From assembly GCA_026415395.1 (NCBI GenBank), contig JAOAHD010000002.1, forward strand, positions 434,001 through 498,000: a stretch of 64,000 nucleotides of DNA, written 5' to 3'. Shown here in pieces: positions 1 through 64,000 of the stretch; the stretch's first letter is position 1; each line of letters begins with the position of its first letter. Source of the stretch: Candidatus Binatia bacterium. GTDB taxonomy: Bacteria > Desulfobacterota > Binatia > HRBIN30. The position numbers and the translations under genes are program-made. Below the pieces are notes generated by a model that did no database searches, was not told where the DNA came from, and saw only the letters and a list, made by a program, of their open reading frames with translations.

Positions 1-365
1 GCGAGAATTTCCTCACACTTTTTTAACCGGTCTATGCTCTGCTTGATGGTTTGGAAGTTGGTCAACGTCCCCCCGAGCCAGCGGTTGTTGACGTAGAACA
101 TGCCACAGCGCTCGGCTTCTTCGCGCACTGCGTCCTGCGCTTGCTTTTTCGTGCCGACGAACAGAATCGTACCGCCGCGCGCTGCCACGTCGCGCACAAA
201 GGCATAGGCTTGTTGGAAGAGCTGCACGGTTTTCTGCAAATCGATGATGTGGATGCCATTGCGCGCTCCGAAAATGTACGGTTTCATTTTCGGGTTCCAG
301 CGACTGGTTTGATGGCCAAAGTGCACTCCGGCCTCGAGCAAGCTTTTCATGCTGACGTCCGCCAT
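1..365 (-). CDS. rpsB: 30S ribosomal protein S2, 5' part only
   Basis: Structural protein of the small ribosomal subunit. Reading the minus strand from the ATG at 365, the protein begins [19 protein letters not shown] and continues with [10 protein letters not shown], the IHIIDLQKT motif, a segment reading [10 protein letters not shown] and [12 protein letters not shown]. These are hallmark S2 blocks in the right order. The frame stays open to base 1, so about 121 of the usual 240-260 residues are present and the rest lies outside the window. A GGAG sequence 5-10 bases upstream of the ATG supports the start. In most bacteria tsf follows rpsB, which would place it beyond the left edge. Identification is secure. 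Confidence 0.97.
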
Positions 366-690
366 ACCCTCAAGTCTCCATTCGTTCCGTGAACCGAGCA
401 TGCGTATCAGAAACGGCTCCTAGCGTGCAACCCGAGCCGCGCGTTTCTGCCCCTGCCGGTCGTGTTCGCGATAGACCGGGCATTGCCAGATCGGTGACGC
501 GCCTAAGTGGGGAATCGAGCAACGTCCTACTCGTGCTGGAGCGAGCGGTCGCTGCTTTGCAATCGGGCTCGGCGTACCTTCCAGGGCATTGCGCGGCGTC
601 CTGCTCTCTCGCGGGCCGTTTTCTTGTGTCCGGGTGCTCGAGCGGAGCAAGCGCCGCGGGAGCGCTGGGAAACTTTTGTATTGCTTAACG
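366..690. other. Divergent intergenic region between rpsB and padR
   Basis: About 325 bases without a supportable gene. Short frames exist on both strands but they lack ribosome binding sites and family resemblance. The region must hold the promoters of rpsB (minus) and padR (plus). I cannot identify a clear S2-binding leader structure or a tRNA here. Confidence 0.5.
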
Positions 691-703
691 TATCTGGTAG
701 ATA
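691..703. promoter_or_regulatory. Possible PadR operator (short inverted repeat)
   Basis: The sequence TATCTGGTAGATA is a perfect 5-bp inverted repeat with a 3-bp spacer, placed 18 bases before the padR start codon and just upstream of its GGAG ribosome binding site. PadR regulators are commonly autoregulatory and bind AT-rich palindromes overlapping their own promoters, but usually with ATGT/ACAT-type arms spaced wider. Function as an operator is an inference from position only. Confidence 0.35.
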
Positions 704-721
704 TATGGAGCGATTCGATTT

Positions 722-1372
722 ATGGCCGCACGTTCCAATAAGACCCGTCTGGCTGTTCTCGGCTTCCTCACCTGGGGGCCGATGAGCGGGTATGACATAC
801 GGAAGGCGATCAGTCAAAGTACCCGGTTCTTTTGGTCGGAAAGCTACGGCCAAATTTATCCGGTTCTGCAGCAGCTTGCCCGCGAAGGGTTAGCGCGGGC
901 ACGGGTGGCCAGGCAGGGCCGGCGCCAGCGGGTGGTATACGAGATCACGCCAACGGGCCGTGCGTTTTTGCAGTCGTGGCTCGCGGAGGCTCCGGAGGAA
1001 GCCCCGGTACGTAACGAGCTCTTGCTGAAAACCTTTTTTGGTCGCCATGGCATTCAGGCTCGGCTCCGCCAACACGTCGAGGCGCTACTGCATCGCATGG
1101 CAGCCGTAGAGCAGGAGCTGGCAGGAATTCGCAGCCGTATCGAGGCGGTCGATCACCCTGACGCGCCCTATTGGCTCCTCACGCTGCGCTTCGGGGAGTT
1201 ACAGCTGGACGCGCAACTTGCCTGGTGCCGGGAAGCGTTGCGAATGCTCGATTCAGTGGTCCCGAAGGAGGCAAACGCCACGGGTCGCCGGGGCCGCTCC
1301 TCTGCACATGTTCCGGGGGATCAAAGCCCGAGTGAGCCCGTAAGAAAAATCAAGTTGGGAGGGCAGAGATGA
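722..1372 (+). CDS. PadR-family transcriptional regulator
   Basis: DNA-binding repressor of 216 residues. The N-terminal winged helix (about residues 8-85) contains the PadR signature LGFLTWGPMSGYDI and the recognition region WSESYGQIYPVLQQL, followed by a wing ending in YEITPTGR. Residues about 95-185 form the helical effector/dimerisation region of the Vir_act_alpha_C type; the last 30 residues look disordered. The family senses small hydrophobic or phenolic molecules in known members; the ligand here is unknown. Its stop overlaps the start of the carotenoid oxygenase gene by four bases (ATGA), so the two are translationally coupled and it most likely controls that enzyme. GGAG 11 bases upstream supports the start. 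Confidence 0.9.
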   Translation: MAARSNKTRLAVLGFLTWGPMSGYDIRKAISQSTRFFWSESYGQIYPVLQQLAREGLARARVARQGRRQRVVYEITPTGRAFLQSWLAEAPEEAPVRNELLLKTFFGRHGIQARLRQHVEALLHRMAAVEQELAGIRSRIEAVDHPDAPYWLLTLRFGELQLDAQLAWCREALRMLDSVVPKEANATGRRGRSSAHVPGDQSPSEPVRKIKLGGQR

Positions 1373-2847
1373 AGAAACTTTGGGGAGCCCTGCACGCTGA
1401 AGTGACACGGCGGAGCTTCTTGCGCCTTTCGGCAGCAACAGCGGCGGTGGTCACCGCCGGGGGATTCGGTTGCGGGAACGATGGCGAGGGGGCGGTTGAA
1501 GGACCGCCACTCGTTGTGGATCCCAACCAGCCGTGGTGGTTGCAGAATAACTTCGCGCCGGTGTTCGACGAGCGCGACGCGTACGATCTCCCGGTGCGCG
1601 GCGCTTTGCCTCCAGAGTTGAACGGAACCTACATCCGCAATGGCTCGAACCCTCAGAAAGCGGACTCTCCCCATTGGTTTTTCGGCGATGGGATGCTGCA
1701 CGGCGTGCGTATCGAGAACGGCCGAGCCGTTTGGTACCGCAATCGTTGGGTGCGCACCCCGTTGTTCGAGAAGGGAATCTCGTTTGGCGACCCCTCCGTT
1801 CCCCCAATCGGGCCAAATAACCAAAGCAACGTGAGTTGCGTGTACCATGCAGGAAAGCTGCTCACCTCGGGGGAGGTCGGCTATCCGTTCCTCATCGATC
1901 CCAACGATTTGTCGACCTTGGGCAGTTACAACTTCGGAGGCCGCCTGCCCACTTCGTTTACTGCGCACCCGAAAATCGATCCAGCAACCGGGTGGATGCA
2001 CTTCTTCGGGTATTGGTTCTTGCCCCCGTACCTGACTTATCTGGTGGCGGACGAGAACGGGCAGGTCGTCCATAGCCGCGAAATTCCCGTGAGGCGCACG
2101 ACCATGATCCACTCCTTTGCGATCACCGAGCGGGATGTGGTGTTTTGGGAGCTCCCGGTCGTCTTCAGTTTGGAGGCGGCCCTCGCCGGGGCGAAAAATC
2201 CGTTTTCTTGGGACCCGAGTTACGGCGCGCGCATTGGCATCATGCCGCTGGGCGGTGAGCCGTCAGAGCTTCGCTGGGTGGAGATCGAGCCGTGTTACGT
2301 GTTCCACGAGGTCAACGCTTACCGTGATGGTGATGACGTGGTCGTCGACCTATGCCGGCACGACCGCATGTTCGACGGCGGCGACATCGACGACACTAAG
2401 CTGGACATTCGTCGCTGGCGCATCAACACCGCTGGCCCGCAATTGTCCTTCCGCGAGGAGATCATTGTCGATCGGGAGTTCGAATTGCCGAGTCACGACC
2501 GCCGCTTCACCGGTCGACCGCATCGATACGGTTGGTTCGTTTACACCCGCGAGCACCCGCACACGGTGGATCTCGCCGGGATCGGGATGATCGATTACCG
2601 GACTGGGCGGGTGCGCGTGTGGGATCCGGGCCGCACCCGCCATGCTGGCGAAGCCTTCTTCGTGCCCGGTGGTGCCGGCGAAGGCGAAGGTTGGCTGCTC
2701 TCCTTCGTGCACGACCATTGGAAGGAGGAAACCGTGCTTGCGGTGTTCGATGCCCAACGGGTCGATGCCGGGCCGATCGCCGAGATCGTTATGCCGCGAC
2801 GGGTTCCCTACGGATTCCACGGAGTGTGGATTCCGCGTCCGGCTTGA
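1369..2847 (+). CDS. Exported carotenoid oxygenase (RPE65/CCD family)
   Basis: Non-haem iron(II) dioxygenase of the family that cleaves carotenoids, stilbenes and related conjugated or phenylpropanoid substrates; 492 residues, normal for the family. The family's four metal-ligand histidines are visible in order: TAHPK (about residue 199), IHSFA (about 247), FHEVNAY (about 313) and GFHGVWIP near the C terminus (about 483). The early GTYIRNGSNPQ and HWFFGDGML blocks are also typical. Unusually, the N terminus has a twin-arginine motif (TRRSFLRLS, residues 13-21), a hydrophobic stretch and a lipobox-like GGFGC, so the enzyme is probably exported folded by Tat and possibly lipid-anchored. It is coupled to the upstream padR gene. 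The real substrate cannot be read from sequence. Confidence 0.92.
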   Translation: MKKLWGALHAEVTRRSFLRLSAATAAVVTAGGFGCGNDGEGAVEGPPLVVDPNQPWWLQNNFAPVFDERDAYDLPVRGALPPELNGTYIRNGSNPQKADSPHWFFGDGMLHGVRIENGRAVWYRNRWVRTPLFEKGISFGDPSVPPIGPNNQSNVSCVYHAGKLLTSGEVGYPFLIDPNDLSTLGSYNFGGRLPTSFTAHPKIDPATGWMHFFGYWFLPPYLTYLVADENGQVVHSREIPVRRTTMIHSFAITERDVVFWELPVVFSLEAALAGAKNPFSWDPSYGARIGIMPLGGEPSELRWVEIEPCYVFHEVNAYRDGDDVVVDLCRHDRMFDGGDIDDTKLDIRRWRINTAGPQLSFREEIIVDREFELPSHDRRFTGRPHRYGWFVYTREHPHTVDLAGIGMIDYRTGRVRVWDPGRTRHAGEAFFVPGGAGEGEGWLLSFVHDHWKEETVLAVFDAQRVDAGPIAEIVMPRRVPYGFHGVWIPRPA

Positions 2848-2866
2848 GCCGCCGATGGATCTGGGG

Positions 2867-2941
2867 GCACCTGCTAACTCCAGGTGCTGCCTTTCCCCTC
2901 CGCCCTCCGTCGCGCCGAACTCACGGCGGCCGGGAGGGCGG
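2867..2941. terminator. Two hairpins downstream of the oxygenase gene
   Basis: Twenty bases after the stop codon there is a perfect 7-bp stem GCACCTG/CAGGTGC with a 7-base loop (2867-2887) followed by a weak pyrimidine run. It is followed by a second stem, CCGCCCTCC at 2900-2908 with GGAGGGCGG at 2933-2941. There is no proper T-tract, so intrinsic termination is uncertain; the structures may act in Rho-dependent termination or protect the 3' end. Confidence 0.4.
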
Positions 2942-3124
2942 TTGTCGGATTGCGGTGCGGCCAAGGGTTAGCCTGCAAGGAGGGTGGCACAAGGAGAAGC
3001 GTTGTCCCTTAGACCGCGGATGTCGAGGTTTTGGGACTGATAGGATCGAACAGCGGCAGCAACGTGCGTTTGCTGTGGTTCGAGACTAAAAATCCGCCAC
3101 TTTTAGCGAGTAGACGGGTCAGAT

Positions 3125-4054
3125 ATGCGCGTGTGGCGACATCTCGAGCGGCTTGGACGGCGGTTCCGCAACCCCGTGGTCACGCTCGGCAACTTCGACG
3201 GGGTGCACCTCGGCCACCAGGCGATTGTTCGGCGCACGGTCGAGCGCGCACGAGAGCTCGGCGGCACAGCACTGGCGCTGACCTTCGAACCCCATCCAGT
3301 CGCCGTCTTAATGCCCGCGCACGCCCCAGCGCGCTTAATGGATTTGCACACCCGCGTAGCCTGTTTGCTCGAGCTTGGCTTGGACTATGTGGTGGTTCAG
3401 CGCTTCACTCCTGCGTTTGCGGAGATCGAGCCGGAACCCTTCGTTCGGCAGTGGCTGATCGAGAACTTGGGCGTGCGCGGAATTGTCGTTGGCCACCGCG
3501 TGCGCTTTGGTCACTTTCGCCGCGGTGATGCGGCACTACTGCAGCGCGTCTGTGCCGAGTGCGGGGTCGCTGTGGAAATTATTGGCAAGGTCGAAGTGTG
3601 TGGCCGATTGGTCAGTAGCAGCGCCGTCCGCAGCGCCTTGCGAGAAGGCAAACTCGAACTTGCCAGAGAGATGCTCGGCCGACCGCACACCTTTGCCGCA
3701 CGTGTGGTGCGCGGCCACAACCGGGGGAAGACGCTTGGCTTTCCCACCGCCAACCTAGACATTCGCGGTTTGGTATTGCCGCCTGACGGAGTTTACGCAG
3801 TGGAGGTGTGCTTCGACGGTGAATGGCGGCCGGCCGTGGCGAACATAGGGAACAACCCGACTTTTGGCGACCAAGACCGCAGCCTCGAAGTGCATGTGCT
3901 GGACTTTGCGGGCGACCTTTACGGCCGCCGCCTGTGGGTTCGCTTCCTTCGTTTTCTCCGCGGGGAGATTCGGTTTGCCAGCGTCGATCTGCTAGTAGAG
4001 CAGATCAAACGCGACATCGCCGACGCTCGTCGGGTCTTTTCTGCTCAGGCATGA
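3125..4054 (+). CDS. ribF: Bifunctional riboflavin kinase / FAD synthetase
   Basis: Cytoplasmic enzyme converting riboflavin to FMN and then FAD. The N-terminal FAD synthetase (nucleotidyltransferase) domain has LGNFDGVHLGH (residues 21-31), FEPHP and the VGHRVRFGHFRRGD block with SSSAVR after it. The C-terminal riboflavin kinase domain begins at GKTLGFPTAN (about residue 198) and contains PDGVYAV and NIGNNPTFG. Length (309 residues) is typical. The FAD synthetase loop normally reads FRFGKGRKGD in many homologues; here Lys positions are replaced (FGHFRRGD), a modest deviation. The stop overlaps the next start by four bases (ATGA), coupling it to rluD, a common neighbour arrangement only by co-directional packing. 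Confidence 0.96.
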   Translation: MRVWRHLERLGRRFRNPVVTLGNFDGVHLGHQAIVRRTVERARELGGTALALTFEPHPVAVLMPAHAPARLMDLHTRVACLLELGLDYVVVQRFTPAFAEIEPEPFVRQWLIENLGVRGIVVGHRVRFGHFRRGDAALLQRVCAECGVAVEIIGKVEVCGRLVSSSAVRSALREGKLELAREMLGRPHTFAARVVRGHNRGKTLGFPTANLDIRGLVLPPDGVYAVEVCFDGEWRPAVANIGNNPTFGDQDRSLEVHVLDFAGDLYGRRLWVRFLRFLRGEIRFASVDLLVEQIKRDIADARRVFSAQA

Positions 4055-4995
4055 GTTTCTTGCAAGAACGCTTTGTCGTCGAAGAACAGGCACAAAAGCA
4101 GCGGCTTGATCGTTATCTGGCTTCTCTTGGCCGCTGGGGGTCGCGCGCGCGGGTGCAGAAGTTGATTGACGCTGGCCAAGTGCTGCTCGATGGGCAGCCC
4201 GCTCGTGCCCGCTACCTGGTCCGGGCAGGACAGATGATCGAGGTGCGATGGCAGCCGCTTGAAGAGAACCTACAGGTGGTGCCGCAGCCCATGAGCCTGA
4301 ACGTGGTGTACGAAGACCAGTGGATCCTGGTCATCGATAAGCCGGCAGGCTTGGTGGTCCATCCGACCCCCACGCATCATGAGAGCACGCTCGTGCACGG
4401 GCTGCTGTACCGTTGGCAGGGACGCCCCGAAGGGCTCGACCCCCTGCGGCCAGGAATCGTGCATCGGTTGGACAAAGACACGTCCGGACTGATCGTGGTG
4501 GCAAAGGACCCGGAGACGTTAACCTCTCTTGGCCGTCAGTTTCAGCAACGCCAGGTGGAGAAGGAGTATTTGGCAGCCGTGTGGGGGATCCCCCATAGGG
4601 CGCAAGGGACGGTCGATGCGCCGATTGCTCGCGACCCTGTGCACCGCAAACGCATGAAAGCCGTGCGCCAGGGAGGACGAACAGCGCGTTCAGCCTACCG
4701 GGTGCTTGCCTCTCGTTCCCCGGTGAGTTTGCTTGCGGTTTTTCCCGAAACCGGACGAACGCACCAGATTCGCGTGCATTTGGCTCACATTGGCCACCCT
4801 ATCGTGGGCGATACCTTGTACGGACGCGCGCGCAAATTACCTCCGGGGATCGTGTTGGAGCGACACGCGCTCCATGCAACTCGGCTCCGGTTTGCGCATC
4901 CAGTGACCGGTGAACCTTTGTCCTTTCACTCGCCGCTGCCGCCAGACTTGCAACCGCTTTGGAATTACTGCGTGGGGCCGGCGGACGCACCTTAG
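4051..4995 (+). CDS. rluD: 23S rRNA pseudouridine synthase, RluD type
   Basis: Isomerises specific uridines in 23S rRNA (positions 1911/1915/1917 in E. coli for RluD). The 314-residue protein has an S4 RNA-binding domain at about residues 15-75 and a RluA-family catalytic domain with YEDQWILVIDKPAGLVVHP and the catalytic HRLDKDTSG (about residues 138-146, Asp nucleophile). GRTHQIRVHL and HPIVGDTLYG follow. The frame extends far upstream but the ATG at 4051 overlapping the ribF stop gives the normal length and N terminus. A second RluA-family paralogue lies at 60.7 kb, so which one is the orthologue of RluD rather than RluC/RluA is not certain. Confidence 0.93.
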   Translation: MSFLQERFVVEEQAQKQRLDRYLASLGRWGSRARVQKLIDAGQVLLDGQPARARYLVRAGQMIEVRWQPLEENLQVVPQPMSLNVVYEDQWILVIDKPAGLVVHPTPTHHESTLVHGLLYRWQGRPEGLDPLRPGIVHRLDKDTSGLIVVAKDPETLTSLGRQFQQRQVEKEYLAAVWGIPHRAQGTVDAPIARDPVHRKRMKAVRQGGRTARSAYRVLASRSPVSLLAVFPETGRTHQIRVHLAHIGHPIVGDTLYGRARKLPPGIVLERHALHATRLRFAHPVTGEPLSFHSPLPPDLQPLWNYCVGPADAP

Positions 4996-5034
4996 GGGTC
5001 TTCCAAGCGGAAACGTCGCGGTTGGTTGGCATCC

Positions 5035-5634
5035 TCAGCGGCCAGCTTCGCGGACTGCTCGGCGCAAGAGTTCATCCAGCCTTGGCCGGTCGAGGTGGCA
5101 AGCATCGAGAAGTATCAGCCGCAGATTCTCCGCAATGTATGCGGGCTCTAGAGAGAGGCGCTCCAACGGGGTGAGCGTTTCGATCTCGAAGTTCGGTGGG
5201 TTCCCTTGCGCTGTAAAGGTCGCGAGTTCCACCCACGAGCCCCCGGGGCCACTTACGAATTCGATTGCCAGCCGCTGCGGGGGATTGGGCCCGCGCGTGT
5301 TGCGGGTACGCTGGCGCCAGAGCCGCTGTTGCACGCGTTCGAGCGCACTGACGTAGTGGCGAGCCGAATTCGCACCCGGGCGCTCGGCCGGCCAATTCGA
5401 CTCTTCCTTCTTGCGGATTTCCGCCACCACCCGTTTCATGAGGACGGTTTGCAGGAGCGTTTGCACCACCGTACTCCCGTTTCGTAGGAGCAAACGCACT
5501 TCTCCGATGGTTGCGTCCGCAGCCACGATCGGGCACCGATGCACGATACGCTCCGTTGTTGTGGTGGCATCGGCGATCACCGCCACCGCAGCAGAAGCAC
5601 AAATCAACAACCAGGATCGTAGGGCGTTTATCAT
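5035..5634 (-). CDS. Secreted hypothetical protein, coupled to RND exporter
   Basis: 199-residue protein of unknown function. The start chosen is the ATG at 5634, which overlaps the exporter stop by four bases (ATGA) and gives a clean signal peptide (INALRSWLLICASAAVAV, then IADA). The mature part has two cysteines, is Arg-rich and mixed alpha/beta by eye, with no recognisable catalytic motif. As the last gene of an acyl-CoA synthetase-RND exporter operon it may be a periplasmic partner of the exporter, by analogy with operons where an MMPL/RND permease has a small outer-membrane or periplasmic helper. I do not recognise its family. Confidence 0.65.
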   Translation of the reverse strand: MINALRSWLLICASAAVAVIADATTTTERIVHRCPIVAADATIGEVRLLLRNGSTVVQTLLQTVLMKRVVAEIRKKEESNWPAERPGANSARHYVSALERVQQRLWRQRTRNTRGPNPPQRLAIEFVSGPGGSWVELATFTAQGNPPNFEIETLTPLERLSLEPAYIAENLRLILLDACHLDRPRLDELLRRAVREAGR

Positions 5635-7916
5635 CGGCGCAGGAGAACCAACAAACACGCTGGCGTGACCAACAAATCGTACATCAGGGCGAGAAGCAGC
5701 GACACGCCGGTGAAGAGAGAAAAGTAAATGGTCGGCAGGAAGCTGCCAGCCACGCCTACCCAGAATCCGGCAACTACGACGAGATTGTTGGCAACGAGCG
5801 CGGGCCCGGTCTCCAACGTCGTTCGCTGAGTGGCACTCCGTGGCTCTGTGTCCGACAGGTTTACTCCGAAGGCGCCGATGTAGTGCACCGTGTCGTCGAC
5901 CACGAGGCCCATCGCGGCTGCGGCAATCATTGCTGTGCCGGTGCTGAGGTCGATGTTCAGAAGCCCGAGCAAGCCCGCGGTGGCTAAGATCGGGAGGATG
6001 TTGGGAACGAGCGCGACTACGCCCATTTGCACGGAGCCCAACGCTATGGCCATCAATAGACCGACGAGGACAAAGCTGAGTGCGAAGCTTTGCACCTGTT
6101 GGCGCACAAGCCGGTTCGAGTCGCGCGCCATGTGATAGAGCGGCCCAGTAACGCGAACCTCGTACTGAGGACCGAGAACACGTTGAGCCGAGGCGAGTAA
6201 TCGCTCGGCTGTTTCACTGGTCGGCGCCGTGCCCAGGGCGCTCAATCGCACCTGCACTCGCGTGGCGGTTTGGTCGGTGGAGATCAGCCGACGAACGAAT
6301 CCCTGATCTGGAACGGCGCTCAAAAAGTCGAGGAGCTCCTCCACCGCGTCGTCATCGTGGGGCAGAAGCGGATGGGGCAAGCGATACTCCGCAGCATAAA
6401 CGTGGCGCAGCAGCGTGGCTAAGCTCAGCGCTCCCGTGACGCCAGGCTCTTGCATCGCCGTTTGAGCCCAAGCGGCGATGCGTTGCCAGTCGGCCGCGTG
6501 CGCCAAGCGGGTGCCGTCGCGGCGCTCGATCCAGAACTCCAGGGGATAGGGCCCGCCGAGATGGCGTTCGATCCAAAAGGTGTCCTCGCGCAGCGGGGCC
6601 CCAGGCTTGAGGAAGCGAACAAGATCGGTGTTGTTCCTCAGCCGAAAAACGCCCAAGCCAACGGCTACGCCGAAAGCCACCCCTACAACCAGCACGGCAC
6701 CTGGCCAGCTTCCCGCAACACGCCCGCACAGCGCGAGGAAGGGGCGAACCGCGCGCGCCTCCAAGTCGATTCTTGGGCGTGTCCTCGCAGGGGGTGCGAG
6801 CACCACGCTGGCACCGAACGGAACGAGCCACATCGCCAGAGCGAAGCCGATCAGCGTCCCGCCAGCGGCAGCGAGGCCGAACTCGCGCACTGCCGGCATA
6901 GCGCTGGTTGCCAGTGCGGTGAAACCCGATGCGGTGGTGGCCGCACACAGAAAGCAGCGCCAGAGCAAATGGTCGAGCATCGCCCGCACGCGGGTGGCCG
7001 GTTGGTGGGGAGCATCATCGCGATAAAGCCAGAAGTGCAAGAGGTGAATGCTGGGAGTCAGGGCAAGCACCAGCAACACCGGGGGCAGGAGAGCGGTAAT
7101 GGCATTGACGCGAACGCCAAGGAGCGCCATCGCCGCTTGGATCAAAAGCACGGTGCTGCCCGCGATTGCGAGCGGCAAGAGCACCGCAACCGGGTGGCGG
7201 AAGTAGACCCAAAGCATGGCCGCGAGCACGAACACGGCAATGGGCAAGAGGATGCGCTCGTCACGCTGGATGTATGCGGTCACGTCGTGCTTTTGCACCG
7301 GCACCCCGGTGAGGTGGGCGGTGACCCCTTCCGCACGAAGACTGTCCAGAACCTTCCGCACCCCGCCGATGATGGCTTCAGCCTGCTGCGGGTGGCTTGC
7401 TTCTTCGCCGAGGGAAACCCATGCGCCGGTGGTCTTGAGGTCTGCCGAGACGAGGTAGCCCACAAGTTCGGGCATGCGCTGCACGGTTGCTGCAAGCTCC
7501 TCCTTCACGCCCGGCCGTTCGTAAGGCGGGGGGATCAGCGGTTGCACGACCGCACCAGTCTCGCCAGCCACCACCTGCAAGGCGTTGGTTAGGGAGAACA
7601 CTGCCCGGACTCCGGGCACCTCCCGCAAGCGTTGGGTGACGAGGGACACCCTGCGGAGGCCAGCCGCCGTCGCTAGTTCTGCATCCTGCCAAGCGACGAC
7701 GAGATCCTCGTCGCTACCGAAGAGGGAACGGAATCGTTGTAACGTGGCCAGGCGCTCGGCATCCGGGATGTTGAGCGATTCGTTGGCGTGGTCGACCTCG
7801 AGAAACTGGACCGACCAGACCGCGACCCCGAGCACAGCCGCGAGGCCTGCGATCGGGATCCAACGCCACCGTGCAAAGCAGAGATTGAGAACACAGCGAA
7901 CGAAGTACCTCCGCAT
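5631..7916 (-). CDS. RND superfamily exporter (MMPL/SSD type)
   Basis: Inner-membrane transporter of about 760 residues with the RND two-fold layout: a transmembrane helix near residue 30, a periplasmic domain (about 50-220), five or six helices (about 225-390, including the sterol-sensing-like segment), then a repeat: a helix near 405, a second periplasmic domain and a final helical bundle from about 610 to the end. The AMGLVVDDTVHYIGAF segment is the conserved TM acidic motif of the second half. The family (MMPL, HpnN and relatives) moves hydrophobic lipids such as hopanoids or acyl lipids. The upstream acyl-CoA synthetase gene fits lipid transport. A GTG three codons upstream is an alternative start. 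Confidence 0.9.
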   Translation of the reverse strand: MRRYFVRCVLNLCFARWRWIPIAGLAAVLGVAVWSVQFLEVDHANESLNIPDAERLATLQRFRSLFGSDEDLVVAWQDAELATAAGLRRVSLVTQRLREVPGVRAVFSLTNALQVVAGETGAVVQPLIPPPYERPGVKEELAATVQRMPELVGYLVSADLKTTGAWVSLGEEASHPQQAEAIIGGVRKVLDSLRAEGVTAHLTGVPVQKHDVTAYIQRDERILLPIAVFVLAAMLWVYFRHPVAVLLPLAIAGSTVLLIQAAMALLGVRVNAITALLPPVLLVLALTPSIHLLHFWLYRDDAPHQPATRVRAMLDHLLWRCFLCAATTASGFTALATSAMPAVREFGLAAAGGTLIGFALAMWLVPFGASVVLAPPARTRPRIDLEARAVRPFLALCGRVAGSWPGAVLVVGVAFGVAVGLGVFRLRNNTDLVRFLKPGAPLREDTFWIERHLGGPYPLEFWIERRDGTRLAHAADWQRIAAWAQTAMQEPGVTGALSLATLLRHVYAAEYRLPHPLLPHDDDAVEELLDFLSAVPDQGFVRRLISTDQTATRVQVRLSALGTAPTSETAERLLASAQRVLGPQYEVRVTGPLYHMARDSNRLVRQQVQSFALSFVLVGLLMAIALGSVQMGVVALVPNILPILATAGLLGLLNIDLSTGTAMIAAAAMGLVVDDTVHYIGAFGVNLSDTEPRSATQRTTLETGPALVANNLVVVAGFWVGVAGSFLPTIYFSLFTGVSLLLALMYDLLVTPACLLVLLRR

Positions 7917-7940
7917 AAGCGCCACGGGTGCCGCAGGCCC

Positions 7941-9548
7941 TCAGGGCGTGAGTCCTTTGCGCTCCCACTCGCGTTGGCGCAATTCGACGCGACGAATTTT
8001 GCCACTCACTGTTTTTGGCAACTCGGCCACAAACTCGATCTCCCGTGGATACTTGTACGGCGCGGTTGTGCGCTTGACGTGTTCTTGCAGCTCGCGCACA
8101 AGTTCAGCGCTGGGCGCGACCCCGGCGCGCAGCTTAACGAAGGCCTTGACGATGGCGCCACGCTCGGGGTGGGGGCTGGCAACTACGGCCGACTCCAGCA
8201 CCGCAGGATGCTCGAGCAACGCGCTTTCCACTTCGAACGGGCCGATCCGGTACCCAGCGCTAATGATGACATCGTCGGCCCGGCCGACAAACCAGAAATA
8301 ACCGTCCTCGTCGACTCGAGCACGATCCCCGGTGATGTACCAAGGGCCACGCCAACAGGAGCGCGATTCCTCCGGGTTCTTCCAGTACTCCTCGAATAGC
8401 GACGGTGTTCGACCGTGTAACGCGACGTCACCAACCTCGCCGGGTCCGACCTCGTTGCCATCGTCGTCGATCACGCGGACGTCATGTCCCGGAAACGGCC
8501 TGCCCATCGAGCCTGGCCGAATTTCCATGCCAGGGAGGTTGGCGACGAGCAGCGTTGTTTCGGTTTGCCCGTAGCCATCGTGAATTGTAAGGCCGAAATG
8601 TTCGCGCCAGATGGCAATGACCTCGGGATTCAACGGCTCACCGGCGCCCGTGCAGTGGCGCAGGGCCGGAAGACGATACTGCCGCAAATCTTCTTTAACC
8701 AGCAACCGGTATTCGGTCGGTGGGGCACAAAACACGCTGATGGCGTAATCCTGCAGGAGGCGCAGCTCGCGTTGCGGCTCGAAGCGACCTCCGTACTGGA
8801 ATACCGCCGCACCGGTACTCCATGGTCCGAAAAGCACTCCGTACGCGGCCTTCGCCCAGCCAGTGTCGGCGGTGGTCCAGTGCAGATCGCGGGGCGTCAA
8901 ATCAAGCCAGTAGAGACCGGTGTAGCGGTGGGCCCAAGTGTACGCGTGCGCGTGCAACACGGCTTTTGGGTCCTTCGTGGTACCAGAAGTGTAGAAACAA
9001 AGCGCGGGTGCGTCGGCGCGTGTGGTTGGCAAGCTTCCGTGGTCTTGCGCGGCCGCAAGCAAATCCGCCCACGAATGCCAACCTGGTGCCGTGCCGTCGA
9101 TCAACACAAAGTGCTGCAAGGAGTCGCATTCAGCGCGGACCGCTTCCACCTGCTCCACGCACGCCAGTTCGCTGACCAGTACGCGTGCGCCACTGTGCTG
9201 GGCCCGGTACCGAATGTCTTTAGCGCGCAGGCTCGTGGTGCACGGGATCGCCAGCGCACCAGCGCGCAAGGTGCCGAGAACGGCGAAGAACCACTCGGGG
9301 CGTTTCCCCACAAGAACCATGACGGCGTCGCCTTGGCCTACCCCGAGGCCCTGTAAGGCGCGGGCAAAACGGCAGCTTTGCCGGTAGACATCCCAGTAGG
9401 TGAAGCGCCGTTCCTCACCGCTCTCGGAAACCCAGTACAGTGCGAGCCGGCCGCGATCTCGTGCCCAAAGCCCAACCACATCTTCTGTGAAGTTAAAAAA
9501 GCTCGGCGGGGTCCAGCGGAAGCTCCGGTAGAGCTGTTCATATGTCAT
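7941..9548 (-). CDS. AMP-forming acyl-CoA synthetase (medium-chain MACS type)
   Basis: Activates a carboxylic acid to its CoA thioester with ATP. The 535-residue protein contains the adenylate-forming P-loop YTSGTTKDPKAVLHAHA, the DGYGQTETT motif, YITGDRARVDEDGYFWFVGRADD and the catalytic lysine region KTVSGKIRR near the C terminus. The overall pattern (FNFTEDVV..W near the N terminus, HAYTWAHRYTG after the P-loop) is that of medium-chain ACSM-like enzymes rather than acetyl-CoA synthetase. The ATG at 9548 is preceded by AAGGAGGA at correct spacing, deciding the start over a longer frame. It heads a three-gene operon with the RND exporter. Substrate is unknown. Confidence 0.92.
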   Translation of the reverse strand: MTYEQLYRSFRWTPPSFFNFTEDVVGLWARDRGRLALYWVSESGEERRFTYWDVYRQSCRFARALQGLGVGQGDAVMVLVGKRPEWFFAVLGTLRAGALAIPCTTSLRAKDIRYRAQHSGARVLVSELACVEQVEAVRAECDSLQHFVLIDGTAPGWHSWADLLAAAQDHGSLPTTRADAPALCFYTSGTTKDPKAVLHAHAYTWAHRYTGLYWLDLTPRDLHWTTADTGWAKAAYGVLFGPWSTGAAVFQYGGRFEPQRELRLLQDYAISVFCAPPTEYRLLVKEDLRQYRLPALRHCTGAGEPLNPEVIAIWREHFGLTIHDGYGQTETTLLVANLPGMEIRPGSMGRPFPGHDVRVIDDDGNEVGPGEVGDVALHGRTPSLFEEYWKNPEESRSCWRGPWYITGDRARVDEDGYFWFVGRADDVIISAGYRIGPFEVESALLEHPAVLESAVVASPHPERGAIVKAFVKLRAGVAPSAELVRELQEHVKRTTAPYKYPREIEFVAELPKTVSGKIRRVELRQREWERKGLTP

Positions 9549-9640
9549 CGACGGGTGTCCTCCTTCTTTGCGCCACAGGCAGATAGGTCGTGTGCTCCGC
9601 CTTTTGTCGCGGAGAACCCTGGGATACAAGGGGCGGCGTT

Positions 9641-10204
9641 ATGTCCAAGATGGAAGGCGGAGCCGAGCTTCGGGAACCTCGGGAGTGGGGAGCCCTGGCG
9701 ATAATCCTATTGCTAAGTTTCCTGGTTGTCGGGGCCATTGCGTGGCTGCTGGGGCGTGCCCCTGGAAGCGGAGGTGCCCATGCGCCGTTGTTGCCCTCAC
9801 TGAATGCCAGTTTGAATGCAGCGACCACCGTGTGCTTGCTGTTCGGCTGGCGTGCCATTCGGCGGCGGGAGATCGACCGGCACCGCGGTTGGATGTTGAC
9901 GGCGGTCGTGCTTGCGGCAGCCTTTCTTACGTCTTACGTCGTCCATCACCTGCAAGTGGGATCGGTTCGCTTCGAGGGCCCTGGATGGCTGCGGCTGGTT
10001 TATCTTGGGGTCCTTCTCGTCCACGTTGTACTCTCGGCAGCAATTGTGCCGTTGGTCATGCTCACCCTGTGGCGGGCGTGGCGCGGTAATTTCGCTCGGC
10101 ACCGCGAAGTCGCACGGTGGACGCTACCCCTGTGGCTCGTGGTCTCGGTGACCGGCGTGGTTGTATACGCGATGGTCTACCACCTTAGCCCGATCGTGCG
10201 GTGA
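9641..10204 (+). CDS. DUF420 membrane protein (CtaM/YozB-like)
   Basis: Integral membrane protein of 187 residues with five predicted helices (near residues 14-36, 47-69, 81-104, 117-145 and 154-178). The family-typical LPSLNASLNA in helix 2, RHRGWML before helix 3 and histidines at SYVVHH, LVHVV and MVYHL match DUF420. CtaM (YozB), the studied member, is needed for maturation of haem-copper oxidase in Firmicutes; whether this applies here is inference, since no oxidase genes are in the window. AAGGGG before the ATG at 9641 decides the start; the divergent acyl-CoA synthetase gene begins only 93 bases away. Confidence 0.85.
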   Translation: MSKMEGGAELREPREWGALAIILLLSFLVVGAIAWLLGRAPGSGGAHAPLLPSLNASLNAATTVCLLFGWRAIRRREIDRHRGWMLTAVVLAAAFLTSYVVHHLQVGSVRFEGPGWLRLVYLGVLLVHVVLSAAIVPLVMLTLWRAWRGNFARHREVARWTLPLWLVVSVTGVVVYAMVYHLSPIVR

Positions 10205-10551
10205 TCCGGGCGATCGCGATGAACCCGCGGTTGGCGAAAGCATTTCCCGGAGTGCCTGTTGGCCCGAGCGCAGGCTGCCTTCCGGAGATACCTAGTCGCC
10301 CTCGGCAGCGACGGGGAGTCGCGGCGATTTCTGATTCGTTCCCACCGATTCCAACGATTGCCATGAATTTCGTCGCCTCGGCTATTACCAGGGTCGGCCG
10401 GCGAAACGAGGTCGCGGGTGGGCGCAGTGGGTGAGTCGCTGCGCATTTTCGGTCCGTGACGCGTGGCCATTACACCGGCCGGTCTGGGTGCGAAGCGGCG
10501 CGACCACACCTGCCACAGTTCGTCGTGACGGCGGGATTCACCGGTGCCAGC
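10205..10551. other. Convergent intergenic region
   Basis: About 350 bases between the ends of the DUF420 gene and the sigma-54 activator gene. I find no ORF with a ribosome binding site, no tRNA and no hairpin followed by a T-tract. Confidence 0.5.
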
Positions 10552-13170
10552 TTAATGCTTGGGCTTGGGGTCGCGATGCCGCTTCGAGCTTAGCCGACTC
10601 GGGTCGATCCCGAGCGAGCGGACCAAGCGACGGAAGTTACTCGTGGTCACTCCCATGATCCGCGCTGCGGTCGTGATATCGCCATGGCTAGCGTGCAATG
10701 CCGCGGTCACGTGGGCGAGTTTGTACGCGCGCACCGCCTGCGAGAGCGGCTGTGCCAGGTTGACGCGAAAACCCTCGGGGTCACCCGAGCCGGATGCAGA
10801 AAGCAAGGGCAACGCGGAGCGTTCGCGCAGCACCGCGTCGACCGCGGCGGCGTCCACACTTCCGCCGACACAAAGTGCCGAAAGCGAAAAGATCACGCTG
10901 CGGAGCTCGCGGACGTTGCCTGGCCAAGGGTATTCGAGGAGTCGAGCCGTCGCCTCTGGGGACCATCGCGGTGCGTCGTGTTCCGAGAGAACCTGTTGCC
11001 GAAAATGGTCGACTAACAGCGGGATGTCTTCTACGCGTTGACGCAGCGGCGGTAAGGTGATCACGACACCCTGCAGCCGATGGAAAAGATCCTCCCGAAA
11101 AAGTTGCTGCCGGACAAGATCCGTTAGCGAACGGTTTGTGGCTGCGACGATGCGAATGTCCACATAGCGCACGTCGGTACTTCCCAGGCGCGTGATTTCT
11201 CGCTGCTCCAGGATGCGTAAAAATTTGGCCTGTAAGCTGGGTGACAGCTCAGCCACTTCGTCAAGAAACAGTGTGCCCCCGGAGAGACGTTCGAGCCAAC
11301 CTGTATGTGTGCTGATGGCACCTGTGTACGCTCCCCGTTCGTGTCCAAACAGCTCGTTTTCCGCCAGGTGCTCGGGGATCGTAGCGCAATTGAACGCGTG
11401 GAAGGGCTCGTCTTTCCGCGGACTCAAGGCGTGCAATGCACGTGCGAACAGTTCTTTGCCCGTTCCAGTCTCGCCCAGCAAAAGCACGGGTACGGACAGC
11501 CTTGCCGCCTTGGTCAGCAGTTCGATTGCTTCGAGGAGTGCCGGGCTCCGGCCCACGATGGCTCGAAGCGCAGGATGGTCATCAGCCCTTGGCCATTCAC
11601 GACGCGCACGCGAACTGACTGCGCGAAGGAACTTGCCGGCACCCATTGGTGAATCCTCAGCCGGCTTGCCGTCCACCACCCCCTCGGCAGCCGAAGCCTT
11701 CGACAGCGAGGCCAGGTGAAGGCCGCGGCTTTGCAAATCTACATTGTGCCAGAGTGTTGCGAGCAACAAGGGAAGGGGTTGCAGGAGGGCAACCGTGCCC
11801 GCCGGCGGATCGTCGTCAGCCAGACCGAGAACGAGGAAGCCCCCAAACACCCCAAGGCGCGGAACCGGTAGGGAAACGAATGTGAGAGGGCGAGCGCCCG
11901 CGGCCTTTTGCCCGCTGAGTTCCAGGCGCGCCGGTGGATGGCGGAAAGGGCTCTCTTCGTTCGCAACCGCACCTGCTACGGTAAGTTCGGCGACCGTGGT
12001 GCTCCCCTCCGACCGAAAGTTCGATGCCAGCTCGGCGCGGCTGGCGTAGAAGGAAAATAACCGGGGACCGTGAGTGGCATCCAAGCGGAACAGTTTGGCG
12101 CCCAAGGCGCGCCGGTAAATAGCTGCCGCGTGCACGAACGGGAGTTGGCCCACAGCCTCGACCAGGAGCTGGGACACCTCTTCCGGAGTTGTTGCAGCCC
12201 GCAATTTTTGTGTGTTGAGAAACTCAGGCCAAGGCGAACTCAGCTCATCCAGCTCCGCCGAGTTGTGTCCGTTTTCCACTGGGTTGCGGAAACGCAGGAA
12301 TGCGCCATAGCCCACAAGCACAAATCCACCGACAGTGGCGGCCGCCAGCTCCACGGTAACCCATCGCGCACTCAGCAACGGTGGGCTGGCGAGAGCAATC
12401 ACGATGCTGGCGGCGATCCACACGCACAGCACGCCGCCGCATACAGCCCCAGCCAGTCGGCGGACTTCCCGGTGGACGTGCAAAAATTCGTGCCGAGCCG
12501 CAAAGAAGGCCAGCACACACAAAAACAAAACGTTTCCTAGGGAGCCGGCGGGAACAACCGGAAAGCCGAAAGCCACCAGGTAGTTCGACAGCGCAGCAGT
12601 GGAGAACAACACGGCGCTCAGGAGCCACACCCGAGCCCCTAGCTTCTGTTCGTCTGGCGTTGTGGAGCCCAGCCGTACCCAACACCAGTACCCGGCTATG
12701 CCTAGACAAAGAGCTGTGAGTAACCCGTGGAGGGCAAAGAGGACCGATGCCGCGGGACCACTCCGCATCACTCCCCAGCCATGGTCTACGGGAGTGCCCA
12801 GGGAAATCAGCCCGCCGAGTTGAGCGAGGAAACCGGCACCGCCTAGAACGTAAGCGGCAAGCAGCAGTCGCTTAGATATGTTGCAGTCCTGGTGATGGGT
12901 CCAACGACAAGCCACATGAAGCGCCGTGGGCGGTATCCAAAACAACACCAGCGTGGAGAGCTCCAGAAGCGGCTCCCACGCGAGCCCTACCTCAGGAACG
13001 CTCTGCAAGCCCACACAAAGGCTCCACGGCAGGATCGTGGCGAGCAGCAGCAGAGTGACCAACGCTGCCGCGCGATCCTGCGCCCCCACCAACAATGTTC
13101 CCATGGCAATCAGATTGCCCGCGGCTGCTGCCAAGCCGAGTTGCACCAAGGCGATGCGAAGCCCAGCCAT
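10552..13170 (-). CDS. Membrane-bound sigma-54 activator with GAF domain
   Basis: Enhancer-binding protein of 872 residues. About eight hydrophobic helices occupy residues 1-300. A GAF-like sensor follows (about 330-480). The AAA+ domain (about 545-780) contains Walker A GETGTGKE, the sigma-54 contact loop GAYTGA (a Tyr variant of GAFTGA), Walker B LFLDEVAELS and RLGSTDVRYVDIR. A Fis-type helix-turn-helix (VTAALHASHGDITTAARIMG) ends the protein. There is no receiver domain, so it probably senses a membrane or cytoplasmic signal directly. The N-terminal multi-helix plus GAF plan resembles the sensor half of PrsK-type kinases of exosortase systems. ATG 13170 has GGAG-type upstream sequence; a GTG at 13245 is the longer alternative. 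Confidence 0.9.
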   Translation of the reverse strand: MAGLRIALVQLGLAAAAGNLIAMGTLLVGAQDRAAALVTLLLLATILPWSLCVGLQSVPEVGLAWEPLLELSTLVLFWIPPTALHVACRWTHHQDCNISKRLLLAAYVLGGAGFLAQLGGLISLGTPVDHGWGVMRSGPAASVLFALHGLLTALCLGIAGYWCWVRLGSTTPDEQKLGARVWLLSAVLFSTAALSNYLVAFGFPVVPAGSLGNVLFLCVLAFFAARHEFLHVHREVRRLAGAVCGGVLCVWIAASIVIALASPPLLSARWVTVELAAATVGGFVLVGYGAFLRFRNPVENGHNSAELDELSSPWPEFLNTQKLRAATTPEEVSQLLVEAVGQLPFVHAAAIYRRALGAKLFRLDATHGPRLFSFYASRAELASNFRSEGSTTVAELTVAGAVANEESPFRHPPARLELSGQKAAGARPLTFVSLPVPRLGVFGGFLVLGLADDDPPAGTVALLQPLPLLLATLWHNVDLQSRGLHLASLSKASAAEGVVDGKPAEDSPMGAGKFLRAVSSRARREWPRADDHPALRAIVGRSPALLEAIELLTKAARLSVPVLLLGETGTGKELFARALHALSPRKDEPFHAFNCATIPEHLAENELFGHERGAYTGAISTHTGWLERLSGGTLFLDEVAELSPSLQAKFLRILEQREITRLGSTDVRYVDIRIVAATNRSLTDLVRQQLFREDLFHRLQGVVITLPPLRQRVEDIPLLVDHFRQQVLSEHDAPRWSPEATARLLEYPWPGNVRELRSVIFSLSALCVGGSVDAAAVDAVLRERSALPLLSASGSGDPEGFRVNLAQPLSQAVRAYKLAHVTAALHASHGDITTAARIMGVTTSNFRRLVRSLGIDPSRLSSKRHRDPKPKH

Positions 13171-13454
13171 CGCTCCGTGCCCTCCAACGTTGCTCCCCTT
13201 CGTTGTGCAAACTAGCCGTTCGGAACTTGCCTTAATGCCCACCACGCCTGGTCCGTGTTACTCCTTGCGACCAGGCACAATCATGACTGCGAATCCACTT
13301 GGCCTCCGCCCAGTGCGCCCATCACAAGCCGGCAGGCTTATCCCGCAGTTGGCGTGTTCAAGTCAAGTCGCGCCGCTACCCGCGCTTTCGTGAGATCAAA
13401 TTCTCGTTCGGCGCAATGCGTTCGCAGCCTGGGTGTGCTATGGCGGCTCGCGCC

Positions 13455-14828
13455 ATGAAAGTGCGAGTGGAAGATGTACGCCGGTTGCCCCCGCAAAACA
13501 TCGAAGCGGAGCAATCAGTCCTCGGCGGAATCTTACTCGACCCGCGCGCTCTCGATCGCGCCGTGGAAATTTTGGGGGTGCAGGATTTTTACCGGGAGAC
13601 GCACCGCAAAATCTTCCGCGCCATGCTCTCCTTGAGTCAGCGTGGCGAGCCCGTTGACGTTGTCACGCTAGCCAACGAACTGGCGGTGGAAGGGGCGCTC
13701 GATGAGGTTGGTGGCGCCGCGTACTTGGCGGAGCTGGCGGACAAGGTTCCGACGGCCGCGAACCTGGCGTACTACGCTCGCATCGTTCGCGAAAAAGCCA
13801 TCCTCCGGCAGATCATCGAAGCAACTACCGAGCTGGCGGCGCGCGCCTACGAGATGCGATCAGGGGAGGTGGACGACTTTCTGGACCAAGTGGAGCACCG
13901 GATCTTTGAGATTTCCGAAAGCCGGGTGCGGCCGCAATTCGTTACGATGAACGACCTCATGTTCACTGCGGTCCACACGGTGGAAAGCCTCTACGAACGA
14001 AAGGGCCTGATTACCGGTGTGCCCACGGGGTTTCTCGACTTGGACCGCCTCACAGCTGGTCTACAGCCATCCGACCTCATCATCGTGGCGGCCCGCCCCT
14101 CGATGGGAAAGACGGCGTTTGCACTCAATGTGGCGGTCAACGCCGCGCAGCAGGGTGACGTAGGAGTGGCGATTTTTTCCTTGGAGATGTCGAAGCAGCA
14201 ACTTGGATTGCGGATGCTCTGCGCCGAGGCGAGTGTGGACAGCCAGCTCCTGCGCACGGGGTTCTTGTCGGCACAGGACTTTCCGAAGATCATTGCGGCT
14301 GCAGATCGGCTGAGCCGCCTGCCCATTTACATCGACGACACCCCCGGGCTTACGGTACTCGAGTTGCGCGCCAAGGCACGCCGACTGAAGCGGGAGCAAG
14401 ACGCCAAGCTGGGCTTGGTCATTGTGGACTATCTCCAGTTGATGCGCTCGCACGAGCGGATGGATAACCGCGAGCAGGAAATTTCCAATATTTCTCGCTC
14501 CTTGAAAGCGCTGGCCAAAGAGCTGGAAGTACCGGTGATGGCCCTCTCGCAGCTCAACCGCCAAGTGGAGTCGCGCTCGGATCGGCGGCCCATCATGGCA
14601 GACTTGCGCGAGTCCGGCGCAATCGAGCAGGACGCCGACGTGATCCTCTTCCTTTTCCGCCCGTACGTTTATGACAAAGAGGCCGACGAACACGAGGCCG
14701 AAGTGATCATCGGGAAGCAGCGCAATGGCCCGGTAGATGTTGTGAAGCTAACCTACCTTCCGCAGTACACGCGCTTTGAAAACCGGACGGAAATGGAAGT
14801 CGTTGTGCCGGTCGAAGACGAGCTGTGA
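13455..14828 (+). CDS. dnaB: Replicative DNA helicase
   Basis: Hexameric 5'-3' helicase of the replication fork. The N-terminal domain starts at RRLPPQNIEAEQSVLGG; the RecA-like C-terminal domain has Walker A ARPSMGKTAFALN (about residue 214), the FSLEMSKQQL block, Walker B LGLVIVDYLQLM, the SQLNRQVE(S)R motif H3 and the terminal ADVILFLFRP. At 457 residues it is of normal length with no intein. The start is uncertain: ATG codons at 13416, 13440 and 13455 are in frame and none has a strong ribosome binding site; 13455 gives the usual short lead before LPPQN. It is translationally coupled to surE. Confidence 0.96.
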   Translation: MKVRVEDVRRLPPQNIEAEQSVLGGILLDPRALDRAVEILGVQDFYRETHRKIFRAMLSLSQRGEPVDVVTLANELAVEGALDEVGGAAYLAELADKVPTAANLAYYARIVREKAILRQIIEATTELAARAYEMRSGEVDDFLDQVEHRIFEISESRVRPQFVTMNDLMFTAVHTVESLYERKGLITGVPTGFLDLDRLTAGLQPSDLIIVAARPSMGKTAFALNVAVNAAQQGDVGVAIFSLEMSKQQLGLRMLCAEASVDSQLLRTGFLSAQDFPKIIAAADRLSRLPIYIDDTPGLTVLELRAKARRLKREQDAKLGLVIVDYLQLMRSHERMDNREQEISNISRSLKALAKELEVPVMALSQLNRQVESRSDRRPIMADLRESGAIEQDADVILFLFRPYVYDKEADEHEAEVIIGKQRNGPVDVVKLTYLPQYTRFENRTEMEVVVPVEDEL

Positions 14829-15619
14829 GGGAATGCGTGCCGCACTTGCTGGTCACCAATGACGATGGAGCGGATTCCCCGACGTTGGGGCCCTTCGTGG
14901 AAGCCCTGTCGCACTGGGCCGATGTGGCTGTGGTCGTGCCCGCGCGGGAAAAGAGCTGGATTGGCAAAGCGATCACACGTTTCGCCCCCGTGGCTGTTGA
15001 GTTAACAAGCCGCAACGGGATTGCTTGGGCGGTAGTCGATGGCTCTCCCGCCGATTGCGTGAATCTCGCCGTTCATTCCTTGGGTTGGCAGCGTCCGGAC
15101 GTGGTTGTGTCGGGCATCAACCTCGGGCTAAATTTTGGCTCTGCTTTTGTGCTGTCGAGCGGCACGGTTGGCGCCGTGCTCGAGGGATGGATTGCCGGGC
15201 TTCCGGCCATCGCATTTTCCATGGCCATTCCCAACGACGCATTTGGCGTCCAAGGCGAAGCGCGCAACGCGGTCGTCGGCCAGTGCGCGGAACGAGTTGC
15301 GCACGTCGCGAGCGAGATTGCTCGAACTTTGTGGGAAACAGGTTTTCCTGACTCCGTCGACGTATTCTCGGTGAATCTTCCCGCGGAGGCGACATTGAAC
15401 ACCCCACGGCGGGTCACGACCGTCACCCGCACTCGCTACGGCCCGCTGTTTATCGCCGACGGGTCCGGCCGCTTTCGCCATCGCTTTAGCTACCTAGAGC
15501 CGCTCGAAGACAATGGTGACGTGGCCGTGGTATCCCGGGGTTATGTGGCGATTACACCGCTGCGAATCGATTTTTCCGCCACGGTGCCGCCGGGTTTACG
15601 CGCGCGGTTGGAACGCTGA
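14825..15619 (+). CDS. surE: 5'/3'-nucleotidase SurE
   Basis: Metal-dependent nucleoside monophosphate phosphatase. The N-terminal metal site LVTNDDGADSP, the N/S ligands in KSWIGKAITR, the GSPADCVNLA motif and VVSGINLGLNFG are all present and in family order; length 264 residues is typical. The start is a GTG at 14825 overlapping the dnaB stop (GTGA); a GTG four codons later is also possible. In many bacteria surE sits with pcm or nlpD, but here it follows dnaB. The conserved GINxG reads GINLG and the usual YSGTVGAA-type sequence reads LSSGTVGAV, a normal variant. Confidence 0.94.
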   Translation: MRECVPHLLVTNDDGADSPTLGPFVEALSHWADVAVVVPAREKSWIGKAITRFAPVAVELTSRNGIAWAVVDGSPADCVNLAVHSLGWQRPDVVVSGINLGLNFGSAFVLSSGTVGAVLEGWIAGLPAIAFSMAIPNDAFGVQGEARNAVVGQCAERVAHVASEIARTLWETGFPDSVDVFSVNLPAEATLNTPRRVTTVTRTRYGPLFIADGSGRFRHRFSYLEPLEDNGDVAVVSRGYVAITPLRIDFSATVPPGLRARLER

Positions 15620-15638
15620 GCAACGCGAGAGCGTCTGG

Positions 15639-17099
15639 ATGCACACACGTTGGTTGCTGTGCCTCATCACGCTTGTTGGCCTCGCCGGGCGGGCGTTTGC
15701 CGAACCAGGAAAGCCAATTCTCACCGTGTATTCGTCGCTCGGTGCCGATCCACGCGGCGGATTCGCATGGGTGGAGGAACGCCGCGTCGTCAGCATACAG
15801 CCCGGCTACAACCGCCTTTGGTTGGAGCCTTTGCCCGGCGGCGTCGATGCCGGATCCCTGCGTTTGCTCATCGAGGGTGAGACTGGCTGGTTGCGCTCGC
15901 TGGCGCAGACCTTTCGCTCCGGTGTTGGTGGAGGACAGCCCCTCGTGGCCCTTTATGTGGGTAAACCAGTCCGGGTGCTCGCAGGGGGCAGGAGGGAGCG
16001 CTGGATCAGTGGCACCCTGGTGCAGGTGAGTCCACAACTAGCCGTTCGCGACGAGCAGGGAAGGCTGCATGTGCTTGCCCACGTAAGCGCGGTCGAGATC
16101 GATCCCTCGGTCGCAGCGCCGGTCCGAGCCGGTGTTGTATGGGAAGTCGAGTCTGAGCGCGACGGTCAGGCGCCCGTGCTGCTCCGCTATGAAACATCAG
16201 GCCTCAGTTGGCGCGCTGAGTATACGGTGACCCTCGAAGCCGGAGACAGCGAAAACCGTGGCCGAATGGAACTGGCAGGCGCTTTCGTGGTGGAAAACCA
16301 CACGGAGGTGTCGTGGAGCGAAGCACAGTTGTACTTGGTTGCTGGGGAGGTTCACCGCGCTGCCCAGGGAGCGCAGCCCATGCTCTGGCAGCGCGAGGCG
16401 ACTGCGATGATGAAGAGCGAGGAGGCGGTCAGGGCCCAGCCCGCGGGCGAGTATTACGAGTACGCTGTTCCGCGACCGGTGTCGCTTGTGGCGGGATCGC
16501 TCGTTCGACTCGAGTCACTGGGTACTGCTCGTGGCGTCCCGTACCAGCAGGAGTTCGTTTGCCGCAACCGTGGTGTGGAAAGTCTCGCCGGCCGTGCTGC
16601 CCCGATTCTGGAGCGGGAACCGGGCGGGGGAACCGTTTTGCCGGTCGAGGTATTCCTGCGGTTCCGCAATGTGCAAGAAGACCGTTTGGGTATACCCTTG
16701 CCCGCAGGCGTCGTGCGCATAGGCGAGTGGCGTGCCACCGGGGCGCACAATTGGCGCTTTCTTGGGGAGGCGGAGCTGCAACACGTGCCCGTGGGGGAAG
16801 AAGCGGTGGTGCCAGTGGGCAATGCGTTTGATGTGGTTGCAGAGCGGAAGCAGAAAGATTTTCTCGTAAACAGCGAGCTGCGCCGCTTGGAGGAGGAAGT
16901 CGCGGTGGAGATCCGCAACCAAAAGCAAAAACCCGTGCAGGTGCGGGTGTTGGAGAGCTTGTATCGCGCGCAGCAATGGGAGATTACTGCCAGCGATGTG
17001 AAGTATGCGAAGAAGGACGCCCGCACGATTGAATTCGTTTTGGATGTGCCTGCCGCTGCCCGCAAGAGCGTAACGTACCGAGTACGGTACAGTTGGTAG
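15639..17099 (+). CDS. Secreted DUF4139-domain protein
   Basis: 486-residue protein with a clear signal peptide after the ATG at 15639 ([17 protein letters not shown]). The mature protein is beta-rich and resembles DUF4139 proteins: an N-terminal region with [20 protein letters not shown], a middle block [19 protein letters not shown] and a C-terminal part with EVEIRNQK-like and [10 protein letters not shown] ending. The family is widespread but functionally undefined; some members are annotated as mucoidy-inhibitor-like. It begins 19 bases after surE and may share its transcript. No enzyme motif is visible. Confidence 0.8.
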
Positions 17100-17145
17100 G
17101 ACGCGGACAGGTGGAGATGACTCGCCAAATGAGGGCCGAGGTGTC

Positions 17146-18561
17146 GTGGAGCGCGAACGCTTCTATATCAATGGTCAATGGGTAGAACCCAGCACGCGGG
17201 ATCGCATCGCAGTGATCCACGCAGCCACAGAGCAGACCATGGCCACCGTCCCCGCGGGGTCTTTGGTCGACGTCGACCGCGCCGTCGAGGCGGCGATGCG
17301 TGCCTTTCCGGCATGGGCGGCAACAGCCCCACAAGAGCGGGCGCAGTTGTTGGAAGCGTTGGCGGAACAACTGGCGGCGCGCAGCGAGACGATTGCACAG
17401 ACGATTACCGCTGAAGTGGGCATGCCCCTGAAGCTTTCGCGAGCGATTCAAGCTGGTCTCCCGCAGGTCGTGTTGCGCTCCTACGCTGAGCTGGCTCGAA
17501 GCCATGTTTGGGAAGAGCGCGTGGGCAACTCCATTGTTTTGCGGCAGCCCGTTGGTGTGGTGGCAGCAATTACGCCGTGGAACTACCCGTTGCACCAGGC
17601 AGTGTGCAAAGTTGCGGCGGCGCTGGCCGCTGGTTGCACGGTGGTGCTCAAGCCCAGCGAACTCGCTCCGTTGACGGCATTTTCATTGGCTGAGGCGTGT
17701 GAAGCAGTGGGGCTCCCCCCAGGGGTGCTTAACGTGGTCACGGGCTACGGCCCGGTGGTTGGCGAGGCGCTCGCGCAGCATCCTGGCGTGGATTTAGTGT
17801 CGTTCACGGGATCGACGCGGGCGGGGAAACGGGTGGCGGAGTTGGCAGTGCGCAGCGTGAAGCGCCTCACTCTAGAGTTGGGCGGCAAAAGCCCGTGCGT
17901 CGTGCTGGAAGACGCCGATCTTGGGAGGGCCGTGCAGTCTTGTGTGAACGAGTGCTTTTTGAACTCCGGCCAAAGTTGCAACGCCTTGAGCCGTTTGTTG
18001 GTGCCCGCGGATCGTTACCAGGAAGCGGTGGAACTGGCGCGGGCGGCAGCGGAGCGTTTTGTGGTTGGGGATCCGTTCGACGACCGCACCAAGCTTGGCC
18101 CGCTGGTTTCGGCTGCGCAGCGGGAGCGGGTGCGGAATTACATCCGGTCAGGGATTGCAGAAGGGGCTCGACTGGTGACGGGTGGCGTGGAGCCTCCTGA
18201 GGAATGTCCACGCGGCTATTTCGTGCGGCCCACGGTGTTTGCCGACGTAACCCCACAAATGACCATTGCGCGCGAGGAAATTTTCGGCCCCGTGTTATGT
18301 GTTTTGTCATTTAAGGATGAGGAAGACGCCGTCCGGCTGGCGAACGATACGATCTATGGGCTGGCAGCGGCGGTTTGGTCGCGGGACGCAGAACGCGCGC
18401 AGCGAGTAGCGGGGAGAATTCGCGCTGGTCAGGTCTCTGTCAATGGTGGACGTTACAACCCATTGGCACCGTTTGGCGGTTTCAAACAGTCCGGATTGGG
18501 TCGCGAGTTGGGCAAGTACGGATTGGAAGAGTTTGTCGAGTTGCAAGCGCTGCAGTTGTGA
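17146..18561 (+). CDS. NAD(P)-dependent aldehyde dehydrogenase
   Basis: Oxidises an aldehyde to the carboxylic acid. The 471-residue protein has the ALDH landmarks [31 protein letters not shown], the general-base Glu in [10 protein letters not shown] (about residue 244), the nucleophile Cys in NSGQSCNA (about residue 278), EEIFGPVL and [13 protein letters not shown]. It belongs to the broad betaine/phenylacetaldehyde-type group; the substrate is not readable. The start is a GTG with GAGG upstream; a nearby ATG is out of frame. The gene lies between the DUF4139 gene and uvrA with a 46-base gap upstream, so may be in the same transcript as surE. Confidence 0.93.
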
Positions 18562-18651
18562 AGCAAGCGCTGCCGCTCCCTGGCTTAACAGAGAGCGCGG
18601 CTAGTGGCGCCCCTGGATTCCCTCGTGTAACATTTGTGGTTCCAGTAAGTC

Positions 18652-21600
18652 ATGGCGGACTCCTTCATTCGCGTTGTCGGTGCGTTTCAAAACAACCTGC
18701 AACACATCGACATCGACATACCTGTGAACGCCCTGACGGTGATTACCGGGCCGTCGGGTTCTGGCAAATCGTCGCTTGCTTTCGATGTGCTTTACGCGGA
18801 AGGCCAGCGCCGCTACGTGGAGACCTTTTCCGCCTACACGCGGCAGTTCTTGGAGCGCATGGACAAGCCCTGCGCCGAGCGCGTGGAAGGGATTTTGCCG
18901 GCAATCGCCATCACCCAAGGCAACACGGTCAAAACCACCCGCTCCACGGTAGGGACCATGACCGAGTTGCACGATCACCTGAAACTCTTCTGGGCTAAGC
19001 TAGCGGTACCCTATTGCCCCGAGTGCGGGGTCTCGATGCAACCGATCACGGCTGACGAGGTGGTGGCCGAAATTTTGAAGAACCCCGATGGCACACGGTT
19101 CCTGGTTGGGTTCGAAACTCCCCTGGCACCCGATTTACCTTGGGAGGAAGCCAGGGCTGGCCTGCAAGCCTCGGGCTTTCATCGGGTGCTGGTAAACGAT
19201 GCCGTGCGTTTGCTCGAAGAGGTAGAGGAGCCAGTGGCTTCTTCACTTTTTGTCATCGTAGACCGCTTGAGCCTGCCTCTGCGCGACAATTCGCGACTGG
19301 CGGATTCGGTGGAGCAGGCGTTTCGCTGGGGCAGGGGGCGCATGTGCGTGGCGTACCTGGAAAATTCGCTCCGCGTGGTTCGCTATTCGAGTGAACGGGA
19401 GTGCCCGCAATGTCAGCGGAAAGTTCGGGAACCGGTGCCCAATTTGTTTTCGTTCAATAGCCCGTTGGGTGCTTGCGAACAGTGCCGCGGGTTTGGGCGG
19501 ATTATCGATGTCGACTTGGACTTGGTCATTCCGAACGACAGCCTGTCGATCGAGGAGGGGGCGATTAAGCCGTGGACGACCAAGTCGACCGAATGGGAGC
19601 GCAGCGAGTTGGAAGCCTTTTGTGTGCGGCGCAAGATTCCCTTGCACCGACCGTGGCGAGAGCTCACCCCCGAGCAGCGCAACTTAGTCATCGAAGGTGA
19701 CGACCAATTCTTCGGCGTCAAAGGCTGGTTCCGTTGGCTCGAGGGACGCACCTACAAGATGCACGTGCGTGTGTTCCTGTCGCGCTACCGCAGTTATCGG
19801 TTGTGTCCAGCGTGTCGCGGCGGTCGACTGAAGCCTGAGGCAACGTGGTATCGCATCGCCGGACGAACCCTCGTGGATGTGCAACGGATGAGCGTAGACG
19901 AGGCGCACGGGTTCTTCGGCTCATTGGAGTTCTCCGGTTCGGGCGACGAAGTGGCGCGGATGGTTCTCCGCGAAATCCAACAGCGGCTGCGTTATCTCCG
20001 CGAGGTCGGATTGGGCTATCTGACCTTGGATCGGCCGTCGCGCACGCTCTCAGGCGGGGAGCTCGCGCGGGTGGACTTGACCACCGCTGTCGGCTCCTCG
20101 CTGGTGAACACCTTGTACATCCTTGACGAACCCTCGGTAGGACTGCATCCGCGCGACAGCCGCCGACTGGTGCAGATTCTGAAGGAGCTGGTGGCCAAGG
20201 AGAATACCGTAGTCGTGGTGGAGCACGACCCGGAGATTATCCGGTCGGCCGACCACGTGATCGACTTGGGGCCGGGTGCAGGCCGGCAGGGCGGACGCGT
20301 TGTGTACACGGGCCCGGTGGCAGGATTGCTGCGCTCGCAGCGCTCGAGCACGGGCGCCTTTCTGGCTGGTCGGCGTTCGATTCCGATTCCCCCCAAACGC
20401 CGGAAGATCTTGCCGGATTTGTCGCTCACCGTGCGCGGGGCTCGAGAGCACAATTTGAAGAACATCACCGTGCGGATTCCCCTTGCACGCTTCGTGTGTG
20501 TCACAGGGGTGTCCGGTTCGGGAAAGTCGACCTTGGTTGAGGACATCTTGTATCGCGCCTTGATGCGGCACTTGGGGAAGTCAGGAGAGCGCCCGGGTGC
20601 GCACGATGGCATCGATGGCGTCGAGCGGATTCGGGCGGTGGTGTTGGTGGATCAAGCGCCGGTGGGGACGACCCCGCGATCCGTGGTGGCCTCGTACGTG
20701 GGGGCCTTCGAAAGCTTTCGGAATCTCTTTGCCGCAACGCCGTTGGCCGCTTTACGCGGTTACGATGCCAGGGCGTTTGCTTTGAGTACCGGCGTCGGTG
20801 CATGCCGCACTTGCAAAGGGGAGGGATTCGAGAAGGTCGAGATGCAGTTCCTGTCCGACGTCTACCTGCCGTGCAGCGAGTGCGGTGGCAAGCGCTTCGT
20901 CCCGGAAGTGCTTGAGATCCAATATCGTGGCAAGAACATCTCTGAGGTCTTACAGCTCACCGCTGCCGAGGCGCTGCAGTTCTTTGCCGACGAGCCCACC
21001 GTGCAAGCGCGGTTGCAACCATTGTGCGATGTCGGTCTCGATTATCTGCCCTTAGGGCAGCCGTTGAACACGCTCTCCGGAGGAGAGGCGCAGCGCCTGA
21101 AGTTGGCCGCCGCCCTTAGTCAACGGAGTGCTCCGCACACGCTGTACATCCTCGATGAACCGACGATCGGATTGCACTTGGGCGACGTGGACCGGCTGTT
21201 GGCAGCGCTGCAGCGCTTGGTGGATGCGGGTCATTCGTTGCTGGTCGTGGAACACAACATGGAGGTCGTGAAGTGTGCTGACTGGGTGATCGACCTCGGG
21301 CCCGCGGGGGGCGAAGCGGGCGGTTACGTGCTTGCGGAAGGTACGCCAGAAGACGTTGCTCGGACCGAGGGTTCACCGACTGCACCTTTTTTGCGGCAGG
21401 CGCTGCAAGGGTTATCCTCCGCGGTTGCGGAGGCACCTTCTTCCTACGCGCTGGTGCGCAAAGAAAGTGCCGCGGTGCCACAGCGGCGCGGACAGATTTG
21501 CGTTGTCGGAGCGCGGGAGCACAACTTGAAAAACATTCACCTCGAGCTGCCCCGCGATCAATGGATCGTCATCACTGGCCTGAGTGGATCGGGAAAGTCG

Positions 21601-24243
21601 ACCCTGGCCTTCGACATTCTCTATGCAGAGGGCCAACATCGGTACGTGGACAGCCTCTCCACGTACGCGCGCCAGTTTGTCGGCGTACTGCCGCGGCCCA
21701 ATGTCGATCTTGTTACCGGCATTCCTCCAACCGTCGCCATCGAGCAGCGGCTCAGCCGGGGCGGGAAGTGGTCGACGGTGGCGACGATGACCGAAGTCTA
21801 CCATTACCTGCGCCTCCTTTATGCCAAGCTGGGCGTGCAACATTGCGTGCAGTGCGAACGGCCTCTGTCGACCTTGAGCCGATCGCAAATCGAGTCACGT
21901 GTGCGCCAGTGGTTACGCTCTGGGCCTCTGACCTTGCTGGCCCCAGTGGTGCGGGGACGCAAGGGATCCTATCGCGCGTTGTTCACGAAAGCGCACCGCG
22001 CGGGCTTCTCACGCTATCGGGTGGACGGGCAGTGGATCGACTTTCGGCAGGTTCAGCCGCTCGAACGCTTTAAGGATCACGACATCGACATTGTGATTGC
22101 CGAGCTCGCTGGCAACGCCGTCCGGCAGGTGCACGACGCTGTGGAAACTGCCCTTCGGTACGGGGCAGGCACGTTGATTGCCGTGCGCGATGGCGCGGAG
22201 CATGTGCTCAGCGAGCACCTTTATTGTTCGGAATGTGGGCTGGGGTATGAGCCGCTCGACCCGCGCATGTTTTCCTTCAACAGCAAGCGGGGGGCTTGTC
22301 CGAAATGTTTTGGAGCAGGCAGCCTCGTGGACTTCGATCTGGAGCACGCCCTCCCCAGCGCGACGGCAGTGGGTGTGGCGTTGAAAAATCTGTTTCAGGA
22401 AACGGACGAGGCGTTATGGCGTGCCTGTCAGCGGTGGGGGCAGAAACATCGCGAGATTTGGCGGGCACCTGCGGGGCAACTGACGCGAGCGCAGTGGCGG
22501 GAGATTATGGGAGAGGGCGACGGTAGTTTGCTGGCGGTGTTGCGAACCTTCGCGGTCGCGAAGGGGGAGGAAAGCGATGTTCTGGCCGGCCTTTTGCGCG
22601 AGCGTCCGTGCAGCGAGTGTGGTGGGAGTCGCCTTCATGCGCGTGCCCGAGCGGTGCGCTGGCACGGGCAGGCGATCTGGGAATGGACAGCGCTGTCGGT
22701 GTCGGCCGCTCGTTCTGCGCTCGCGAGAATTCCGGTCGGTGCCCGCGAGCAGCAAATTGCGAGCGCCGCATTGAAGGAAATCTTCCCGCGTCTCGAGTTC
22801 CTGGCTGCGGTTGGCCTCGGCTACCTCACGTTGGACCGCAGTGCGGATACGCTTTCTGGGGGTGAAGCGCAGCGGATTCGACTGGCGGCGCAGTTGGGCT
22901 CAAATCTTCGTGGTGTCTGTTACATCCTCGACGAGCCCACCATTGGCTTGCATCCGGCGGACAACGACCGTTTGCTTGGTGCCTTGCGGCAGTTGCGGGA
23001 CCGCGGCAACACCGTCATCGTGGTGGAGCACGACGAGGCGACCATCGAGGCCGCGGACTTGGTCGTGGATTTAGGCCCTGGCGCCGGGACCCACGGTGGG
23101 GAAGTGGTGGCCGTAGCACCGCCGACGCAACTGCGACGGATTCCCCAATCTCTGACAGGAAGATTCCTCGGCATGTCGCGCCGCCGCATCGGACCGGTCC
23201 GCGACGTCAGCGCTCTCCCGCGCATCCAAGTCCGCGGCGCGTCCGAGCACAACTTGCGGAACATCGATGTCGACATTCCGGTGGGTGCCTGGACTTGCGT
23301 GACAGGGGTATCCGGTTCCGGGAAGTCGACGCTGGTCCGTGACGTGTTGTACCGTGGGCTGCGGCGCCAGCTCGGCTTGGTTGCGGCACCGCCGGGTCGC
23401 TACCGGAAAATTGTCTGCGAGGGAATCACGCGCGTGGTCGAGGTCGACCAGACACCGATTGGCCGCACTCCACGGTCGATCCCCGCCTCGTACGTGGGCG
23501 TTTTCGATGCCATCCGCAAGTTGTTTGCCGGTACCCCCGACGCGCGTGTGCGTGGCTACACCGCAAGCCGCTTTAGCTTCAACGTGCCGGGCGGCCGGTG
23601 CGAGCAATGTGGCGGCCAAGGTCGCATCCGCATGCAAATGGCCTTCTTGCCCGATGTGTTTGTGACCTGCGACGGATGTGGCGGACAGCGGTACAACGAG
23701 GAAACGCTCGCCGTACGCTATCACGGCAAGACCATCGCCGATGTCTTGGCAATGACGATCGAGGACGCGGCGCAATTTTTCGCTGCGGTGCCAGGGATCA
23801 GTTCAACGTTGGCGCTCATGCGCGACTTGGGTCTCGGTTACCTGACCCTTGGCCAGGGCAGCAATACGGTTTCGGGAGGAGAGGCGCAGCGACTGAAGTT
23901 GGCTTATGAGCTGGCGAAGTCGAGCGTGGCGCCCACGCTCTACGTACTCGACGAGCCCACCACTGGGCTCCATTTTGCCGACATTGAACGCCTCATCGAG
24001 CTGCTGCACCGGCTGGTGGACCGGGGGCACACAGTGGTCACGATTGAGCACAACTTGGACATCGTGAAGGAAGCCGATTGGATCATCGACCTTGGCCCTG
24101 GTGGCGGCGATGCCGGCGGAGAGGTGGTTGCGATGGGAACAATTGCTGAGGTGTTGGACGTCGAACGTTCGGCGACCGCTCGTTACCTGCGCAACTTGTT
24201 GGCAAACGAACAGGCGCCAGTTGCGCGCGTTGCCTCCGAGTGA
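18652..24243 (+). CDS. uvrA: Tandem-fused UvrA excinuclease subunit (double length)
   Basis: Damage-recognition ATPase of nucleotide excision repair. The protein has 1863 residues, about twice the usual 940, because two complete UvrA units are joined head to tail (roughly 1-940 and 950-1863). Four Walker A sites are visible near residues 33, 620, 975 and 1551 and four ABC signatures near 465 (LSGGELAR), 807, 1400 and 1740 (SGGEAQR). Each half carries CxxC zinc modules, including the second-domain fingers CRTCKGEG...CSECGG and CEQCGGQG...CDGCGG. Chlamydiae have a known fused UvrA of similar size. The two halves are clearly diverged, so this is an old fusion. It faces mlaC with a 34-base gap. 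Confidence 0.95.
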   Translation: MADSFIRVVGAFQNNLQHIDIDIPVNALTVITGPSGSGKSSLAFDVLYAEGQRRYVETFSAYTRQFLERMDKPCAERVEGILPAIAITQGNTVKTTRSTVGTMTELHDHLKLFWAKLAVPYCPECGVSMQPITADEVVAEILKNPDGTRFLVGFETPLAPDLPWEEARAGLQASGFHRVLVNDAVRLLEEVEEPVASSLFVIVDRLSLPLRDNSRLADSVEQAFRWGRGRMCVAYLENSLRVVRYSSERECPQCQRKVREPVPNLFSFNSPLGACEQCRGFGRIIDVDLDLVIPNDSLSIEEGAIKPWTTKSTEWERSELEAFCVRRKIPLHRPWRELTPEQRNLVIEGDDQFFGVKGWFRWLEGRTYKMHVRVFLSRYRSYRLCPACRGGRLKPEATWYRIAGRTLVDVQRMSVDEAHGFFGSLEFSGSGDEVARMVLREIQQRLRYLREVGLGYLTLDRPSRTLSGGELARVDLTTAVGSSLVNTLYILDEPSVGLHPRDSRRLVQILKELVAKENTVVVVEHDPEIIRSADHVIDLGPGAGRQGGRVVYTGPVAGLLRSQRSSTGAFLAGRRSIPIPPKRRKILPDLSLTVRGAREHNLKNITVRIPLARFVCVTGVSGSGKSTLVEDILYRALMRHLGKSGERPGAHDGIDGVERIRAVVLVDQAPVGTTPRSVVASYVGAFESFRNLFAATPLAALRGYDARAFALSTGVGACRTCKGEGFEKVEMQFLSDVYLPCSECGGKRFVPEVLEIQYRGKNISEVLQLTAAEALQFFADEPTVQARLQPLCDVGLDYLPLGQPLNTLSGGEAQRLKLAAALSQRSAPHTLYILDEPTIGLHLGDVDRLLAALQRLVDAGHSLLVVEHNMEVVKCADWVIDLGPAGGEAGGYVLAEGTPEDVARTEGSPTAPFLRQALQGLSSAVAEAPSSYALVRKESAAVPQRRGQICVVGAREHNLKNIHLELPRDQWIVITGLSGSGKSTLAFDILYAEGQHRYVDSLSTYARQFVGVLPRPNVDLVTGIPPTVAIEQRLSRGGKWSTVATMTEVYHYLRLLYAKLGVQHCVQCERPLSTLSRSQIESRVRQWLRSGPLTLLAPVVRGRKGSYRALFTKAHRAGFSRYRVDGQWIDFRQVQPLERFKDHDIDIVIAELAGNAVRQVHDAVETALRYGAGTLIAVRDGAEHVLSEHLYCSECGLGYEPLDPRMFSFNSKRGACPKCFGAGSLVDFDLEHALPSATAVGVALKNLFQETDEALWRACQRWGQKHREIWRAPAGQLTRAQWREIMGEGDGSLLAVLRTFAVAKGEESDVLAGLLRERPCSECGGSRLHARARAVRWHGQAIWEWTALSVSAARSALARIPVGAREQQIASAALKEIFPRLEFLAAVGLGYLTLDRSADTLSGGEAQRIRLAAQLGSNLRGVCYILDEPTIGLHPADNDRLLGALRQLRDRGNTVIVVEHDEATIEAADLVVDLGPGAGTHGGEVVAVAPPTQLRRIPQSLTGRFLGMSRRRIGPVRDVSALPRIQVRGASEHNLRNIDVDIPVGAWTCVTGVSGSGKSTLVRDVLYRGLRRQLGLVAAPPGRYRKIVCEGITRVVEVDQTPIGRTPRSIPASYVGVFDAIRKLFAGTPDARVRGYTASRFSFNVPGGRCEQCGGQGRIRMQMAFLPDVFVTCDGCGGQRYNEETLAVRYHGKTIADVLAMTIEDAAQFFAAVPGISSTLALMRDLGLGYLTLGQGSNTVSGGEAQRLKLAYELAKSSVAPTLYVLDEPTTGLHFADIERLIELLHRLVDRGHTVVTIEHNLDIVKEADWIIDLGPGGGDAGGEVVAMGTIAEVLDVERSATARYLRNLLANEQAPVARVASE

Positions 24244-24277
24244 TCCCATTCGGGTCGTTGCCTACCGGGGAGCACAC

Positions 24278-24931
24278 CTAGCTTCGCGTGCCCGGGGGCT
24301 GGCCGATCGGCTCTCCCCGCGCGTTTTTCTCTTCCAGGAGTTGGATGAGTTTTTCCGGCCCGTCACGGCTCACGATTTCCTGGAACTGTGAGCGAAAGTT
24401 GGCCACCAAGCTCGTCCCCTCGATGATCACATCGATGACTTTCCACTGGTTGCCAAGCTTTCGCAGCCGGTAGTCTACGGCGATCGGTTCGCCTCCTTGC
24501 GGTCGGAGGATGCGGGTTTTGACGGTCCAATCGCCGTCTGGCTCCTGTCGTTCCCCGACGACCTCCGCGCGCTCGTTGTTGTATTGATCCACGTTGCGCC
24601 CATAGGTGAGCGAGAGGTGTTTACGGAACTCCTTGACAAAGCGGCTTTGCTGTTCAGGCGACAGCCGCTTCCAGTTGCGCGCCAAGACCAGCTTGGAAAC
24701 GGTATCGAAATCGAAGCGCGCTGAGGCGATCTCTTCGATCTGCTGGCGCTTTTGCTCGCTGGTCCGGGACGAATCGCGAAGCACGGCGAGCACTGCGTCG
24801 GCCGTTTGTTCGATCACTTGCCGCGGCGTTTCCTGGGCAAGAGCAGAGGTTGCTGGGAAGGTGCTCAGAACCGTAACGGCAGACACGGTTAGGCCGGCCA
24901 CGAACCACAAGCGCCTTCGCACAACGTTCAT
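24278..24931 (-). CDS. mlaC: Phospholipid-binding periplasmic protein MlaC
   Basis: Periplasmic shuttle that carries phospholipid between the outer-membrane MlaA complex and the inner-membrane MlaFED transporter. The 217-residue protein has a signal peptide ending near ALA|QETPRQ and the family core: DFDTVSKLVLARNWK, LSPEQQSRFVKEFRKHLSLTY, a central VKTRI-containing beta sheet, YRLRKLGNQWKVIDVIIEG and SLVANFRSQFQEIV. It is the last gene of mlaF-E-D-A-C, starting three bases after the mlaA stop. Confidence 0.95.
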   Translation of the reverse strand: MNVVRRRLWFVAGLTVSAVTVLSTFPATSALAQETPRQVIEQTADAVLAVLRDSSRTSEQKRQQIEEIASARFDFDTVSKLVLARNWKRLSPEQQSRFVKEFRKHLSLTYGRNVDQYNNERAEVVGERQEPDGDWTVKTRILRPQGGEPIAVDYRLRKLGNQWKVIDVIIEGTSLVANFRSQFQEIVSRDGPEKLIQLLEEKNARGEPIGQPPGTRS

Positions 24932-24934
24932 CGC

Positions 24935-25657
24935 TCACTCCTCGATCCGGTAGAAATCTTCGCCTGGCCCCGAATCTTCCCGCTCGTTTCGAATTTGGCG
25001 GGCGCGCCGCTGCAAGTAGGCATTCCGTACTGCAGCATAGTAGTCCAGCGAAGCTTCTTTCAGCTCCCTCACCGCATCCAGAACCTGGGCGCGGCTGTTC
25101 ACCACTTGCACGGTTTGCGGACCAATCGTGAAGCGGATGTCGGCAAAGAACCAGTACACCGTCGCAATCGAATCCACCCCGTAACCAAGCGCATCGCGCG
25201 GCGTAGAAGGCCCGATGAAAGGGAGAACCAGGTACGGTCCGGCCGGAACCCCCCACACGGCGAGAGTTTGCCCGAAGTCTTCGTCGTGCTTATCGAGACC
25301 CCATTGGCTGGCCACGTCGAACACGCCGACAACGCCGAAGGTTGTGTTTGCGATGAAGCGAGCAACATCGACGGCTGCGTCGTGCGGCTTCGCTTGCAGA
25401 AGATTGTTCGCCGCCACAATCGGCGTGTAGGCATTCTGAAACACGTTGGCGATCGATTGCTCGACGCGATCAGGAATCGCCCGATGCCAGGCCTTAGCGA
25501 TTGGCTCGAGCACGTAGCTGTCGAGCGTATCGTTAAAAGTGAAAATCGCCCGATTGAACCCTTGCCATGGGTCGGCTTCCTGTCCCCAGGCAGCGCCGCG
25601 GGGCGCGAGAATACAAAAAATGACCAGTCCGCAAATAAAACGAGCTTGAAGGCTCAT
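24935..25657 (-). CDS. mlaA: MlaA/VacJ-family protein without lipobox
   Basis: Outer-membrane component that removes mislocalised phospholipid from the outer leaflet. The conserved block DPWQGFNRAIFTFND, then PIAKAWHRAIPDRVEQSIANVF, GVFDVASQWGL, EDFGQTLAVWGVPAGPYLVLPFIGPSTPRDALG is diagnostic. The N terminus has a hydrophobic signal (FICGLVIFCILAPRGAAWG) but no Cys just before the mature domain, whereas the E. coli protein is a lipoprotein. The ATG at 25657 lies one base from the mlaD stop; in-frame GTG codons at 25666 and 25669 are alternatives. Encoded inside the mla operon rather than separately. Confidence 0.93.
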   Translation of the reverse strand: MSLQARFICGLVIFCILAPRGAAWGQEADPWQGFNRAIFTFNDTLDSYVLEPIAKAWHRAIPDRVEQSIANVFQNAYTPIVAANNLLQAKPHDAAVDVARFIANTTFGVVGVFDVASQWGLDKHDEDFGQTLAVWGVPAGPYLVLPFIGPSTPRDALGYGVDSIATVYWFFADIRFTIGPQTVQVVNSRAQVLDAVRELKEASLDYYAAVRNAYLQRRARQIRNEREDSGPGEDFYRIEE

Positions 25658-25658
25658 C

Positions 25659-26153
25659 TCATTCACCACTTGCGCCTTGGCGCGAGTTCGCGTTGTTTCC
25701 CCCGCCGCGATCCAAAGAGTAAATGAACTTGCCGATCAAACGTTCCAGGCTCAGCGCCGACTCGGTGATCGTAATTACGCCCCCGTTTTCCAAGTAACGA
25801 TCCTCGCCACCGACCTGTAGAGAGATGTACTGGTCGCCGAGCAGACCGGCAGTCACGATCGAAGCACTCGTGTCAACGGGCAGCTTAAGCTCTCGGCGTA
25901 GGTCCATTCGGACCCGCGCCCGATAATCGTTATCCAAAATGATGTCGACGACTTGCCCGACTTTGACGCCGGCGATGACCACCGGAGCTCGCGGTTTCAG
26001 GCCACCAATTTCGTCGAACGATGCATACAGGGTCAGGCCGCCTTGGTTATGGAAGGTCAGCCCACCGACGTTCATTGACAGGTACGCTAACGCCGCAAGC
26101 CCGGCGAGTACAAACAAACCGACAATGAGGTCTCGGCGAGGTGATCGATTCAT
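25659..26153 (-). CDS. mlaD: MCE-domain protein MlaD
   Basis: Inner-membrane-anchored substrate-binding subunit of the MlaFEDB lipid transporter. One N-terminal transmembrane helix (LIVGLFVLAGLAALAYLSM) is followed by a single MCE domain with LYASFDEIGGLKPRAPVVIAGVKVGQV and a second half with ASIVTAGLLGDQYISLQ. The 164-residue length is usual. Together with mlaE (nine bases upstream) and mlaF it forms the core transporter. The last 20 residues are Gly/Asn-rich and probably disordered. Confidence 0.95.
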   Translation of the reverse strand: MNRSPRRDLIVGLFVLAGLAALAYLSMNVGGLTFHNQGGLTLYASFDEIGGLKPRAPVVIAGVKVGQVVDIILDNDYRARVRMDLRRELKLPVDTSASIVTAGLLGDQYISLQVGGEDRYLENGGVITITESALSLERLIGKFIYSLDRGGGNNANSRQGASGE

Positions 26154-26162
26154 GGCAGCCCC

Positions 26163-26939
26163 TTACACGCCCCACAATGCAGTGATGATATAGTCGAACA
26201 ACAGCACCGATACCGATCCAACCACCACCGTGGAAGTTGTTGCGGCACTCACGCCTGCCGAAGTGGGATGGCAGGTGTAGCCGCGGAATGTGGAAATCAA
26301 ACCGACGAGAATACCGAAGATGAACGCTTTCAGGATGCTTCCGAGTACGTCGTCGCGGAAATCCACCGCGTTCTGCAAACTGGAAATATAGTTCCCCGCG
26401 TCCACACCCATGAGTGCTACGCCCACGAAGTAGCCGCCGGCGAGCCCGCAAACGATGAACAGGGCAGAGAGCAGCGGCATGGCAGCGATCATGGCGAGTG
26501 TCTTCGGTGCAACGACCAGGTGAACGGGGTCGATTGCCAGCATGCGCAAGCCATCCAGTTGCTCGGTAGCGACCATTGTGCCGATTTCTGCCGTTGTCGC
26601 TGAGCCGGCGCGGCCAGTCGTCAGAAGTGCGGTCAGTACTGGGCCAAGCTCGCGAATCAGGCTCAGGCCGACAACAGCCCCGAGCGATTCCTCTGCGCCG
26701 AAGCGAACGAGGGTGTTGTAACCTTGCAAGCCCAGCACCATGCCGACGGCAGCACCGCTCACGCAAATAATTAGCAACGACAGCACACCGATGTTGAACA
26801 GCTCCGCCATAAACGCGGACACACGCGGCGGTGGCGTGACCACGGCACGGGTGACATCGATGGCAAACCACGTGATCCGCCCCAGTTCCGCAACAAAACG
26901 AACTGTGGCAAAGCCAATGTCCTGGATTACCCTGGTCAT
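26163..26939 (-). CDS. mlaE: MlaE lipid transporter permease
   Basis: Transmembrane permease of the Mla ABC transporter, 258 residues, with about five to six membrane helices. The family sequence GLQGYNTLVRFGAEESLG, LIRELGPVLTALLTTGRAGSATTAEIGTM and EQLDGLRMLAIDPVHLVVAPK is fully preserved. It sits six bases after mlaF and ten before mlaD. No separate mlaB (STAS) gene is visible in the operon, which is common outside Gammaproteobacteria. Confidence 0.95.
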   Translation of the reverse strand: MTRVIQDIGFATVRFVAELGRITWFAIDVTRAVVTPPPRVSAFMAELFNIGVLSLLIICVSGAAVGMVLGLQGYNTLVRFGAEESLGAVVGLSLIRELGPVLTALLTTGRAGSATTAEIGTMVATEQLDGLRMLAIDPVHLVVAPKTLAMIAAMPLLSALFIVCGLAGGYFVGVALMGVDAGNYISSLQNAVDFRDDVLGSILKAFIFGILVGLISTFRGYTCHPTSAGVSAATTSTVVVGSVSVLLFDYIITALWGV

Positions 26940-26945
26940 GGTTCG

Positions 26946-27749
26946 TTACCACCGTTGGACTGGCGTATGTTGGGGTTCACGGACCCCTTCTTCATGAATC
27001 TCCTCGTTGAAGAAGTCGGCAATTTGTGGATCGGGGTTGTTGGCCAGTTCTTGTGGAGGCCCTTGCACGGCTTGATGGTCCCACAGCAGGACCACATGGT
27101 GCGCCATGCGCATCGTGGACGGGATATGGTGTGAGGAAACGATCATCGTGATGCCCCGTTCTTGGTTGATGCGGCGCAGCAGCGCCTCGATGCGCTTGAC
27201 GGAAATCGGATCGAGCCCGGAGAAGGGCTCGTCGCAAAGGAGAATTTGCGGGTCGCGCAAAATCGCGCGGGCGAGCGCAACGCGTTTGACCATTCCGCCA
27301 GACAGTTCGCCGGGCAGGAGATGATCGACGTCGCGCAAGCCGACGGCCGCCAGAGTGGAGTGCACACGATCGGCGATCTCTTCCTCGCTGAGTTTCGTGT
27401 GTTCGCGCAGAGGAAGGGCAAGGTTCTCGTATACGCTGAGCGAGTTCAACAAAGCACCGCCTTGAAACATCATCCCCAGGTATTGTCGCACTCTGTACAG
27501 CTCGCGCTCGGACAAACCCACCACGTTGGTGCCGGCCACCCAAATGCGCCCGGCTTGGGGCTGAATAAGTCCGCCGATCAGTCGGAGAATCGTGGTCTTG
27601 CCCGCTCCACTGCCTCCGAGAACGACGGAGATGCGACCGCCAGGGAACTCGCAGGAAAAGTCGACGAGCACAGCGCGGGTTCCGAAACGCATGTGGACAT
27701 GCTCGAACGACACTGGTGCCTGGTTCTCTGGCAGCGTGTTCGCAACCAT
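26946..27749 (-). CDS. mlaF: MlaF ATP-binding protein
   Basis: ABC ATPase energising lipid transport. Walker A GGSGAGKTT, Q-loop in LGMMFQGGALLNSLSVYENLALPLREHT (a Mla-type signature), ABC signature LPGELSGGMVKRVALARAI, Walker B ILLCDEPFSGLDP and the switch His in IVSSHHI are all visible in the 267-residue protein. The gene opens the mlaFEDAC run; an upstream HIT-like gene ends 110 bases before it on the same strand, so nagA-HIT-mla may be one long operon. Confidence 0.95.
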   Translation of the reverse strand: MVANTLPENQAPVSFEHVHMRFGTRAVLVDFSCEFPGGRISVVLGGSGAGKTTILRLIGGLIQPQAGRIWVAGTNVVGLSERELYRVRQYLGMMFQGGALLNSLSVYENLALPLREHTKLSEEEIADRVHSTLAAVGLRDVDHLLPGELSGGMVKRVALARAILRDPQILLCDEPFSGLDPISVKRIEALLRRINQERGITMIVSSHHIPSTMRMAHHVVLLWDHQAVQGPPQELANNPDPQIADFFNEEIHEEGVREPQHTPVQRW

Positions 27750-27858
27750 GGTCGATGCAGGGTATCCAGGCGTTCACCGAGCGGCAAGTTTTATGGATTT
27801 GAATACGTCGCCTGCGGACGCAGCTTGGCCTTTGCTGCCGATCGGGTGTGGACCCCGC

Positions 27859-28197
27859 TTAGTCAGGCCGTCGCCCTCGACGAGGAGCCCACGCTGGAAG
27901 AGGGCGTGCATGGATGTGGTAGTGGTCGGGAATCTGACGCATGTGATCGTCAAAAAACCAGCCTTGCGGGAACAGCTCGTCGGCCACCTTGCGCAACGCT
28001 GCTTCGATGATCGCTCGCTCCCAGGGCTCCACCGTGGCTTTGTGCTCGCGCAAGACCGCCATAGGCACATCGCAGGAGTCACAGTCGAGGATCGCAAAGG
28101 GCACGGGACCGTCATACTCCCGGTACCAGCGGGTGGTTGGCACGAGAATGCAGAGCTCGCACGCTTGTCGTGGCCCGTGGAACCCTCTCGGGGACAT
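27859..28197 (-). CDS. Small HIT-like protein with CxxC, coupled to nagA
   Basis: 112-residue cytoplasmic protein. The ATG at 28197 shares one base with the nagA stop (TGATG), indicating translational coupling. Near the N terminus C13 and C16 form CELC, recalling the zinc-binding CxxC that opens many HIT-family proteins; a second pair (C39, C42) is present in DCDSC. The C-terminal part has DHYHIHARP, fitting the HIT triad pattern H-x-H-x-H (H92, H94, H96). HIT enzymes hydrolyse or transfer nucleoside phosphoramidates or dinucleotides. The assignment rests on motifs only; the substrate and link to amino-sugar metabolism are unknown. Confidence 0.7.
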   Translation of the reverse strand: MSPRGFHGPRQACELCILVPTTRWYREYDGPVPFAILDCDSCDVPMAVLREHKATVEPWERAIIEAALRKVADELFPQGWFFDDHMRQIPDHYHIHARPLPAWAPRRGRRPD

Positions 28198-29360
28198 CAC
28201 GCTCCGGTGCGTTCGTACACGACTCGTCCCCCAATAATCGTGTAAGCGACTTCGTAATTCTGATCGAGAACGACTAGATCGGCCTGGTAACCAGCTTCGA
28301 TACGGCCGTAGGCATGATCGATACCGAGAATCCGGCAAGGGTTTACCGCTGCAGCCTCGAACACGCGCTCAGGGGCGATCGTGGGAAGCCAGCGAAACAG
28401 ATTGCGCACAGCTTGGTCGAGCGATAGGGCGCTACCCGCTAAGGCACCGCCGCCGGCTGTCCTTACAGCGCCGTTCTGTACGACGCAGCGCTTGCCCAGG
28501 AGTTCGTATTCACCCTGCGGCAAGCCCAGGGCGACAGCATCGCTCACGAGCACCATGCCTGCACCTCCGCGTGCGCGCCAGGCCAGTTCGAGAGCTCGCG
28601 GCCGTACATGGTGACCGTCGGCAATCAGCTCGACCGTGAGCGATGGCTCACTCAATGCCACCCCGACCAGACCGGGCTCGCGGTGGTGAAACGGGGCCAT
28701 GGCATTGTACAAGTGTGTCACGTGCGTAGCGCCCGCATCGACCGCTACTAGCGTCAGTTCTTCGCTTGCTTCGCTGTGGCCGAGCGCAACGGTAATCCCG
28801 CGCTCGGCGGCCGCGGCGATCAACGGCAATGCGCCGGGAAGTTCCGGCGCCACGGTGATCATTTTCACCAACCCGCTACTCCGACCGACGAGGTCATCGA
28901 ACTCCGCCAAGTCCGGTGGTCGCATCCAGCGGCGATTCTGCGCGCCCGCGCAGTGGCGATTGAGGAAAGGCCCTTCGAGGTGGATGCCGAGGATGCGGGC
29001 TCCTGGTTCACCGCCGGCCGCCATGGCGATCGCTTCGACGGCAGCTTGCAAGCGGCGCCGAGGCAAGGTGGCGACCGTGGGTAAGAAGCCGGTCACGCCG
29101 AATTGAGGGAGTTTGCTCGACAGGTCGAGAATTTGCTCTGACCGTCCGCTCTCGCAAAAAAGGCCAAAGGCACCGTGCAGGTGTAAATCTACAAATCCAG
29201 GAACCACGAGGTAGCCTTGTGCCTCAATCACCCGGGCGCCAGGGGCTGCCACGTCTTGGTCGACACGATCGATCACGCCTTCCTCGATGCGCACATCTGT
29301 CTGGTCGCGCCAACCGTGGGGAAGCAACACCCGCCCTCGACGAATCAATACCTTGTGCAT
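28197..29360 (-). CDS. nagA: N-acetylglucosamine-6-phosphate deacetylase
   Basis: Amidohydrolase converting GlcNAc-6-P to GlcN-6-P, used in amino-sugar catabolism and cell-wall recycling. The 387-residue protein has the early metal motif VDLHLHG, the Glu metal ligand in GIHLEGPFLN, His ligands in ALGHSEA and THLYNAM, HHVRP and the catalytic Asp in LVSDAVA. Homologues usually have a GGGG-like loop after DxHxHG; here it reads AFGLFCE. GGAGG nine bases before the ATG at 29360 supports the start. No nagB or PTS gene is nearby, so recycling of murein sugars (compare ldcA and mpl at 48-51 kb) is the more likely role. Confidence 0.92.
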   Translation of the reverse strand: MHKVLIRRGRVLLPHGWRDQTDVRIEEGVIDRVDQDVAAPGARVIEAQGYLVVPGFVDLHLHGAFGLFCESGRSEQILDLSSKLPQFGVTGFLPTVATLPRRRLQAAVEAIAMAAGGEPGARILGIHLEGPFLNRHCAGAQNRRWMRPPDLAEFDDLVGRSSGLVKMITVAPELPGALPLIAAAAERGITVALGHSEASEELTLVAVDAGATHVTHLYNAMAPFHHREPGLVGVALSEPSLTVELIADGHHVRPRALELAWRARGGAGMVLVSDAVALGLPQGEYELLGKRCVVQNGAVRTAGGGALAGSALSLDQAVRNLFRWLPTIAPERVFEAAAVNPCRILGIDHAYGRIEAGYQADLVVLDQNYEVAYTIIGGRVVYERTGA

Positions 29361-29604
29361 TCCCGTTTCCTCCCATGCGCGTTGCCCGAACCTATGCTCG
29401 GCCCACTGTGGTGGACAATGGGTTCCTGAGCAAGGGGAGCTTGCGATTGGTCGCGATGGTCAAGCAGTAAAGTGTGGAAATTTCTCATCATAGTCGGCAG
29501 TCCAACGGGAGGTCGGCCTGGGAAGGCTCGGACCGTTCCCGAACGAGACAACGAGCTCAAGCAGTGGTTGGAATTGATTAAGGCGCTCGGGGAAGAATCG
29601 GAAG

Positions 29605-30354
29605 ATGAAGAAAAGAAAATTGTGGTTAAGTGTTACAACTCTGGCAGCGATTTTTGTCGTAGGGCCACCAGCAGCGTTTGGGCATGGCAAAGGGAAGGGT
29701 GGAGTGAGGGGGGACGACGACGGAATGGGGCACCTTGGCGGGCCTCCGCGTTGTCTGTTGCTCGGCCTGCAGATTGACCCCACCTGTCGGCGTCAGTGCG
29801 ATGCCGCCGAGCGAACCTGCAAGGCGCAAGCGCGGGAGGCACTGCGTGCGTGCTTAAGCTCGAGCTGTGCGGATGCTTTGGCGGCGGTACGCACCGCGTG
29901 CGTGGATCCGCGGTCGCAGGCATGTGCCGATGCTTGGGCAGCCTACGTGCAATGTGCGCAGCCGTGTACTTCGGCATACCGCTCCGCCGCGGCTGAATGT
30001 CGTTCTGCGGAAGACGCGTGTAAGGCGGCATGTCCGGAAATCCCGCCAGAAACCGAATGTCCGCCGCCCGTGGATCCCGCGTGCAAACTCAGTTGCAAAG
30101 CAACGGAAACGGCTTGCCGAGCCACTGCACAACAGGCGGCGGCCACCTGCTTGCAGGGGTGCAGTGACGAGATTGCCGCTGCTCGCCAGGCTTGCGCGAG
30201 CGGCGTCAGCTCGGCGGAATGTCAGGCGGCGTTGCAAGCGGCGCGGGCCTGTACAACCCCGTGCGGTACACAGCTCCGCAACGACGTCGAGGCTTGCAAG
30301 GCAGCAAAAAAGACGTGTGAAGCCTCTTGCATCAGTACTGGAAGTAATCCATAA
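29605..30354 (+). CDS. Secreted cysteine-repeat protein
   Basis: 249-residue protein of unknown family. After a signal peptide (KLWLSVTTLAAIFVVGPPAAFG) and a Gly/Asp-rich stretch, the rest is Ala-rich and carries about 26 cysteines in a repeating helical pattern: C-x3-C, about 8-11 residues, C, then C-x3-C. Four such units are visible, for example PTCRRQC, PACKLSC and TTPCGTQL as unit starts and KAACPE and EASC as ends. This looks like paired helices cross-linked by disulfides in the periplasm or outside the cell. No catalytic or haem CxxCH motif is present. I do not recognise a characterised relative. Confidence 0.75.
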   Translation: MKKRKLWLSVTTLAAIFVVGPPAAFGHGKGKGGVRGDDDGMGHLGGPPRCLLLGLQIDPTCRRQCDAAERTCKAQAREALRACLSSSCADALAAVRTACVDPRSQACADAWAAYVQCAQPCTSAYRSAAAECRSAEDACKAACPEIPPETECPPPVDPACKLSCKATETACRATAQQAAATCLQGCSDEIAAARQACASGVSSAECQAALQAARACTTPCGTQLRNDVEACKAAKKTCEASCISTGSNP

Positions 30355-30376
30355 GGGTGTTGCCCCTGTACAAACA

Positions 30377-30491
30377 CGCGGCTGCCTGCCCCCGCAGCCG
30401 CGGCGCAAGCAGCAACGGCGGCTTGCGTGAGGAGTGACGGGCCCGGCAGCCCCTGCCCCCAAACCGCTTCCGGGTCCGGCGCCCCTTTTTT
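30377..30491 (+). terminator. Hairpins and T-tract after the Cys-repeat gene
   Basis: A perfect 9-bp stem (CGCGGCTGC at 30377-30385, GCAGCCGCG at 30394-30402) lies 23 bases after the stop codon. A second stem (GGGCCCGG at 30439-30446 with CCGGGTCC at 30470-30477, one G-T pair) is followed eight bases later by six T residues. The spacing to the T-tract is imperfect, so a termination role is probable but not certain. Confidence 0.4.
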
Positions 30492-30692
30492 GCTCAGGAT
30501 GAGCGCAGCTCCCTCGGTGTCCGGGTCTGGGCTCGCCTATGGCGACATCCCGCCACGGGCTGCTGATGGCTCAGGCATTGCCACCGAACTAGGGTGAACT
30601 TCGGACCGAGGGTTTCCCTAGAGAGGCTTGATCGGTCGGGGGAGTTTTCCGGCGGGTTCGTTAGGACGCCCTCGACGCCATCGCAGCCGGTT

Positions 30693-32636
30693 TTATTCAT
30701 CCACTCCCTTTGCCTCAGCACTTGGAGGAGCTTCCGCTTGCGGCTTCGGTTGAGGTGGAGGTGGGAGGTTTTGTTGGAGAGCCGCGAAAATTTGCTCCGC
30801 CAAGCTGCGCGAGATGCCGGGAACTTGGGCGAGTTCTTCCACGGAGGCTTGGCGCACGCGGCGCACGCTGCCGAAGTGGCGGAGCAACCGGCGGCGTCGC
30901 ACAGCCCCGACACCGGGGATGGCGTCAAGCACAGAGCGCAGCCGCTCCTTAGCGCGCAGCTTCCGGTGATATGTAATTGCAAAGCGGTGCGCTTCGTCGC
31001 GTAGCCGCTGGAGCAGGAACAATGCGTTACTGTTGCGGCGGAGAATGATGGGGTTTTTGCGTCCTGGCAGGAACACGCGCTCTTCGCTGTGCCGCACCTG
31101 CTGTTCGCGCGGGGCACGTTCGACCCGGTCCTTGGCTAATGCGATGGCTTCCACCTCTGCCACTTCGAGTTCCCGCAAGACCTCCAAGGCGATATTCAGT
31201 TGCCCCTTGCCGCCATCGATCACAATCAGGTCAGGGTACATGCCCTCCTCGCGGGCGCGGGCGAAGCGGCGCGATAGCACCTCGGCCATCATGGCGAAGT
31301 CGTCCTGTTGGGGCACGGTCTTGACTCGGTACCGCCGATACAGGTTCTTGTCCGGTTCCCCGTCGATGAACGTGACTTGCGAACCCACCGCCCCACCGCC
31401 CTGCAAGTTCGAGATGTCGAAGCACTCGATGCGGTGGGGGTAGCGGCGCAAATGGAGAGCCTGCTGGAGCTCTGTACACATCCGTTGCCGCTGCTGCGCA
31501 CTATCTTGGTGCTGGCGAAACGCTTGTGCGGCGTTCTCCTTCGCTAACTCCAAGAGGCGCACCTTGTCTCCGCGCTGGGGGCGGTGGATGGTGACCCGTT
31601 GTCCCTTGCGCTCGGAAAGCCACTCTTCGAGGGTTTCCGCGTCATCCAAGTCACACGGAACCAACACCTCGTCGGGGACGTAGCGCTCTCCCTGATAAAA
31701 CTGCTGGAGCAGCATAGAGAGGATTTCTTCGTTCGAGAACTCCAGGTCCGCCAAGCTGTAGCGCTGATGGCTGGTGAGCTTGCCCTGTCGCAGAAATAGG
31801 ACCTCAACTTGGAGAAACCCGCCTTCGCGATAAAAGCCCCACACATCCGTGTCGCCACGGTGGTGGGCAAAGACTTGCTGGCGTTCTTGCGTTCGCTCGA
31901 TGGCACGAATACGGTCGCGAATGCGCGCCGCCTCCTCGAAGCGGAGCTCTTCGGCGGCCTTTTCCATTTCCGCCGTGAGTTGGCGGATGAGTTGCTGGCT
32001 CTTGCCCTCGAGCAGTAGAATTGCCTCGCGCAAATGCCGCTCGTACTCCGCGCGGTCTACCGGGAGGCAACATGGAGCCAGGCAGCGTTTAATTTGGTAC
32101 TCCAGGCACGGGCGGGAGCGGTTGCGAAAGACGGCATCGGGGCAAGTTCGCAGCGGGATGATCTTACGAATTGTGTCTAGTGTCTCCCGCACGCTCGCCG
32201 CCGAGTCGTAGGGTCCGAAGTAGCGGCTGCCGTCCTTGACGATGCGGCGGGTGACCAAGATGCGCGGCCAAGGGTCTTGGAGGGTGACTTTGACACTGAC
32301 GTACGACTTGTCGTCCTTGAGGCGAATGTTGTAACGGGGCTTGTACTGCTTGATGAGGTTGTTCTCGAGGATCAGCGCCTCTTTGTCGTTAGCCGTCACC
32401 AAGGTTTCCACGTCAGCAATCTTGGACAACAGGAAACGGATTTGGGAGCGATCGTCCCCACCGCGAACGTATTGCCGGACGCGGCTGCGCAAGTTTTTTG
32501 CCTTTCCGACATAAATGACCTTTCCTGCGCTGTCCTTCAGCAAATACACCCCTGGACGGGCAGGAATCGAATCCAGCTTTTCCGCCCATGCGGGATCCTT
32601 GTCTGCTGGGGTCTCAGGGACAGGGAGGTCGGTCAC
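30693..32636 (-). CDS. uvrC: UvrABC excinuclease subunit C
   Basis: Dual-incision nuclease of nucleotide excision repair, 647 residues. N-terminal GIY-YIG nuclease: RPGVYLLKDSAGKVIYVGKAKNLRSRVRQY (positions about 27-57), with ENNLIKQYKPRYNI. A Cys cluster (CPDAVFRNRSRPC, CLAPCCLP) follows, then a UVR motif near 200-240, the RNase H-like endonuclease with ECFDISNLQGG and PDLIVIDGGKGQLN, and two helix-hairpin-helix motifs at the C terminus (IPGVGAVRRRRLLRHFGS, QVPGISRSLAEQI). The tail is Pro-rich. The start is a GTG. It is not linked to uvrA (18.6 kb) or to a uvrB in this window. Confidence 0.97.
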   Translation of the reverse strand: MTDLPVPETPADKDPAWAEKLDSIPARPGVYLLKDSAGKVIYVGKAKNLRSRVRQYVRGGDDRSQIRFLLSKIADVETLVTANDKEALILENNLIKQYKPRYNIRLKDDKSYVSVKVTLQDPWPRILVTRRIVKDGSRYFGPYDSAASVRETLDTIRKIIPLRTCPDAVFRNRSRPCLEYQIKRCLAPCCLPVDRAEYERHLREAILLLEGKSQQLIRQLTAEMEKAAEELRFEEAARIRDRIRAIERTQERQQVFAHHRGDTDVWGFYREGGFLQVEVLFLRQGKLTSHQRYSLADLEFSNEEILSMLLQQFYQGERYVPDEVLVPCDLDDAETLEEWLSERKGQRVTIHRPQRGDKVRLLELAKENAAQAFRQHQDSAQQRQRMCTELQQALHLRRYPHRIECFDISNLQGGGAVGSQVTFIDGEPDKNLYRRYRVKTVPQQDDFAMMAEVLSRRFARAREEGMYPDLIVIDGGKGQLNIALEVLRELEVAEVEAIALAKDRVERAPREQQVRHSEERVFLPGRKNPIILRRNSNALFLLQRLRDEAHRFAITYHRKLRAKERLRSVLDAIPGVGAVRRRRLLRHFGSVRRVRQASVEELAQVPGISRSLAEQIFAALQQNLPPPPQPKPQAEAPPSAEAKGVDE

Positions 32637-32840
32637 GAAGTGCGAGTATAACTGTGGCCGAGCAGGCGAGAAGCGGGTGCCGAAACTTCCTCATAGCGTC
32701 GCCGTGCCGCGCTGGCCGCTCGCCTGCCTCCGTGGTAACGGTGGCGTGTCGCTGGCCTAAGTTGTCTGCGCTGGAAGCGGCGAAGCAGGGGTTACGGGTA
32801 GTACGCTGAGCGGAGCGGCGACGAGGGAAAGGGCATCAAC

Positions 32841-33644
32841 GTGGGTGGAGCAGGATTGGAAGCCGGCGAACGGGAGGTGCTCGCTGCTTTACGCCGCCGC
32901 GGGGTGGTATGCCGGGTGCGTCGGCGCAGCGGAGCATTGGTTCCCGTCACGCGGCGCAGCCAAGACGCACTGTATTCGCTCCTGAGCCACTACTCGTTTC
33001 GGCTGTTCTTGCGCGACCTGATCCGCCTGCGTGCGGGAGCAGAACCCCAGGAGCTCACCCACTACTGTTCGCTGGACGTGGTGCACCGTTACTTGCGGGA
33101 CCTGGAAAAACTCGATCTCGTGCAATGGAGGAAAGGAAAGGCACTGCTCGCGTCGCAGGACGTGCGTTCCCTCGGGCCCACGTTGGAGTGGTACGTGGCT
33201 GAGGTTTTGCGCCGCGAGTTCGGCATGGCAGCGACGTGGAACCTGCGGCCCAGCAAGGTGCAGGGCGGGGGTGACTACGACGTCGTGGCTCTTGCCGATG
33301 GGGTACTCATATACGTGGAAACGAAGGCGGCGGCGCCGCGTAACATCGAAGCAGGGCAAATGGCGGCGTTTGTACAGCGAGTGGCCGTCCTGGGTCCCGA
33401 CATGGCTGTGCTGGTGAACGATACGCAGCTTCGCATGCTGGATAAACTCGTTCCGGCAATTCAGCGCGCCGCGCGGACGGAACTCCGCCGAATTGGGCGT
33501 TTCCGGCGCCTGCGCGGGGAGGTTTTTGTTGCTGGCGACTGTTTGTTTGTAACCAATAGCGAGCCGGACTTGGTAGGCAATCTTGGCCTGTGCGTCAGTC
33601 ACTTTTTGCGCTCGCGCTCGCCCCTGGCACGCCCGCTGGGCTGA
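32841..33644 (+). CDS. Winged-helix / PD-(D/E)XK nuclease-like protein
   Basis: 267-residue protein of unrecognised family. Residues about 50-105 look like a winged helix (LFLRDLIRLRAGAEPQELTH, DVVHRYLRDLEKLDLVQW). Residues about 112-215 look like a restriction-endonuclease-like fold: a helix, then GGGDYDVVA (D147), a beta hairpin, VETK (E160, K162) and a following helix, matching D-x12-E-x-K. This is the arrangement of PD-(D/E)XK nucleases and of some non-catalytic relatives. The C-terminal 50 residues are basic. It lies 204 bases from uvrC, divergently, and its 3' end overlaps the convergent tatD gene by 50 bases. Nuclease activity is an inference. Confidence 0.7.
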   Translation: MGGAGLEAGEREVLAALRRRGVVCRVRRRSGALVPVTRRSQDALYSLLSHYSFRLFLRDLIRLRAGAEPQELTHYCSLDVVHRYLRDLEKLDLVQWRKGKALLASQDVRSLGPTLEWYVAEVLRREFGMAATWNLRPSKVQGGGDYDVVALADGVLIYVETKAAAPRNIEAGQMAAFVQRVAVLGPDMAVLVNDTQLRMLDKLVPAIQRAARTELRRIGRFRRLRGEVFVAGDCLFVTNSEPDLVGNLGLCVSHFLRSRSPLARPLG

Positions 33645-34533
33645 GCCATGTGGTGCCAGCTTGTCTTTCGCGAATTCGCGGGAACGCACGCCAAGTATTC
33701 TCCGTTGCCCGTTCCACAACTCGCTCCAAGCTGACGGCGCGCAAGCGGGCAATGCATTCCGCAGTGTAGAGCACAAAGGCGGGTTCATTGCGGCGGCCAC
33801 GTCGTGGCACAGGAGCGAGATAGGGGGCATCGGTCTCCAACAAAAAGCGATCTTCAGGAACCTTACGGGCCACTTCGCGCACGCCTTCCGCATTCTTGAA
33901 CGTGACGACACCACTAAACGACAGGAAAAACCCGAGGTCGAGAAAACGCTTGGCGGTCTCCCAACTGCCCGTGAAGCAGTGAATGACGCCTCCCACCTCC
34001 TGAGCCCGCTCCAGGCGAAAGATTTCGAGCAGGTCGTCTTCTGCTTCGCGCAAGTGGACCGTGAGCGGCAACTGATTGCGGCGCGCGAGATCGATGAAGT
34101 ACCGTAACAGCTCGCGCTGCTGCGGTCGGGGAGAATGATCGTAGTGGTAATCCAAGCCAGTTTCGCCGACGGCAATCACGCGCGGGTGTGCCACGAGGCT
34201 TTCGAGCGTCGCCAGCGCTTCCGGAGTGGCCTCCTTTGCATCGTGAGGGTGGATGCCGACCGTGGCGTACACACCTTCGTGGTGAGCGGCAAAACTCAGA
34301 GCGCGACGGTTGCCATCCAAGCCATCTGAAGCCCCGATTTCCACGAGCATACGTACTCCTGCCCGCAGTGCGCGTTGATAGACTTGATCGCGGTCCTGAT
34401 CGAACGCCTGGTCGTGAAGGTGGCAGTGAGAGTCAATGGCAAGGAGCCCGGTGGGCAGTTTCGGAAGCTCAGCGGCGTTTGTCGTCGCGGATGGCATGAC
34501 TTCGTCGTTGCGTTTCGTGAGCCGTGAACTCAC
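33595..34533 (-). CDS. tatD: TatD-family metal-dependent hydrolase
   Basis: TIM-barrel metallo-deoxyribonuclease/exonuclease family. Metal ligands are visible in DSHCHLHD, GIHPHDAK, VIAVGETGLDYHYD, LPLTVHLREA and IHCFTG, with the late Asp in LLETDAPYLAP. The core length is normal, with about 30 extra C-terminal residues that reach into the convergent neighbour. A GTG at 34533 overlaps the metG stop (GTGA); an ATG at 34497 twelve codons later is an equally plausible start. tatD downstream of metG is a widely conserved order. Confidence 0.93.
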   Translation of the reverse strand: MSSRLTKRNDEVMPSATTNAAELPKLPTGLLAIDSHCHLHDQAFDQDRDQVYQRALRAGVRMLVEIGASDGLDGNRRALSFAAHHEGVYATVGIHPHDAKEATPEALATLESLVAHPRVIAVGETGLDYHYDHSPRPQQRELLRYFIDLARRNQLPLTVHLREAEDDLLEIFRLERAQEVGGVIHCFTGSWETAKRFLDLGFFLSFSGVVTFKNAEGVREVARKVPEDRFLLETDAPYLAPVPRRGRRNEPAFVLYTAECIARLRAVSLERVVERATENTWRAFPRIRERQAGTTWLSPAGVPGASASAKSD

Positions 34534-36092
34534 GGAAGAGCGCTGGCGCCGGCTGGATCCTTGCGCAGGTCGACGCGGGGGAACAGGGTAACCGGGCCAG
34601 CAACCAAGTGGTTTTCCGGGAAGGCCTCGCCCCAGCGAATTTCAGACGGTAAAGCAGTCGGCTGCGGTAAGCCTAAAAGTGAGAAGAGTTTTTGGCTGGT
34701 TTCCGGAAGGAACCACGCGAGCAAGATCGCCGTCGTGTGCAAGCACTGCAGGAGGCGATGGAGAATGCCCCCGACTCGGGGAAGCTGTTGGGGATCTTTA
34801 GCCAGGGTAAACGGCGCTGTCTCCACGACGTACTTGTTTGCGTGGTCCAAAGCTCGCCAGAGCGCCTCCAAGGCGCGGTGGAACGCAAGCTGCGCGGTCC
34901 ATTGCGGCACCTCAGTAAGGGCCTGAGAAAATGCTGCGTACAGCTCCTGATCCCTCGGAGTGTCGGGATCGAGTGGCTGGAGCCGGCCCCCAAAGTAGCG
35001 CTGCTGCATGGAGAGGACGCGGCTCACCAGGTTCCCCAGACCATTGGCCAAGTCGGCATTAATACGGGCAACGAACGCATCTTCGTTGAACGAGGCATCT
35101 TGCCCAAAGGCCATTTCACGAAGCAAAAAGTAACGCAGCGTATCGATGCCGAATTGCTGCTTGATGTCTAGAGGCCGAATCACGTTGCCGAGGCTCTTTG
35201 ACATTTTGGCTTCGCCGCGAACCCAGTACCCGTGAATAAGTAGGCGGCGGAACAAAGGCAGTTCAAGCGCGAGTAACATCGAAGGCCAGAAGATCGCGTG
35301 CGGCTTGAGGATATCCTTGGCCATCACGTGGTTTGCGGTTGGCCAGAAGACCCGGAACGTTTCCTCTCCGCGGATTTTGAGGCCGCTGATGTAACTAATG
35401 AGGGCGTCGAACCACACGTAGCACACGTAATTCCGATCGAAGGGCAACTCGATCCCCCATTCGAGGCGGGCTTTTGGACGCGAGATGCACAAATCACCGA
35501 TGCTGCCGCTAGCAAGCATGGCCAAGACTTCATTCCTGTAGTGCTCGGGGAAGATTGCATCCGGGTAAGTTTCAAAGTGGCGTTGGACCGCTGGTAAGTA
35601 CCGGGTCATGCGGAAGAAGTAATTTTCTTCCTCGATCCGCTCGGGTGGCCGTTGGTGGTCTGGGCACTTGCCGTCGACGAGTTCCTTCTCAGTCAAGAAG
35701 CGCTCGCAACCGGTGCAATAAAGGCCGGCGTAACGGCTAAAGTAAATGTCCCCTTTGTCGTACAAACGCTGGAGAAATTCTTGTACGAGCGCTTCGTGTC
35801 GGGGATCGGTGGTCCGAACGAACTGGTCGACCAAAAAACCGCACTCATGCCACGCTCGCTCGAACAAGGGGCTCATGCGGTCCGCATAAACTTTCGGGTG
35901 TTGCCCATGCGCGGCGGCAATGGTGGCAATCTTGTCGCCGTGCTCGTCAGTCCCGGTAACCAAAAAGGTCTCGACTCCCCGTGCGCGCTGAAAGCGTGCG
36001 AGGGTGTCGGCAACGATCATAGTGTAGGTATGCCCGAGGTGGGGCTCGGCATTGATGTAGTAAATCGGGGTTGTCACGTAAAAGCGTTCCAT
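34530..36092 (-). CDS. metG: Methionyl-tRNA synthetase
   Basis: Class I synthetase charging tRNA-Met. HLGH (the HIGH motif) lies near residue 18 in YYINAEPHLGHTYT, followed by TGTDEHGDK, a zinc-binding-like CTGCERFL...CPDH element, YVWFDALISYISG and AKMSKSLGNV (KMSKS). At 520 residues it lacks the C-terminal tRNA-binding-type domain found in some homologues. GGAAG upstream supports the ATG at 36092 over an upstream in-frame start. Placed between ricT and tatD in the operon. Confidence 0.97.
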   Translation of the reverse strand: MERFYVTTPIYYINAEPHLGHTYTMIVADTLARFQRARGVETFLVTGTDEHGDKIATIAAAHGQHPKVYADRMSPLFERAWHECGFLVDQFVRTTDPRHEALVQEFLQRLYDKGDIYFSRYAGLYCTGCERFLTEKELVDGKCPDHQRPPERIEEENYFFRMTRYLPAVQRHFETYPDAIFPEHYRNEVLAMLASGSIGDLCISRPKARLEWGIELPFDRNYVCYVWFDALISYISGLKIRGEETFRVFWPTANHVMAKDILKPHAIFWPSMLLALELPLFRRLLIHGYWVRGEAKMSKSLGNVIRPLDIKQQFGIDTLRYFLLREMAFGQDASFNEDAFVARINADLANGLGNLVSRVLSMQQRYFGGRLQPLDPDTPRDQELYAAFSQALTEVPQWTAQLAFHRALEALWRALDHANKYVVETAPFTLAKDPQQLPRVGGILHRLLQCLHTTAILLAWFLPETSQKLFSLLGLPQPTALPSEIRWGEAFPENHLVAGPVTLFPRVDLRKDPAGASALP

Positions 36093-36161
36093 TGGCGTTC
36101 TTCCCATAGACCAGGAGTCGAGACCTGGCACGGGGGCGCTGGGGGCGATCCTGGGGGCTGC

Positions 36162-37076
36162 TCAGGAGGGTTTTGGGGGAGTTTCCGATCCGTTCGGGTC
36201 AGAGCTAGAAGGCGGCGATGATTCACCCTCGCCAGTTTTGGCGACGATAAGATCCTCGAGGCTTGCTTCCACGAGGGCTCCACCGTCTTCGAGTTGAATC
36301 AGCACCGTCTGTTTCAGGATATTCTGCCGCTGCACGATTCCCGCCCCGTGCAGGGACATCACCTTTTTCCCCACTGCAGGTAGACCGCGGCCTAGTTCTA
36401 AGTACGTTTCGTACTCATAGCGCAGGCAGCATTTCAGGCGGCCGCACATTCCCGCAAGTTTGGCTGGGTTGAGGGAGAGCCCCTGGGTCTTGGCCATTTT
36501 TACGGAGACACCGCCGGGGTTGCGCAAGAATGTGGAGCAGCACAGCTCGCGGCCACAAGGCCCCATGGCGCCAATCATCTTGGCCTCTTCCCGGGAGCCG
36601 ATTTGTTTCATCTCGATCCGAGTGTGGAGGGCTTGCGCCAATTCTCGCACCAGGTCGCGAAAATCCACCCGACCTTCCGAGTAAAAGTAGAAAACGATTC
36701 GCCCTCCGTCCGGTGTTTGTTCGACCCGAACTAACTTCATGGGCAAGTCCCGTTCGAGAATTCGGGTGAGGCACAAGCGAAAGGCCCGCTGCTGCTGCTC
36801 GTGGAGGCGGTCATCTCGGTCCAGGTCCGCTTCCGTAGCCTTGCGTAACACGCGGCGGATTGGCTCGGCTGGGAGTTCGTAATTGGAGGGAAGAGCGGTG
36901 ACGACTCCGAGGCGCTGACCGTCGTCGGTCGCCACTACAACTGCGTCACCCCACCTTAGCTCGAGCGCTCCTGGGTCGTATGCGTGGATCGGCCCGACGG
37001 GATGGAACTTCACTCCCACGAGGCGGGGGAGTGTCTCCTCATCAGCGGTCGCTGGTGGGGTGAGGGGTTCGCTCAT
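36162..37076 (-). CDS. ricT: PSP1-domain protein (RicT/YaaT-like)
   Basis: 304-residue homologue of the PSP1/YaaT family. The core shows YDPGALELRWGDAVVV, the VRVEQTPDGGRIVFYF block and the Cys-rich signature GPCGRELCCSTFL and GMCGRLKCCLRYE, which in the Bacillus Ric complex ligates an iron-sulfur cluster. In Bacillus the protein promotes RNA maturation with RNase Y; in other phyla its role is undefined. The ATG overlaps the holB stop (ATGA). Position between holB and metG matches the order seen in Firmicutes and many other bacteria. The C-terminal 25 residues are Ser/Pro-rich. Confidence 0.9.
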   Translation of the reverse strand: MSEPLTPPATADEETLPRLVGVKFHPVGPIHAYDPGALELRWGDAVVVATDDGQRLGVVTALPSNYELPAEPIRRVLRKATEADLDRDDRLHEQQQRAFRLCLTRILERDLPMKLVRVEQTPDGGRIVFYFYSEGRVDFRDLVRELAQALHTRIEMKQIGSREEAKMIGAMGPCGRELCCSTFLRNPGGVSVKMAKTQGLSLNPAKLAGMCGRLKCCLRYEYETYLELGRGLPAVGKKVMSLHGAGIVQRQNILKQTVLIQLEDGGALVEASLEDLIVAKTGEGESSPPSSSDPNGSETPPKPS

Positions 37077-38032
37077 GGCTGCACCTGTGCCATTTCCAGC
37101 AGCATTGCTTCGAGCAAAAGCGTGCGGTTGGGATAGCCCTCGCGCAGGGTGCGCCACGCTCGCAAAACCACTTGAGCGCGCGCCGAGGCAATCCGGGCTC
37201 CTGGGAGGTTTTCGGTAGAGAACTCGGTTGCTTGCTCGCGAAGCATGGCCAACACCATTTGCAATCGAGGCTCGAGCGCGGATTCTGGGCGACTCAGTTC
37301 CTCGACAAATTGCGCGATCGCCGCATAGCGTGCCTGCCCGAGCGTGGCAAGAAAATTGGCCGCCTTGCGCGCGAAGTCAACGGAGACGGATTCGCGCAGT
37401 TCCAACGCCCGCCCCACGCTCCCTTCAGCAAGCGGAACGAGTGGGTCGATTTCCGCAGAGCTCAAGCCGTGACGCACCAATGCTTCGCGGAGAAGATGCG
37501 GGGGGAGGGGCGGTACGGCGATGCGCTGGCAACGTGAACGCACGGTGGGAAGCAGACCCTCGGGCGTGCTGGAAATAAGAAGAATCCAGGAGTTCGGCGG
37601 GGGCTCCTCGAGAACTTTCAGAAGCGCGTTTTGTGCAGCGGTAGTGAGCGCTTCAGCTCGTTCCACCACTGCAACCCGTGGCTTTGCCTCCGGCGACGCG
37701 AGCGCGAGAAACTTTTTGAGCTCTCGCGCTCGCTCGATGCTGATTTCTCGCTTGCCTGCGGGCACCGCAATCCACAGGAGCTCGGGATAAGTGCCGGCGG
37801 CAAGTTGCACGCAAGTGGAACAGCTTCCGCACGCCTCGGGGTTGTCGCGGGCATTGGGGCAGCTCAACCACGCTGTCCATGCGCGCGCAAGGCTGCGCTT
37901 GCCCACACCTGGCGGTCCAATGAAGAGCATCGTTTGTGCGGCCCGTCCACTGCGCACCCGCTCTTGCAGGTTCTCCCTGAGCGCATCGAGACCAAGCAAG
38001 TCGGCGAAGCGAATCAATTTTGGGCGAGACAT
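37073..38032 (-). CDS. holB: DNA polymerase III delta' subunit
   Basis: Clamp-loader subunit. The 319-residue protein has an AAA+ domain with FIGPPGVGKRSLAR, a Cys zinc module (CPNARDNPEACGSCSTC), IERARELKKFLALAS, VVERAEALTTAAQNALLKVLEEPP and TVRSRCQRI (SRC motif). The C-terminal collar domain is poorly conserved, as usual. It overlaps tmk upstream by 19 bases and ricT downstream by four, so the set is tightly coupled. Confidence 0.94.
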   Translation of the reverse strand: MSRPKLIRFADLLGLDALRENLQERVRSGRAAQTMLFIGPPGVGKRSLARAWTAWLSCPNARDNPEACGSCSTCVQLAAGTYPELLWIAVPAGKREISIERARELKKFLALASPEAKPRVAVVERAEALTTAAQNALLKVLEEPPPNSWILLISSTPEGLLPTVRSRCQRIAVPPLPPHLLREALVRHGLSSAEIDPLVPLAEGSVGRALELRESVSVDFARKAANFLATLGQARYAAIAQFVEELSRPESALEPRLQMVLAMLREQATEFSTENLPGARIASARAQVVLRAWRTLREGYPNRTLLLEAMLLEMAQVQP

Positions 38033-38637
38033 TGGTCGATTGCTTGAAGGACCTGTGCGTGAACCTCATCCGGAGATGCGCCGGTGTCGATCACAACAAA
38101 GTTGCTGCCTGGCTCGCGGGCCAGGGCCAGGAAGCCCGCACGCACCCGCTCATGGAAAGCGAGCGACTCGCGGTGGAAGCGATCGTCACGGCCGGCGCGT
38201 CGAAGACCGACATCGACTGAGCAGTCGAGTAAGATGACTAAGTCGGGTGTCACCCCTTGGCGCGCAACTGCATCGAGTTGGCGAACGAGCTGCAAATCGA
38301 GACCTCTGCCGTAACCCTGATACGCGAGGGTGGAAGCCGAAAAACGATCACACAGAACGATCTTCCGCGCGAGAATTGCCGGGCGAACCACGGTGGTCAC
38401 GTGCTCGGCACGGTCGGCGAGATAGAGGAAAAGCTCCGTCCAAGCCGTGGGGGGCTGCCCTTGACTGTTCATCAAGAGCTCGCGGATCCGCTGGCCAATC
38501 TCCGTTCCGCCGGGTTCCGCCGTCTGCAGGACTGCTTGTCCCCGAGCTTCCAACGCTTGCGCAGCTCGTTTGAGATGCGTGGACTTTCCGGACCCTTCCA
38601 CTCCCTCGAAAACAATCAGGCGGCCGCGGCTAGTCAC
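38014..38637 (-). CDS. tmk: Thymidylate kinase
   Basis: Phosphorylates dTMP to dTDP. 207 residues with P-loop FEGVEGSGKSTH, the DR motif region in VLCDRFSASTLAYQGYGRGL and LVILLDCSVDVGLRRAGRDDRFHRES (LID). The frame is open further upstream, but the GTG at 38637 gives the conserved N terminus (TSRGRLIVFEG) and overlaps the response-regulator stop by eight bases. tmk-holB adjacency is a conserved pairing. Confidence 0.95.
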   Translation of the reverse strand: MTSRGRLIVFEGVEGSGKSTHLKRAAQALEARGQAVLQTAEPGGTEIGQRIRELLMNSQGQPPTAWTELFLYLADRAEHVTTVVRPAILARKIVLCDRFSASTLAYQGYGRGLDLQLVRQLDAVARQGVTPDLVILLDCSVDVGLRRAGRDDRFHRESLAFHERVRAGFLALAREPGSNFVVIDTGASPDEVHAQVLQAIDQCLAQN

Positions 38638-39013
38638 TCGACGTCTCTCGCCCGAGAACCAACTCGATGCCGTACAAGAGTTGCGTTCCGGTAAACGGCT
38701 TGGTGATGTAGTAGTCCGCCCCGAACTGGTATCCCTGCACGACATCTTCGTCCGCCGTTTTGGCTGTGACGAGGATCACCGGGATGCGCGCTGTTTCGTA
38801 CCGCTCTTTGAGCTGTTGCAAAACTTCGAGGCCGCTCATCCCCGGCATCATGATGTCGAGCAGGATGAGATCTGGCGGCATTTGCAGGACCAGCTCCAGA
38901 GCCTCGGGGCCGCTTGTTGCTTCCACGACCTCGTAACCCTTGGGTTCCAAGATGCCGCGCGTGATGACGAGGCTGTCAGGGTTATCGTCAACCACGAGGA
39001 TGCGAGTTGCCAT
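38630..39013 (-). CDS. Single-domain response regulator
   Basis: 127-residue CheY-like receiver with no output domain. The acidic pocket (VVDDNPD), phospho-acceptor D53 in LILLDIMMPGMSG, Thr in VTAKTA and the invariant Lys in YYITKPF are all present. It is the first gene of the tmk-holB-ricT-metG-tatD operon and overlaps tmk, an unusual position for a signalling gene. Its kinase is not encoded next to it; the closest is the histidine kinase at 58.3 kb, a link that cannot be claimed from distance. Stand-alone receivers of this DNPDSL type often work in phosphorelays or motility control. Confidence 0.9.
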   Translation of the reverse strand: MATRILVVDDNPDSLVITRGILEPKGYEVVEATSGPEALELVLQMPPDLILLDIMMPGMSGLEVLQQLKERYETARIPVILVTAKTADEDVVQGYQFGADYYITKPFTGTQLLYGIELVLGRETSSD

Positions 39014-39290
39014 ACGCTGAATCGTGCTGCGATGCTGTTGGTTGTCTTCTCGAGCCCCAGGAAGCGCCGAACCTTGAGGCCATATACCTTGTCGCGCTGG
39101 TGTATGAAAGACGGATCTCTTGAAAAGTTAGCCAAGTTACGTCACTTCACGGCTGCTTTTGGCGGGGGAGCGGATCCGCAGCAATGCCCGAGGCAAGGAT
39201 TAGGCGCGCATCTCGTTTGCGGGAGCCCACCATCTCACGCGCCTCAATTGGCCCAGGTGGAGCCGGTTCGTTGAAGCGGATCCCGTCAAC

Positions 39291-39803
39291 TTAAGAGTCT
39301 AGTGCCTGGTTCCAATACACGTGCACTGAGCCATCGCCTTGCCAGCGCACGAGGGCTTCGACCTCAGCGCTGCCGCCGCCCCAGCCTCGCCCGTTCGAGC
39401 GGATACGGACGGTAGTAGCGTCTACCGTCGCGAGGCGAACCAGGAAGGCGCGCCCCTCAGTGCCGAAAGGCATCCACTCGTGAGGACTACGCAGGAGGCT
39501 GCCGTCATCCGCCGTGCCGCTGATCCCGTCCGGCCCGCGTGTCGCACAGGCGGCGGATGCACAGCTCTGGATGGCCGCTAAGGCGTAGTGCAGCCCAGCT
39601 TCGGCGACGTAAAAGGCATCTAACTCCCTGCGGAGGTTTTGCGCCAACACTTGGTCGGTATACGCTTGCAAATAGAGCCACGACACGAGGGGAAGCAGCA
39701 GACCGACCCAGCCGAGCACCACGACCAGGGCGGCCCCGTGCTGCGCCCGGATGAGGGGCGCGGTTCCTATTCCTATCGGTTGCGCCGCGCCGTGGCAATG
39801 CAT
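39291..39803 (-). CDS. Type IV pilus minor protein, PilX-like
   Basis: 170-residue protein with one N-terminal hydrophobic helix after HGAALVVVLGWVGLLLPLVSW and the typical FYVAEAGLHYALA segment of PilX/GspK-like proteins. The rest is a small soluble domain with two Cys (SCASAACAT). It is the last gene of a four-gene prepilin group and overlaps the PilW-like gene by 31 bases. The start at 39803 is chosen as the first ATG within the overlap. Minor pilins prime assembly of type IV pili or type II pseudopili. Confidence 0.75.
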   Translation of the reverse strand: MHCHGAAQPIGIGTAPLIRAQHGAALVVVLGWVGLLLPLVSWLYLQAYTDQVLAQNLRRELDAFYVAEAGLHYALAAIQSCASAACATRGPDGISGTADDGSLLRSPHEWMPFGTEGRAFLVRLATVDATTVRIRSNGRGWGGGSAEVEALVRWQGDGSVHVYWNQALDS

Positions 39804-40333
39804 GTTGCGACAGTTCCGCGCAGCGTGGGTTCGGGTAACTGCGCGGCCCATTCGGTAGTTAACTGCAACCGCATGAAGCCGATCGAGCTGTTAGAGGTTC
39901 CCTCCGAAGGCACAGGCGTGCCGGTGGGATCAAAGTATGTGAGCACGAAACCATCGGACGGAACATTGGAGAGCCACGGTTGCGGGCTGGCGTTCTGCGT
40001 GGCACGCGTCACGGCGGAGCGCCCGCTGTCCCACCGGTATGCGATTCGTTCGTGGAGACCGGCCGTAGTCCCGTCCCCATCTAGGTCGGCGCGGAGCTCG
40101 ACTGACTGTACGGCGGCATTTGCCACTCCATCGATGGGTTCCCCTGCCGCACTGTACCCCGCGATTCGCCACTCCCGCGCCAGCATGTCGAGTGCGAGAA
40201 AATTTGTTTGCATCGCCTCGCGCTTCACCTCTTGAAGACGCAGCAATCCCAGAACACTCCGAGTGAAGCTTATTGCGCTTGTGCACACCACGTGGATCAG
40301 CAGCAATGCCAGAAGCACTTCAATGATCGACAT
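39773..40333 (-). CDS. PilW-like minor prepilin lacking a leader peptide
   Basis: 186-residue pilin-like protein beginning MSIIEVLLALLLIHVV. The hydrophobic helix with Glu at position 5 is that of a mature type IV pilin, but the usual leader ending in Gly before the Phe/Met is absent: the initiator Met occupies mature position 1. A TAA stop lies two codons upstream in the same frame, so no longer start is possible. The rest matches PilW/GspJ architecture (LDMLAREWRIAGY, ELRADLDGDG). It lies three bases after the PilV-like gene. Confidence 0.78.
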   Translation of the reverse strand: MSIIEVLLALLLIHVVCTSAISFTRSVLGLLRLQEVKREAMQTNFLALDMLAREWRIAGYSAAGEPIDGVANAAVQSVELRADLDGDGTTAGLHERIAYRWDSGRSAVTRATQNASPQPWLSNVPSDGFVLTYFDPTGTPVPSEGTSNSSIGFMRLQLTTEWAAQLPEPTLRGTVATCIATARRNR

Positions 40334-40336
40334 GGC

Positions 40337-40699
40337 TTACCCTCCGCCCGACCTCGGCCGATAGATCAGCGTGCGGAGCTCTAGCCGCTGCTCGCTATGC
40401 CCTGACCATTGGATCGTGGCGACCACTTCGTCCAGGTCCGGACGATCTTCAAAAGGCCGGATGTCGACGCTTTGCTGGTAGCCGTCCTCCCGCGGGCACA
40501 CGGTGAAAGTCGGGCCCACGTGGGCTTGCTCGATTGCGTTGACCGCCAGGACGAGGGCCCGCGACAGCCTCTCGGCCATGGTGGAGAGTTCACGCACGCG
40601 TAACAGGGTTAAACATAGAAGAGCGGCCGTGGCCCCCAAGATGGCGGTGGCCACCGCGACTTCAATGAGCGAAATACCGAGTTCTGAGCGAAGTTTCAT
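40337..40699 (-). CDS. PilV/GspI-like minor prepilin
   Basis: 120-residue prepilin with a short leader MKLRSELG followed by ISLIEVAVATAILGATAALL; Glu at mature position 5 is present and the cleavage site is G|I. The soluble domain is small with one Cys. The start overlaps the stop of the FimT-like gene by four bases. It is the second of four prepilin genes read leftward. Confidence 0.82.
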   Translation of the reverse strand: MKLRSELGISLIEVAVATAILGATAALLCLTLLRVRELSTMAERLSRALVLAVNAIEQAHVGPTFTVCPREDGYQQSVDIRPFEDRPDLDEVVATIQWSGHSEQRLELRTLIYRPRSGGG

Positions 40700-41172
40700 T
40701 GCAAACGCACCCGGCCAGCAATGTCCACGATGATGTGCTTTTCCTCTCCGAAGCCGTTGCGCAGCACCACGGTACCAAAAGTGGCTGCATTGCCCCGCGG
40801 CTTAAAGGCAATGGCTTGGCCGCTGGCATTGCAACTGACAACTCTGACTCCCGCGGGGAGGGCCACCGCGCCGCCCAGGTTCGTGTATGTCGATAGCGGC
40901 CGCCACTGCTTTTGGTACGTGGTGGAACCGGGCGAAAACACAATGCGGTGACTACGGTTTGTAGCAGCAGCGCGGAGGCGGATAGAAAACAAATCCAGCA
41001 TCACCTGACGCGCCGCCGTTCGCAGCGCCATGCGTTCGCGCCACTGCGCCCAGTGGGAAAGGGCGAAACTCCCAGTAACGCCAAGCAGAGCCAGCGTCGC
41101 TACAAATTCCATTAAGGTGAAGCCCAGGAGCCCTTTCTTAGTGATCACGCTCCAGCTATACGCCAACAGCAT
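40696..41172 (-). CDS. FimT/GspH-like prepilin
   Basis: Pseudopilin-type protein of 158 residues. The type III leader ends KKGLLG|FTLMEFVATLALLG, with Glu at mature position 5, and the C-terminal half shows the GspH/FimT pattern (SRHIVF-like block SHRIVFSPG and KHIIVDIAGRVRL). It is first in the group fimT-pilV-pilW-pilX, the usual minor-pilin order. The ATG at 41172 and a GTG at 41148 are both possible starts; neither has a good ribosome binding site. Confidence 0.82.
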   Translation of the reverse strand: MLLAYSWSVITKKGLLGFTLMEFVATLALLGVTGSFALSHWAQWRERMALRTAARQVMLDLFSIRLRAAATNRSHRIVFSPGSTTYQKQWRPLSTYTNLGGAVALPAGVRVVSCNASGQAIAFKPRGNAATFGTVVLRNGFGEEKHIIVDIAGRVRLQ

Positions 41173-41762
41173 GCCACATGGTCGGTCTCGCAACCGGCTT
41201 CTCCGCACGCCTTAAACGATTTGGTTGTCCCTCACTGTGAGCCCATTGGCGTTCTCCCAGTGAGTCAACCGGTGCATTGTTGATCTCCATGGCCCGTGTG
41301 GGATCGCGAGTCGTAGGCTGCGGATTAGGTGAGCGGCCACGTGACCGAATTTGGCGCGCTGCGCGGGGTGCGCGGGGCTAGGCGAGAAGGCTTACAAAGA
41401 CACGGATTGCCATAGCTGCAAGCGGGTCCGCCGAGCCGATCGCGCGAATCACGTGACTGGGATCCGAGCCCAGGGACAGTACCAAGCGCCTGACTGGCTA
41501 GCTGCCCACTCCGGTCACCGGCTCAAACGGGCCTGGTCGGGGCGAAATCAATAGCGTCGCATCAGAGAAGGCCCCCCTGGGTTCGTCTGCGTCCTTGTTG
41601 TGCCTCGCTGGACCCCGGTCGGTGCCAAATGGGGCGCCACGCTGTTGGCCGCCTTCTCAGCCCATAAGCAATCCGTTCACGAATCCAACATCGTTTTCAT
41701 GTTGCAGGGGCTTTATTCGCAGAATTCAGAGGTTAACATTGCAGTACCAAAGGAGAATAAAG
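41173..41762. other. Long non-coding divergent region
   Basis: About 590 bases between the prepilin genes (minus) and a small membrane peptide gene (plus). It holds several dyads, for instance GGTTG...TCACTG at 41221-41235 matched by CAGTGA...CAACC at 41260-41272. I find no long supported ORF, no tRNA and no match to the c-di-GMP riboswitch consensus that often precedes pilin genes. Confidence 0.5.
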
Positions 41763-41963
41763 ATGGCATGGACCTCATGGTTATGGACTGCAGTGATTCC
41801 CACGCTACCCCTCGTTGTCCCAATGTTGAACTGGGTGTTGTGGGGAAGTGGTATAGCCTTGGTGCTCTCTGCGGCCGCCTTGGCGCTGGAGTGGGATCGC
41901 TCCGCTACTGATGTGGAGAACGCCGCCGCGCTCGATGATGGTGCGGTTGGCTGTGCCGCTTGA
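41763..41963 (+). CDS. Orphan small membrane protein
   Basis: 66-residue protein. The ATG at 41763 is preceded by AAAGGAG at ideal spacing, far stronger than most sites in the window. The peptide has two hydrophobic segments (WLWTAVIPTLPLVVPM and VLWGSGIALVLSAAALAL) and an acidic, Ala-rich tail with one Cys near the end. It has its own intrinsic terminator 25 bases downstream and a long untranslated region upstream, so it is a monocistronic unit. No family is recognised. A role as a small inner-membrane regulator or stress peptide is possible but not supported further. Confidence 0.75.
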   Translation: MAWTSWLWTAVIPTLPLVVPMLNWVLWGSGIALVLSAAALALEWDRSATDVENAAALDDGAVGCAA

Positions 41964-41987
41964 GAACAGTTGAGGCAGGAAGACGCA

Positions 41988-42026
41988 GGGCGCCGCGGTG
42001 TGAGGCCTGCGGCGCCCTACTTTTTT
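41988..42026 (+). terminator. Intrinsic terminator of the small membrane gene
   Basis: Perfect 9-bp GC-rich stem GGGCGCCGC (41988-41996) / GCGGCGCCC (42009-42017) with a 12-base loop, then TAC and six T residues (42021-42026). This is the clearest Rho-independent terminator in the window. The T-tract overlaps the last codons of moaE on the opposite strand. Confidence 0.9.
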
Positions 42027-42480
42027 ATTCGGCCTTCGCTGAAGATGGCGACTGCTGGAGGCCAATCCAGAGCTCGCCGCCCTCGAACATTTCCTTCTTC
42101 CAGATCGGGACTTTATTCTTCAGTTCGTCAATAGTGTAGCGGGCTGCGGCAAAGGCTTCGTTGCGGTGGGGTGCAGATACCGCGACGGCCACGCTCGCTT
42201 CTCCTAGGGGCACGGGGCCGAGGCGATGAACGGCGGCAATTTTGCCCAGGCGCCACTGCGCGAGTGCGGCGCGCACGATTTTTTCCATCTCCCGTTCTGC
42301 CATTTCTTCATAGGCCTCGTATTCGAGTCTGAGCACGCGTCGCCCCTCGTTATGATCCCGCGTCGAGCCAACAAACAGCACGGTGGCGCCGCAGCTCGGA
42401 TCGGCGACTGCTGCTAGCAACCGGGCGGTATCGATCGGCTCGCGCAGCACCTGCACCTGGAAATTCGTATCGCGGGTCAT
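42025..42480 (-). CDS. moaE: Molybdopterin synthase large subunit
   Basis: Catalytic subunit of molybdopterin synthase, which adds the dithiolene sulfurs to precursor Z (cPMP). The 151-residue protein has LFVGSTRDHNEGRRVLRLEYEAYEEMA, HRLGPVPLGEASVAVAVSAPHRNEAF and the catalytic lysine region DELKNKVPIWKKE. It overlaps moaD by four bases. moaA and moaC are not in the window. Confidence 0.96.
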   Translation of the reverse strand: MTRDTNFQVQVLREPIDTARLLAAVADPSCGATVLFVGSTRDHNEGRRVLRLEYEAYEEMAEREMEKIVRAALAQWRLGKIAAVHRLGPVPLGEASVAVAVSAPHRNEAFAAARYTIDELKNKVPIWKKEMFEGGELWIGLQQSPSSAKAE

Positions 42481-42740
42481 TGAACCTCCCGACCGCTGCC
42501 CCCGCTGACGGGTGGAATGAGGGCCAGTTCATCCCCGGGTGCGAGCTCGTGCTCCAGGTGCACGTACTCACGATTGACGGCAAAGGTGACGCAGTTGGCG
42601 AAGGGAGAAAGTTCTGGGAACTTCCGTTGCAGCGCCTCCCACGCTGCGCGAACCGAAGTAGGCCCCGGCAATTCGAGATCCGTGATCTCCGTCCCGGTCC
42701 GTTCCCGGAGCACAGCGAAGAAGCGCACCCGGACTTCCAC
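42477..42740 (-). CDS. moaD: Molybdopterin synthase small subunit with C-terminal extension
   Basis: Ubiquitin-like sulfur carrier (87 residues). VRVRFFAVLRERTGTE at the N terminus and LALIPPVSGG near the end are classic MoaD. In normal MoaD the Gly-Gly is the C terminus, where the thiocarboxylate forms. Here GG is at residues 80-81 and is followed by six residues (SGREVQ), so it must be trimmed to be active or the gene has a lost stop. The extra codons reach into the ATGA overlap with moaE. Confidence 0.93.
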   Translation of the reverse strand: MEVRVRFFAVLRERTGTEITDLELPGPTSVRAAWEALQRKFPELSPFANCVTFAVNREYVHLEHELAPGDELALIPPVSGGSGREVQ

Positions 42741-42755
42741 GCTTACCCTCCGTGG

Positions 42756-43271
42756 CTACTGAATCCGGCGCACCAGGCCAACAACATGCCCGAGCTCGGG
42801 CAAGATGAGACGCTTCATGGCAAGTTCCACCGCTCGCGGAGCACCGGGCATGGAAAATAGCACGCGCCGGCCGATAACACCGGCCGTGGCTCGGCTGAGC
42901 ATGGCGGCTGCCCCGATTTCTTCGAAGCTCAGTACCCGAAAGAGCTCCCCAAAGCCGGTAATTTCCTTGTCGAACAAACGGCTGACGGTTTCGTACGTGG
43001 TGTCGCGTCGCGCTAGGCCAGTGCCGCCGTTGATCAACACTGCGGCGGCGGCTTCCGGCAGCGTTTGCAGTGCGCCTAGGATGAGCGCGGGCTCATCCTG
43101 GAGGATGCGATATTGCTCCACACGATGGCCCGCTTCGCGGAGCAACTTGCAAATAAGCTGGCCACTGTCATCGTTGGCGGCCGTGCGGCTGTCGCTCACC
43201 GTGATCACCGCACAGCCCACCGACGCGGCATCGGTGCGGTGGTGCTGCGTATGTGTAGCTTGCTTTGCCAT
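42756..43271 (-). CDS. moaB: Molybdenum cofactor biosynthesis protein MoaB/MogA
   Basis: MPT adenylyltransferase family protein. The 171-residue product has VITVSDSRTAANDDSG, VLINGGTGLARRDTTYETV and LFSMPGAPRAVELAMKRLILPELGH, the conserved MoCF_biosynth blocks. The ATG at 43271 is preferred over an upstream TTG. It precedes moaD by 15 bases in the same direction. Whether it has MogA-type activity or the MoaB role cannot be told from sequence. Confidence 0.92.
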   Translation of the reverse strand: MAKQATHTQHHRTDAASVGCAVITVSDSRTAANDDSGQLICKLLREAGHRVEQYRILQDEPALILGALQTLPEAAAAVLINGGTGLARRDTTYETVSRLFDKEITGFGELFRVLSFEEIGAAAMLSRATAGVIGRRVLFSMPGAPRAVELAMKRLILPELGHVVGLVRRIQ

Positions 43272-43337
43272 GGCCGCGCATTGTAGCAAGGAGACGAAGT
43301 TGCGGAAGGGAACCGCGTAGGAAGAAGGTTATTGCGG

Positions 43338-43970
43338 ATGGCATTGCGGAGGCTGGTGACTGGGGCGTATGTTGCAGTGATTCTTGGCGCCACTCCCTTG
43401 GCCTCTCCCCTGGGGAAATGGGTTGCCTGGGCACAGCCCAAACAGCTCCCTACAATCCGGTTTGTCATTCCCAACGTAGAGCAAACGAGGGCTGCGGCTA
43501 CCGGAACACCGAGCCGGCCGACGCCGGCACATGCCGCCGCTCCGGCTGATTACTGGTGGAACCAGCCGGATTACATCGAAGCTTTCGGGCTTTCACCGGA
43601 ACAGCGCCAGCGGATGGACGCGGCCATGGTCCACACGCAGGAAGAGACGGAGCAGGCCATCCGGAAGCAAAACCAAGCGCGCGACCGTTTTCACGAATCG
43701 GTCAAGAAGCGAGATTGGAACAGTGCCCGCCAAGCAGTGGAAGAGTGGGAGCGCGCATTCGCGGCGCAGTGGAGTGTCGGGAATCGCGCGAAACTTGCTG
43801 TACTCGAGCTCCTCACGCCAGGGCAGCACGAGAAGCTGCTCAAAGAGCATGCGTATTTGCTCGATCGCCCCTGGACCTTGGGGCGCCGCTTTCAGATCCA
43901 TAGAGGTCCCCAGGGCGCACCAGCATTGGTAGGAACTCCTTCACCGCCTCCGTCAGGCGCCACGCAGTAG
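43338..43970 (+). CDS. Periplasmic Spy/CpxP-like (LTXXQ) protein
   Basis: 210-residue exported protein. After a signal peptide (LVTGAYVAVILGATPLASPL) and a low-complexity linker, residues about 75-165 form long amphipathic helices bracketed by LSPEQRQRM and LTPGQHEKL, the LTxxQ-like motifs of Spy/CpxP-type periplasmic chaperones and metal-resistance proteins. The C terminus is Pro/Ser-rich. AAGG precedes the ATG. The homology is by motif and helix pattern only; a chaperone role is inference. Confidence 0.65.
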   Translation: MALRRLVTGAYVAVILGATPLASPLGKWVAWAQPKQLPTIRFVIPNVEQTRAAATGTPSRPTPAHAAAPADYWWNQPDYIEAFGLSPEQRQRMDAAMVHTQEETEQAIRKQNQARDRFHESVKKRDWNSARQAVEEWERAFAAQWSVGNRAKLAVLELLTPGQHEKLLKEHAYLLDRPWTLGRRFQIHRGPQGAPALVGTPSPPPSGATQ

Positions 43971-44018
43971 GAGTTTTTCTCGCGGGCGCCGCCTCTTTGT
44001 TTCGCTTGGGGCAGCGCT

Positions 44019-44408
44019 TCAGCGCTTCGGCAGTCGTTGGATGTCGCGACCGACGGGCGGCGGTCCAGGTGCCCCGAAGGGAGGTGGGCCGGCGGCGCCA
44101 CTGGGTGGCCTTCCTGCGGCACCTCCCGGAGGAGGGCCGACGGCGCCCGCGGGCGGAACACCAGCAGGTCCAGCCGGCAACGGCCGGGAGAGTTCTCGTC
44201 GGCAGGACTCGACAACCGCAAACGGCAAGCGAGTTTGCGCGGCAATCTCGGCATCGGACAGCCCCTGCTGAAACAGCGGGAGCAAGATCACGCAGTCATT
44301 GGCTAGCAGCGGTGCCGCAAGGACCGAGAGCAGCATTGCAGAGCCGAGGAGCTGGACGAGTACGCCCAGAACCTTGAGCGGCGAGCCGAACGCGTTGCGG
44401 AGTTCCAT
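44019..44408 (-). CDS. Secreted protein with Pro/Gly-rich tail
   Basis: 129-residue protein starting at an ATG with a perfect AAGGAGG four bases before AACA-ATG. A signal peptide (VLVQLLGSAMLLSVLAAPLLA) is followed by a 40-residue helical segment with two Cys (ANDC, ESCRREL) and a tail from about residue 78 made of PPxG/GPPP repeats (VPPAGAVGPPPGG and variants). The tail resembles extracellular Pro-rich linkers. Divergent from the symporter gene and 48 bases from the end of the Spy-like gene. Function unknown. Confidence 0.7.
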   Translation of the reverse strand: MELRNAFGSPLKVLGVLVQLLGSAMLLSVLAAPLLANDCVILLPLFQQGLSDAEIAAQTRLPFAVVESCRRELSRPLPAGPAGVPPAGAVGPPPGGAAGRPPSGAAGPPPFGAPGPPPVGRDIQRLPKR

Positions 44409-44478
44409 TGTTCCTCCTTGGTGCCGGGAGTGGCAGGACCATGCATTCCCGCATATACCAGCGCTGCGGAGGACACTA

Positions 44479-45831
44479 GTGGTCACTTCTGGGGCACCGA
44501 CAACGCCAGCACTCAGCATCGCGCACCGCCCAATGCTCTTGGGTTTAGTGGGCGGGACAGTCGCTGGCATCACTACCCACGCCCTGTGGCACGGCCAGCC
44601 GTGGTTAAACACCTTTGTGAACGGGGTTACCGAGCCAATCGGCCGGTTGTTCCTGAGACTCATTTTTCTCATCGTCCTGCCGCTCGTGTTTTCGGCGCTT
44701 ACGCTTGGCGTCAGTGGCTTGGGAGATTTGGCAAGTGTGGGCCGCGTGGGGTTGAAAACCCTTGTCGTGACCGTGGTCATTTCCACGGCCTCCGTGGGCA
44801 TCGGCGTACTCCTTGTCGACCTGCTGCAGCCTGGGGCGCTGCTTTCGGAAGATGCGCGGGTGGGGTTGCTACAGACCACGCAAAAAGTTGACAGTGCATT
44901 GGCCGCGAGTCGCGCACCTGTTGGCCTCGAGGCACTCACCCAAATGGTTCCAGACAATCCCGTGCGGGCGGCCGCACAGGGCGAAATGCTTGCTGTGATG
45001 GTCTTTGCTTTGATTTTCGGCTTGGGCTTGGCGCGGGCCGATCGTAGCACCGTAGGACCGCTCACGGCTTGGTTAGAGGGCGTGTACGAAGTCTCGATGC
45101 AGGTCGTTGGCCTGGCCATGAAGCTTGCCCCACTGGGCGTGGCGTGCCTCATGTTCACCCTTACCGCTCGGCTCGGCTACGACGTGCTCCGCCCATTGGG
45201 AGCTTATGTGGCGGTGGTGCTCTTGGGGCTGACGGTTCACCTTTTTGTGACTTACTCACTGGTTCTTCGCTTGGGAGCCCGGCGCTCGCTGCGAGACTTC
45301 CTCGCCGCCGTTCAACCCGTTGCCGTCACCGCCTTCGCCACGAGTTCGTCGAATGCCACGCTGCCGACCACATTGGCTGTGGCGCGGGAGCGATTAGGCG
45401 TTCCCCACGACATTGCGGGGTTCGTGTTGACGCTGGGCTCCACGGCGAACCAAAACGGCACTGCGCTGTTCGAAGGAATTACGGTGCTCTTCCTGGCGCA
45501 ATTTTTTGCAGTCGAGTTGACACTGAGCCAACAGCTCCTCGTTGTGGGGATGGCCATTTTGGCGGGAGTTGGTACCGCAGGGGTCCCTGGCGGTTCGTTG
45601 CCGCTGATCGTGCCCGTGCTCGTGGCCGTGGGTGTGCCTGCAGAAGGGATCGGAATCATTCTCGGCGTGGATCGTTTCCTCGACATGTGCCGAACCGTCC
45701 TGAACGTGTTGGGCGATTTGGTTGTCGCCGTGGTGGTCGCCGCCTGGGAAGGTGGCCAGCCAGCTCCGGTGGGTCACCAACCGCACGTTCCATCGGCTGA
45801 GGTGGCGGGGCAACATCCGAGCGCAGATTGA
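44479..45831 (+). CDS. Dicarboxylate/amino-acid:cation symporter (DAACS/SDF)
   Basis: 450-residue inner-membrane symporter of the GltP/DctA/SstT family, importing dicarboxylates, glutamate or related acids with Na+ or H+. Family motifs include FLRLIFLIVLPLVFSALTLGVSGLGD, the serine-rich hairpin FATSSSNATLPTTL, LGSTANQNGTALFEG and VDRFLDMCRTVLNVLGD in the final region. The frame extends upstream but the GTG at 44479 follows GGAGG at correct spacing and gives the usual N terminus. The Pro/Ser tail is variable. Substrate not determinable. Confidence 0.92.
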   Translation: MVTSGAPTTPALSIAHRPMLLGLVGGTVAGITTHALWHGQPWLNTFVNGVTEPIGRLFLRLIFLIVLPLVFSALTLGVSGLGDLASVGRVGLKTLVVTVVISTASVGIGVLLVDLLQPGALLSEDARVGLLQTTQKVDSALAASRAPVGLEALTQMVPDNPVRAAAQGEMLAVMVFALIFGLGLARADRSTVGPLTAWLEGVYEVSMQVVGLAMKLAPLGVACLMFTLTARLGYDVLRPLGAYVAVVLLGLTVHLFVTYSLVLRLGARRSLRDFLAAVQPVAVTAFATSSSNATLPTTLAVARERLGVPHDIAGFVLTLGSTANQNGTALFEGITVLFLAQFFAVELTLSQQLLVVGMAILAGVGTAGVPGGSLPLIVPVLVAVGVPAEGIGIILGVDRFLDMCRTVLNVLGDLVVAVVVAAWEGGQPAPVGHQPHVPSAEVAGQHPSAD

Positions 45832-45889
45832 CTTTCGTAGTCGTCTGCGGGACAAACCGGCTACTGGCTTGTCTACGGAGGATTTCCAC

Positions 45890-47179
45890 ATGAGGAACGC
45901 GTGGGGCCTGTTCGCTTTGGTCGGCGTAATTGTCTCTGTGTGCAATGTCCCTACTGCAGCCGAGGACCCGAAGAGTTGGGTCTTGAGCGCCAACAACTGG
46001 CAGCAGGGCGAAGGCTTGTTGCCGGAACCGGTACTGAAACGGGTGCGTAACGGGGAGTACTACTTCAAGGTGGTCGAGGTCGATCCCGAGCGGCTGCGCC
46101 AGAACTATTCGGCAAAGTTTTGGCAGGCAAGCGAGGCCAACGCGGGCAAGTACGATGTCGATCCAAAAACTTGCGGTCTAAAGGATGTAACCACGGGCAA
46201 GATGCCGAGTTTTTACTTTGGTTTCCCCTTTCCGCGGATCGACACGGCGAACGATCCGTACGCTGCCTGCAAAATGGCGTGGAACTTCGAGGCAGCGAAC
46301 GCGGTTGCCGGCGGTGGGGGAGCGACGTTTACCCTCAACGGAATCGATGGCGGTGGCGAGTACAAACGCATCAAGCTGTGGCTTCATGGCCATGGCTTTC
46401 TTGGCCGCCACTTTGGACCGATCGACAACCCGGAGAATTTGCGCGGTGCGAGCCTCACCGGGGTCATGGAACCGCAAGACGTCGACGGCGTGGCCGGTCT
46501 GGGGAAACGCTTCAACGACTGGGAATCGCAAGATCAGGCTTGGTTTTACGTTCCTGCGACCCGTCGGGTCAGACGAGTCAACTCGGCGACACGCTCGGAT
46601 CCGGTGGCAGGCCTCGACATCTACGCGGACGACGTGAACTGCTACGCGGGCAAGGTGGAGTATTACAAGTGGAAGCTGTTGGGCGAGGGGAAAGTGCTTG
46701 CCCCCGTGTTATCGCCGGAACCGGTGAAACAGCGCTGGGTGTCGCCCACCCGGGCAGAAGTGGCCATTCCCTATTTTACCGCCGCTTACGAAACCCCTGG
46801 AGCAAAAGGTGCCCCGTGGTTGGTGGTGGAGAACCTGGTGATGATTCCCCGGCCGGTGTGGATTATCCAGGGTGAGTCGGAAGATCCCTTCTACAACTTC
46901 GGGAAGGTGATCATGTACATGGATAAGGAGCTCTACCGCATTTGGTGGAAACTCGTTCACAATCGGGCTGGCGAGTACTTCTACAATGCAATGTGCGCCT
47001 TTCACTGGTCGAGCAACGAGGACGGCAGCTTCAAAACGGTAACGCCGAACATGGTCGTGGGCGTCAACGACAAGACAAACCGCGCCGCAATTGGCGGCCG
47101 GTACAGCACGCAGTTTATTGAGCTCGCCTTTCCAGAGGGCCATTTCAGCCTGCAAACCCTCACCCACATGGCTGACTGA
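45890..47179 (+). CDS. DUF1329 outer-membrane-associated protein
   Basis: 429-residue exported protein. After a signal peptide (NAWGLFALVGVIVSVCNVPTAA), the central DUF1329 block is seen: FYFGFPFPRID, DPYAACKMAWNFEAANA, WFYVPATRRVRRVN and the long C-terminal part with PRPVWIIQGESEDPFYNFGKVIMYMDKELYRIWWK. DUF1329 proteins (LolA/LolB-like fold) are often found near RND exporters and hydrophobic-substrate degradation genes; function is undefined. GGAGG before the ATG supports the start. It is followed by an AhpD-like gene, a common companion in degradation clusters. Confidence 0.85.
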   Translation: MRNAWGLFALVGVIVSVCNVPTAAEDPKSWVLSANNWQQGEGLLPEPVLKRVRNGEYYFKVVEVDPERLRQNYSAKFWQASEANAGKYDVDPKTCGLKDVTTGKMPSFYFGFPFPRIDTANDPYAACKMAWNFEAANAVAGGGGATFTLNGIDGGGEYKRIKLWLHGHGFLGRHFGPIDNPENLRGASLTGVMEPQDVDGVAGLGKRFNDWESQDQAWFYVPATRRVRRVNSATRSDPVAGLDIYADDVNCYAGKVEYYKWKLLGEGKVLAPVLSPEPVKQRWVSPTRAEVAIPYFTAAYETPGAKGAPWLVVENLVMIPRPVWIIQGESEDPFYNFGKVIMYMDKELYRIWWKLVHNRAGEYFYNAMCAFHWSSNEDGSFKTVTPNMVVGVNDKTNRAAIGGRYSTQFIELAFPEGHFSLQTLTHMAD

Positions 47180-47245
47180 TTGTGCTGCGCTCGTGTGCGT
47201 GCGACGTTGGGCACCAGGACATTGGGCACCAAAAGGAGGCTGAAC

Positions 47246-47599
47246 ATGGCTGAGTGCTTTTACCACCCGCAGGAAAGCAAGCGCCTGCGGCGCTTGCGCG
47301 AGCTTAAGCCCGAGATGTTCCGCGGCTTTGTGGAATTCGAGCGCTCCGTGTTTCAAGGCGGCGAGCTGCCGTTGAAAGTGAAGGAGCTCATTGCCATCGC
47401 CACTGCCCACATCACGCAATGCCCATATTGTATCGATGTGCACGTCAAGCGGGCAAAGAAGGCGGGGGCTTCGGATAGCGAGATCGCTGAGGCAATTTTT
47501 GTGGCGATGACACTCCGTGCCGGAGGCTCGTTTGCGCACGCGGCCATCGCGATGCGAGCTGCGGAGGAGGCGGACTCGAAATCGGATGCGAGCCGCTGA
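47246..47599 (+). CDS. AhpD-like / carboxymuconolactone decarboxylase-family protein
   Basis: 117-residue protein with the CMD/AhpD core: LPLKVKELIAIATAHITQCPYCIDVHVKRAKKAGASD and the second helix pair. CPYC plus a His three residues later (CxxCxxxH) is the AhpD peroxidatic motif, so a thiol-disulfide or alkylhydroperoxidase role is likely rather than decarboxylation. The ATG at 47246 follows AAGGAGG. Two exact 10-base repeats (TTGGGCACCA) lie just upstream at 47207 and 47222. Confidence 0.88.
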   Translation: MAECFYHPQESKRLRRLRELKPEMFRGFVEFERSVFQGGELPLKVKELIAIATAHITQCPYCIDVHVKRAKKAGASDSEIAEAIFVAMTLRAGGSFAHAAIAMRAAEEADSKSDASR

Positions 47600-47640
47600 G
47601 CCCGTTCGAAACGAGCCGCAGCCGGTTTTGGTCGGGGCCT

Positions 47641-48570
47641 GTGAGGTTCGCTGAGCCGCAACCGCGGATCGCACCGCCCGCACTCTTGCCTGGCGGCTGT
47701 GTTGGCGTTGTCGCCCCAGCGGGGGCCGTGAAGCGCGACGAAGTGGAAAGCGGTGTCGCGCTTTTAGAGGGGGCCGGGTACCGGGTGCGCCTGGGAGCCT
47801 CGGTGTGGAAGAGGTTTGGCTATTTTGCCGGGACGGACGAGGAACGCCTGCGTGACTTGATGGATATGTTCGGCAATCCGGAGATCGACGCGATTTTTGC
47901 GGCTCGCGGCGGTTATGGCTGTGCACGCTTGTTGCCGTTCATCGACCCTGACTTCATCCGCTCTCACGCGAAAGTTTTTGTTGGAAGCAGCGATTGCACG
48001 GCGTTGCTGCAGTTTTTTGTGGATCGCTGCGGTGTGGTGGCATTTCACGGACCCGTGGTGGCGGCGTTTTCTTCTCGCCCGGAGTCGATGAACGGTTTGC
48101 TCCGGATGCTAACCGGGAAAACCGAAGCGGCGATCGCTCTGCCTCCGCCGCTGCGTGGCGGCAAAGCCGAAGGAGCGTTGCGCGGTGGTTGCTTGAGCAT
48201 CTTGGCGAGCCTTCTCGGTACGCCCTTCGCGCCAACGGTTGAGCCCACGGTGTGGTTTTTCGAGGACGTGAACGAGAAGCCATATCGGATCGACCGCATG
48301 CTCACGCAATGGTCGCAAGCCGGCTTGTGGCAGAGCACGGAAGCTGTGCTGTGGGGCGAGATGGTCGGATGCACGGCTCCGAGCGGCAGTTGGGATGTCT
48401 GGCAAGTGATCGAGCGACACATGCAGGAGCTGTCTGTGCCGGTCGTGACCGGAATCGCCAGTGGTCACGGCAGCAGCCGGCTGACTTTGCCCATGGGTGT
48501 ACGCGTGCGCGTAGCCAACGATCGACTCGAATTTTTGCAGCCGTGGGTTACTCGGCTCGACACGGACTAG
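47641..48570 (+). CDS. ldcA: Muramoyltetrapeptide LD-carboxypeptidase
   Basis: Peptidase family S66; removes the terminal D-Ala from recycled L-Ala-D-Glu-mDap-D-Ala tetrapeptide in the cytoplasm. The Ser nucleophile lies in VGSSDCTALL, the Glu in FFEDVNEKPYRIDRML and the His in GIASGHGSSRLTLPMG, in order and spacing of LdcA. The N-terminal RGGYGCARLLPFID segment is also conserved. The start is a GTG at 47641. It is followed by a beta-lactamase-like gene and by mpl, which uses the tripeptide LdcA produces. Confidence 0.93.
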   Translation: MRFAEPQPRIAPPALLPGGCVGVVAPAGAVKRDEVESGVALLEGAGYRVRLGASVWKRFGYFAGTDEERLRDLMDMFGNPEIDAIFAARGGYGCARLLPFIDPDFIRSHAKVFVGSSDCTALLQFFVDRCGVVAFHGPVVAAFSSRPESMNGLLRMLTGKTEAAIALPPPLRGGKAEGALRGGCLSILASLLGTPFAPTVEPTVWFFEDVNEKPYRIDRMLTQWSQAGLWQSTEAVLWGEMVGCTAPSGSWDVWQVIERHMQELSVPVVTGIASGHGSSRLTLPMGVRVRVANDRLEFLQPWVTRLDTD

Positions 48571-48574
48571 GTGG

Positions 48575-49708
48575 GTGGCGGTGGCGTTCGAGCTGGTCGA
48601 AGACGCGATGCAGGAAGCGGTCGCCGCGGGGGTATTTCCCGGAGCCGTCTTGCTCGTACGGCGGGGGGATTCGTTTTTTTACCTGCGCGCCTTCGGCAAC
48701 CGCTCGCTCGTCCCGCAGCCGGCGCCGATGCGCGAGGATACGATCTTCGATGTGGCTTCGCTCACGAAGCCGCTGGCGACTTCGGTCGCGGTGATGCTTC
48801 TGGTCAAAGAAGGCAAGATTCGGCTGGATGATCGCGTGGCGCGCTTTCTTCCTAACTTTAGCGTGCATGGCAAAGCACATGTGACCTTTCGGCACCTGCT
48901 TGCACACTGCTCGGGGCTCCCGGCGTGGAGACCATACTACAAGGAGGTGCTGGCGGAGGAGCGGCGCGGTGGTCGGGTGAATTTTTTGGGCACGAGTGCG
49001 GCGAAAGCGTTCGTTTACCAGTCCATCGAGCGAGAGCGCATCGAGGCGGAGCCAGGCACGCGCGCGCTATACAGCGATCTGGGCTTTATCTTGCTCGGCG
49101 CGGTCATCGAGCAACTCAGCGGCGTGAGCCTGGATCGCTTTTGCCATGAGCGGATCTTTCGCCCACTCGGGTTGCGCTCCACAGGATTTGTCGACTTGGC
49201 CTTGCTCCGTGCCCGTCGGCTCGAGCCAATCACGGAAATGATCGCACCGACGGAACAGTGCCCGTGGCGACAAAAACTGTTGTGGGGCGAGGTGCACGAC
49301 GACAACGCGTACGCCATGGGCGGTGTTGCGGGCCACGCTGGTCTATTTTCGTCGGCGCGCGATATCGACACGTTATTGTGCTGCTTGGAAGATTGTTACC
49401 AAACGGTCGGCGGAATGATTCCCCAGCGGCTCATTCGTGAGTTTTGGACCAAGGACCCTTCGGTTCCGGAATCCACGTGGGCTCTCGGCTGGGATACGCC
49501 CTCACCGGAAGGGTCGAGCGCCGGCCGTCACTTTGGACCACAGTCCGTGGGCCACTTGGGATTCACGGGTTGCTCCATATGGATCGACTTGGTGGAACGC
49601 TGCCATGTGGTGCTGTTGTCCAATCGCGTGCACCCGCGGCGAGACAATGACAAGATCAAAGAGTTCCGCCCGCGGCTACACGACTTGATCCGAGAGAATT
49701 TACCCTAA
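48575..49708 (+). CDS. Serine hydrolase of beta-lactamase/penicillin-binding fold
   Basis: 377-residue cytoplasmic-looking enzyme (no signal peptide). SxxK is present in DVASLTKPLATS, the YxN-equivalent in ALYSDLGFILLG and an HxG-type triad motif in GHLGFTGCS. These place it with class C beta-lactamase-like esterases/DD-peptidases (family S12). Its start is a GTG four bases after ldcA. Flanked by ldcA and mpl, it may act on murein peptides, but esterase activity is equally possible. No export signal argues against antibiotic resistance. Confidence 0.87.
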   Translation: MAVAFELVEDAMQEAVAAGVFPGAVLLVRRGDSFFYLRAFGNRSLVPQPAPMREDTIFDVASLTKPLATSVAVMLLVKEGKIRLDDRVARFLPNFSVHGKAHVTFRHLLAHCSGLPAWRPYYKEVLAEERRGGRVNFLGTSAAKAFVYQSIERERIEAEPGTRALYSDLGFILLGAVIEQLSGVSLDRFCHERIFRPLGLRSTGFVDLALLRARRLEPITEMIAPTEQCPWRQKLLWGEVHDDNAYAMGGVAGHAGLFSSARDIDTLLCCLEDCYQTVGGMIPQRLIREFWTKDPSVPESTWALGWDTPSPEGSSAGRHFGPQSVGHLGFTGCSIWIDLVERCHVVLLSNRVHPRRDNDKIKEFRPRLHDLIRENLP

Positions 49709-49726
49709 TGCCTGGGATGTGAAGAG

Positions 49727-51208
49727 ATGTGGTACCAAACTGACGATCCAAACAACCGTGTGCCTGCGAATCTCCAACCAGGGGCGCGCGTTCATCTGGC
49801 TGCCATTGGTGGTGTGGCGATGTCGGCTCTGGCCGTGCTGCTGAGGGAACGCGGTTACGACGTCACCGGTTCCGACGATGTGTTGTACCCGCCCATCAGT
49901 ACGCTGCTGGAGCAAATGCAAATTCCTGTGCGTCGCGGTTTTTCTCCTGATAATCTCGAGCCCGCTCCTGATCTCGTGGTGATTGGCAACAAAATCACGA
50001 GGAACAACCCAGAAGGTCAAGCCGTGCTGGAGCGCGGCCTTCCGTACGCCTCCTTGCCGCAGACTTTGTACGAGCTGTTTCTGCGTACCCGCTCGCCGCT
50101 GGTGGTGGCGGGTACCCACGGCAAGACCACCACGACTGCCATGTTGGCCTGGATATTTCACGCCACCGGCAGGGAGCCGAGTTTTCTTGTCGGTGGGCAA
50201 GTGAAAGGCTGGAACTGCAACGCGCGGCTGGGTAGTGGCGCCTACTTTATTGTGGAGGGCGACGAGTACGACAGCGCCTTTTTCGACAAGCGGCCCAAGT
50301 TCTTGCACTATCAGCCACAGGCACTGGTGCTGAATGCACTCGAATTCGATCACGCCGACATTTACCGTGATCTCGATCACGTGAAATATGCCTTTCGTAG
50401 GTTGGTGGAGATGCTGGCTGCCGACGCTGTCGTGCTTGCCTGCCGGGACTTTCCCCATGCGTGGGATGTCGCTCGCGTGCACCCGCGCACTACCAGCTTT
50501 GGATTTGCCGCGGATGCGGTCTGGCGGGCCAGCGAGGTGCGGGATGAGGGTCGGCTTTCGTTCACGTGCCTGTACAAGAATCGGCCGGTAGCGAGAGCGA
50601 GTTTGGCGGTGATGGGGGCGATGAATGCACGGAATGCACTCGCGGCGATGGCAATGGCATCGGAGCTCGGAATCCCTATGGGGGAAGCTGTGCAGGCCTT
50701 GGAAAGCTTTCCGGGGGTGGCCCGCCGGCAGGAGGTTGTCGGTGAATTTGGAGGAGTGCTCTTGATCGACGACTTCGCCCACCATCCGACCGCAGTGGCC
50801 GCGACGTTGGATGCCGTCCACCAGCGCTATCCACACCGGCGATTGTGGGCGCTTTTCGAACCTCGTTCGAACACCTCTCGGCGCAAGGTGTTTCAAACGG
50901 AATACGTGCACGCGCTGTCCCGGGCGGAGCGGGTCATCGTCGGTGGGGTCTTGCGCAAGGCCTCGGATGCGGTGCCGGAGGACGAGCTGTTTTCCCCGCA
51001 GCAACTTGTCATGGATCTCGAGGTCGCGGGTGTGAGCGCGCGGCATTTTGATGACCCAGAGGTGATCGTCGTTGCCGTCGAGCGGAATGTGCGCCCTGGG
51101 GACGTGGTCGTTCTCATGTCCAACGGCGACTTTGGTGGCTTGCGCGGAAAGCTTGCACACGCTCTTGTCGCTCGGACCACGCACCGCGCTCGGTGGGCCT
51201 CACGCTAG
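49727..51208 (+). CDS. mpl: UDP-MurNAc:tripeptide ligase (murein recycling)
   Basis: Reattaches recycled L-Ala-D-Glu-mDap to UDP-MurNAc. The 493-residue Mur-ligase-fold protein has an N-terminal Rossmann domain (HLAAIGGVAMSALAVLL), ATP-binding GTHGKTTTTAMLA, the central VEGDEYDSAFFDKRPKF signature that separates Mpl from MurC, LEFDHADIY and the C-terminal domain with LIDDFAHHPTAV and FEPRSNTSRRK. It is the third gene of the ldcA run, 18 bases after the serine hydrolase. Identification as Mpl rather than MurC rests on FDKRPKF and the missing cell-division gene context. Confidence 0.95.
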   Translation: MWYQTDDPNNRVPANLQPGARVHLAAIGGVAMSALAVLLRERGYDVTGSDDVLYPPISTLLEQMQIPVRRGFSPDNLEPAPDLVVIGNKITRNNPEGQAVLERGLPYASLPQTLYELFLRTRSPLVVAGTHGKTTTTAMLAWIFHATGREPSFLVGGQVKGWNCNARLGSGAYFIVEGDEYDSAFFDKRPKFLHYQPQALVLNALEFDHADIYRDLDHVKYAFRRLVEMLAADAVVLACRDFPHAWDVARVHPRTTSFGFAADAVWRASEVRDEGRLSFTCLYKNRPVARASLAVMGAMNARNALAAMAMASELGIPMGEAVQALESFPGVARRQEVVGEFGGVLLIDDFAHHPTAVAATLDAVHQRYPHRRLWALFEPRSNTSRRKVFQTEYVHALSRAERVIVGGVLRKASDAVPEDELFSPQQLVMDLEVAGVSARHFDDPEVIVVAVERNVRPGDVVVLMSNGDFGGLRGKLAHALVARTTHRARWASR

Positions 51209-51242
51209 ACAGCCAGGCTAAGCCCTTGTTAGGTACGCAGGT

Positions 51243-51665
51243 ATGCGGTCGTATCGAAAAGAGCTCGTGCTCCACGTGCCGTCGCGCATGGGCTTTGTCA
51301 ACATTACGCCCGAGGTGGAAGCCGCAGTTCGGGAAAGCGGCGTGCAAGAGGGGCTGTGCTTGGTCAACTCGATGCACATCACGTCGAGCGTGTTCATTAA
51401 CGACGACGAACCGGGGTTGCTGGAAGATTACGCACGCTGGCTCGAACAATTGGCGCCATATGATCCGAGCCCAGAGCGCTATCACCACAATCGCACTGGA
51501 GAGGACAACGGGGACGCCCACCATAAGCGGCAGGTGATGGGCCGCGAGGTGGTGGTGGCCATTACTAAGGGGAAACTCGACTTCGGCCCTTGGGAACAGA
51601 TTTTCTACGGTGAGTTCGATGGGCGTCGAAGAAAGCGCGTTCTCATCAAGATCATTGGCGAGTGA
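51243..51665 (+). CDS. YjbQ/UPF0047-family protein
   Basis: 140-residue protein with [38 protein letters not shown] and [24 protein letters not shown], the complete UPF0047 pattern including the conserved His and Glu of the HITSSVxxNDDE motif. Some members have weak thiamin phosphate synthase activity, but the natural role is unknown. It begins 34 bases after mpl and may be the last gene of that operon. Confidence 0.92.
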
Positions 51666-51769
51666 GCCCCCAAGTTCGCACGTAGCCACCCCTGTTCTGG
51701 CCGGGGGCGAACTGGAGTGCACCGGATCATGCAGCCCGAGCCAGCAGAATTCCGCCGCCGAGATCTTCC

Positions 51770-52534
51770 TCAGCGCAGATCGCCAAAGGAGACGGATTTC
51801 TCTTCGACGTCGATGATTGCGTAGTCTCCGTTTGCGAGCTGCCCCGGGGAGACCACGAGAGTCGAGCCGACCGTAGCCTTTCCCTTGGCACCGTCTGGCC
51901 GCGAGCACACCGCAAGATAAGGATTGTAGGTTTTCAGAATGTGGCTGATCGCCTCGTGGCCGTTGGCCTTGTGCTCGCCTTCAAAGGGTGTGGCCGGTGC
52001 CGTGTGGCCAACGAAAATTTTCACCTGCTCGAGGTGACGCAAAAAGTCGAGCGAAAACTGTGCTTCCCAGCCTGGATACATGAGAAAAAACTCATGATCC
52101 CGCTCGTTGCCGGTGACTTCTCCACCAAAGCCGGCAACTACGTACCCCCGACCTAACGGAGCAAAGCTGCGGTGCACTAAGTGGATGTGTTTGTCCACTA
52201 CCTCGGAGTTGAAGGCGGCCTGGAGAAAGAACCGTTCGGGGGCGTCGTTGCGGCCGGGAACGAAAAATACCGGAACGCCGAGCCTATCGAGCTGGCCGAA
52301 GAAACGGGTGATCGACTCTGCGTCGTCCCGCCGTTCGCGGACAACTTCGGGCTGATCCAACCGCGGTAGGCGGCCTTCCGCTTTTGCCCGCTCCCACTCC
52401 GCTTGGCGGGCTTCTGCACGCAACACGTTGCCCGTAAAAAGTACCGCGTGCACACGTGCGTTCTTTACCACTTCGCTCAACCGATCGAGGTACGCAAACT
52501 CTTCCCGCAGGTCGCCAATGGCCAAAAGTTTCAT
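51770..52534 (-). CDS. Metallophosphoesterase-like protein with degenerate metal site
   Basis: 254-residue calcineurin-fold protein. Standard metal motifs are altered: DxH reads GDLRE (about residue 7), GDxx reads FTGNVL and GNH(D/E) reads PGRNDAP; the late GHTAP and the HEAISHILKTYNP block are present. This pattern matches a small family typified, from memory, by a Thermus protein of the TT1561 type, also lacking canonical ligands. Catalysis is doubtful. GGGAGGA before the ATG at 52534 decides the start. It stands alone and divergent from mgtC. Confidence 0.78.
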   Translation of the reverse strand: MKLLAIGDLREEFAYLDRLSEVVKNARVHAVLFTGNVLRAEARQAEWERAKAEGRLPRLDQPEVVRERRDDAESITRFFGQLDRLGVPVFFVPGRNDAPERFFLQAAFNSEVVDKHIHLVHRSFAPLGRGYVVAGFGGEVTGNERDHEFFLMYPGWEAQFSLDFLRHLEQVKIFVGHTAPATPFEGEHKANGHEAISHILKTYNPYLAVCSRPDGAKGKATVGSTLVVSPGQLANGDYAIIDVEEKSVSFGDLR

Positions 52535-52793
52535 TTCACATCCTCCCTCGCGTTGTGTGTTTGTGCCTGATGAACCGCCCAACGGCGAGCGCCACGCAAT
52601 ATGTGTCGCCTTGGCGCGGTTGTAAACGGTTGCTTTGCAAACTTCGTGACCAATGGGGTGGTTCAAACGTGGCCGATGCAGAGGGCAGGGAAAATCTTGC
52701 GTTTGGGAAGGGACGGGCCGCCCTAAGCTGCGTGCTCTGGGTGTAGGATCTTCCTGCTGTCGGATTGCCTCGAGCGTGTGCTAGAGCCGGCGC

Positions 52794-53486
52794 ATGGAAC
52801 GCGAAGTTGCACACGTCATGCTTTACGCCGGCTCCGCTTGGCTGGCTGGGAGCTTGATTGGACTGGAGCGGACGTTTCACGGCCGGCCGGCTGGTTTTCG
52901 AACTCACGCCTTGGTGTGCTTGGCGTCGGCCCTGCTCATGTTGGTTACCACCCACCAATGGGAGTGGCTGGCCGGCGCCCCGCTGGAGACCGTACGGACA
53001 GATCCCACGCGCATGGCGGCGGGCATTATGACCGGCATCGGTTTTCTTGGTGCAGGGGTGATTTTTAAGGAACGCCTGGCAGTCCGAGGCCTTACCACCG
53101 CAGCTTCGATTTGGATCACGGCAGTGCTCGGGATTTTGTATGGTGTCGGACTATTCGTACCCGCTGCTCTCGGCACGGTGGCGGTTTTGGGTACGCTCGC
53201 TGTGTTTCGTTGGATGGAGGACCGCATGCCCACACAGCTCTTCGCGCACTGTACAGTGCGCTTCGATCGACAGCACGTCCCGAGCGAGCACGCATTGCGA
53301 GGCATGGTTGCCGAGCAAAAGGCCGGCGTTGCCAGCCTGAGTTACCATCTCGTCGACCACGGCCGCGCCTTCGAGTACGCCATGGTCATTCGGTCCTACC
53401 GGCGCGCTAGCTTCGAAAAGCTCGCAGAGCGTTGGCGCCAGGAGCCTAACGTCGTGGAGTTCAGCATCACTCCGACCGGGGAGTGA
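52794..53486 (+). CDS. MgtC/SapB-family membrane protein
   Basis: 230-residue protein. The N-terminal four to five helices contain GSLIGLERTFHGRPAGFRTHALVCL, the MgtC signature, and MAAGIMTGIGFLGAGVIFKERLAVRGLTTAASIW. A cytoplasmic ACT-like C-terminal domain (HCTVRFDRQHV...VVEFSITP) ends the protein. MgtC proteins affect growth in low magnesium and membrane potential or ATP homeostasis; the direct mechanism is debated. No magnesium transporter is adjacent. Confidence 0.92.
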   Translation: MEREVAHVMLYAGSAWLAGSLIGLERTFHGRPAGFRTHALVCLASALLMLVTTHQWEWLAGAPLETVRTDPTRMAAGIMTGIGFLGAGVIFKERLAVRGLTTAASIWITAVLGILYGVGLFVPAALGTVAVLGTLAVFRWMEDRMPTQLFAHCTVRFDRQHVPSEHALRGMVAEQKAGVASLSYHLVDHGRAFEYAMVIRSYRRASFEKLAERWRQEPNVVEFSITPTGE

Positions 53487-53518
53487 CCCTTGGCTATACA
53501 GCGGCAACGCGGGGCCCT

Positions 53519-53794
53519 TTAGAGCAGTAACAAAACCGGAACCGCTGCACTCCCGATCACAACCAAAAGGAAGAGAACCGCGGTTGCCGCGGTCTCCCAG
53601 CGGTTTGGCTCGTCTTGCTGTTTGTCTCCCACGGTCGCCCGCTCTTCGAGAGAAGCAAAGCCAACACGCTGTTCAGCCGGTACGGGCTTTTGCTGCGAGT
53701 GTGTCGCGGCACAGCCGAGCTCAAAGACGAGGAAGCAAGCCAGCAACACGGCGGCGAGCCGCGACGTAAGGATGGAGGCGCGTAAGGGAACCAT
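53519..53794 (-). CDS. Small lipoprotein with C-terminal transmembrane helix
   Basis: 91-residue protein. The N terminus is a signal peptide ending in a lipobox-like FELGCAATH (Cys 28). The short mature part (about 40 residues, Gln/Glu-rich) leads into a hydrophobic C terminus (TAVLFLLVVIGSAAVPVLLLL) ending at the stop. So it may be lipid-anchored at one end and span the membrane at the other, which is unusual. No ribosome binding site is obvious at 53794, and the frame is open further upstream, so the start and even the gene are moderately certain only. Confidence 0.5.
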   Translation of the reverse strand: MVPLRASILTSRLAAVLLACFLVFELGCAATHSQQKPVPAEQRVGFASLEERATVGDKQQDEPNRWETAATAVLFLLVVIGSAAVPVLLLL

Positions 53795-54056
53795 GAGTAA
53801 GCCGGCTATCACAGGCGCGATTCCGGCGCGATGGGAAAATGCTCCCGCCCCTGCCCGCCGCTTACGCTCATGATCTCTGGCAATGTTGCCTGACAAGCGG
53901 AGCGCTTGCAGTGCGCGGCGAGTTGGAACAAGTGAAGGGCTAACTTGCGTTTGCAACTGATGGCTGCAGCACACCAGCAGGGGAAAAAAGGGGGCTAGCG
54001 CGCGGGGTCGGGCCGCGGCCGTGCACAGTCCCCGCCACTGACGAAAGGGGAGATCG

Positions 54057-55115
54057 ATGCCGAGCTGTGCAGCTTGTGGAGGTCGTAGGTGGCTGTATTG
54101 TACGACGTGCCTTGGCACCGGGATGATCCGTTGTCGGAGTTGTCGTGGAGCGGGTGTGAGAAGATGTCGGTGGTGCCGGGGCGAGACGGTTGTCCCTTGC
54201 GGCGAGTGCAGCGGTTACGGATTTGGCTGGGACGGGGAAGAATGCACGAGGTGCTATGGTACGGGCCAACGCCCGTGTAGAGGCTGCCGAGCCGCGGGTG
54301 GTGACGAGGATGATGGAGGCCTTGGGCAATGCCGTAGATGCTGGGGGCGTGGGTTCGTAAGATGCGAAGATTGCCGCGGTTCCACGCATCAACGCTGTGC
54401 AGATTGCCGAGGAACGAGGTGGAGTGAAGAGGCTCCGAGGCCGACTTCCTCTCGCGACGCCAATCCCTCCGAACAGGCTAACGCGGATTGGGAAGACGAA
54501 GAACCAGGGGAAGAGGATTGGGAAGAGGAGGAGTCGGAAGGGGAAGATTGGGACGAGGAAGAAGAGTGGGAGGAAGAAGAGGAGTGGGAGGAAGAGGAAG
54601 ATTGGGAGCAGGGGGAAGACTCGGAAGATGGGGAAGACGAGGCGGGTAGTACGCGCAGCGGGGAAGAGCAGGAGAGGGCGTCGAGCGCCGTTCCTGAAGA
54701 TGAAACGCGTGACGAAGGCCCGCTGCTCGATGGTGACGAAGAGTGCGCCACGGAAGCGAGCAACCAAGGTGCTGCCGCTGGCGCGGCCGACGACCTCTTC
54801 GAATACAAACCGCGCATGCAGGGTTTTTGGCCGGTTGGCGACGATGCTGGGAAACGGGAAGAGGACGACGAGTGGGATGACGCCCCCGAGCCGTCGAAGG
54901 ATCAGACGCCCCCACCGGGCCCCGAGGCTTGCGGACATTGTGAACCGCGGTTGCGGAAGTTTCTCCTCAGTGGACCAGGACAAGAACCGGCAGACTGTCC
55001 ACGGTGTCGAATGGCTCCCGAAGCCTCACGGGACGGAGGCGACGCAGAGGCGCGGGGAGAGTGCGAAGAAACAGAAACTATAGCCCAGTGCGAGAAGGAC
55101 ACCGGCAGAGGTTAG
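54057..55115 (+). CDS. CxxC-array protein with Trp/Glu acidic domain
   Basis: 352-residue cytoplasmic protein of unknown function. Residues 4-118 contain ten CxxC pairs, several in DnaJ-type CxxCxGxG form (CLGTG, CRGAG, CSGYG, CYGTG), suggesting several zinc-binding hairpins. Residues about 144-195 are almost only Glu, Asp and Trp, with Trp recurring every 6-10 residues (W145, 155, 165, 171, 177, 183). Two further CxxC pairs (CGHC, CPRC) lie near the C terminus. A strong AAAGGGGAG precedes the ATG. It could be an RNA/protein-binding or metal-buffering protein or a DnaJ-finger chaperone without the J domain; none is proved. Confidence 0.75.
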   Translation: MPSCAACGGRRWLYCTTCLGTGMIRCRSCRGAGVRRCRWCRGETVVPCGECSGYGFGWDGEECTRCYGTGQRPCRGCRAAGGDEDDGGLGQCRRCWGRGFVRCEDCRGSTHQRCADCRGTRWSEEAPRPTSSRDANPSEQANADWEDEEPGEEDWEEEESEGEDWDEEEEWEEEEEWEEEEDWEQGEDSEDGEDEAGSTRSGEEQERASSAVPEDETRDEGPLLDGDEECATEASNQGAAAGAADDLFEYKPRMQGFWPVGDDAGKREEDDEWDDAPEPSKDQTPPPGPEACGHCEPRLRKFLLSGPGQEPADCPRCRMAPEASRDGGDAEARGECEETETIAQCEKDTGRG

Positions 55116-55373
55116 AGCTACTGAGTGAGCCTCGCTCGCCTTGGCAGTACGCTCTCCACGGCGGCACATCCGGGGGCGCCGGTGCCTGGCCCGCCTGACC
55201 ACCCGCACCCGCCGATCATGCCTAGCTCGTCTCGGGATGACGATGAAAAGATTAAACGTGCCTAGCTCGTCGCTGCACTCCTCGCTGTCGGCAACAATGC
55301 GAAGCCGGAGTGCAGAGAAGTCCCGTGAGGTCGTGCAAGGCAAGCCGGTAGCTCGCTAACGGTGAACGAAGAG
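55116..55373. other. Intergenic region with a short direct repeat
   Basis: About 260 bases between the CxxC protein and tRNA-Ala. The 13-base sequence TGCCTAGCTCGTC occurs at 55219-55231 and again at 55259-55271, 40 bases apart. No gene is supported. The repeat could be part of an interspersed intergenic element, which a genome-wide search would show. Confidence 0.45.
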
Positions 55374-55446
55374 TGGAGCTGAGCGGAGTCGAACCGCCGA
55401 CCTCCTGAATGCCATTCAGGCGCTCTCCCAACTGAGCTACAGCCCC
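55374..55446 (-). tRNA. tRNA-Ala (anticodon GGC)
   Basis: Reading the minus strand from 55446 gives an acceptor 5' strand GGGGCTG, D-arm TAGCTCAGTTGGGAGAGC, anticodon stem CCTGA/TCAGG with loop ATGGCAT (anticodon GGC), a five-base variable loop and a TTCGACT-type T loop within CGGCGG...CTCCGC, then CAGCTCC and discriminator A. The acceptor stem pairs with one G-T. The CCA is not encoded (next bases CTC). Length is 73 bases. GGC reads the GCC and GCU codons of alanine. The fold is complete. Confidence 0.97.
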
Positions 55447-55628
55447 AATCGTCAACGTTCTTGTCAGCTGCCCACGCATAGCTGAGCGCAACCCTCAGGG
55501 CAACAGCAACTCCATGTTGGTCTAGAGGCCTTCGGCTTAACGTGCTTCTTGGGTGAGAAATGCGGGGACGGCACAGGCCGTACATGGAGTTTATGCTGCT
55601 CGCGCTCCAGCCGGTTGCACCCGCCCCG

Positions 55629-55878
55629 TTACTTGCCGGACCTGTTCACGGCCGCCTTTGGCCGTTTCCACACCATGACTCGTCGGTTGATTTCGGTCAC
55701 GCCCTTGAGGGCCTCGCCCATGCCCACGGCTACGTTTTCGATTACACTGGGCTTGAAGCGCCGTCCGAGTGCGGCACCGCCGCTGCTTTTCCCCGAGCGC
55801 AATTTCCCTACGCAGGTAGAAGAACACAAGGCACAAGCCTGCGGCCACAAGACCCATAAAAAAGCCCACTTTGACCAC
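55629..55878 (-). pseudogene. Possible frameshifted small membrane protein gene
   Basis: Two frames together read as one protein: a hydrophobic helix (VVKVGFFMGLVAAGLCLVFFY) then LRREIALG in one frame, continuing after a GGGGAAAA tract in another frame as KSSGGAALGRRFKPSVIENV and a basic C terminus ending at 55629. Loss of one G from the tract would join them into a protein of about 82 residues. Third-codon-position GC is high in both parts. The start (GTG at 55878) lacks a ribosome binding site. It could be a sequencing error, a decayed gene or coincidence. Confidence 0.4.
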
Positions 55879-56105
55879 TCGATACGGATGGGAAAAGGCC
55901 GAAGAGGGCCAAGGCACCGGGAAGAATCAATCGAAGCCGCTTCGCCCGTTGCGGCGAGGACCGAAGGCTTTGCCCGGCCTTCCTGGGCGAAAGAATCGCG
56001 CTCCGAGCAGTGCATCTTCGGCTGGTGCAAACCCGCGAGGCCCGGTTCCAAGAAAAAGTTGACAACCGGTGGGGGCACGTAGTGTCTGTGGGCCGCCGCT
56101 CAGGG

Positions 56106-57259
56106 ATGAGGCTCAGCGCGGGCGTAGAGGTGGGCGTACCCGCAGCCTGTGCTTCAGAAGGGAGGGTGTGGAGGGCCTCCAAGACAGTAGAAGACACGAG
56201 CTGGGTACGTGTGCTCGCTCGCTTTGCGTGGTTCGGTGTTGCGCTGCTCACGAGCGCTGCCAGCCAGCCCTTCATGCGCTCTACCGCAGTGGCAGTACCT
56301 GTCTCGCTGCCAGTGAGTGTGTCGACGGGCTTGGGCTCCACCGTGTGGGTAGCAACGAACGATAGCAGCACTTCTGGCGGTGCTTTCGGTGGATTTTGTG
56401 GCTACTCTCCAGCCTTGGGTTTGACCGATGCAGGGTCCGCTGCAGGGTCCGCCTCCGGGGCTTTCGATGCCTACGACGAGGCTTGGAGTGTGTGGATCGA
56501 TGGCGTGCCGTTCGTGGCTCCGGCCACCGTGGATTTGACCGGGACCACGCTTCTTGCCGGACCGGTCCCGATGTCGGGACTCAACGTTTGGGTGCAATAC
56601 TTCTTTTCTATCAACACACAAGCGATGAGGATGTTGGTGTTCTTGCAAAACTCCACCGCGTCCACGATCACCGCTGTGGTAGAGGTGCCCGTCAATTTTG
56701 GTTCGGATTCTTATACGCAGGTCGACGACACCTCCTCGGGCGACACCTCGGTAACCGTGGCCGATCGGTGGGTGGTGACCTCCGACGGCGGCCGGGGCGA
56801 CCCCGTCAACACCAGCGTGTTTTATGGCCCAGGAGCTCCGGCCGTAGCGCCCTTTAATTATACGCAGACGGTTTTCGAGTGTTCCGGCTCTGAAGGCTTG
56901 GGAGCAACCTTCAATATCTCGGTGCCGGCCAACAGTGCGCGGGCGTTGATGTTTTTTGCCGCTCTCGGCGATATTCTGGGCACGGGGAATCCATTTCAGG
57001 GGCCACGACGAATGCGGCGCTATTCGATTCGGTGACGGCCTTGGCAAGCCAAACCGATCTTCTGACCGGGGTTTCCGTCGACACTTCGCAGAGTGCTCTC
57101 ATCCTGAATTGGGAGGGTTTGTCCGTTCCCTTGCCGCAGCAGTTTGTGCCCCGCGCTCCGGTTCCGGCAATGGCAGCGCCGTTTTTCGCAGCGTTGGTGC
57201 TCGTTCTCAGCATGCTCGGCCTGGCACGCCTCCGTGGGAGAAACGTGAGGGGCAGTTAG
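56106..57259 (+). pseudogene. Secreted protein with C-terminal sorting-like tail, one-base frameshift
   Basis: An exported protein with a signal-like helix (VLARFAWFGVALLTSAA), a Ser/Thr/Gly-rich beta domain (WSVWIDGVPFVAPATVDLTG, FLQNSTASTITAVVEVPVNF) and, in the second frame, LILNWEGLSVPLP followed by PVPAMAAPF, a 20-residue hydrophobic helix and an Arg-rich end (RLRGRNVRG). This tail resembles IPTL/PEP-CTERM-type sorting signals. The first frame ends at 57035. The frames join at CAGGGGCC (57000 area), where one extra G would restore ATTNAALFDS in phase. A start later than 56106 is possible. No exosortase gene is in the window. Confidence 0.7.
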
Positions 57260-57346
57260 TCGCGCCGAACTGAGATCCCGCCTGCGCAAGCTTGCGGCCC
57301 CGTCCGTAAGCTTCGCTGAAGACCTAGCGAGCCTCGGTTGAGGCCC

Positions 57347-57982
57347 TCAGGCTGCAGCTGGGCGCCAGAGGCGCCAGATGGGTACGCCCACGGCGAAGAA
57401 AGTACCAAGGCAACGAAAGCCGTGGCGGCTGTAAAAGTGCAAGTTTTCTTCCCGCGCGGTTTCCAAATACGCAGGCAAGGGATGCTCCGTCGCTTGCAAG
57501 GCGTGTGTGAGGAGCCGACTCCCGAGCCCGCGATGTTGGACTGCTGGATCCACGCCGAGTGTGCGCACGTAGAGAAACGGTGGGCGCGGCATATGGCGCG
57601 CGATCGTGCGCGCCGCTTCCACCGCACGTTGGGCGGCGCTCCATCCGATATGCCAGAGGCTTCGCAGCGAAAATAGCGTGTCGCTTGCGGCTGTAACTGC
57701 ACCGCCGGGAAACGACACCGAGATCAGACCGCAAATCGCCCCGGCGGATCCCCGCACAATCCACGCCGGGTGCCGCGACAAGCAATGGGCGCGTAGCGAA
57801 AGGCGAAAACTCCACCACATCTTTTCTGTCCGCTTGCTGGAAGGCTCGCCACAAATGGCCTGCACAAGCGGGTCGTGAAAAAAGGCACGCACCAACATGC
57901 TTGCCGCTTCACGCTCGTGTTGCCAAGCGAACTGTTCGATTGGCCATAAGGGTGGCAGAGCGCGTGTGCTTGGTTCCGTCAC
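57347..57982 (-). CDS. GNAT-family N-acetyltransferase
   Basis: 211-residue acyltransferase. The acetyl-CoA-binding motif A is VRTLGVDPAVQHRGLGSRLL (R/Q-x-x-G-x-G/A), followed by AYLETAREENLHFYSRHGFRCLG, typical of motif B. The N-terminal half has a MLVRAFFHDPLV region common in GNATs acting on small substrates. The GTG at 57982 follows AAGGAG with six bases spacing and is preferred over an upstream ATG at 58072. Substrate unknown; the gene stands alone between two minus/plus neighbours. Confidence 0.88.
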   Translation of the reverse strand: MTEPSTRALPPLWPIEQFAWQHEREAASMLVRAFFHDPLVQAICGEPSSKRTEKMWWSFRLSLRAHCLSRHPAWIVRGSAGAICGLISVSFPGGAVTAASDTLFSLRSLWHIGWSAAQRAVEAARTIARHMPRPPFLYVRTLGVDPAVQHRGLGSRLLTHALQATEHPLPAYLETAREENLHFYSRHGFRCLGTFFAVGVPIWRLWRPAAA

Positions 57983-58263
57983 GACGATCTCCTTGCCGAC
58001 ACGGCGCGGCGTGCGCCGCAGGCTAGCCCGCACTTGGCGCCAGCGGCAAGCGGGCTCGAACAGCTTGTACACACAAATCTCGGGGGTTGCGTTCGGAAGT
58101 GTCTTAGGAAAACTCGATCGCGTTTTGCCATAGCGTTAGTGATTCGGCATCCAGCACCGCTCTCTTGGCCATACGGCTGAGCAGGCTCCTACGGTGCCCG
58201 GTCGGGTATGATCGATGCTGCATTTGGATCACTAACCAGAATGAAGGCGACCGGAGAACATTG

Positions 58264-59538
58264 ATGCCCATCCGTTTGTTGCTTCTGCGCTGGGTTTTAG
58301 TTTTGGCCACTGTTTATCTAGTATGGTTCAGCGGCGGTCGCGCGCAGAACTTGTGGCTCGTGACGGTGTATGTGCTGGCGTACGTGGGGTCGACGCCCGT
58401 CATCCATCGTGCCGTGCGACGCCGGCCTGTGAGTCAGCGTCTTTTGGTTGGCCTCGTCGTGTTCGACATCGCATTCGTAAGTGTCGGGCTGATTCTGGCC
58501 CATCCGACGCAATTGGACTTTTACCCCGTGGTTTTTCTCGTCCTATTCGTCGCTGCAGTGGCCCTCGATTTTCGGGCGGCAGTGGTCACGGCGGTGTTAC
58601 TCGGCGTAGTGCACTTGGCAGCTACGGCCAGTACATCGCCCGATCCGATTTGGACCCACACCGACGAGTTGTTGCGGATTCCCTTTCTTTTGGCTGTGGC
58701 GGGTTTCTTTGGCTACCTGTGTCAACAACAACGACGCCGCGCGCGACGCCGCTTATGGAGCCAACGCCAACGAGACCGCATGCAGGCGTTGGCGGCGGCC
58801 GCACACGACATTCGTAGTCCACTCGCGAACGTGGTCAGCCTCACCGAGATGCTCCTCGCTGGGGATGCGGGCGAGCTAAACCCGGACCAGCGCGACCTCC
58901 TCGAGCGGGCCCACGTGGATCTTTGGCGCATCGTACGACGAGCTACAAACCTGATGGACGCTGCGCGCTTGGACCAGCAGGCGTTACCCTTGGAGCTGGA
59001 GTGCACGGATCTAGCCAAACTGTGCGCCGAAGTTGTGCAATCGATGGAGACAGCAGCGCGAATTCGCAAGCTCCGATTGATTCTGGAGAACGAGTCAGTC
59101 GGGAGCGAGGTGTTGGCCGATCGCGTCCAAATAGAGCGTGCGGTAAGCAACCTGGTGGACAACGCGCTCAAGTACTCGCCAACAAACGGCAGTGTGTGGC
59201 TGCGGGTACGCAATCCCTCGCCGGGTTGGGTGAGCGTGGAAGTGATCGATCAGGGACCGGGAATTCCGGTGGAGCAACAGGAAGCAGTGTTTCGCCCATA
59301 TGCACGGATCCATAGTGGACCACCTTTGTCAGGCAGCGGTCTTGGCTTGTTTATCGTGCGGAAGATTGTCGTGGCGCATGGTGGTTCGGTGACGCTGGAA
59401 CGTGACCCGCATGGGGGAACATGTGCGCGCATCCTGCTCCCGCTGATCATTGGAGAGCGGCCACATCCACGAGAGGGCAAAAATCCGCCAGGCACACAGA
59501 CCCGCGGGTGGTCCTCCAACGGGCAGTGGCTTAGGTGA
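58264..59538 (+). CDS. Membrane sensor histidine kinase
   Basis: 424-residue kinase. Six hydrophobic helices (residues about 5-160) form the sensor, then a basic coiled linker, the phospho-acceptor His in AAAHDIRSPLANVVSLTEMLL and a catalytic domain with N-box LVDNALKYSP, G1 DQGPGIP and G2 GSGLGLFIV. The sensor lacks a large periplasmic domain, so it probably senses membrane or intracellular signals. No response regulator is adjacent. GGAG eight bases before the ATG at 58264 supports the start. Confidence 0.92.
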   Translation: MPIRLLLLRWVLVLATVYLVWFSGGRAQNLWLVTVYVLAYVGSTPVIHRAVRRRPVSQRLLVGLVVFDIAFVSVGLILAHPTQLDFYPVVFLVLFVAAVALDFRAAVVTAVLLGVVHLAATASTSPDPIWTHTDELLRIPFLLAVAGFFGYLCQQQRRRARRRLWSQRQRDRMQALAAAAHDIRSPLANVVSLTEMLLAGDAGELNPDQRDLLERAHVDLWRIVRRATNLMDAARLDQQALPLELECTDLAKLCAEVVQSMETAARIRKLRLILENESVGSEVLADRVQIERAVSNLVDNALKYSPTNGSVWLRVRNPSPGWVSVEVIDQGPGIPVEQQEAVFRPYARIHSGPPLSGSGLGLFIVRKIVVAHGGSVTLERDPHGGTCARILLPLIIGERPHPREGKNPPGTQTRGWSSNGQWLR

Positions 59539-59547
59539 GGGAATACG

Positions 59548-60690
59548 TTAGTCGCTGCGCGTTGCTTCCACCTGCAATGCTTCGAGGAAGCGATCGATGT
59601 CGTTCGTGGTATTGTAAAAATGCGGAGCTACCCGGATGCCGCCGTTGCGTACCCGGACGATGAAGCCGCGCTTGTCCAGGCGCTGGGTCAAGCCCTCGGA
59701 GGACCGACCGGGCAGGCGAAATACGATGATGCCAGAGCGCTGGTGTTCTCCGAGGGGGCTGAGAATCTCAGCTCCAAGTGGATGCAATCCATCAACCAAG
59801 CGATCCGTTACCGCGCGGATGCGTCGCCAGACTTCTTCCCTGCCGACCTCGAGAAGAAGCTCGACGGCGGAGCCGAGGGCGTGAATGCCCATATGGGGTG
59901 GGCTGCCAGGTTCGAACTTCAGGGCATCGCGGCGTGGCTCGAAGTGGTAAGGGAGGAACTTATTTTCGTCGTACACGCTCTTCCAACCGTGCAGTACGGA
60001 ATCGAGGCGATCGATGACCCGGCGCGACACGTACAAGAAACCACAGCCTTCTGGAGCGAGGAGCCACTTGTGGCCGCCGACGGCGAGGCAGTCGATCCCC
60101 AAGCTTTCCACCTGGAGCGGCACGGCGCCGACGCCTTGAATTCCGTCGACGCAGAATAACCAGCCGCGCTCCCGGCAAAGTTGCCCCAAAGCTGCCAGGT
60201 CGTTGCGTGCACCCGTGAGCCAATCGACAAAGCTGACTGACAACAGGCGTGTGCGCCGATCGGCAACGGCGACGACATCGTCAGGGCTCACAAGCCCATT
60301 CCGCCGCGCCACCAAGCGGGTCTCGACCCCCCGGGCACGCAAGGCAAACCAAGGGTAGATGTTCGATGGATATTCTTGATCGACAGCGATCACGTTGTCG
60401 CCCGCCTGCCACGGAAAGCCGCTAGCGACAAGGGAAAGGCCTTCGGAGGTGTTTTTGACGAAGGCGATCTCATCGGTCTGCGCACCCACGAGCTTGGCGC
60501 AGGCTGCCCTCGCGGCTTCGCTACGCAACTCCCACCACTGGTTTGCTGGCCCATCTGCTCGTAGGGCTTGCTCCAAAAACGCCTCGACTGCTTGGCGCAC
60601 TCGCAGAGACACCGGTGCGACACCTGCGTGATTGAGATGCACCAGTTTGTCGGTTACCGGAAACAATCTGCGCCACGGATTTGCAGACAT
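59548..60690 (-). CDS. Class V aminotransferase / cysteine-desulfurase-like enzyme
   Basis: PLP enzyme of 380 residues. LNHAGVAPVS, FVKNTSEGLSLVA, VDQEYPSNIYPW, SVSFVDWLTGARND, VDGIQGVGAVPL and the PLP-binding Lys in GGHKWLLAPEGCGFLYV are all present. The HKWLL(A)PEG context fits the subgroup of isopenicillin-N epimerase-like and cysteine-desulfurase-like proteins. There is no desulfurase active-site Cys loop at the expected C-terminal place. Its 3' end meets the histidine kinase gene 9 bases away. Substrate is unknown. Confidence 0.9.
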   Translation of the reverse strand: MSANPWRRLFPVTDKLVHLNHAGVAPVSLRVRQAVEAFLEQALRADGPANQWWELRSEAARAACAKLVGAQTDEIAFVKNTSEGLSLVASGFPWQAGDNVIAVDQEYPSNIYPWFALRARGVETRLVARRNGLVSPDDVVAVADRRTRLLSVSFVDWLTGARNDLAALGQLCRERGWLFCVDGIQGVGAVPLQVESLGIDCLAVGGHKWLLAPEGCGFLYVSRRVIDRLDSVLHGWKSVYDENKFLPYHFEPRRDALKFEPGSPPHMGIHALGSAVELLLEVGREEVWRRIRAVTDRLVDGLHPLGAEILSPLGEHQRSGIIVFRLPGRSSEGLTQRLDKRGFIVRVRNGGIRVAPHFYNTTNDIDRFLEALQVEATRSD

Positions 60691-60730
60691 GTGGCGCTAA
60701 CTAGAACGAGAATCGGGCGAGACCAAGACC

Positions 60731-61702
60731 ATGACCCACGTGTTGCCACCCGATGAGTTGCAACAAATCCAAGTAGACGCCGCTCATGGCGGGATGCGGC
60801 TGGACGCTTTCGTTCGCAACATGGTTCCAGCGTTATCTCGACGTGCCGTGCAGGAAGCGATCGATGAGGGCAGGGTGTTCGTCAATGGTCGGCGGGCCAG
60901 CAAAGGCACTCGCCTGCAACCTGGTGCCATGGTGACGATCGTTGCCGAGCTAGTGCGCGAGCTCGAGCCGAACTCCGAGCTGCCGGTGACAGTGGTCCAC
61001 GAGGACGATCACTTGGTTGCCGTGAATAAGCCGGCGGGTCTGCCGAGTCATGCGCTGCGGCCGTTCGAGCGCAACACGGTAGCGAACTTCCTCCTCGCGC
61101 ACTACCCGGAGATGCGAGCCCTTTCGCGGGCAGGGTTGGAAGCCGGGCTGGTGCACCGGCTGGACACAGATACGTCTGGAGTTCTGCTCGCCGCGCGCAC
61201 GCCGGAGGCGCATCGCCATTTGCGTGAGCAGTTTGCGGCGAGAGAGGTTCGTAAAGAGTACCTGGCGCTAGTGAGCGGCACGATATCGGAGCCAGGGGCG
61301 ATTCGAAGCCCGTTGGAAAACGACCCAAGCCAAGTGGGGAAAATGCGCCTCGCCCGCAGCGGCAGCGGTCGAGCCGCCGAGACCCATTACCGGCCTCTGG
61401 AGTGTTATTCCGGGCACACGCTGCTGCGGGTGGACATCTATAGCGGCCTCCGGCACCAGATCCGTGCGCATCTTGCCGCCATTGGGCATCCGATTGTCGG
61501 CGACGCTTTGTACGGCGGCGACCCCAGCCTCGGCTTGAAGCGGCAGTTCCTACACGCCACGCGTATCTCGTTCCGTCACCCCGTCACGGTACAACTCTTC
61601 GCCGTGGAAGCCCCGGTGCCGGAGGAGCTGTCCGCCGTGTTGGGCGAACTGAGAAAGCGAGAGCGGCAAATCTACAAGGCTTCGCGTCCGCGCCGGCGGT
61701 GA
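60731..61702 (+). CDS. RluA-family pseudouridine synthase (second copy)
   Basis: 323-residue enzyme with an S4 domain near residues 20-80 (MRLDAFVRNMVPALSRRAVQ), the catalytic LVHRLDTDTSGVLLAART (Asp nucleophile) and SGLRHQIRAHLAAIGHPIVGDALYGG. It differs from the copy at 4.1 kb in HRLDTDTSG versus HRLDKDTSG and is a distinct RluA/RluC/RluD-type paralogue. Modified rRNA or tRNA site cannot be inferred. Divergent from the aminotransferase with a 40-base gap. Confidence 0.92.
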   Translation: MTHVLPPDELQQIQVDAAHGGMRLDAFVRNMVPALSRRAVQEAIDEGRVFVNGRRASKGTRLQPGAMVTIVAELVRELEPNSELPVTVVHEDDHLVAVNKPAGLPSHALRPFERNTVANFLLAHYPEMRALSRAGLEAGLVHRLDTDTSGVLLAARTPEAHRHLREQFAAREVRKEYLALVSGTISEPGAIRSPLENDPSQVGKMRLARSGSGRAAETHYRPLECYSGHTLLRVDIYSGLRHQIRAHLAAIGHPIVGDALYGGDPSLGLKRQFLHATRISFRHPVTVQLFAVEAPVPEELSAVLGELRKRERQIYKASRPRRR

Positions 61703-61738
61703 CGGCCTACCGCGCCTTCGGGCGCGAGCAGACCAGCA

Positions 61739-62104
61739 TTAGGCTGCCACTTGCTTCCCTTTACTCTTTGCTTTCGCACAAGCGGCGCAGAGGTTGCGCT
61801 GATTGTGCGGGTCCTCGACCAAACCCTCGTCCAGATTGTGGCAGATCTTCTTGCACTCGAAGCAAATGAAGTAGATTCCTTCAATCGTCTTGTTGATGCG
61901 TTCGCGATTTAAGATCCGACCCTTAAGCTTCTCGATTCGGATCCCCAAGAGTTCTTCGTATTGGCGCTTGATTCTGCGGCGCCCGGCTTCGTCCTTTGGT
62001 AGTCCCTCTTCTTCACCTTCAGGAGCTAAGTCCGGGTCGAGCAGGCGTAAATTCTTTTTATTCTTCGCCTTGGTGCTTTTGCTCTTCTTAGAAGTCCGTG
62101 CCAT
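61739..62104 (-). CDS. Small Cys-rich (zinc-ribbon-like) protein
   Basis: 121-residue protein. The N terminus is Lys/Ser-rich, the middle is helical with GRRRIKRQYEELLGIRIEKLK, and the C-terminal part carries CFECKKIC and CAACA around HNLDEGLVED and NLC, a C-x2-C ... C-x2-C pattern likely binding zinc. GGAGGTGTCC before the ATG at 62104 is a good ribosome binding site. It follows the small zinc-ribbon gene at 62128 on the same strand by about 24 bases, so they form an operon. No family is recognised. Confidence 0.72.
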   Translation of the reverse strand: MARTSKKSKSTKAKNKKNLRLLDPDLAPEGEEEGLPKDEAGRRRIKRQYEELLGIRIEKLKGRILNRERINKTIEGIYFICFECKKICHNLDEGLVEDPHNQRNLCAACAKAKSKGKQVAA

Positions 62105-62127
62105 GGACACCTCCGCTTACGCAGGCG

Positions 62128-62295
62128 TTAACGCGTGCGCCTGGTGTAACCACAATTCTTTTCGCAGACCCAAAAGAAGCCGTGGGGGCCGAAGCCGGTA
62201 AACTTCACGACACGGACCTCAGCACCGCAACTCGGGCACAAACGTTTTTCTTGAACACCGCCTTTTTCCGCCGTCTTGGCTTTTTTCTCCGCCAC
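62128..62295 (-). CDS. Very small zinc-ribbon protein
   Basis: 55-residue protein, shorter than usual ORF cut-offs. It starts at a GTG after GGAGGTAGCTCA. A Lys-rich lead (AEKKAKTAEKGG) is followed by a four-Cys ribbon: LCPSCGAEVRVV, then FGPHGFFWVCEKNCGYTRRTR. The CPSCG/CEKNCG spacing is that of a small zinc ribbon (rubredoxin/ribosomal-protein-like knuckle). It probably binds zinc and a nucleic acid or protein. Overlooked easily by automated callers. Translation by eye shows an unbroken frame and a stop at 62128. Confidence 0.75.
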   Translation of the reverse strand: MAEKKAKTAEKGGVQEKRLCPSCGAEVRVVKFTGFGPHGFFWVCEKNCGYTRRTR

Positions 62296-62543
62296 TGAGC
62301 TACCTCCTTAAGCTGGATCACGAGGTGGAAGACCGTTGCTGACAATCCGGAGGGTGGTCAGCGATCCGCCATTGAGAGCTCCGTGCCCAGCACGCCGACA
62401 CAAGCGCCACGCGTAGCCAAGGGCAATACACCTGTCAATGCAGGATCGCGAACCGGAGCTGCTACTGTGCCGTCGCTGCACGTCCCCGCATACCGCGACA
62501 CCTGTCCTCTGTGTGTTTGTCGGGCGAGAGAGGCGGCCGGGGC
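62296..62543. other. Non-coding stretch before the end-of-window pseudogene
   Basis: About 250 bases. Several short open frames exist on the minus strand but none has a family signature or ribosome binding site. The small-gene promoter should lie here. I see nothing else. Confidence 0.4.
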
Positions 62544-64000
62544 TCAGGCGCAGACGGCGGGCCAGCATTGGAGAGTTAACGAGTCCGAGTCCACTAAGCC
62601 GCTGGGTGCTACGCGCAACAGGCGAATCCGTCGTGTTCACGGCCGCCAACCTTGCGCGGTCATTCGCAGCGGGATCGCGAACGTGATCTCCCCACTGCAC
62701 TGATTGTGCGCGAACACAGGAGCGCCAGATTCCGCCAACACTCCACCCAGATACAAGATGAGGCTGAGGCCAGTCGGCCCTGAACCCAGTGCAGCCGCCA
62801 AGGCGCTTGCGTTGGTGATGTCGGTGGCGTCGCCGGTCCGCGGTGACGGTCGCCGCACATCGACCACGGAGACTCCCGAAGCCGTACAAGTGGGCAGCCG
62901 CGGGTCTCGGTTGTTCAGGCTCAGTCGCATAGGGATGAGGCAGGCGCCGTTATGGGAGTCCCCGTCGAGATCGCAGGCAGAGTCGCCATCCGTGCATCGA
63001 CGCGCGGCCGAGGAACACCGAGCCGATTGCGGAAAGCAGGCTCGGGCAAAAAGAATTCCAGCAAACAGTCCGGCCTCCCTGCTCCGCCGCCAGGAGCACA
63101 AGAGTTTGCCGGGGCGGTTTCGGCGCACAGAGCGGGGACGTTTGTAGGGGTAACAGTCGCTGATGGCGTCGGTGATTGGGAAGTAGGGAGGGTAGGCGAG
63201 AGCGTTGGCGTTCGCGTTGCCGTGGGGGTCCGGGTAGGCGTTGTTGACCGGCTCGGAGTAGGTGTGGGCGATGTCGTGGGGCTCAGTGTTGGCGTCCGGG
63301 TCGGAGTCAGGCCTGGCGTCAGCGTTGCAGAGGAGGTGGCGGTGACGGTGAGAGTAAACGAGGGTGGCGGGGTGGCTGAAGGAGACGGGGAATGGGACGG
63401 CGACGCTGTCGGTGCGGCAGACGCAGTCTCCGTGGCAGTCGGAGACGCGGTCATGGTTGCGGAGGCCGTCGCAGTGGCGGAAACCGTTGGGGTTGCGGAA
63501 GCTGTCACCGTAATCTTGGGCGTTGCCATCGAGCTCGCGGTCGGCGTTCGTGTTGCGGTTTCCGTTGGCGGGAGCGTGGAGGATGCAGTCGGTGTCGGCG
63601 TTGGCTGAAGAACCGGTGTGAATGTAGCGGTTGGTGTCGCTGTCGGTGTGGCGGTGGAATCGGGCTTGACAATGACCATCGTGTCGAAGACAAGGTTGTT
63701 CCGATCGACAGCCTGCACGGTCAGCGTCCTGTTGCCGGCAATCCGTACTGCGGTGTGCTGGTAACGTGCGAAACTACAGTAGTTCGAAGGTCCCGCCGGG
63801 CCGTTTTGGCCGCGGGCCAAGGGCAGTAGGTTTTGCTGCCGAACAAGGGCTATCGGCTTGGTCCGTTGGCGTCGACATTGGCAGCGGAATCCAGAGTCGC
63901 TCCGCCCCTCCGGTCATGATGTAGATCGCCCCCCGTCCATCGTGGCCAGGCGAGCCATCGGGAAGAAATTCGTCCCAATACTTGCTTCGTTCGTAAGTGT
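62544..64000 (-). pseudogene. Interrupted metallophosphoesterase with Thr/Pro stalk and Cys-rich C-domain (5' end cut)
   Basis: Joined over frames, the strand reads: TYERSKYWDEF and GRGAIYIMTGG (end of a calcineurin-type phosphoesterase, where GHxHxYER is typical), a segment with SKTYCPW, then GPAGPSNYCSFARYQHTAVRI and LTVQAVDRNNLVFDTMVIVK. A Thr/Ser/Pro-rich stalk of about 160 residues follows, then a C-terminal domain with CTDGDSACDLDGD and PRLPTCTASG, and an end TRRIRLLRVAPSGLVDSD. It crosses two one-base losses around 63805-63870, a third near 63000 and an in-frame TGA at 62637-62639. All frameshifts have the same sign. Either a decayed gene or long-read indel errors. The 5' part lies outside the window. 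Confidence 0.6.

Follow-up and report, generated by a model that had tools for sequence, protein, structure and literature searches.

The window, a stretch of 64,000 nucleotides included in a genome assembly of 3.69 Mb (G000), was found to contain a gene for a protein of 352 amino acids on the forward strand (54057..55115). The open reading frame has a syntenic sister gene under protein-level constraint, and a Shine-Dalgarno-like AAAGGGGAG (54044..54052, +) was found ahead of the ATG, with purine-rich counterparts ahead of the ATG in both sister loci. The protein was found to begin with an array of ten CxxC pairs (residues 4-117; 54066..54407, +), followed by a Trp-punctuated acidic tract, the core of which (residues 144-183; 54486..54605, +) was recognised by its composition and has counterparts in two sister genomes. 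Two extra CxxC pairs were present near the C-terminus (residues 292-317; 54930..55007, +). The first CxxC pair lies at residue 4 and leaves no space for a signal peptide, so the protein may be cytoplasmic.

The upstream neighbour was found to be mgtC (PF02308; 52794..53486, +), which adjoins the CxxC gene in each of the three genus members, namely G000, the sister species HRbin30 (G002) and a third species (G001). A divergent ORF of 91 amino acids (53519..53794, -) contained a C-terminal hydrophobic segment and appeared lipoprotein-like by eye; it matched no Pfam family and was present in 3 of the 12 genomes searched, which are the three of the genus. The downstream neighbour was tRNA-Ala(GGC) (55373..55446, -), found downstream in G001 too, and the contig of G002 stops short of the site. 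No promoter or terminator exceeding chance was found. Genomes recovered from thermal springs are included in an order HRBin30, described within the phylum Binatota (PMC8262859), to which the window presumably belongs, going by the name and the same-genus label.

Conservation of the gene in the genus

The sister species was found to encode a syntenic protein, P0002, beside mgtC, with 42% identity over 114 residues of the array. The two proteins share every one of the 20 array cysteines, together with 15 glycines, and 11 of the 20 cysteine codons differed between them although every cysteine was retained. Nearly all CxxC pairs kept their spacing. Over the 114 codons, pS was 0.82 and pN was 0.40, and this contrast was absent from the two shifted frames (pS/pN of 0.42/0.53 and 0.49/0.48). 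The window array matched P0002 with 86.7 bits, whereas two shuffles that kept the cysteines and glycines in place (2 of the 14 made) scored 48.1 and 36.6 bits; the residues between the cysteines are therefore also kept. Because of the syntenic sister, the excess of pS over pN and the sister score above those of the shuffles, 54057-55115 is a real gene under protein-level constraint. The 20 array cysteines are under constraint, and a tail of acidic residues with separated Trp accompanies the array in 3/3 genomes.

The contig that carries the P0002 gene is 45,243 bases long and the ORF leaves its end, so that the comparison is one of two intact sequences, one of them cut. The ten-pair array, the shared spacing, the acidic Trp tail and the adjoining mgtC were all found in G000 and G002. 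In G001, a recognisable broken copy was found between mgtC and tRNA-Ala (L009 8287-8794), with two single-base gaps relative to the other two genomes; by eye, a stop precedes the tenth pair and Trp replaces the first cysteine of the ninth. This copy is either truly broken or badly assembled and, since the gene is broken in one of the three species, either its job is dispensable or the assembly is faulty.

The CxxC array

The CxxC pairs of the window protein were found to start at residues 4, 15, 26, 37, 48, 63, 74, 92, 103 and 114, with successive starts spaced by 11, 11, 11, 11, 15, 11, 18, 11 and 11 residues, seven of the nine distances being 11. The original prediction of ten pairs was confirmed, and its coordinates for the ORF were exact. 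When residues 1-119 were shuffled 100,000 times, two of the shuffles contained at least ten CxxC pairs. The two pairs beyond the array, at residues 292 and 314, had escaped the original prediction; no CxxC was found after the acidic stretch of the broken G001 copy, and the sister ORF leaves its contig before the comparable region. The charge of the array was not kept, with K+R/D+E of 20/12 in the window protein and 12/13 in the sister. Since the positive charge is not retained, the case for an array that binds nucleic acid is weaker and binding to protein is favoured.

Resemblance to known families

No Pfam or NCBIfam family was found to assign the 352-residue protein (Pfam E 1e-3), and no J domain or C-terminal substrate domain was found in the ORF by Pfam at the same threshold. 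When the array was searched alone against Pfam, sub-threshold scores were obtained for GRXCR1-2_C (PF23733; 22.2 bits, cut-off 26, with 20.8 bits for the sister), BSD2_CRD (PF25436; 21.1 bits, and 15.6 bits with the whole protein, cut-off 27) and DnaJ_CXXCXGXG (PF00684; 15.7 bits, cut-off 32.7). The best match in the PDB was BSD2 (6ekb), with E 4.8e-5 for a two-sequence profile and 0.0021 for the single array.

None of four shuffles that kept only the cysteines matched BSD2, DnaJ or GRXCR1/2. With both cysteines and glycines kept, 14/14 shuffles matched BSD2 (11.1-27.8 bits, three equalling or exceeding the real array and one passing the cut-off), 13/14 matched DnaJ (7.3-14.7 bits, none reaching the real 15.7) and 4/14 matched GRXCR1/2 (one as high as the real array, at 22.7 bits). 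The real array outscored 11 of the 14 shuffles for BSD2, all 14 for DnaJ, with a margin of one bit, and all but one for GRXCR1/2. The likeness to BSD2 and DnaJ is therefore mostly one of shared knuckle layout, as it survives in shuffles that keep Cys and Gly and disappears in those that keep Cys alone. Kinship to the BSD2 and DnaJ fingers was not accepted, the scores being below cut-off and the Cys- and Gly-keeping shuffles matching too. A slight surplus towards DnaJ persists in the scores and does not establish descent. The original description of the array as partly DnaJ-finger-like accordingly holds for its layout and for this slight edge, and fails as a family assignment, with a score below the cut-off of 32.7 bits and matches from 13 of the 14 shuffles.

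The DnaJ finger resembles the array in its CxxC pairs followed by GxG and differs from it in its distances; the DnaJ finger of G000 itself contained four pairs at distances of 17, 22 and 14, against mostly 11 in the array, and gave a marginal array match (E 0.004 in a single comparison). With this different spacing and marginal match, no sign was found of an ordinary DnaJ that had lost its J domain. The C-terminal domain of GRXCR1/2 shares the tandem CxxC pairs, and no glutaredoxin domain was detected in the window ORF. Anti-TRAP (AT) of Bacillus is a small DnaJ-finger-like zinc protein that acts by binding another protein; by description it is set apart from the window protein, being much shorter and having neither a ten-pair array nor an acidic tail. 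BSD2 and ZnJ2, like the window array, carry tandem CxxCxGxG knuckles without a J domain, and we know of no acidic Trp tail in either. They are unlike the window protein as chloroplast proteins. ZnJ2 differs also in having four pairs instead of ten (PMC5818400).

Matches to ribosomal protein S29/uS14 (E 0.0036-0.1) were attributed to the cysteine layout and regarded as noise. A weak match was found to phrog_28723, a family of unknown function (E 9.5e-5 with the array alone, 0.054 with the whole protein). The arrays of two huge-phage records (LR745206.1 and LR756502.1) contained, as the window array does, CxxC-Gly pairs mostly 11 residues apart, and that of LR745206.1 showed 36% identity to the window array over 117 residues. 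Kinship was not accepted, since the match of 70.5 bits compares with 73.6 and 67.4 bits for two Cys- and Gly-keeping shuffles. The phage ORFs (L073 1942-3351 in LR745206.1, 469 residues; L074 1825-3357 in LR756502.1, 510 residues) contained ten and nine C-terminal CxxC pairs, respectively, as counted by eye, and their N-terminal parts gave no Pfam match (E 0.1). A similar array was present in a third huge-phage record, LR756504.1. A plasmid of Halobaculum roseum (L075 2680-5118) was found to encode a hypothetical protein of 812 residues (WP_222923734.1) in which hydrophobic segments come after a long CxxC array. The two phage ORFs and the one Halobaculum protein examined differ from the window protein in the sequence around the array and contain no Trp-acidic tail.

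The acidic Trp tail

The densest 40 residues of the tail (residues 144-183) contained 24 E, 6 D and 6 W, which is 36 of 40, and neither K nor R, so that the tract proved to be composed almost wholly of Glu, Asp and Trp as had been predicted. The Trp gaps of 10, 10, 6, 6 and 6 likewise agree with the predicted Trp at every 6-10 positions. The whole protein was found to carry a net charge of -55 and 13 Trp. With tight borders, the evenness of the Trp in the window tract gave P 0.0013 for the smallest gap and 0.08 for the spread, and with wider borders 0.035 and 0.018, respectively; the sister tract gave 0.02 and 0.23, and with other borders 0.11 and 0.06. Trp spacing in the single window tract thus departs only weakly from chance in its evenness. 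Beneath the acidic tract, imperfect tandem DNA units of 9-24 bp were found (for example, 18 bp in 5.7 copies with 77% matches), and because of them the even spacing could stem from slippage.

The tail was acidic with separated Trp in 3/3 genomes of the genus and contained little alignable order. The exact gaps, the conservation of which had been proposed as a check, were not kept, being 8, 4, 10, 4 and 7 in the sister and 11 and 18 in G001, which has three Trp. When six tracts of the genus were pooled, no Trp-Trp gap below 4 was found against 5.9 expected (20,000 placements, P 0.0004), in a test in which the tracts are related, the borders were set by eye and the N-terminal WW of the small proteins described below was excluded before counting. 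The two tracts of G000 alone gave P 0.027.

A repeated W-(D/E) DNA pattern matched 3 of 8 near genomes, which are the three of the genus; two loci each were found in G000 and G002 (the CxxC gene and a second locus), and the second locus alone in G001. Reversal of this pattern, as a control, left a single match, in G000. A Trp-acidic DNA pattern matched 16 of 148 genomes of the class, including the three of the genus and G012, and its reversed form, used as a control, gave one match, in G000. The sorting of these 16 covered the genomes other than G108 and the other seven of g28. In G126 and G139 the match was found to be the C-terminal end of an ORF which we take to be UbiD-like, and no acidic ORF was found at the matches in G085 and G008. 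The tail alone matched no plasmid with the low-complexity filter on.

An acidic small ORF upstream of dtd

A stand-alone acidic ORF, MDELWWAKRREEEEEDWEEEEDEDWDEEEDWDEEDWDEEDWDDEEEEEDEY, was found in G000 just upstream of dtd (G000:C7, about 268.79-268.95 kb; L032 5792-5947). Close counterparts were present in G001 and G002, and all three end 12 bases before dtd. The small proteins of the genus contained 51-55 residues and were Trp-punctuated and acidic. The dtd gene was present in 20/20 genomes searched. Of 15 genomes of the order inspected by eye, 11 (G000-G008, G010 and G012) carry a small acidic ORF directly upstream of dtd on the same strand; none was seen in G009, G011, G013 and G014, nor in five genomes of the class from other orders (G021, G022, G031, G117 and G126). 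The small ORF ends 12-18 bases before dtd in nine genomes and 51 bases before it in G012, and the frame of G007 enters dtd. Ten of the small ORFs, G007 being excluded, were aligned and found to share a start of about M-D/E-x-x-L/W-x-x-K/R-R-R-E-E. No Pfam family was found for the two that were searched.

A Shine-Dalgarno-like stretch was present before the small ORF in all ten genomes read (G002 excluded), and none was seen before dtd, equally in four genomes without the small ORF. Since dtd has no such stretch also where the small ORF is absent, a coupling of the two is a suggestion only. DTD (D-aminoacyl-tRNA deacylase) acts on D-Asp-, D-Trp- and D-Tyr-tRNA. In a bolder form of the suggestion, the upstream frame, which contains Asp, Trp and Tyr, might sense D-aminoacyl-tRNA by stalling, coupled to the translation of dtd. 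This acidic small ORF, present across the order next to dtd, offers a lead of its own that can be tested.

Distribution

A search with the single array matched 1 of 57 relatives besides G000 (E <= 0.001), and a two-sequence profile matched 2 of 148 class genomes, G000 and G002 (E <= 1e-6). The broken copy of G001 was found by synteny and by neither of these searches, so that decayed copies elsewhere would escape them. In a profile search of the phylum, 6 of 395 genomes matched at E <= 1e-4, G000 included; among the five others, two matches were short DnaJ-finger-like ORFs (69 and 121 amino acids, with four and six CxxC pairs, respectively) without an acidic tail, the matches examined being those other than L070-L072. 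Of two scans of genome contigs, the first gave no match and the second matched HRbin30 only (BEIG01000015.1, the same gene in the same place). No relative was found among viral contigs; similar arrays were found in three Halobaculum records by the plasmid search and in three huge-phage records by the phage search.

As far as these searches reach, the CxxC-array and acidic-Trp protein appears restricted to its genus. The combination of a CxxC array with an acidic Trp tail was not found in the literature searched. The original statement that no family is known with this pairing is borne out by the Pfam and NCBIfam libraries, and in each genome of the genus the two parts accompany one another. 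The acidic tract is present in both relatives, so that the first of the proposed refutations did not occur.

Possible function

The protein is tentatively read as a genus-restricted cytoplasmic adaptor, or an assembly or holding factor, built of a zinc-based scaffold and a disordered acidic-aromatic binding arm, and a probability of about 0.35 is given to this reading. Neighbouring CxxC pairs would enclose zinc and form small knuckles strung into a rigid chain, and this chain may serve as a protein-binding scaffold that works, by analogy, like the J-free DnaJ-type fingers of BSD2, ZnJ2 and anti-TRAP. The tail would be disordered, its acidic charge presumably holding the separated Trp exposed as in the acidic exposure model, and it may grip a basic and hydrophobic partner through many weak contacts. 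Zinc, disorder, location, partner and function are all inferred. For ZnJ2, a J-free DnaJ-finger protein, a holding-chaperone activity that does not act via DnaK is reported in PMC5818400.

The acidic exposure model, in which hydrophobic residues are left available to partners by the acidic ones, is set out for eukaryotic activation domains in PMC10550315. Such domains are like the tail in the spread of aromatics through a strongly acidic stretch and unlike it in serving eukaryotic transcription. The formula given there (a 39-residue tile with charge <= -9, W+F+Y+L >= 7 and a balance term) selected none of the 314 tiles of the window protein and 35 of the 304 tiles of the sister, the best acidic tile of the window protein containing 6 W/F/Y/L. 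AlphaFold models made with two-sequence alignments gave mean pLDDT of 40.7 and 34.7. No partner, operon mate or structure was found to back the adaptor reading, and mgtC, the lipoprotein-like ORF and tRNA-Ala indicate no client. The broken copy of G001 also counts against it, as do the tandem DNA units, which may partly explain the evenness of the Trp.

The adaptor or assembly role is preferred over four other explanations. A metallothionein-like store, in which the paired cysteines bind zinc or the soft metals of hot-spring water, is considered rather unlikely, together with its corollary that the acidic tail serves to bind divalent ions or to keep the protein in solution. The density of 20 cysteines in 119 residues (20-24 paired overall), the net charge of -55, the cysteines as the best-kept residues and the mgtC neighbour in 3/3 genomes all agree with a store, and loss in one species fits a condition-dependent role. 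However, the residues between the cysteines are kept beyond the Cys/Gly layout and so is the spacing of the pairs, and a mere sink needs neither; nor has a buffer any need of separated Trp. Metallothioneins are short, Cys-rich proteins with few or no aromatics, a definition outside which the window protein falls with its 352 residues and 13 Trp. In another view the gene is a young, genus-restricted orphan of slight effect that grew as Cys-Gly and Glu/Asp-Trp units were repeated in tandem, drifts and has been lost in one lineage. The restriction of matches to two genomes of the genus among 148 of the class, the broken G001 copy and the tandem DNA units in the tail would suit such an origin, but pN of 0.40 against pS of 0.82 and the retention of 20/20 array cysteines do not, and this explanation is also held to be somewhat improbable.

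The extreme negative charge could instead mark a mimic of nucleic acid or of the ribosome, in which the acidic Trp tract imitates RNA or DNA on a basic surface and the array dimerises or anchors the protein; as parts of this doubtful proposal, the surface might be that of a nucleoid protein, a ribosomal protein or a nuclease. A second Trp-acidic protein of the genus, encoded directly upstream of the translation-quality gene dtd, speaks for a target of this kind, and against it there is no direct evidence of a target and nothing that ties both acidic tracts to one. A combined version, in which a single Trp-acidic arm is used twice, in the CxxC tail and in the protein upstream of dtd, and binds the same basic partner, probably in the translation apparatus, would make the window protein a novel zinc-dependent adaptor of translation or ribosome assembly, and is regarded as a long shot. 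Least credence is given to a thiol-disulfide or redox switch, in which disulfides are exchanged by the CxxC pairs, a role suggested also for DnaJ fingers, while the tail brings in substrates. CxxC pairs are found throughout the protein, as a switch would have them, but no thioredoxin-like or other known domain was found by Pfam or NCBIfam, and the array pairs, with Gly after CxxC and a spacing mostly of 11, have the look of metal knuckles.

The gene is of interest as one for a conserved protein left blank by the family libraries searched, in which an unusually long metal-knuckle-like array is joined to an acidic-aromatic arm. This combination is familiar mainly from eukaryotic regulators. If the arm binds a defined partner, bacteria would also use acid-exposed aromatic arms for loose recruitment through many points. 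The shuffles call for caution in annotation, since in a Cys-rich protein much of the BSD2 or DnaJ-finger score can come from layout alone; one shuffle passed the BSD2 cut-off.

Elsewhere in the window, at 20797-20895 (+; G000:C2:454797-454895), a sub-threshold DnaJ CxxCxGxG match (21.5 bits, cut-off 32.7) was found inside an open frame of 1864 residues.
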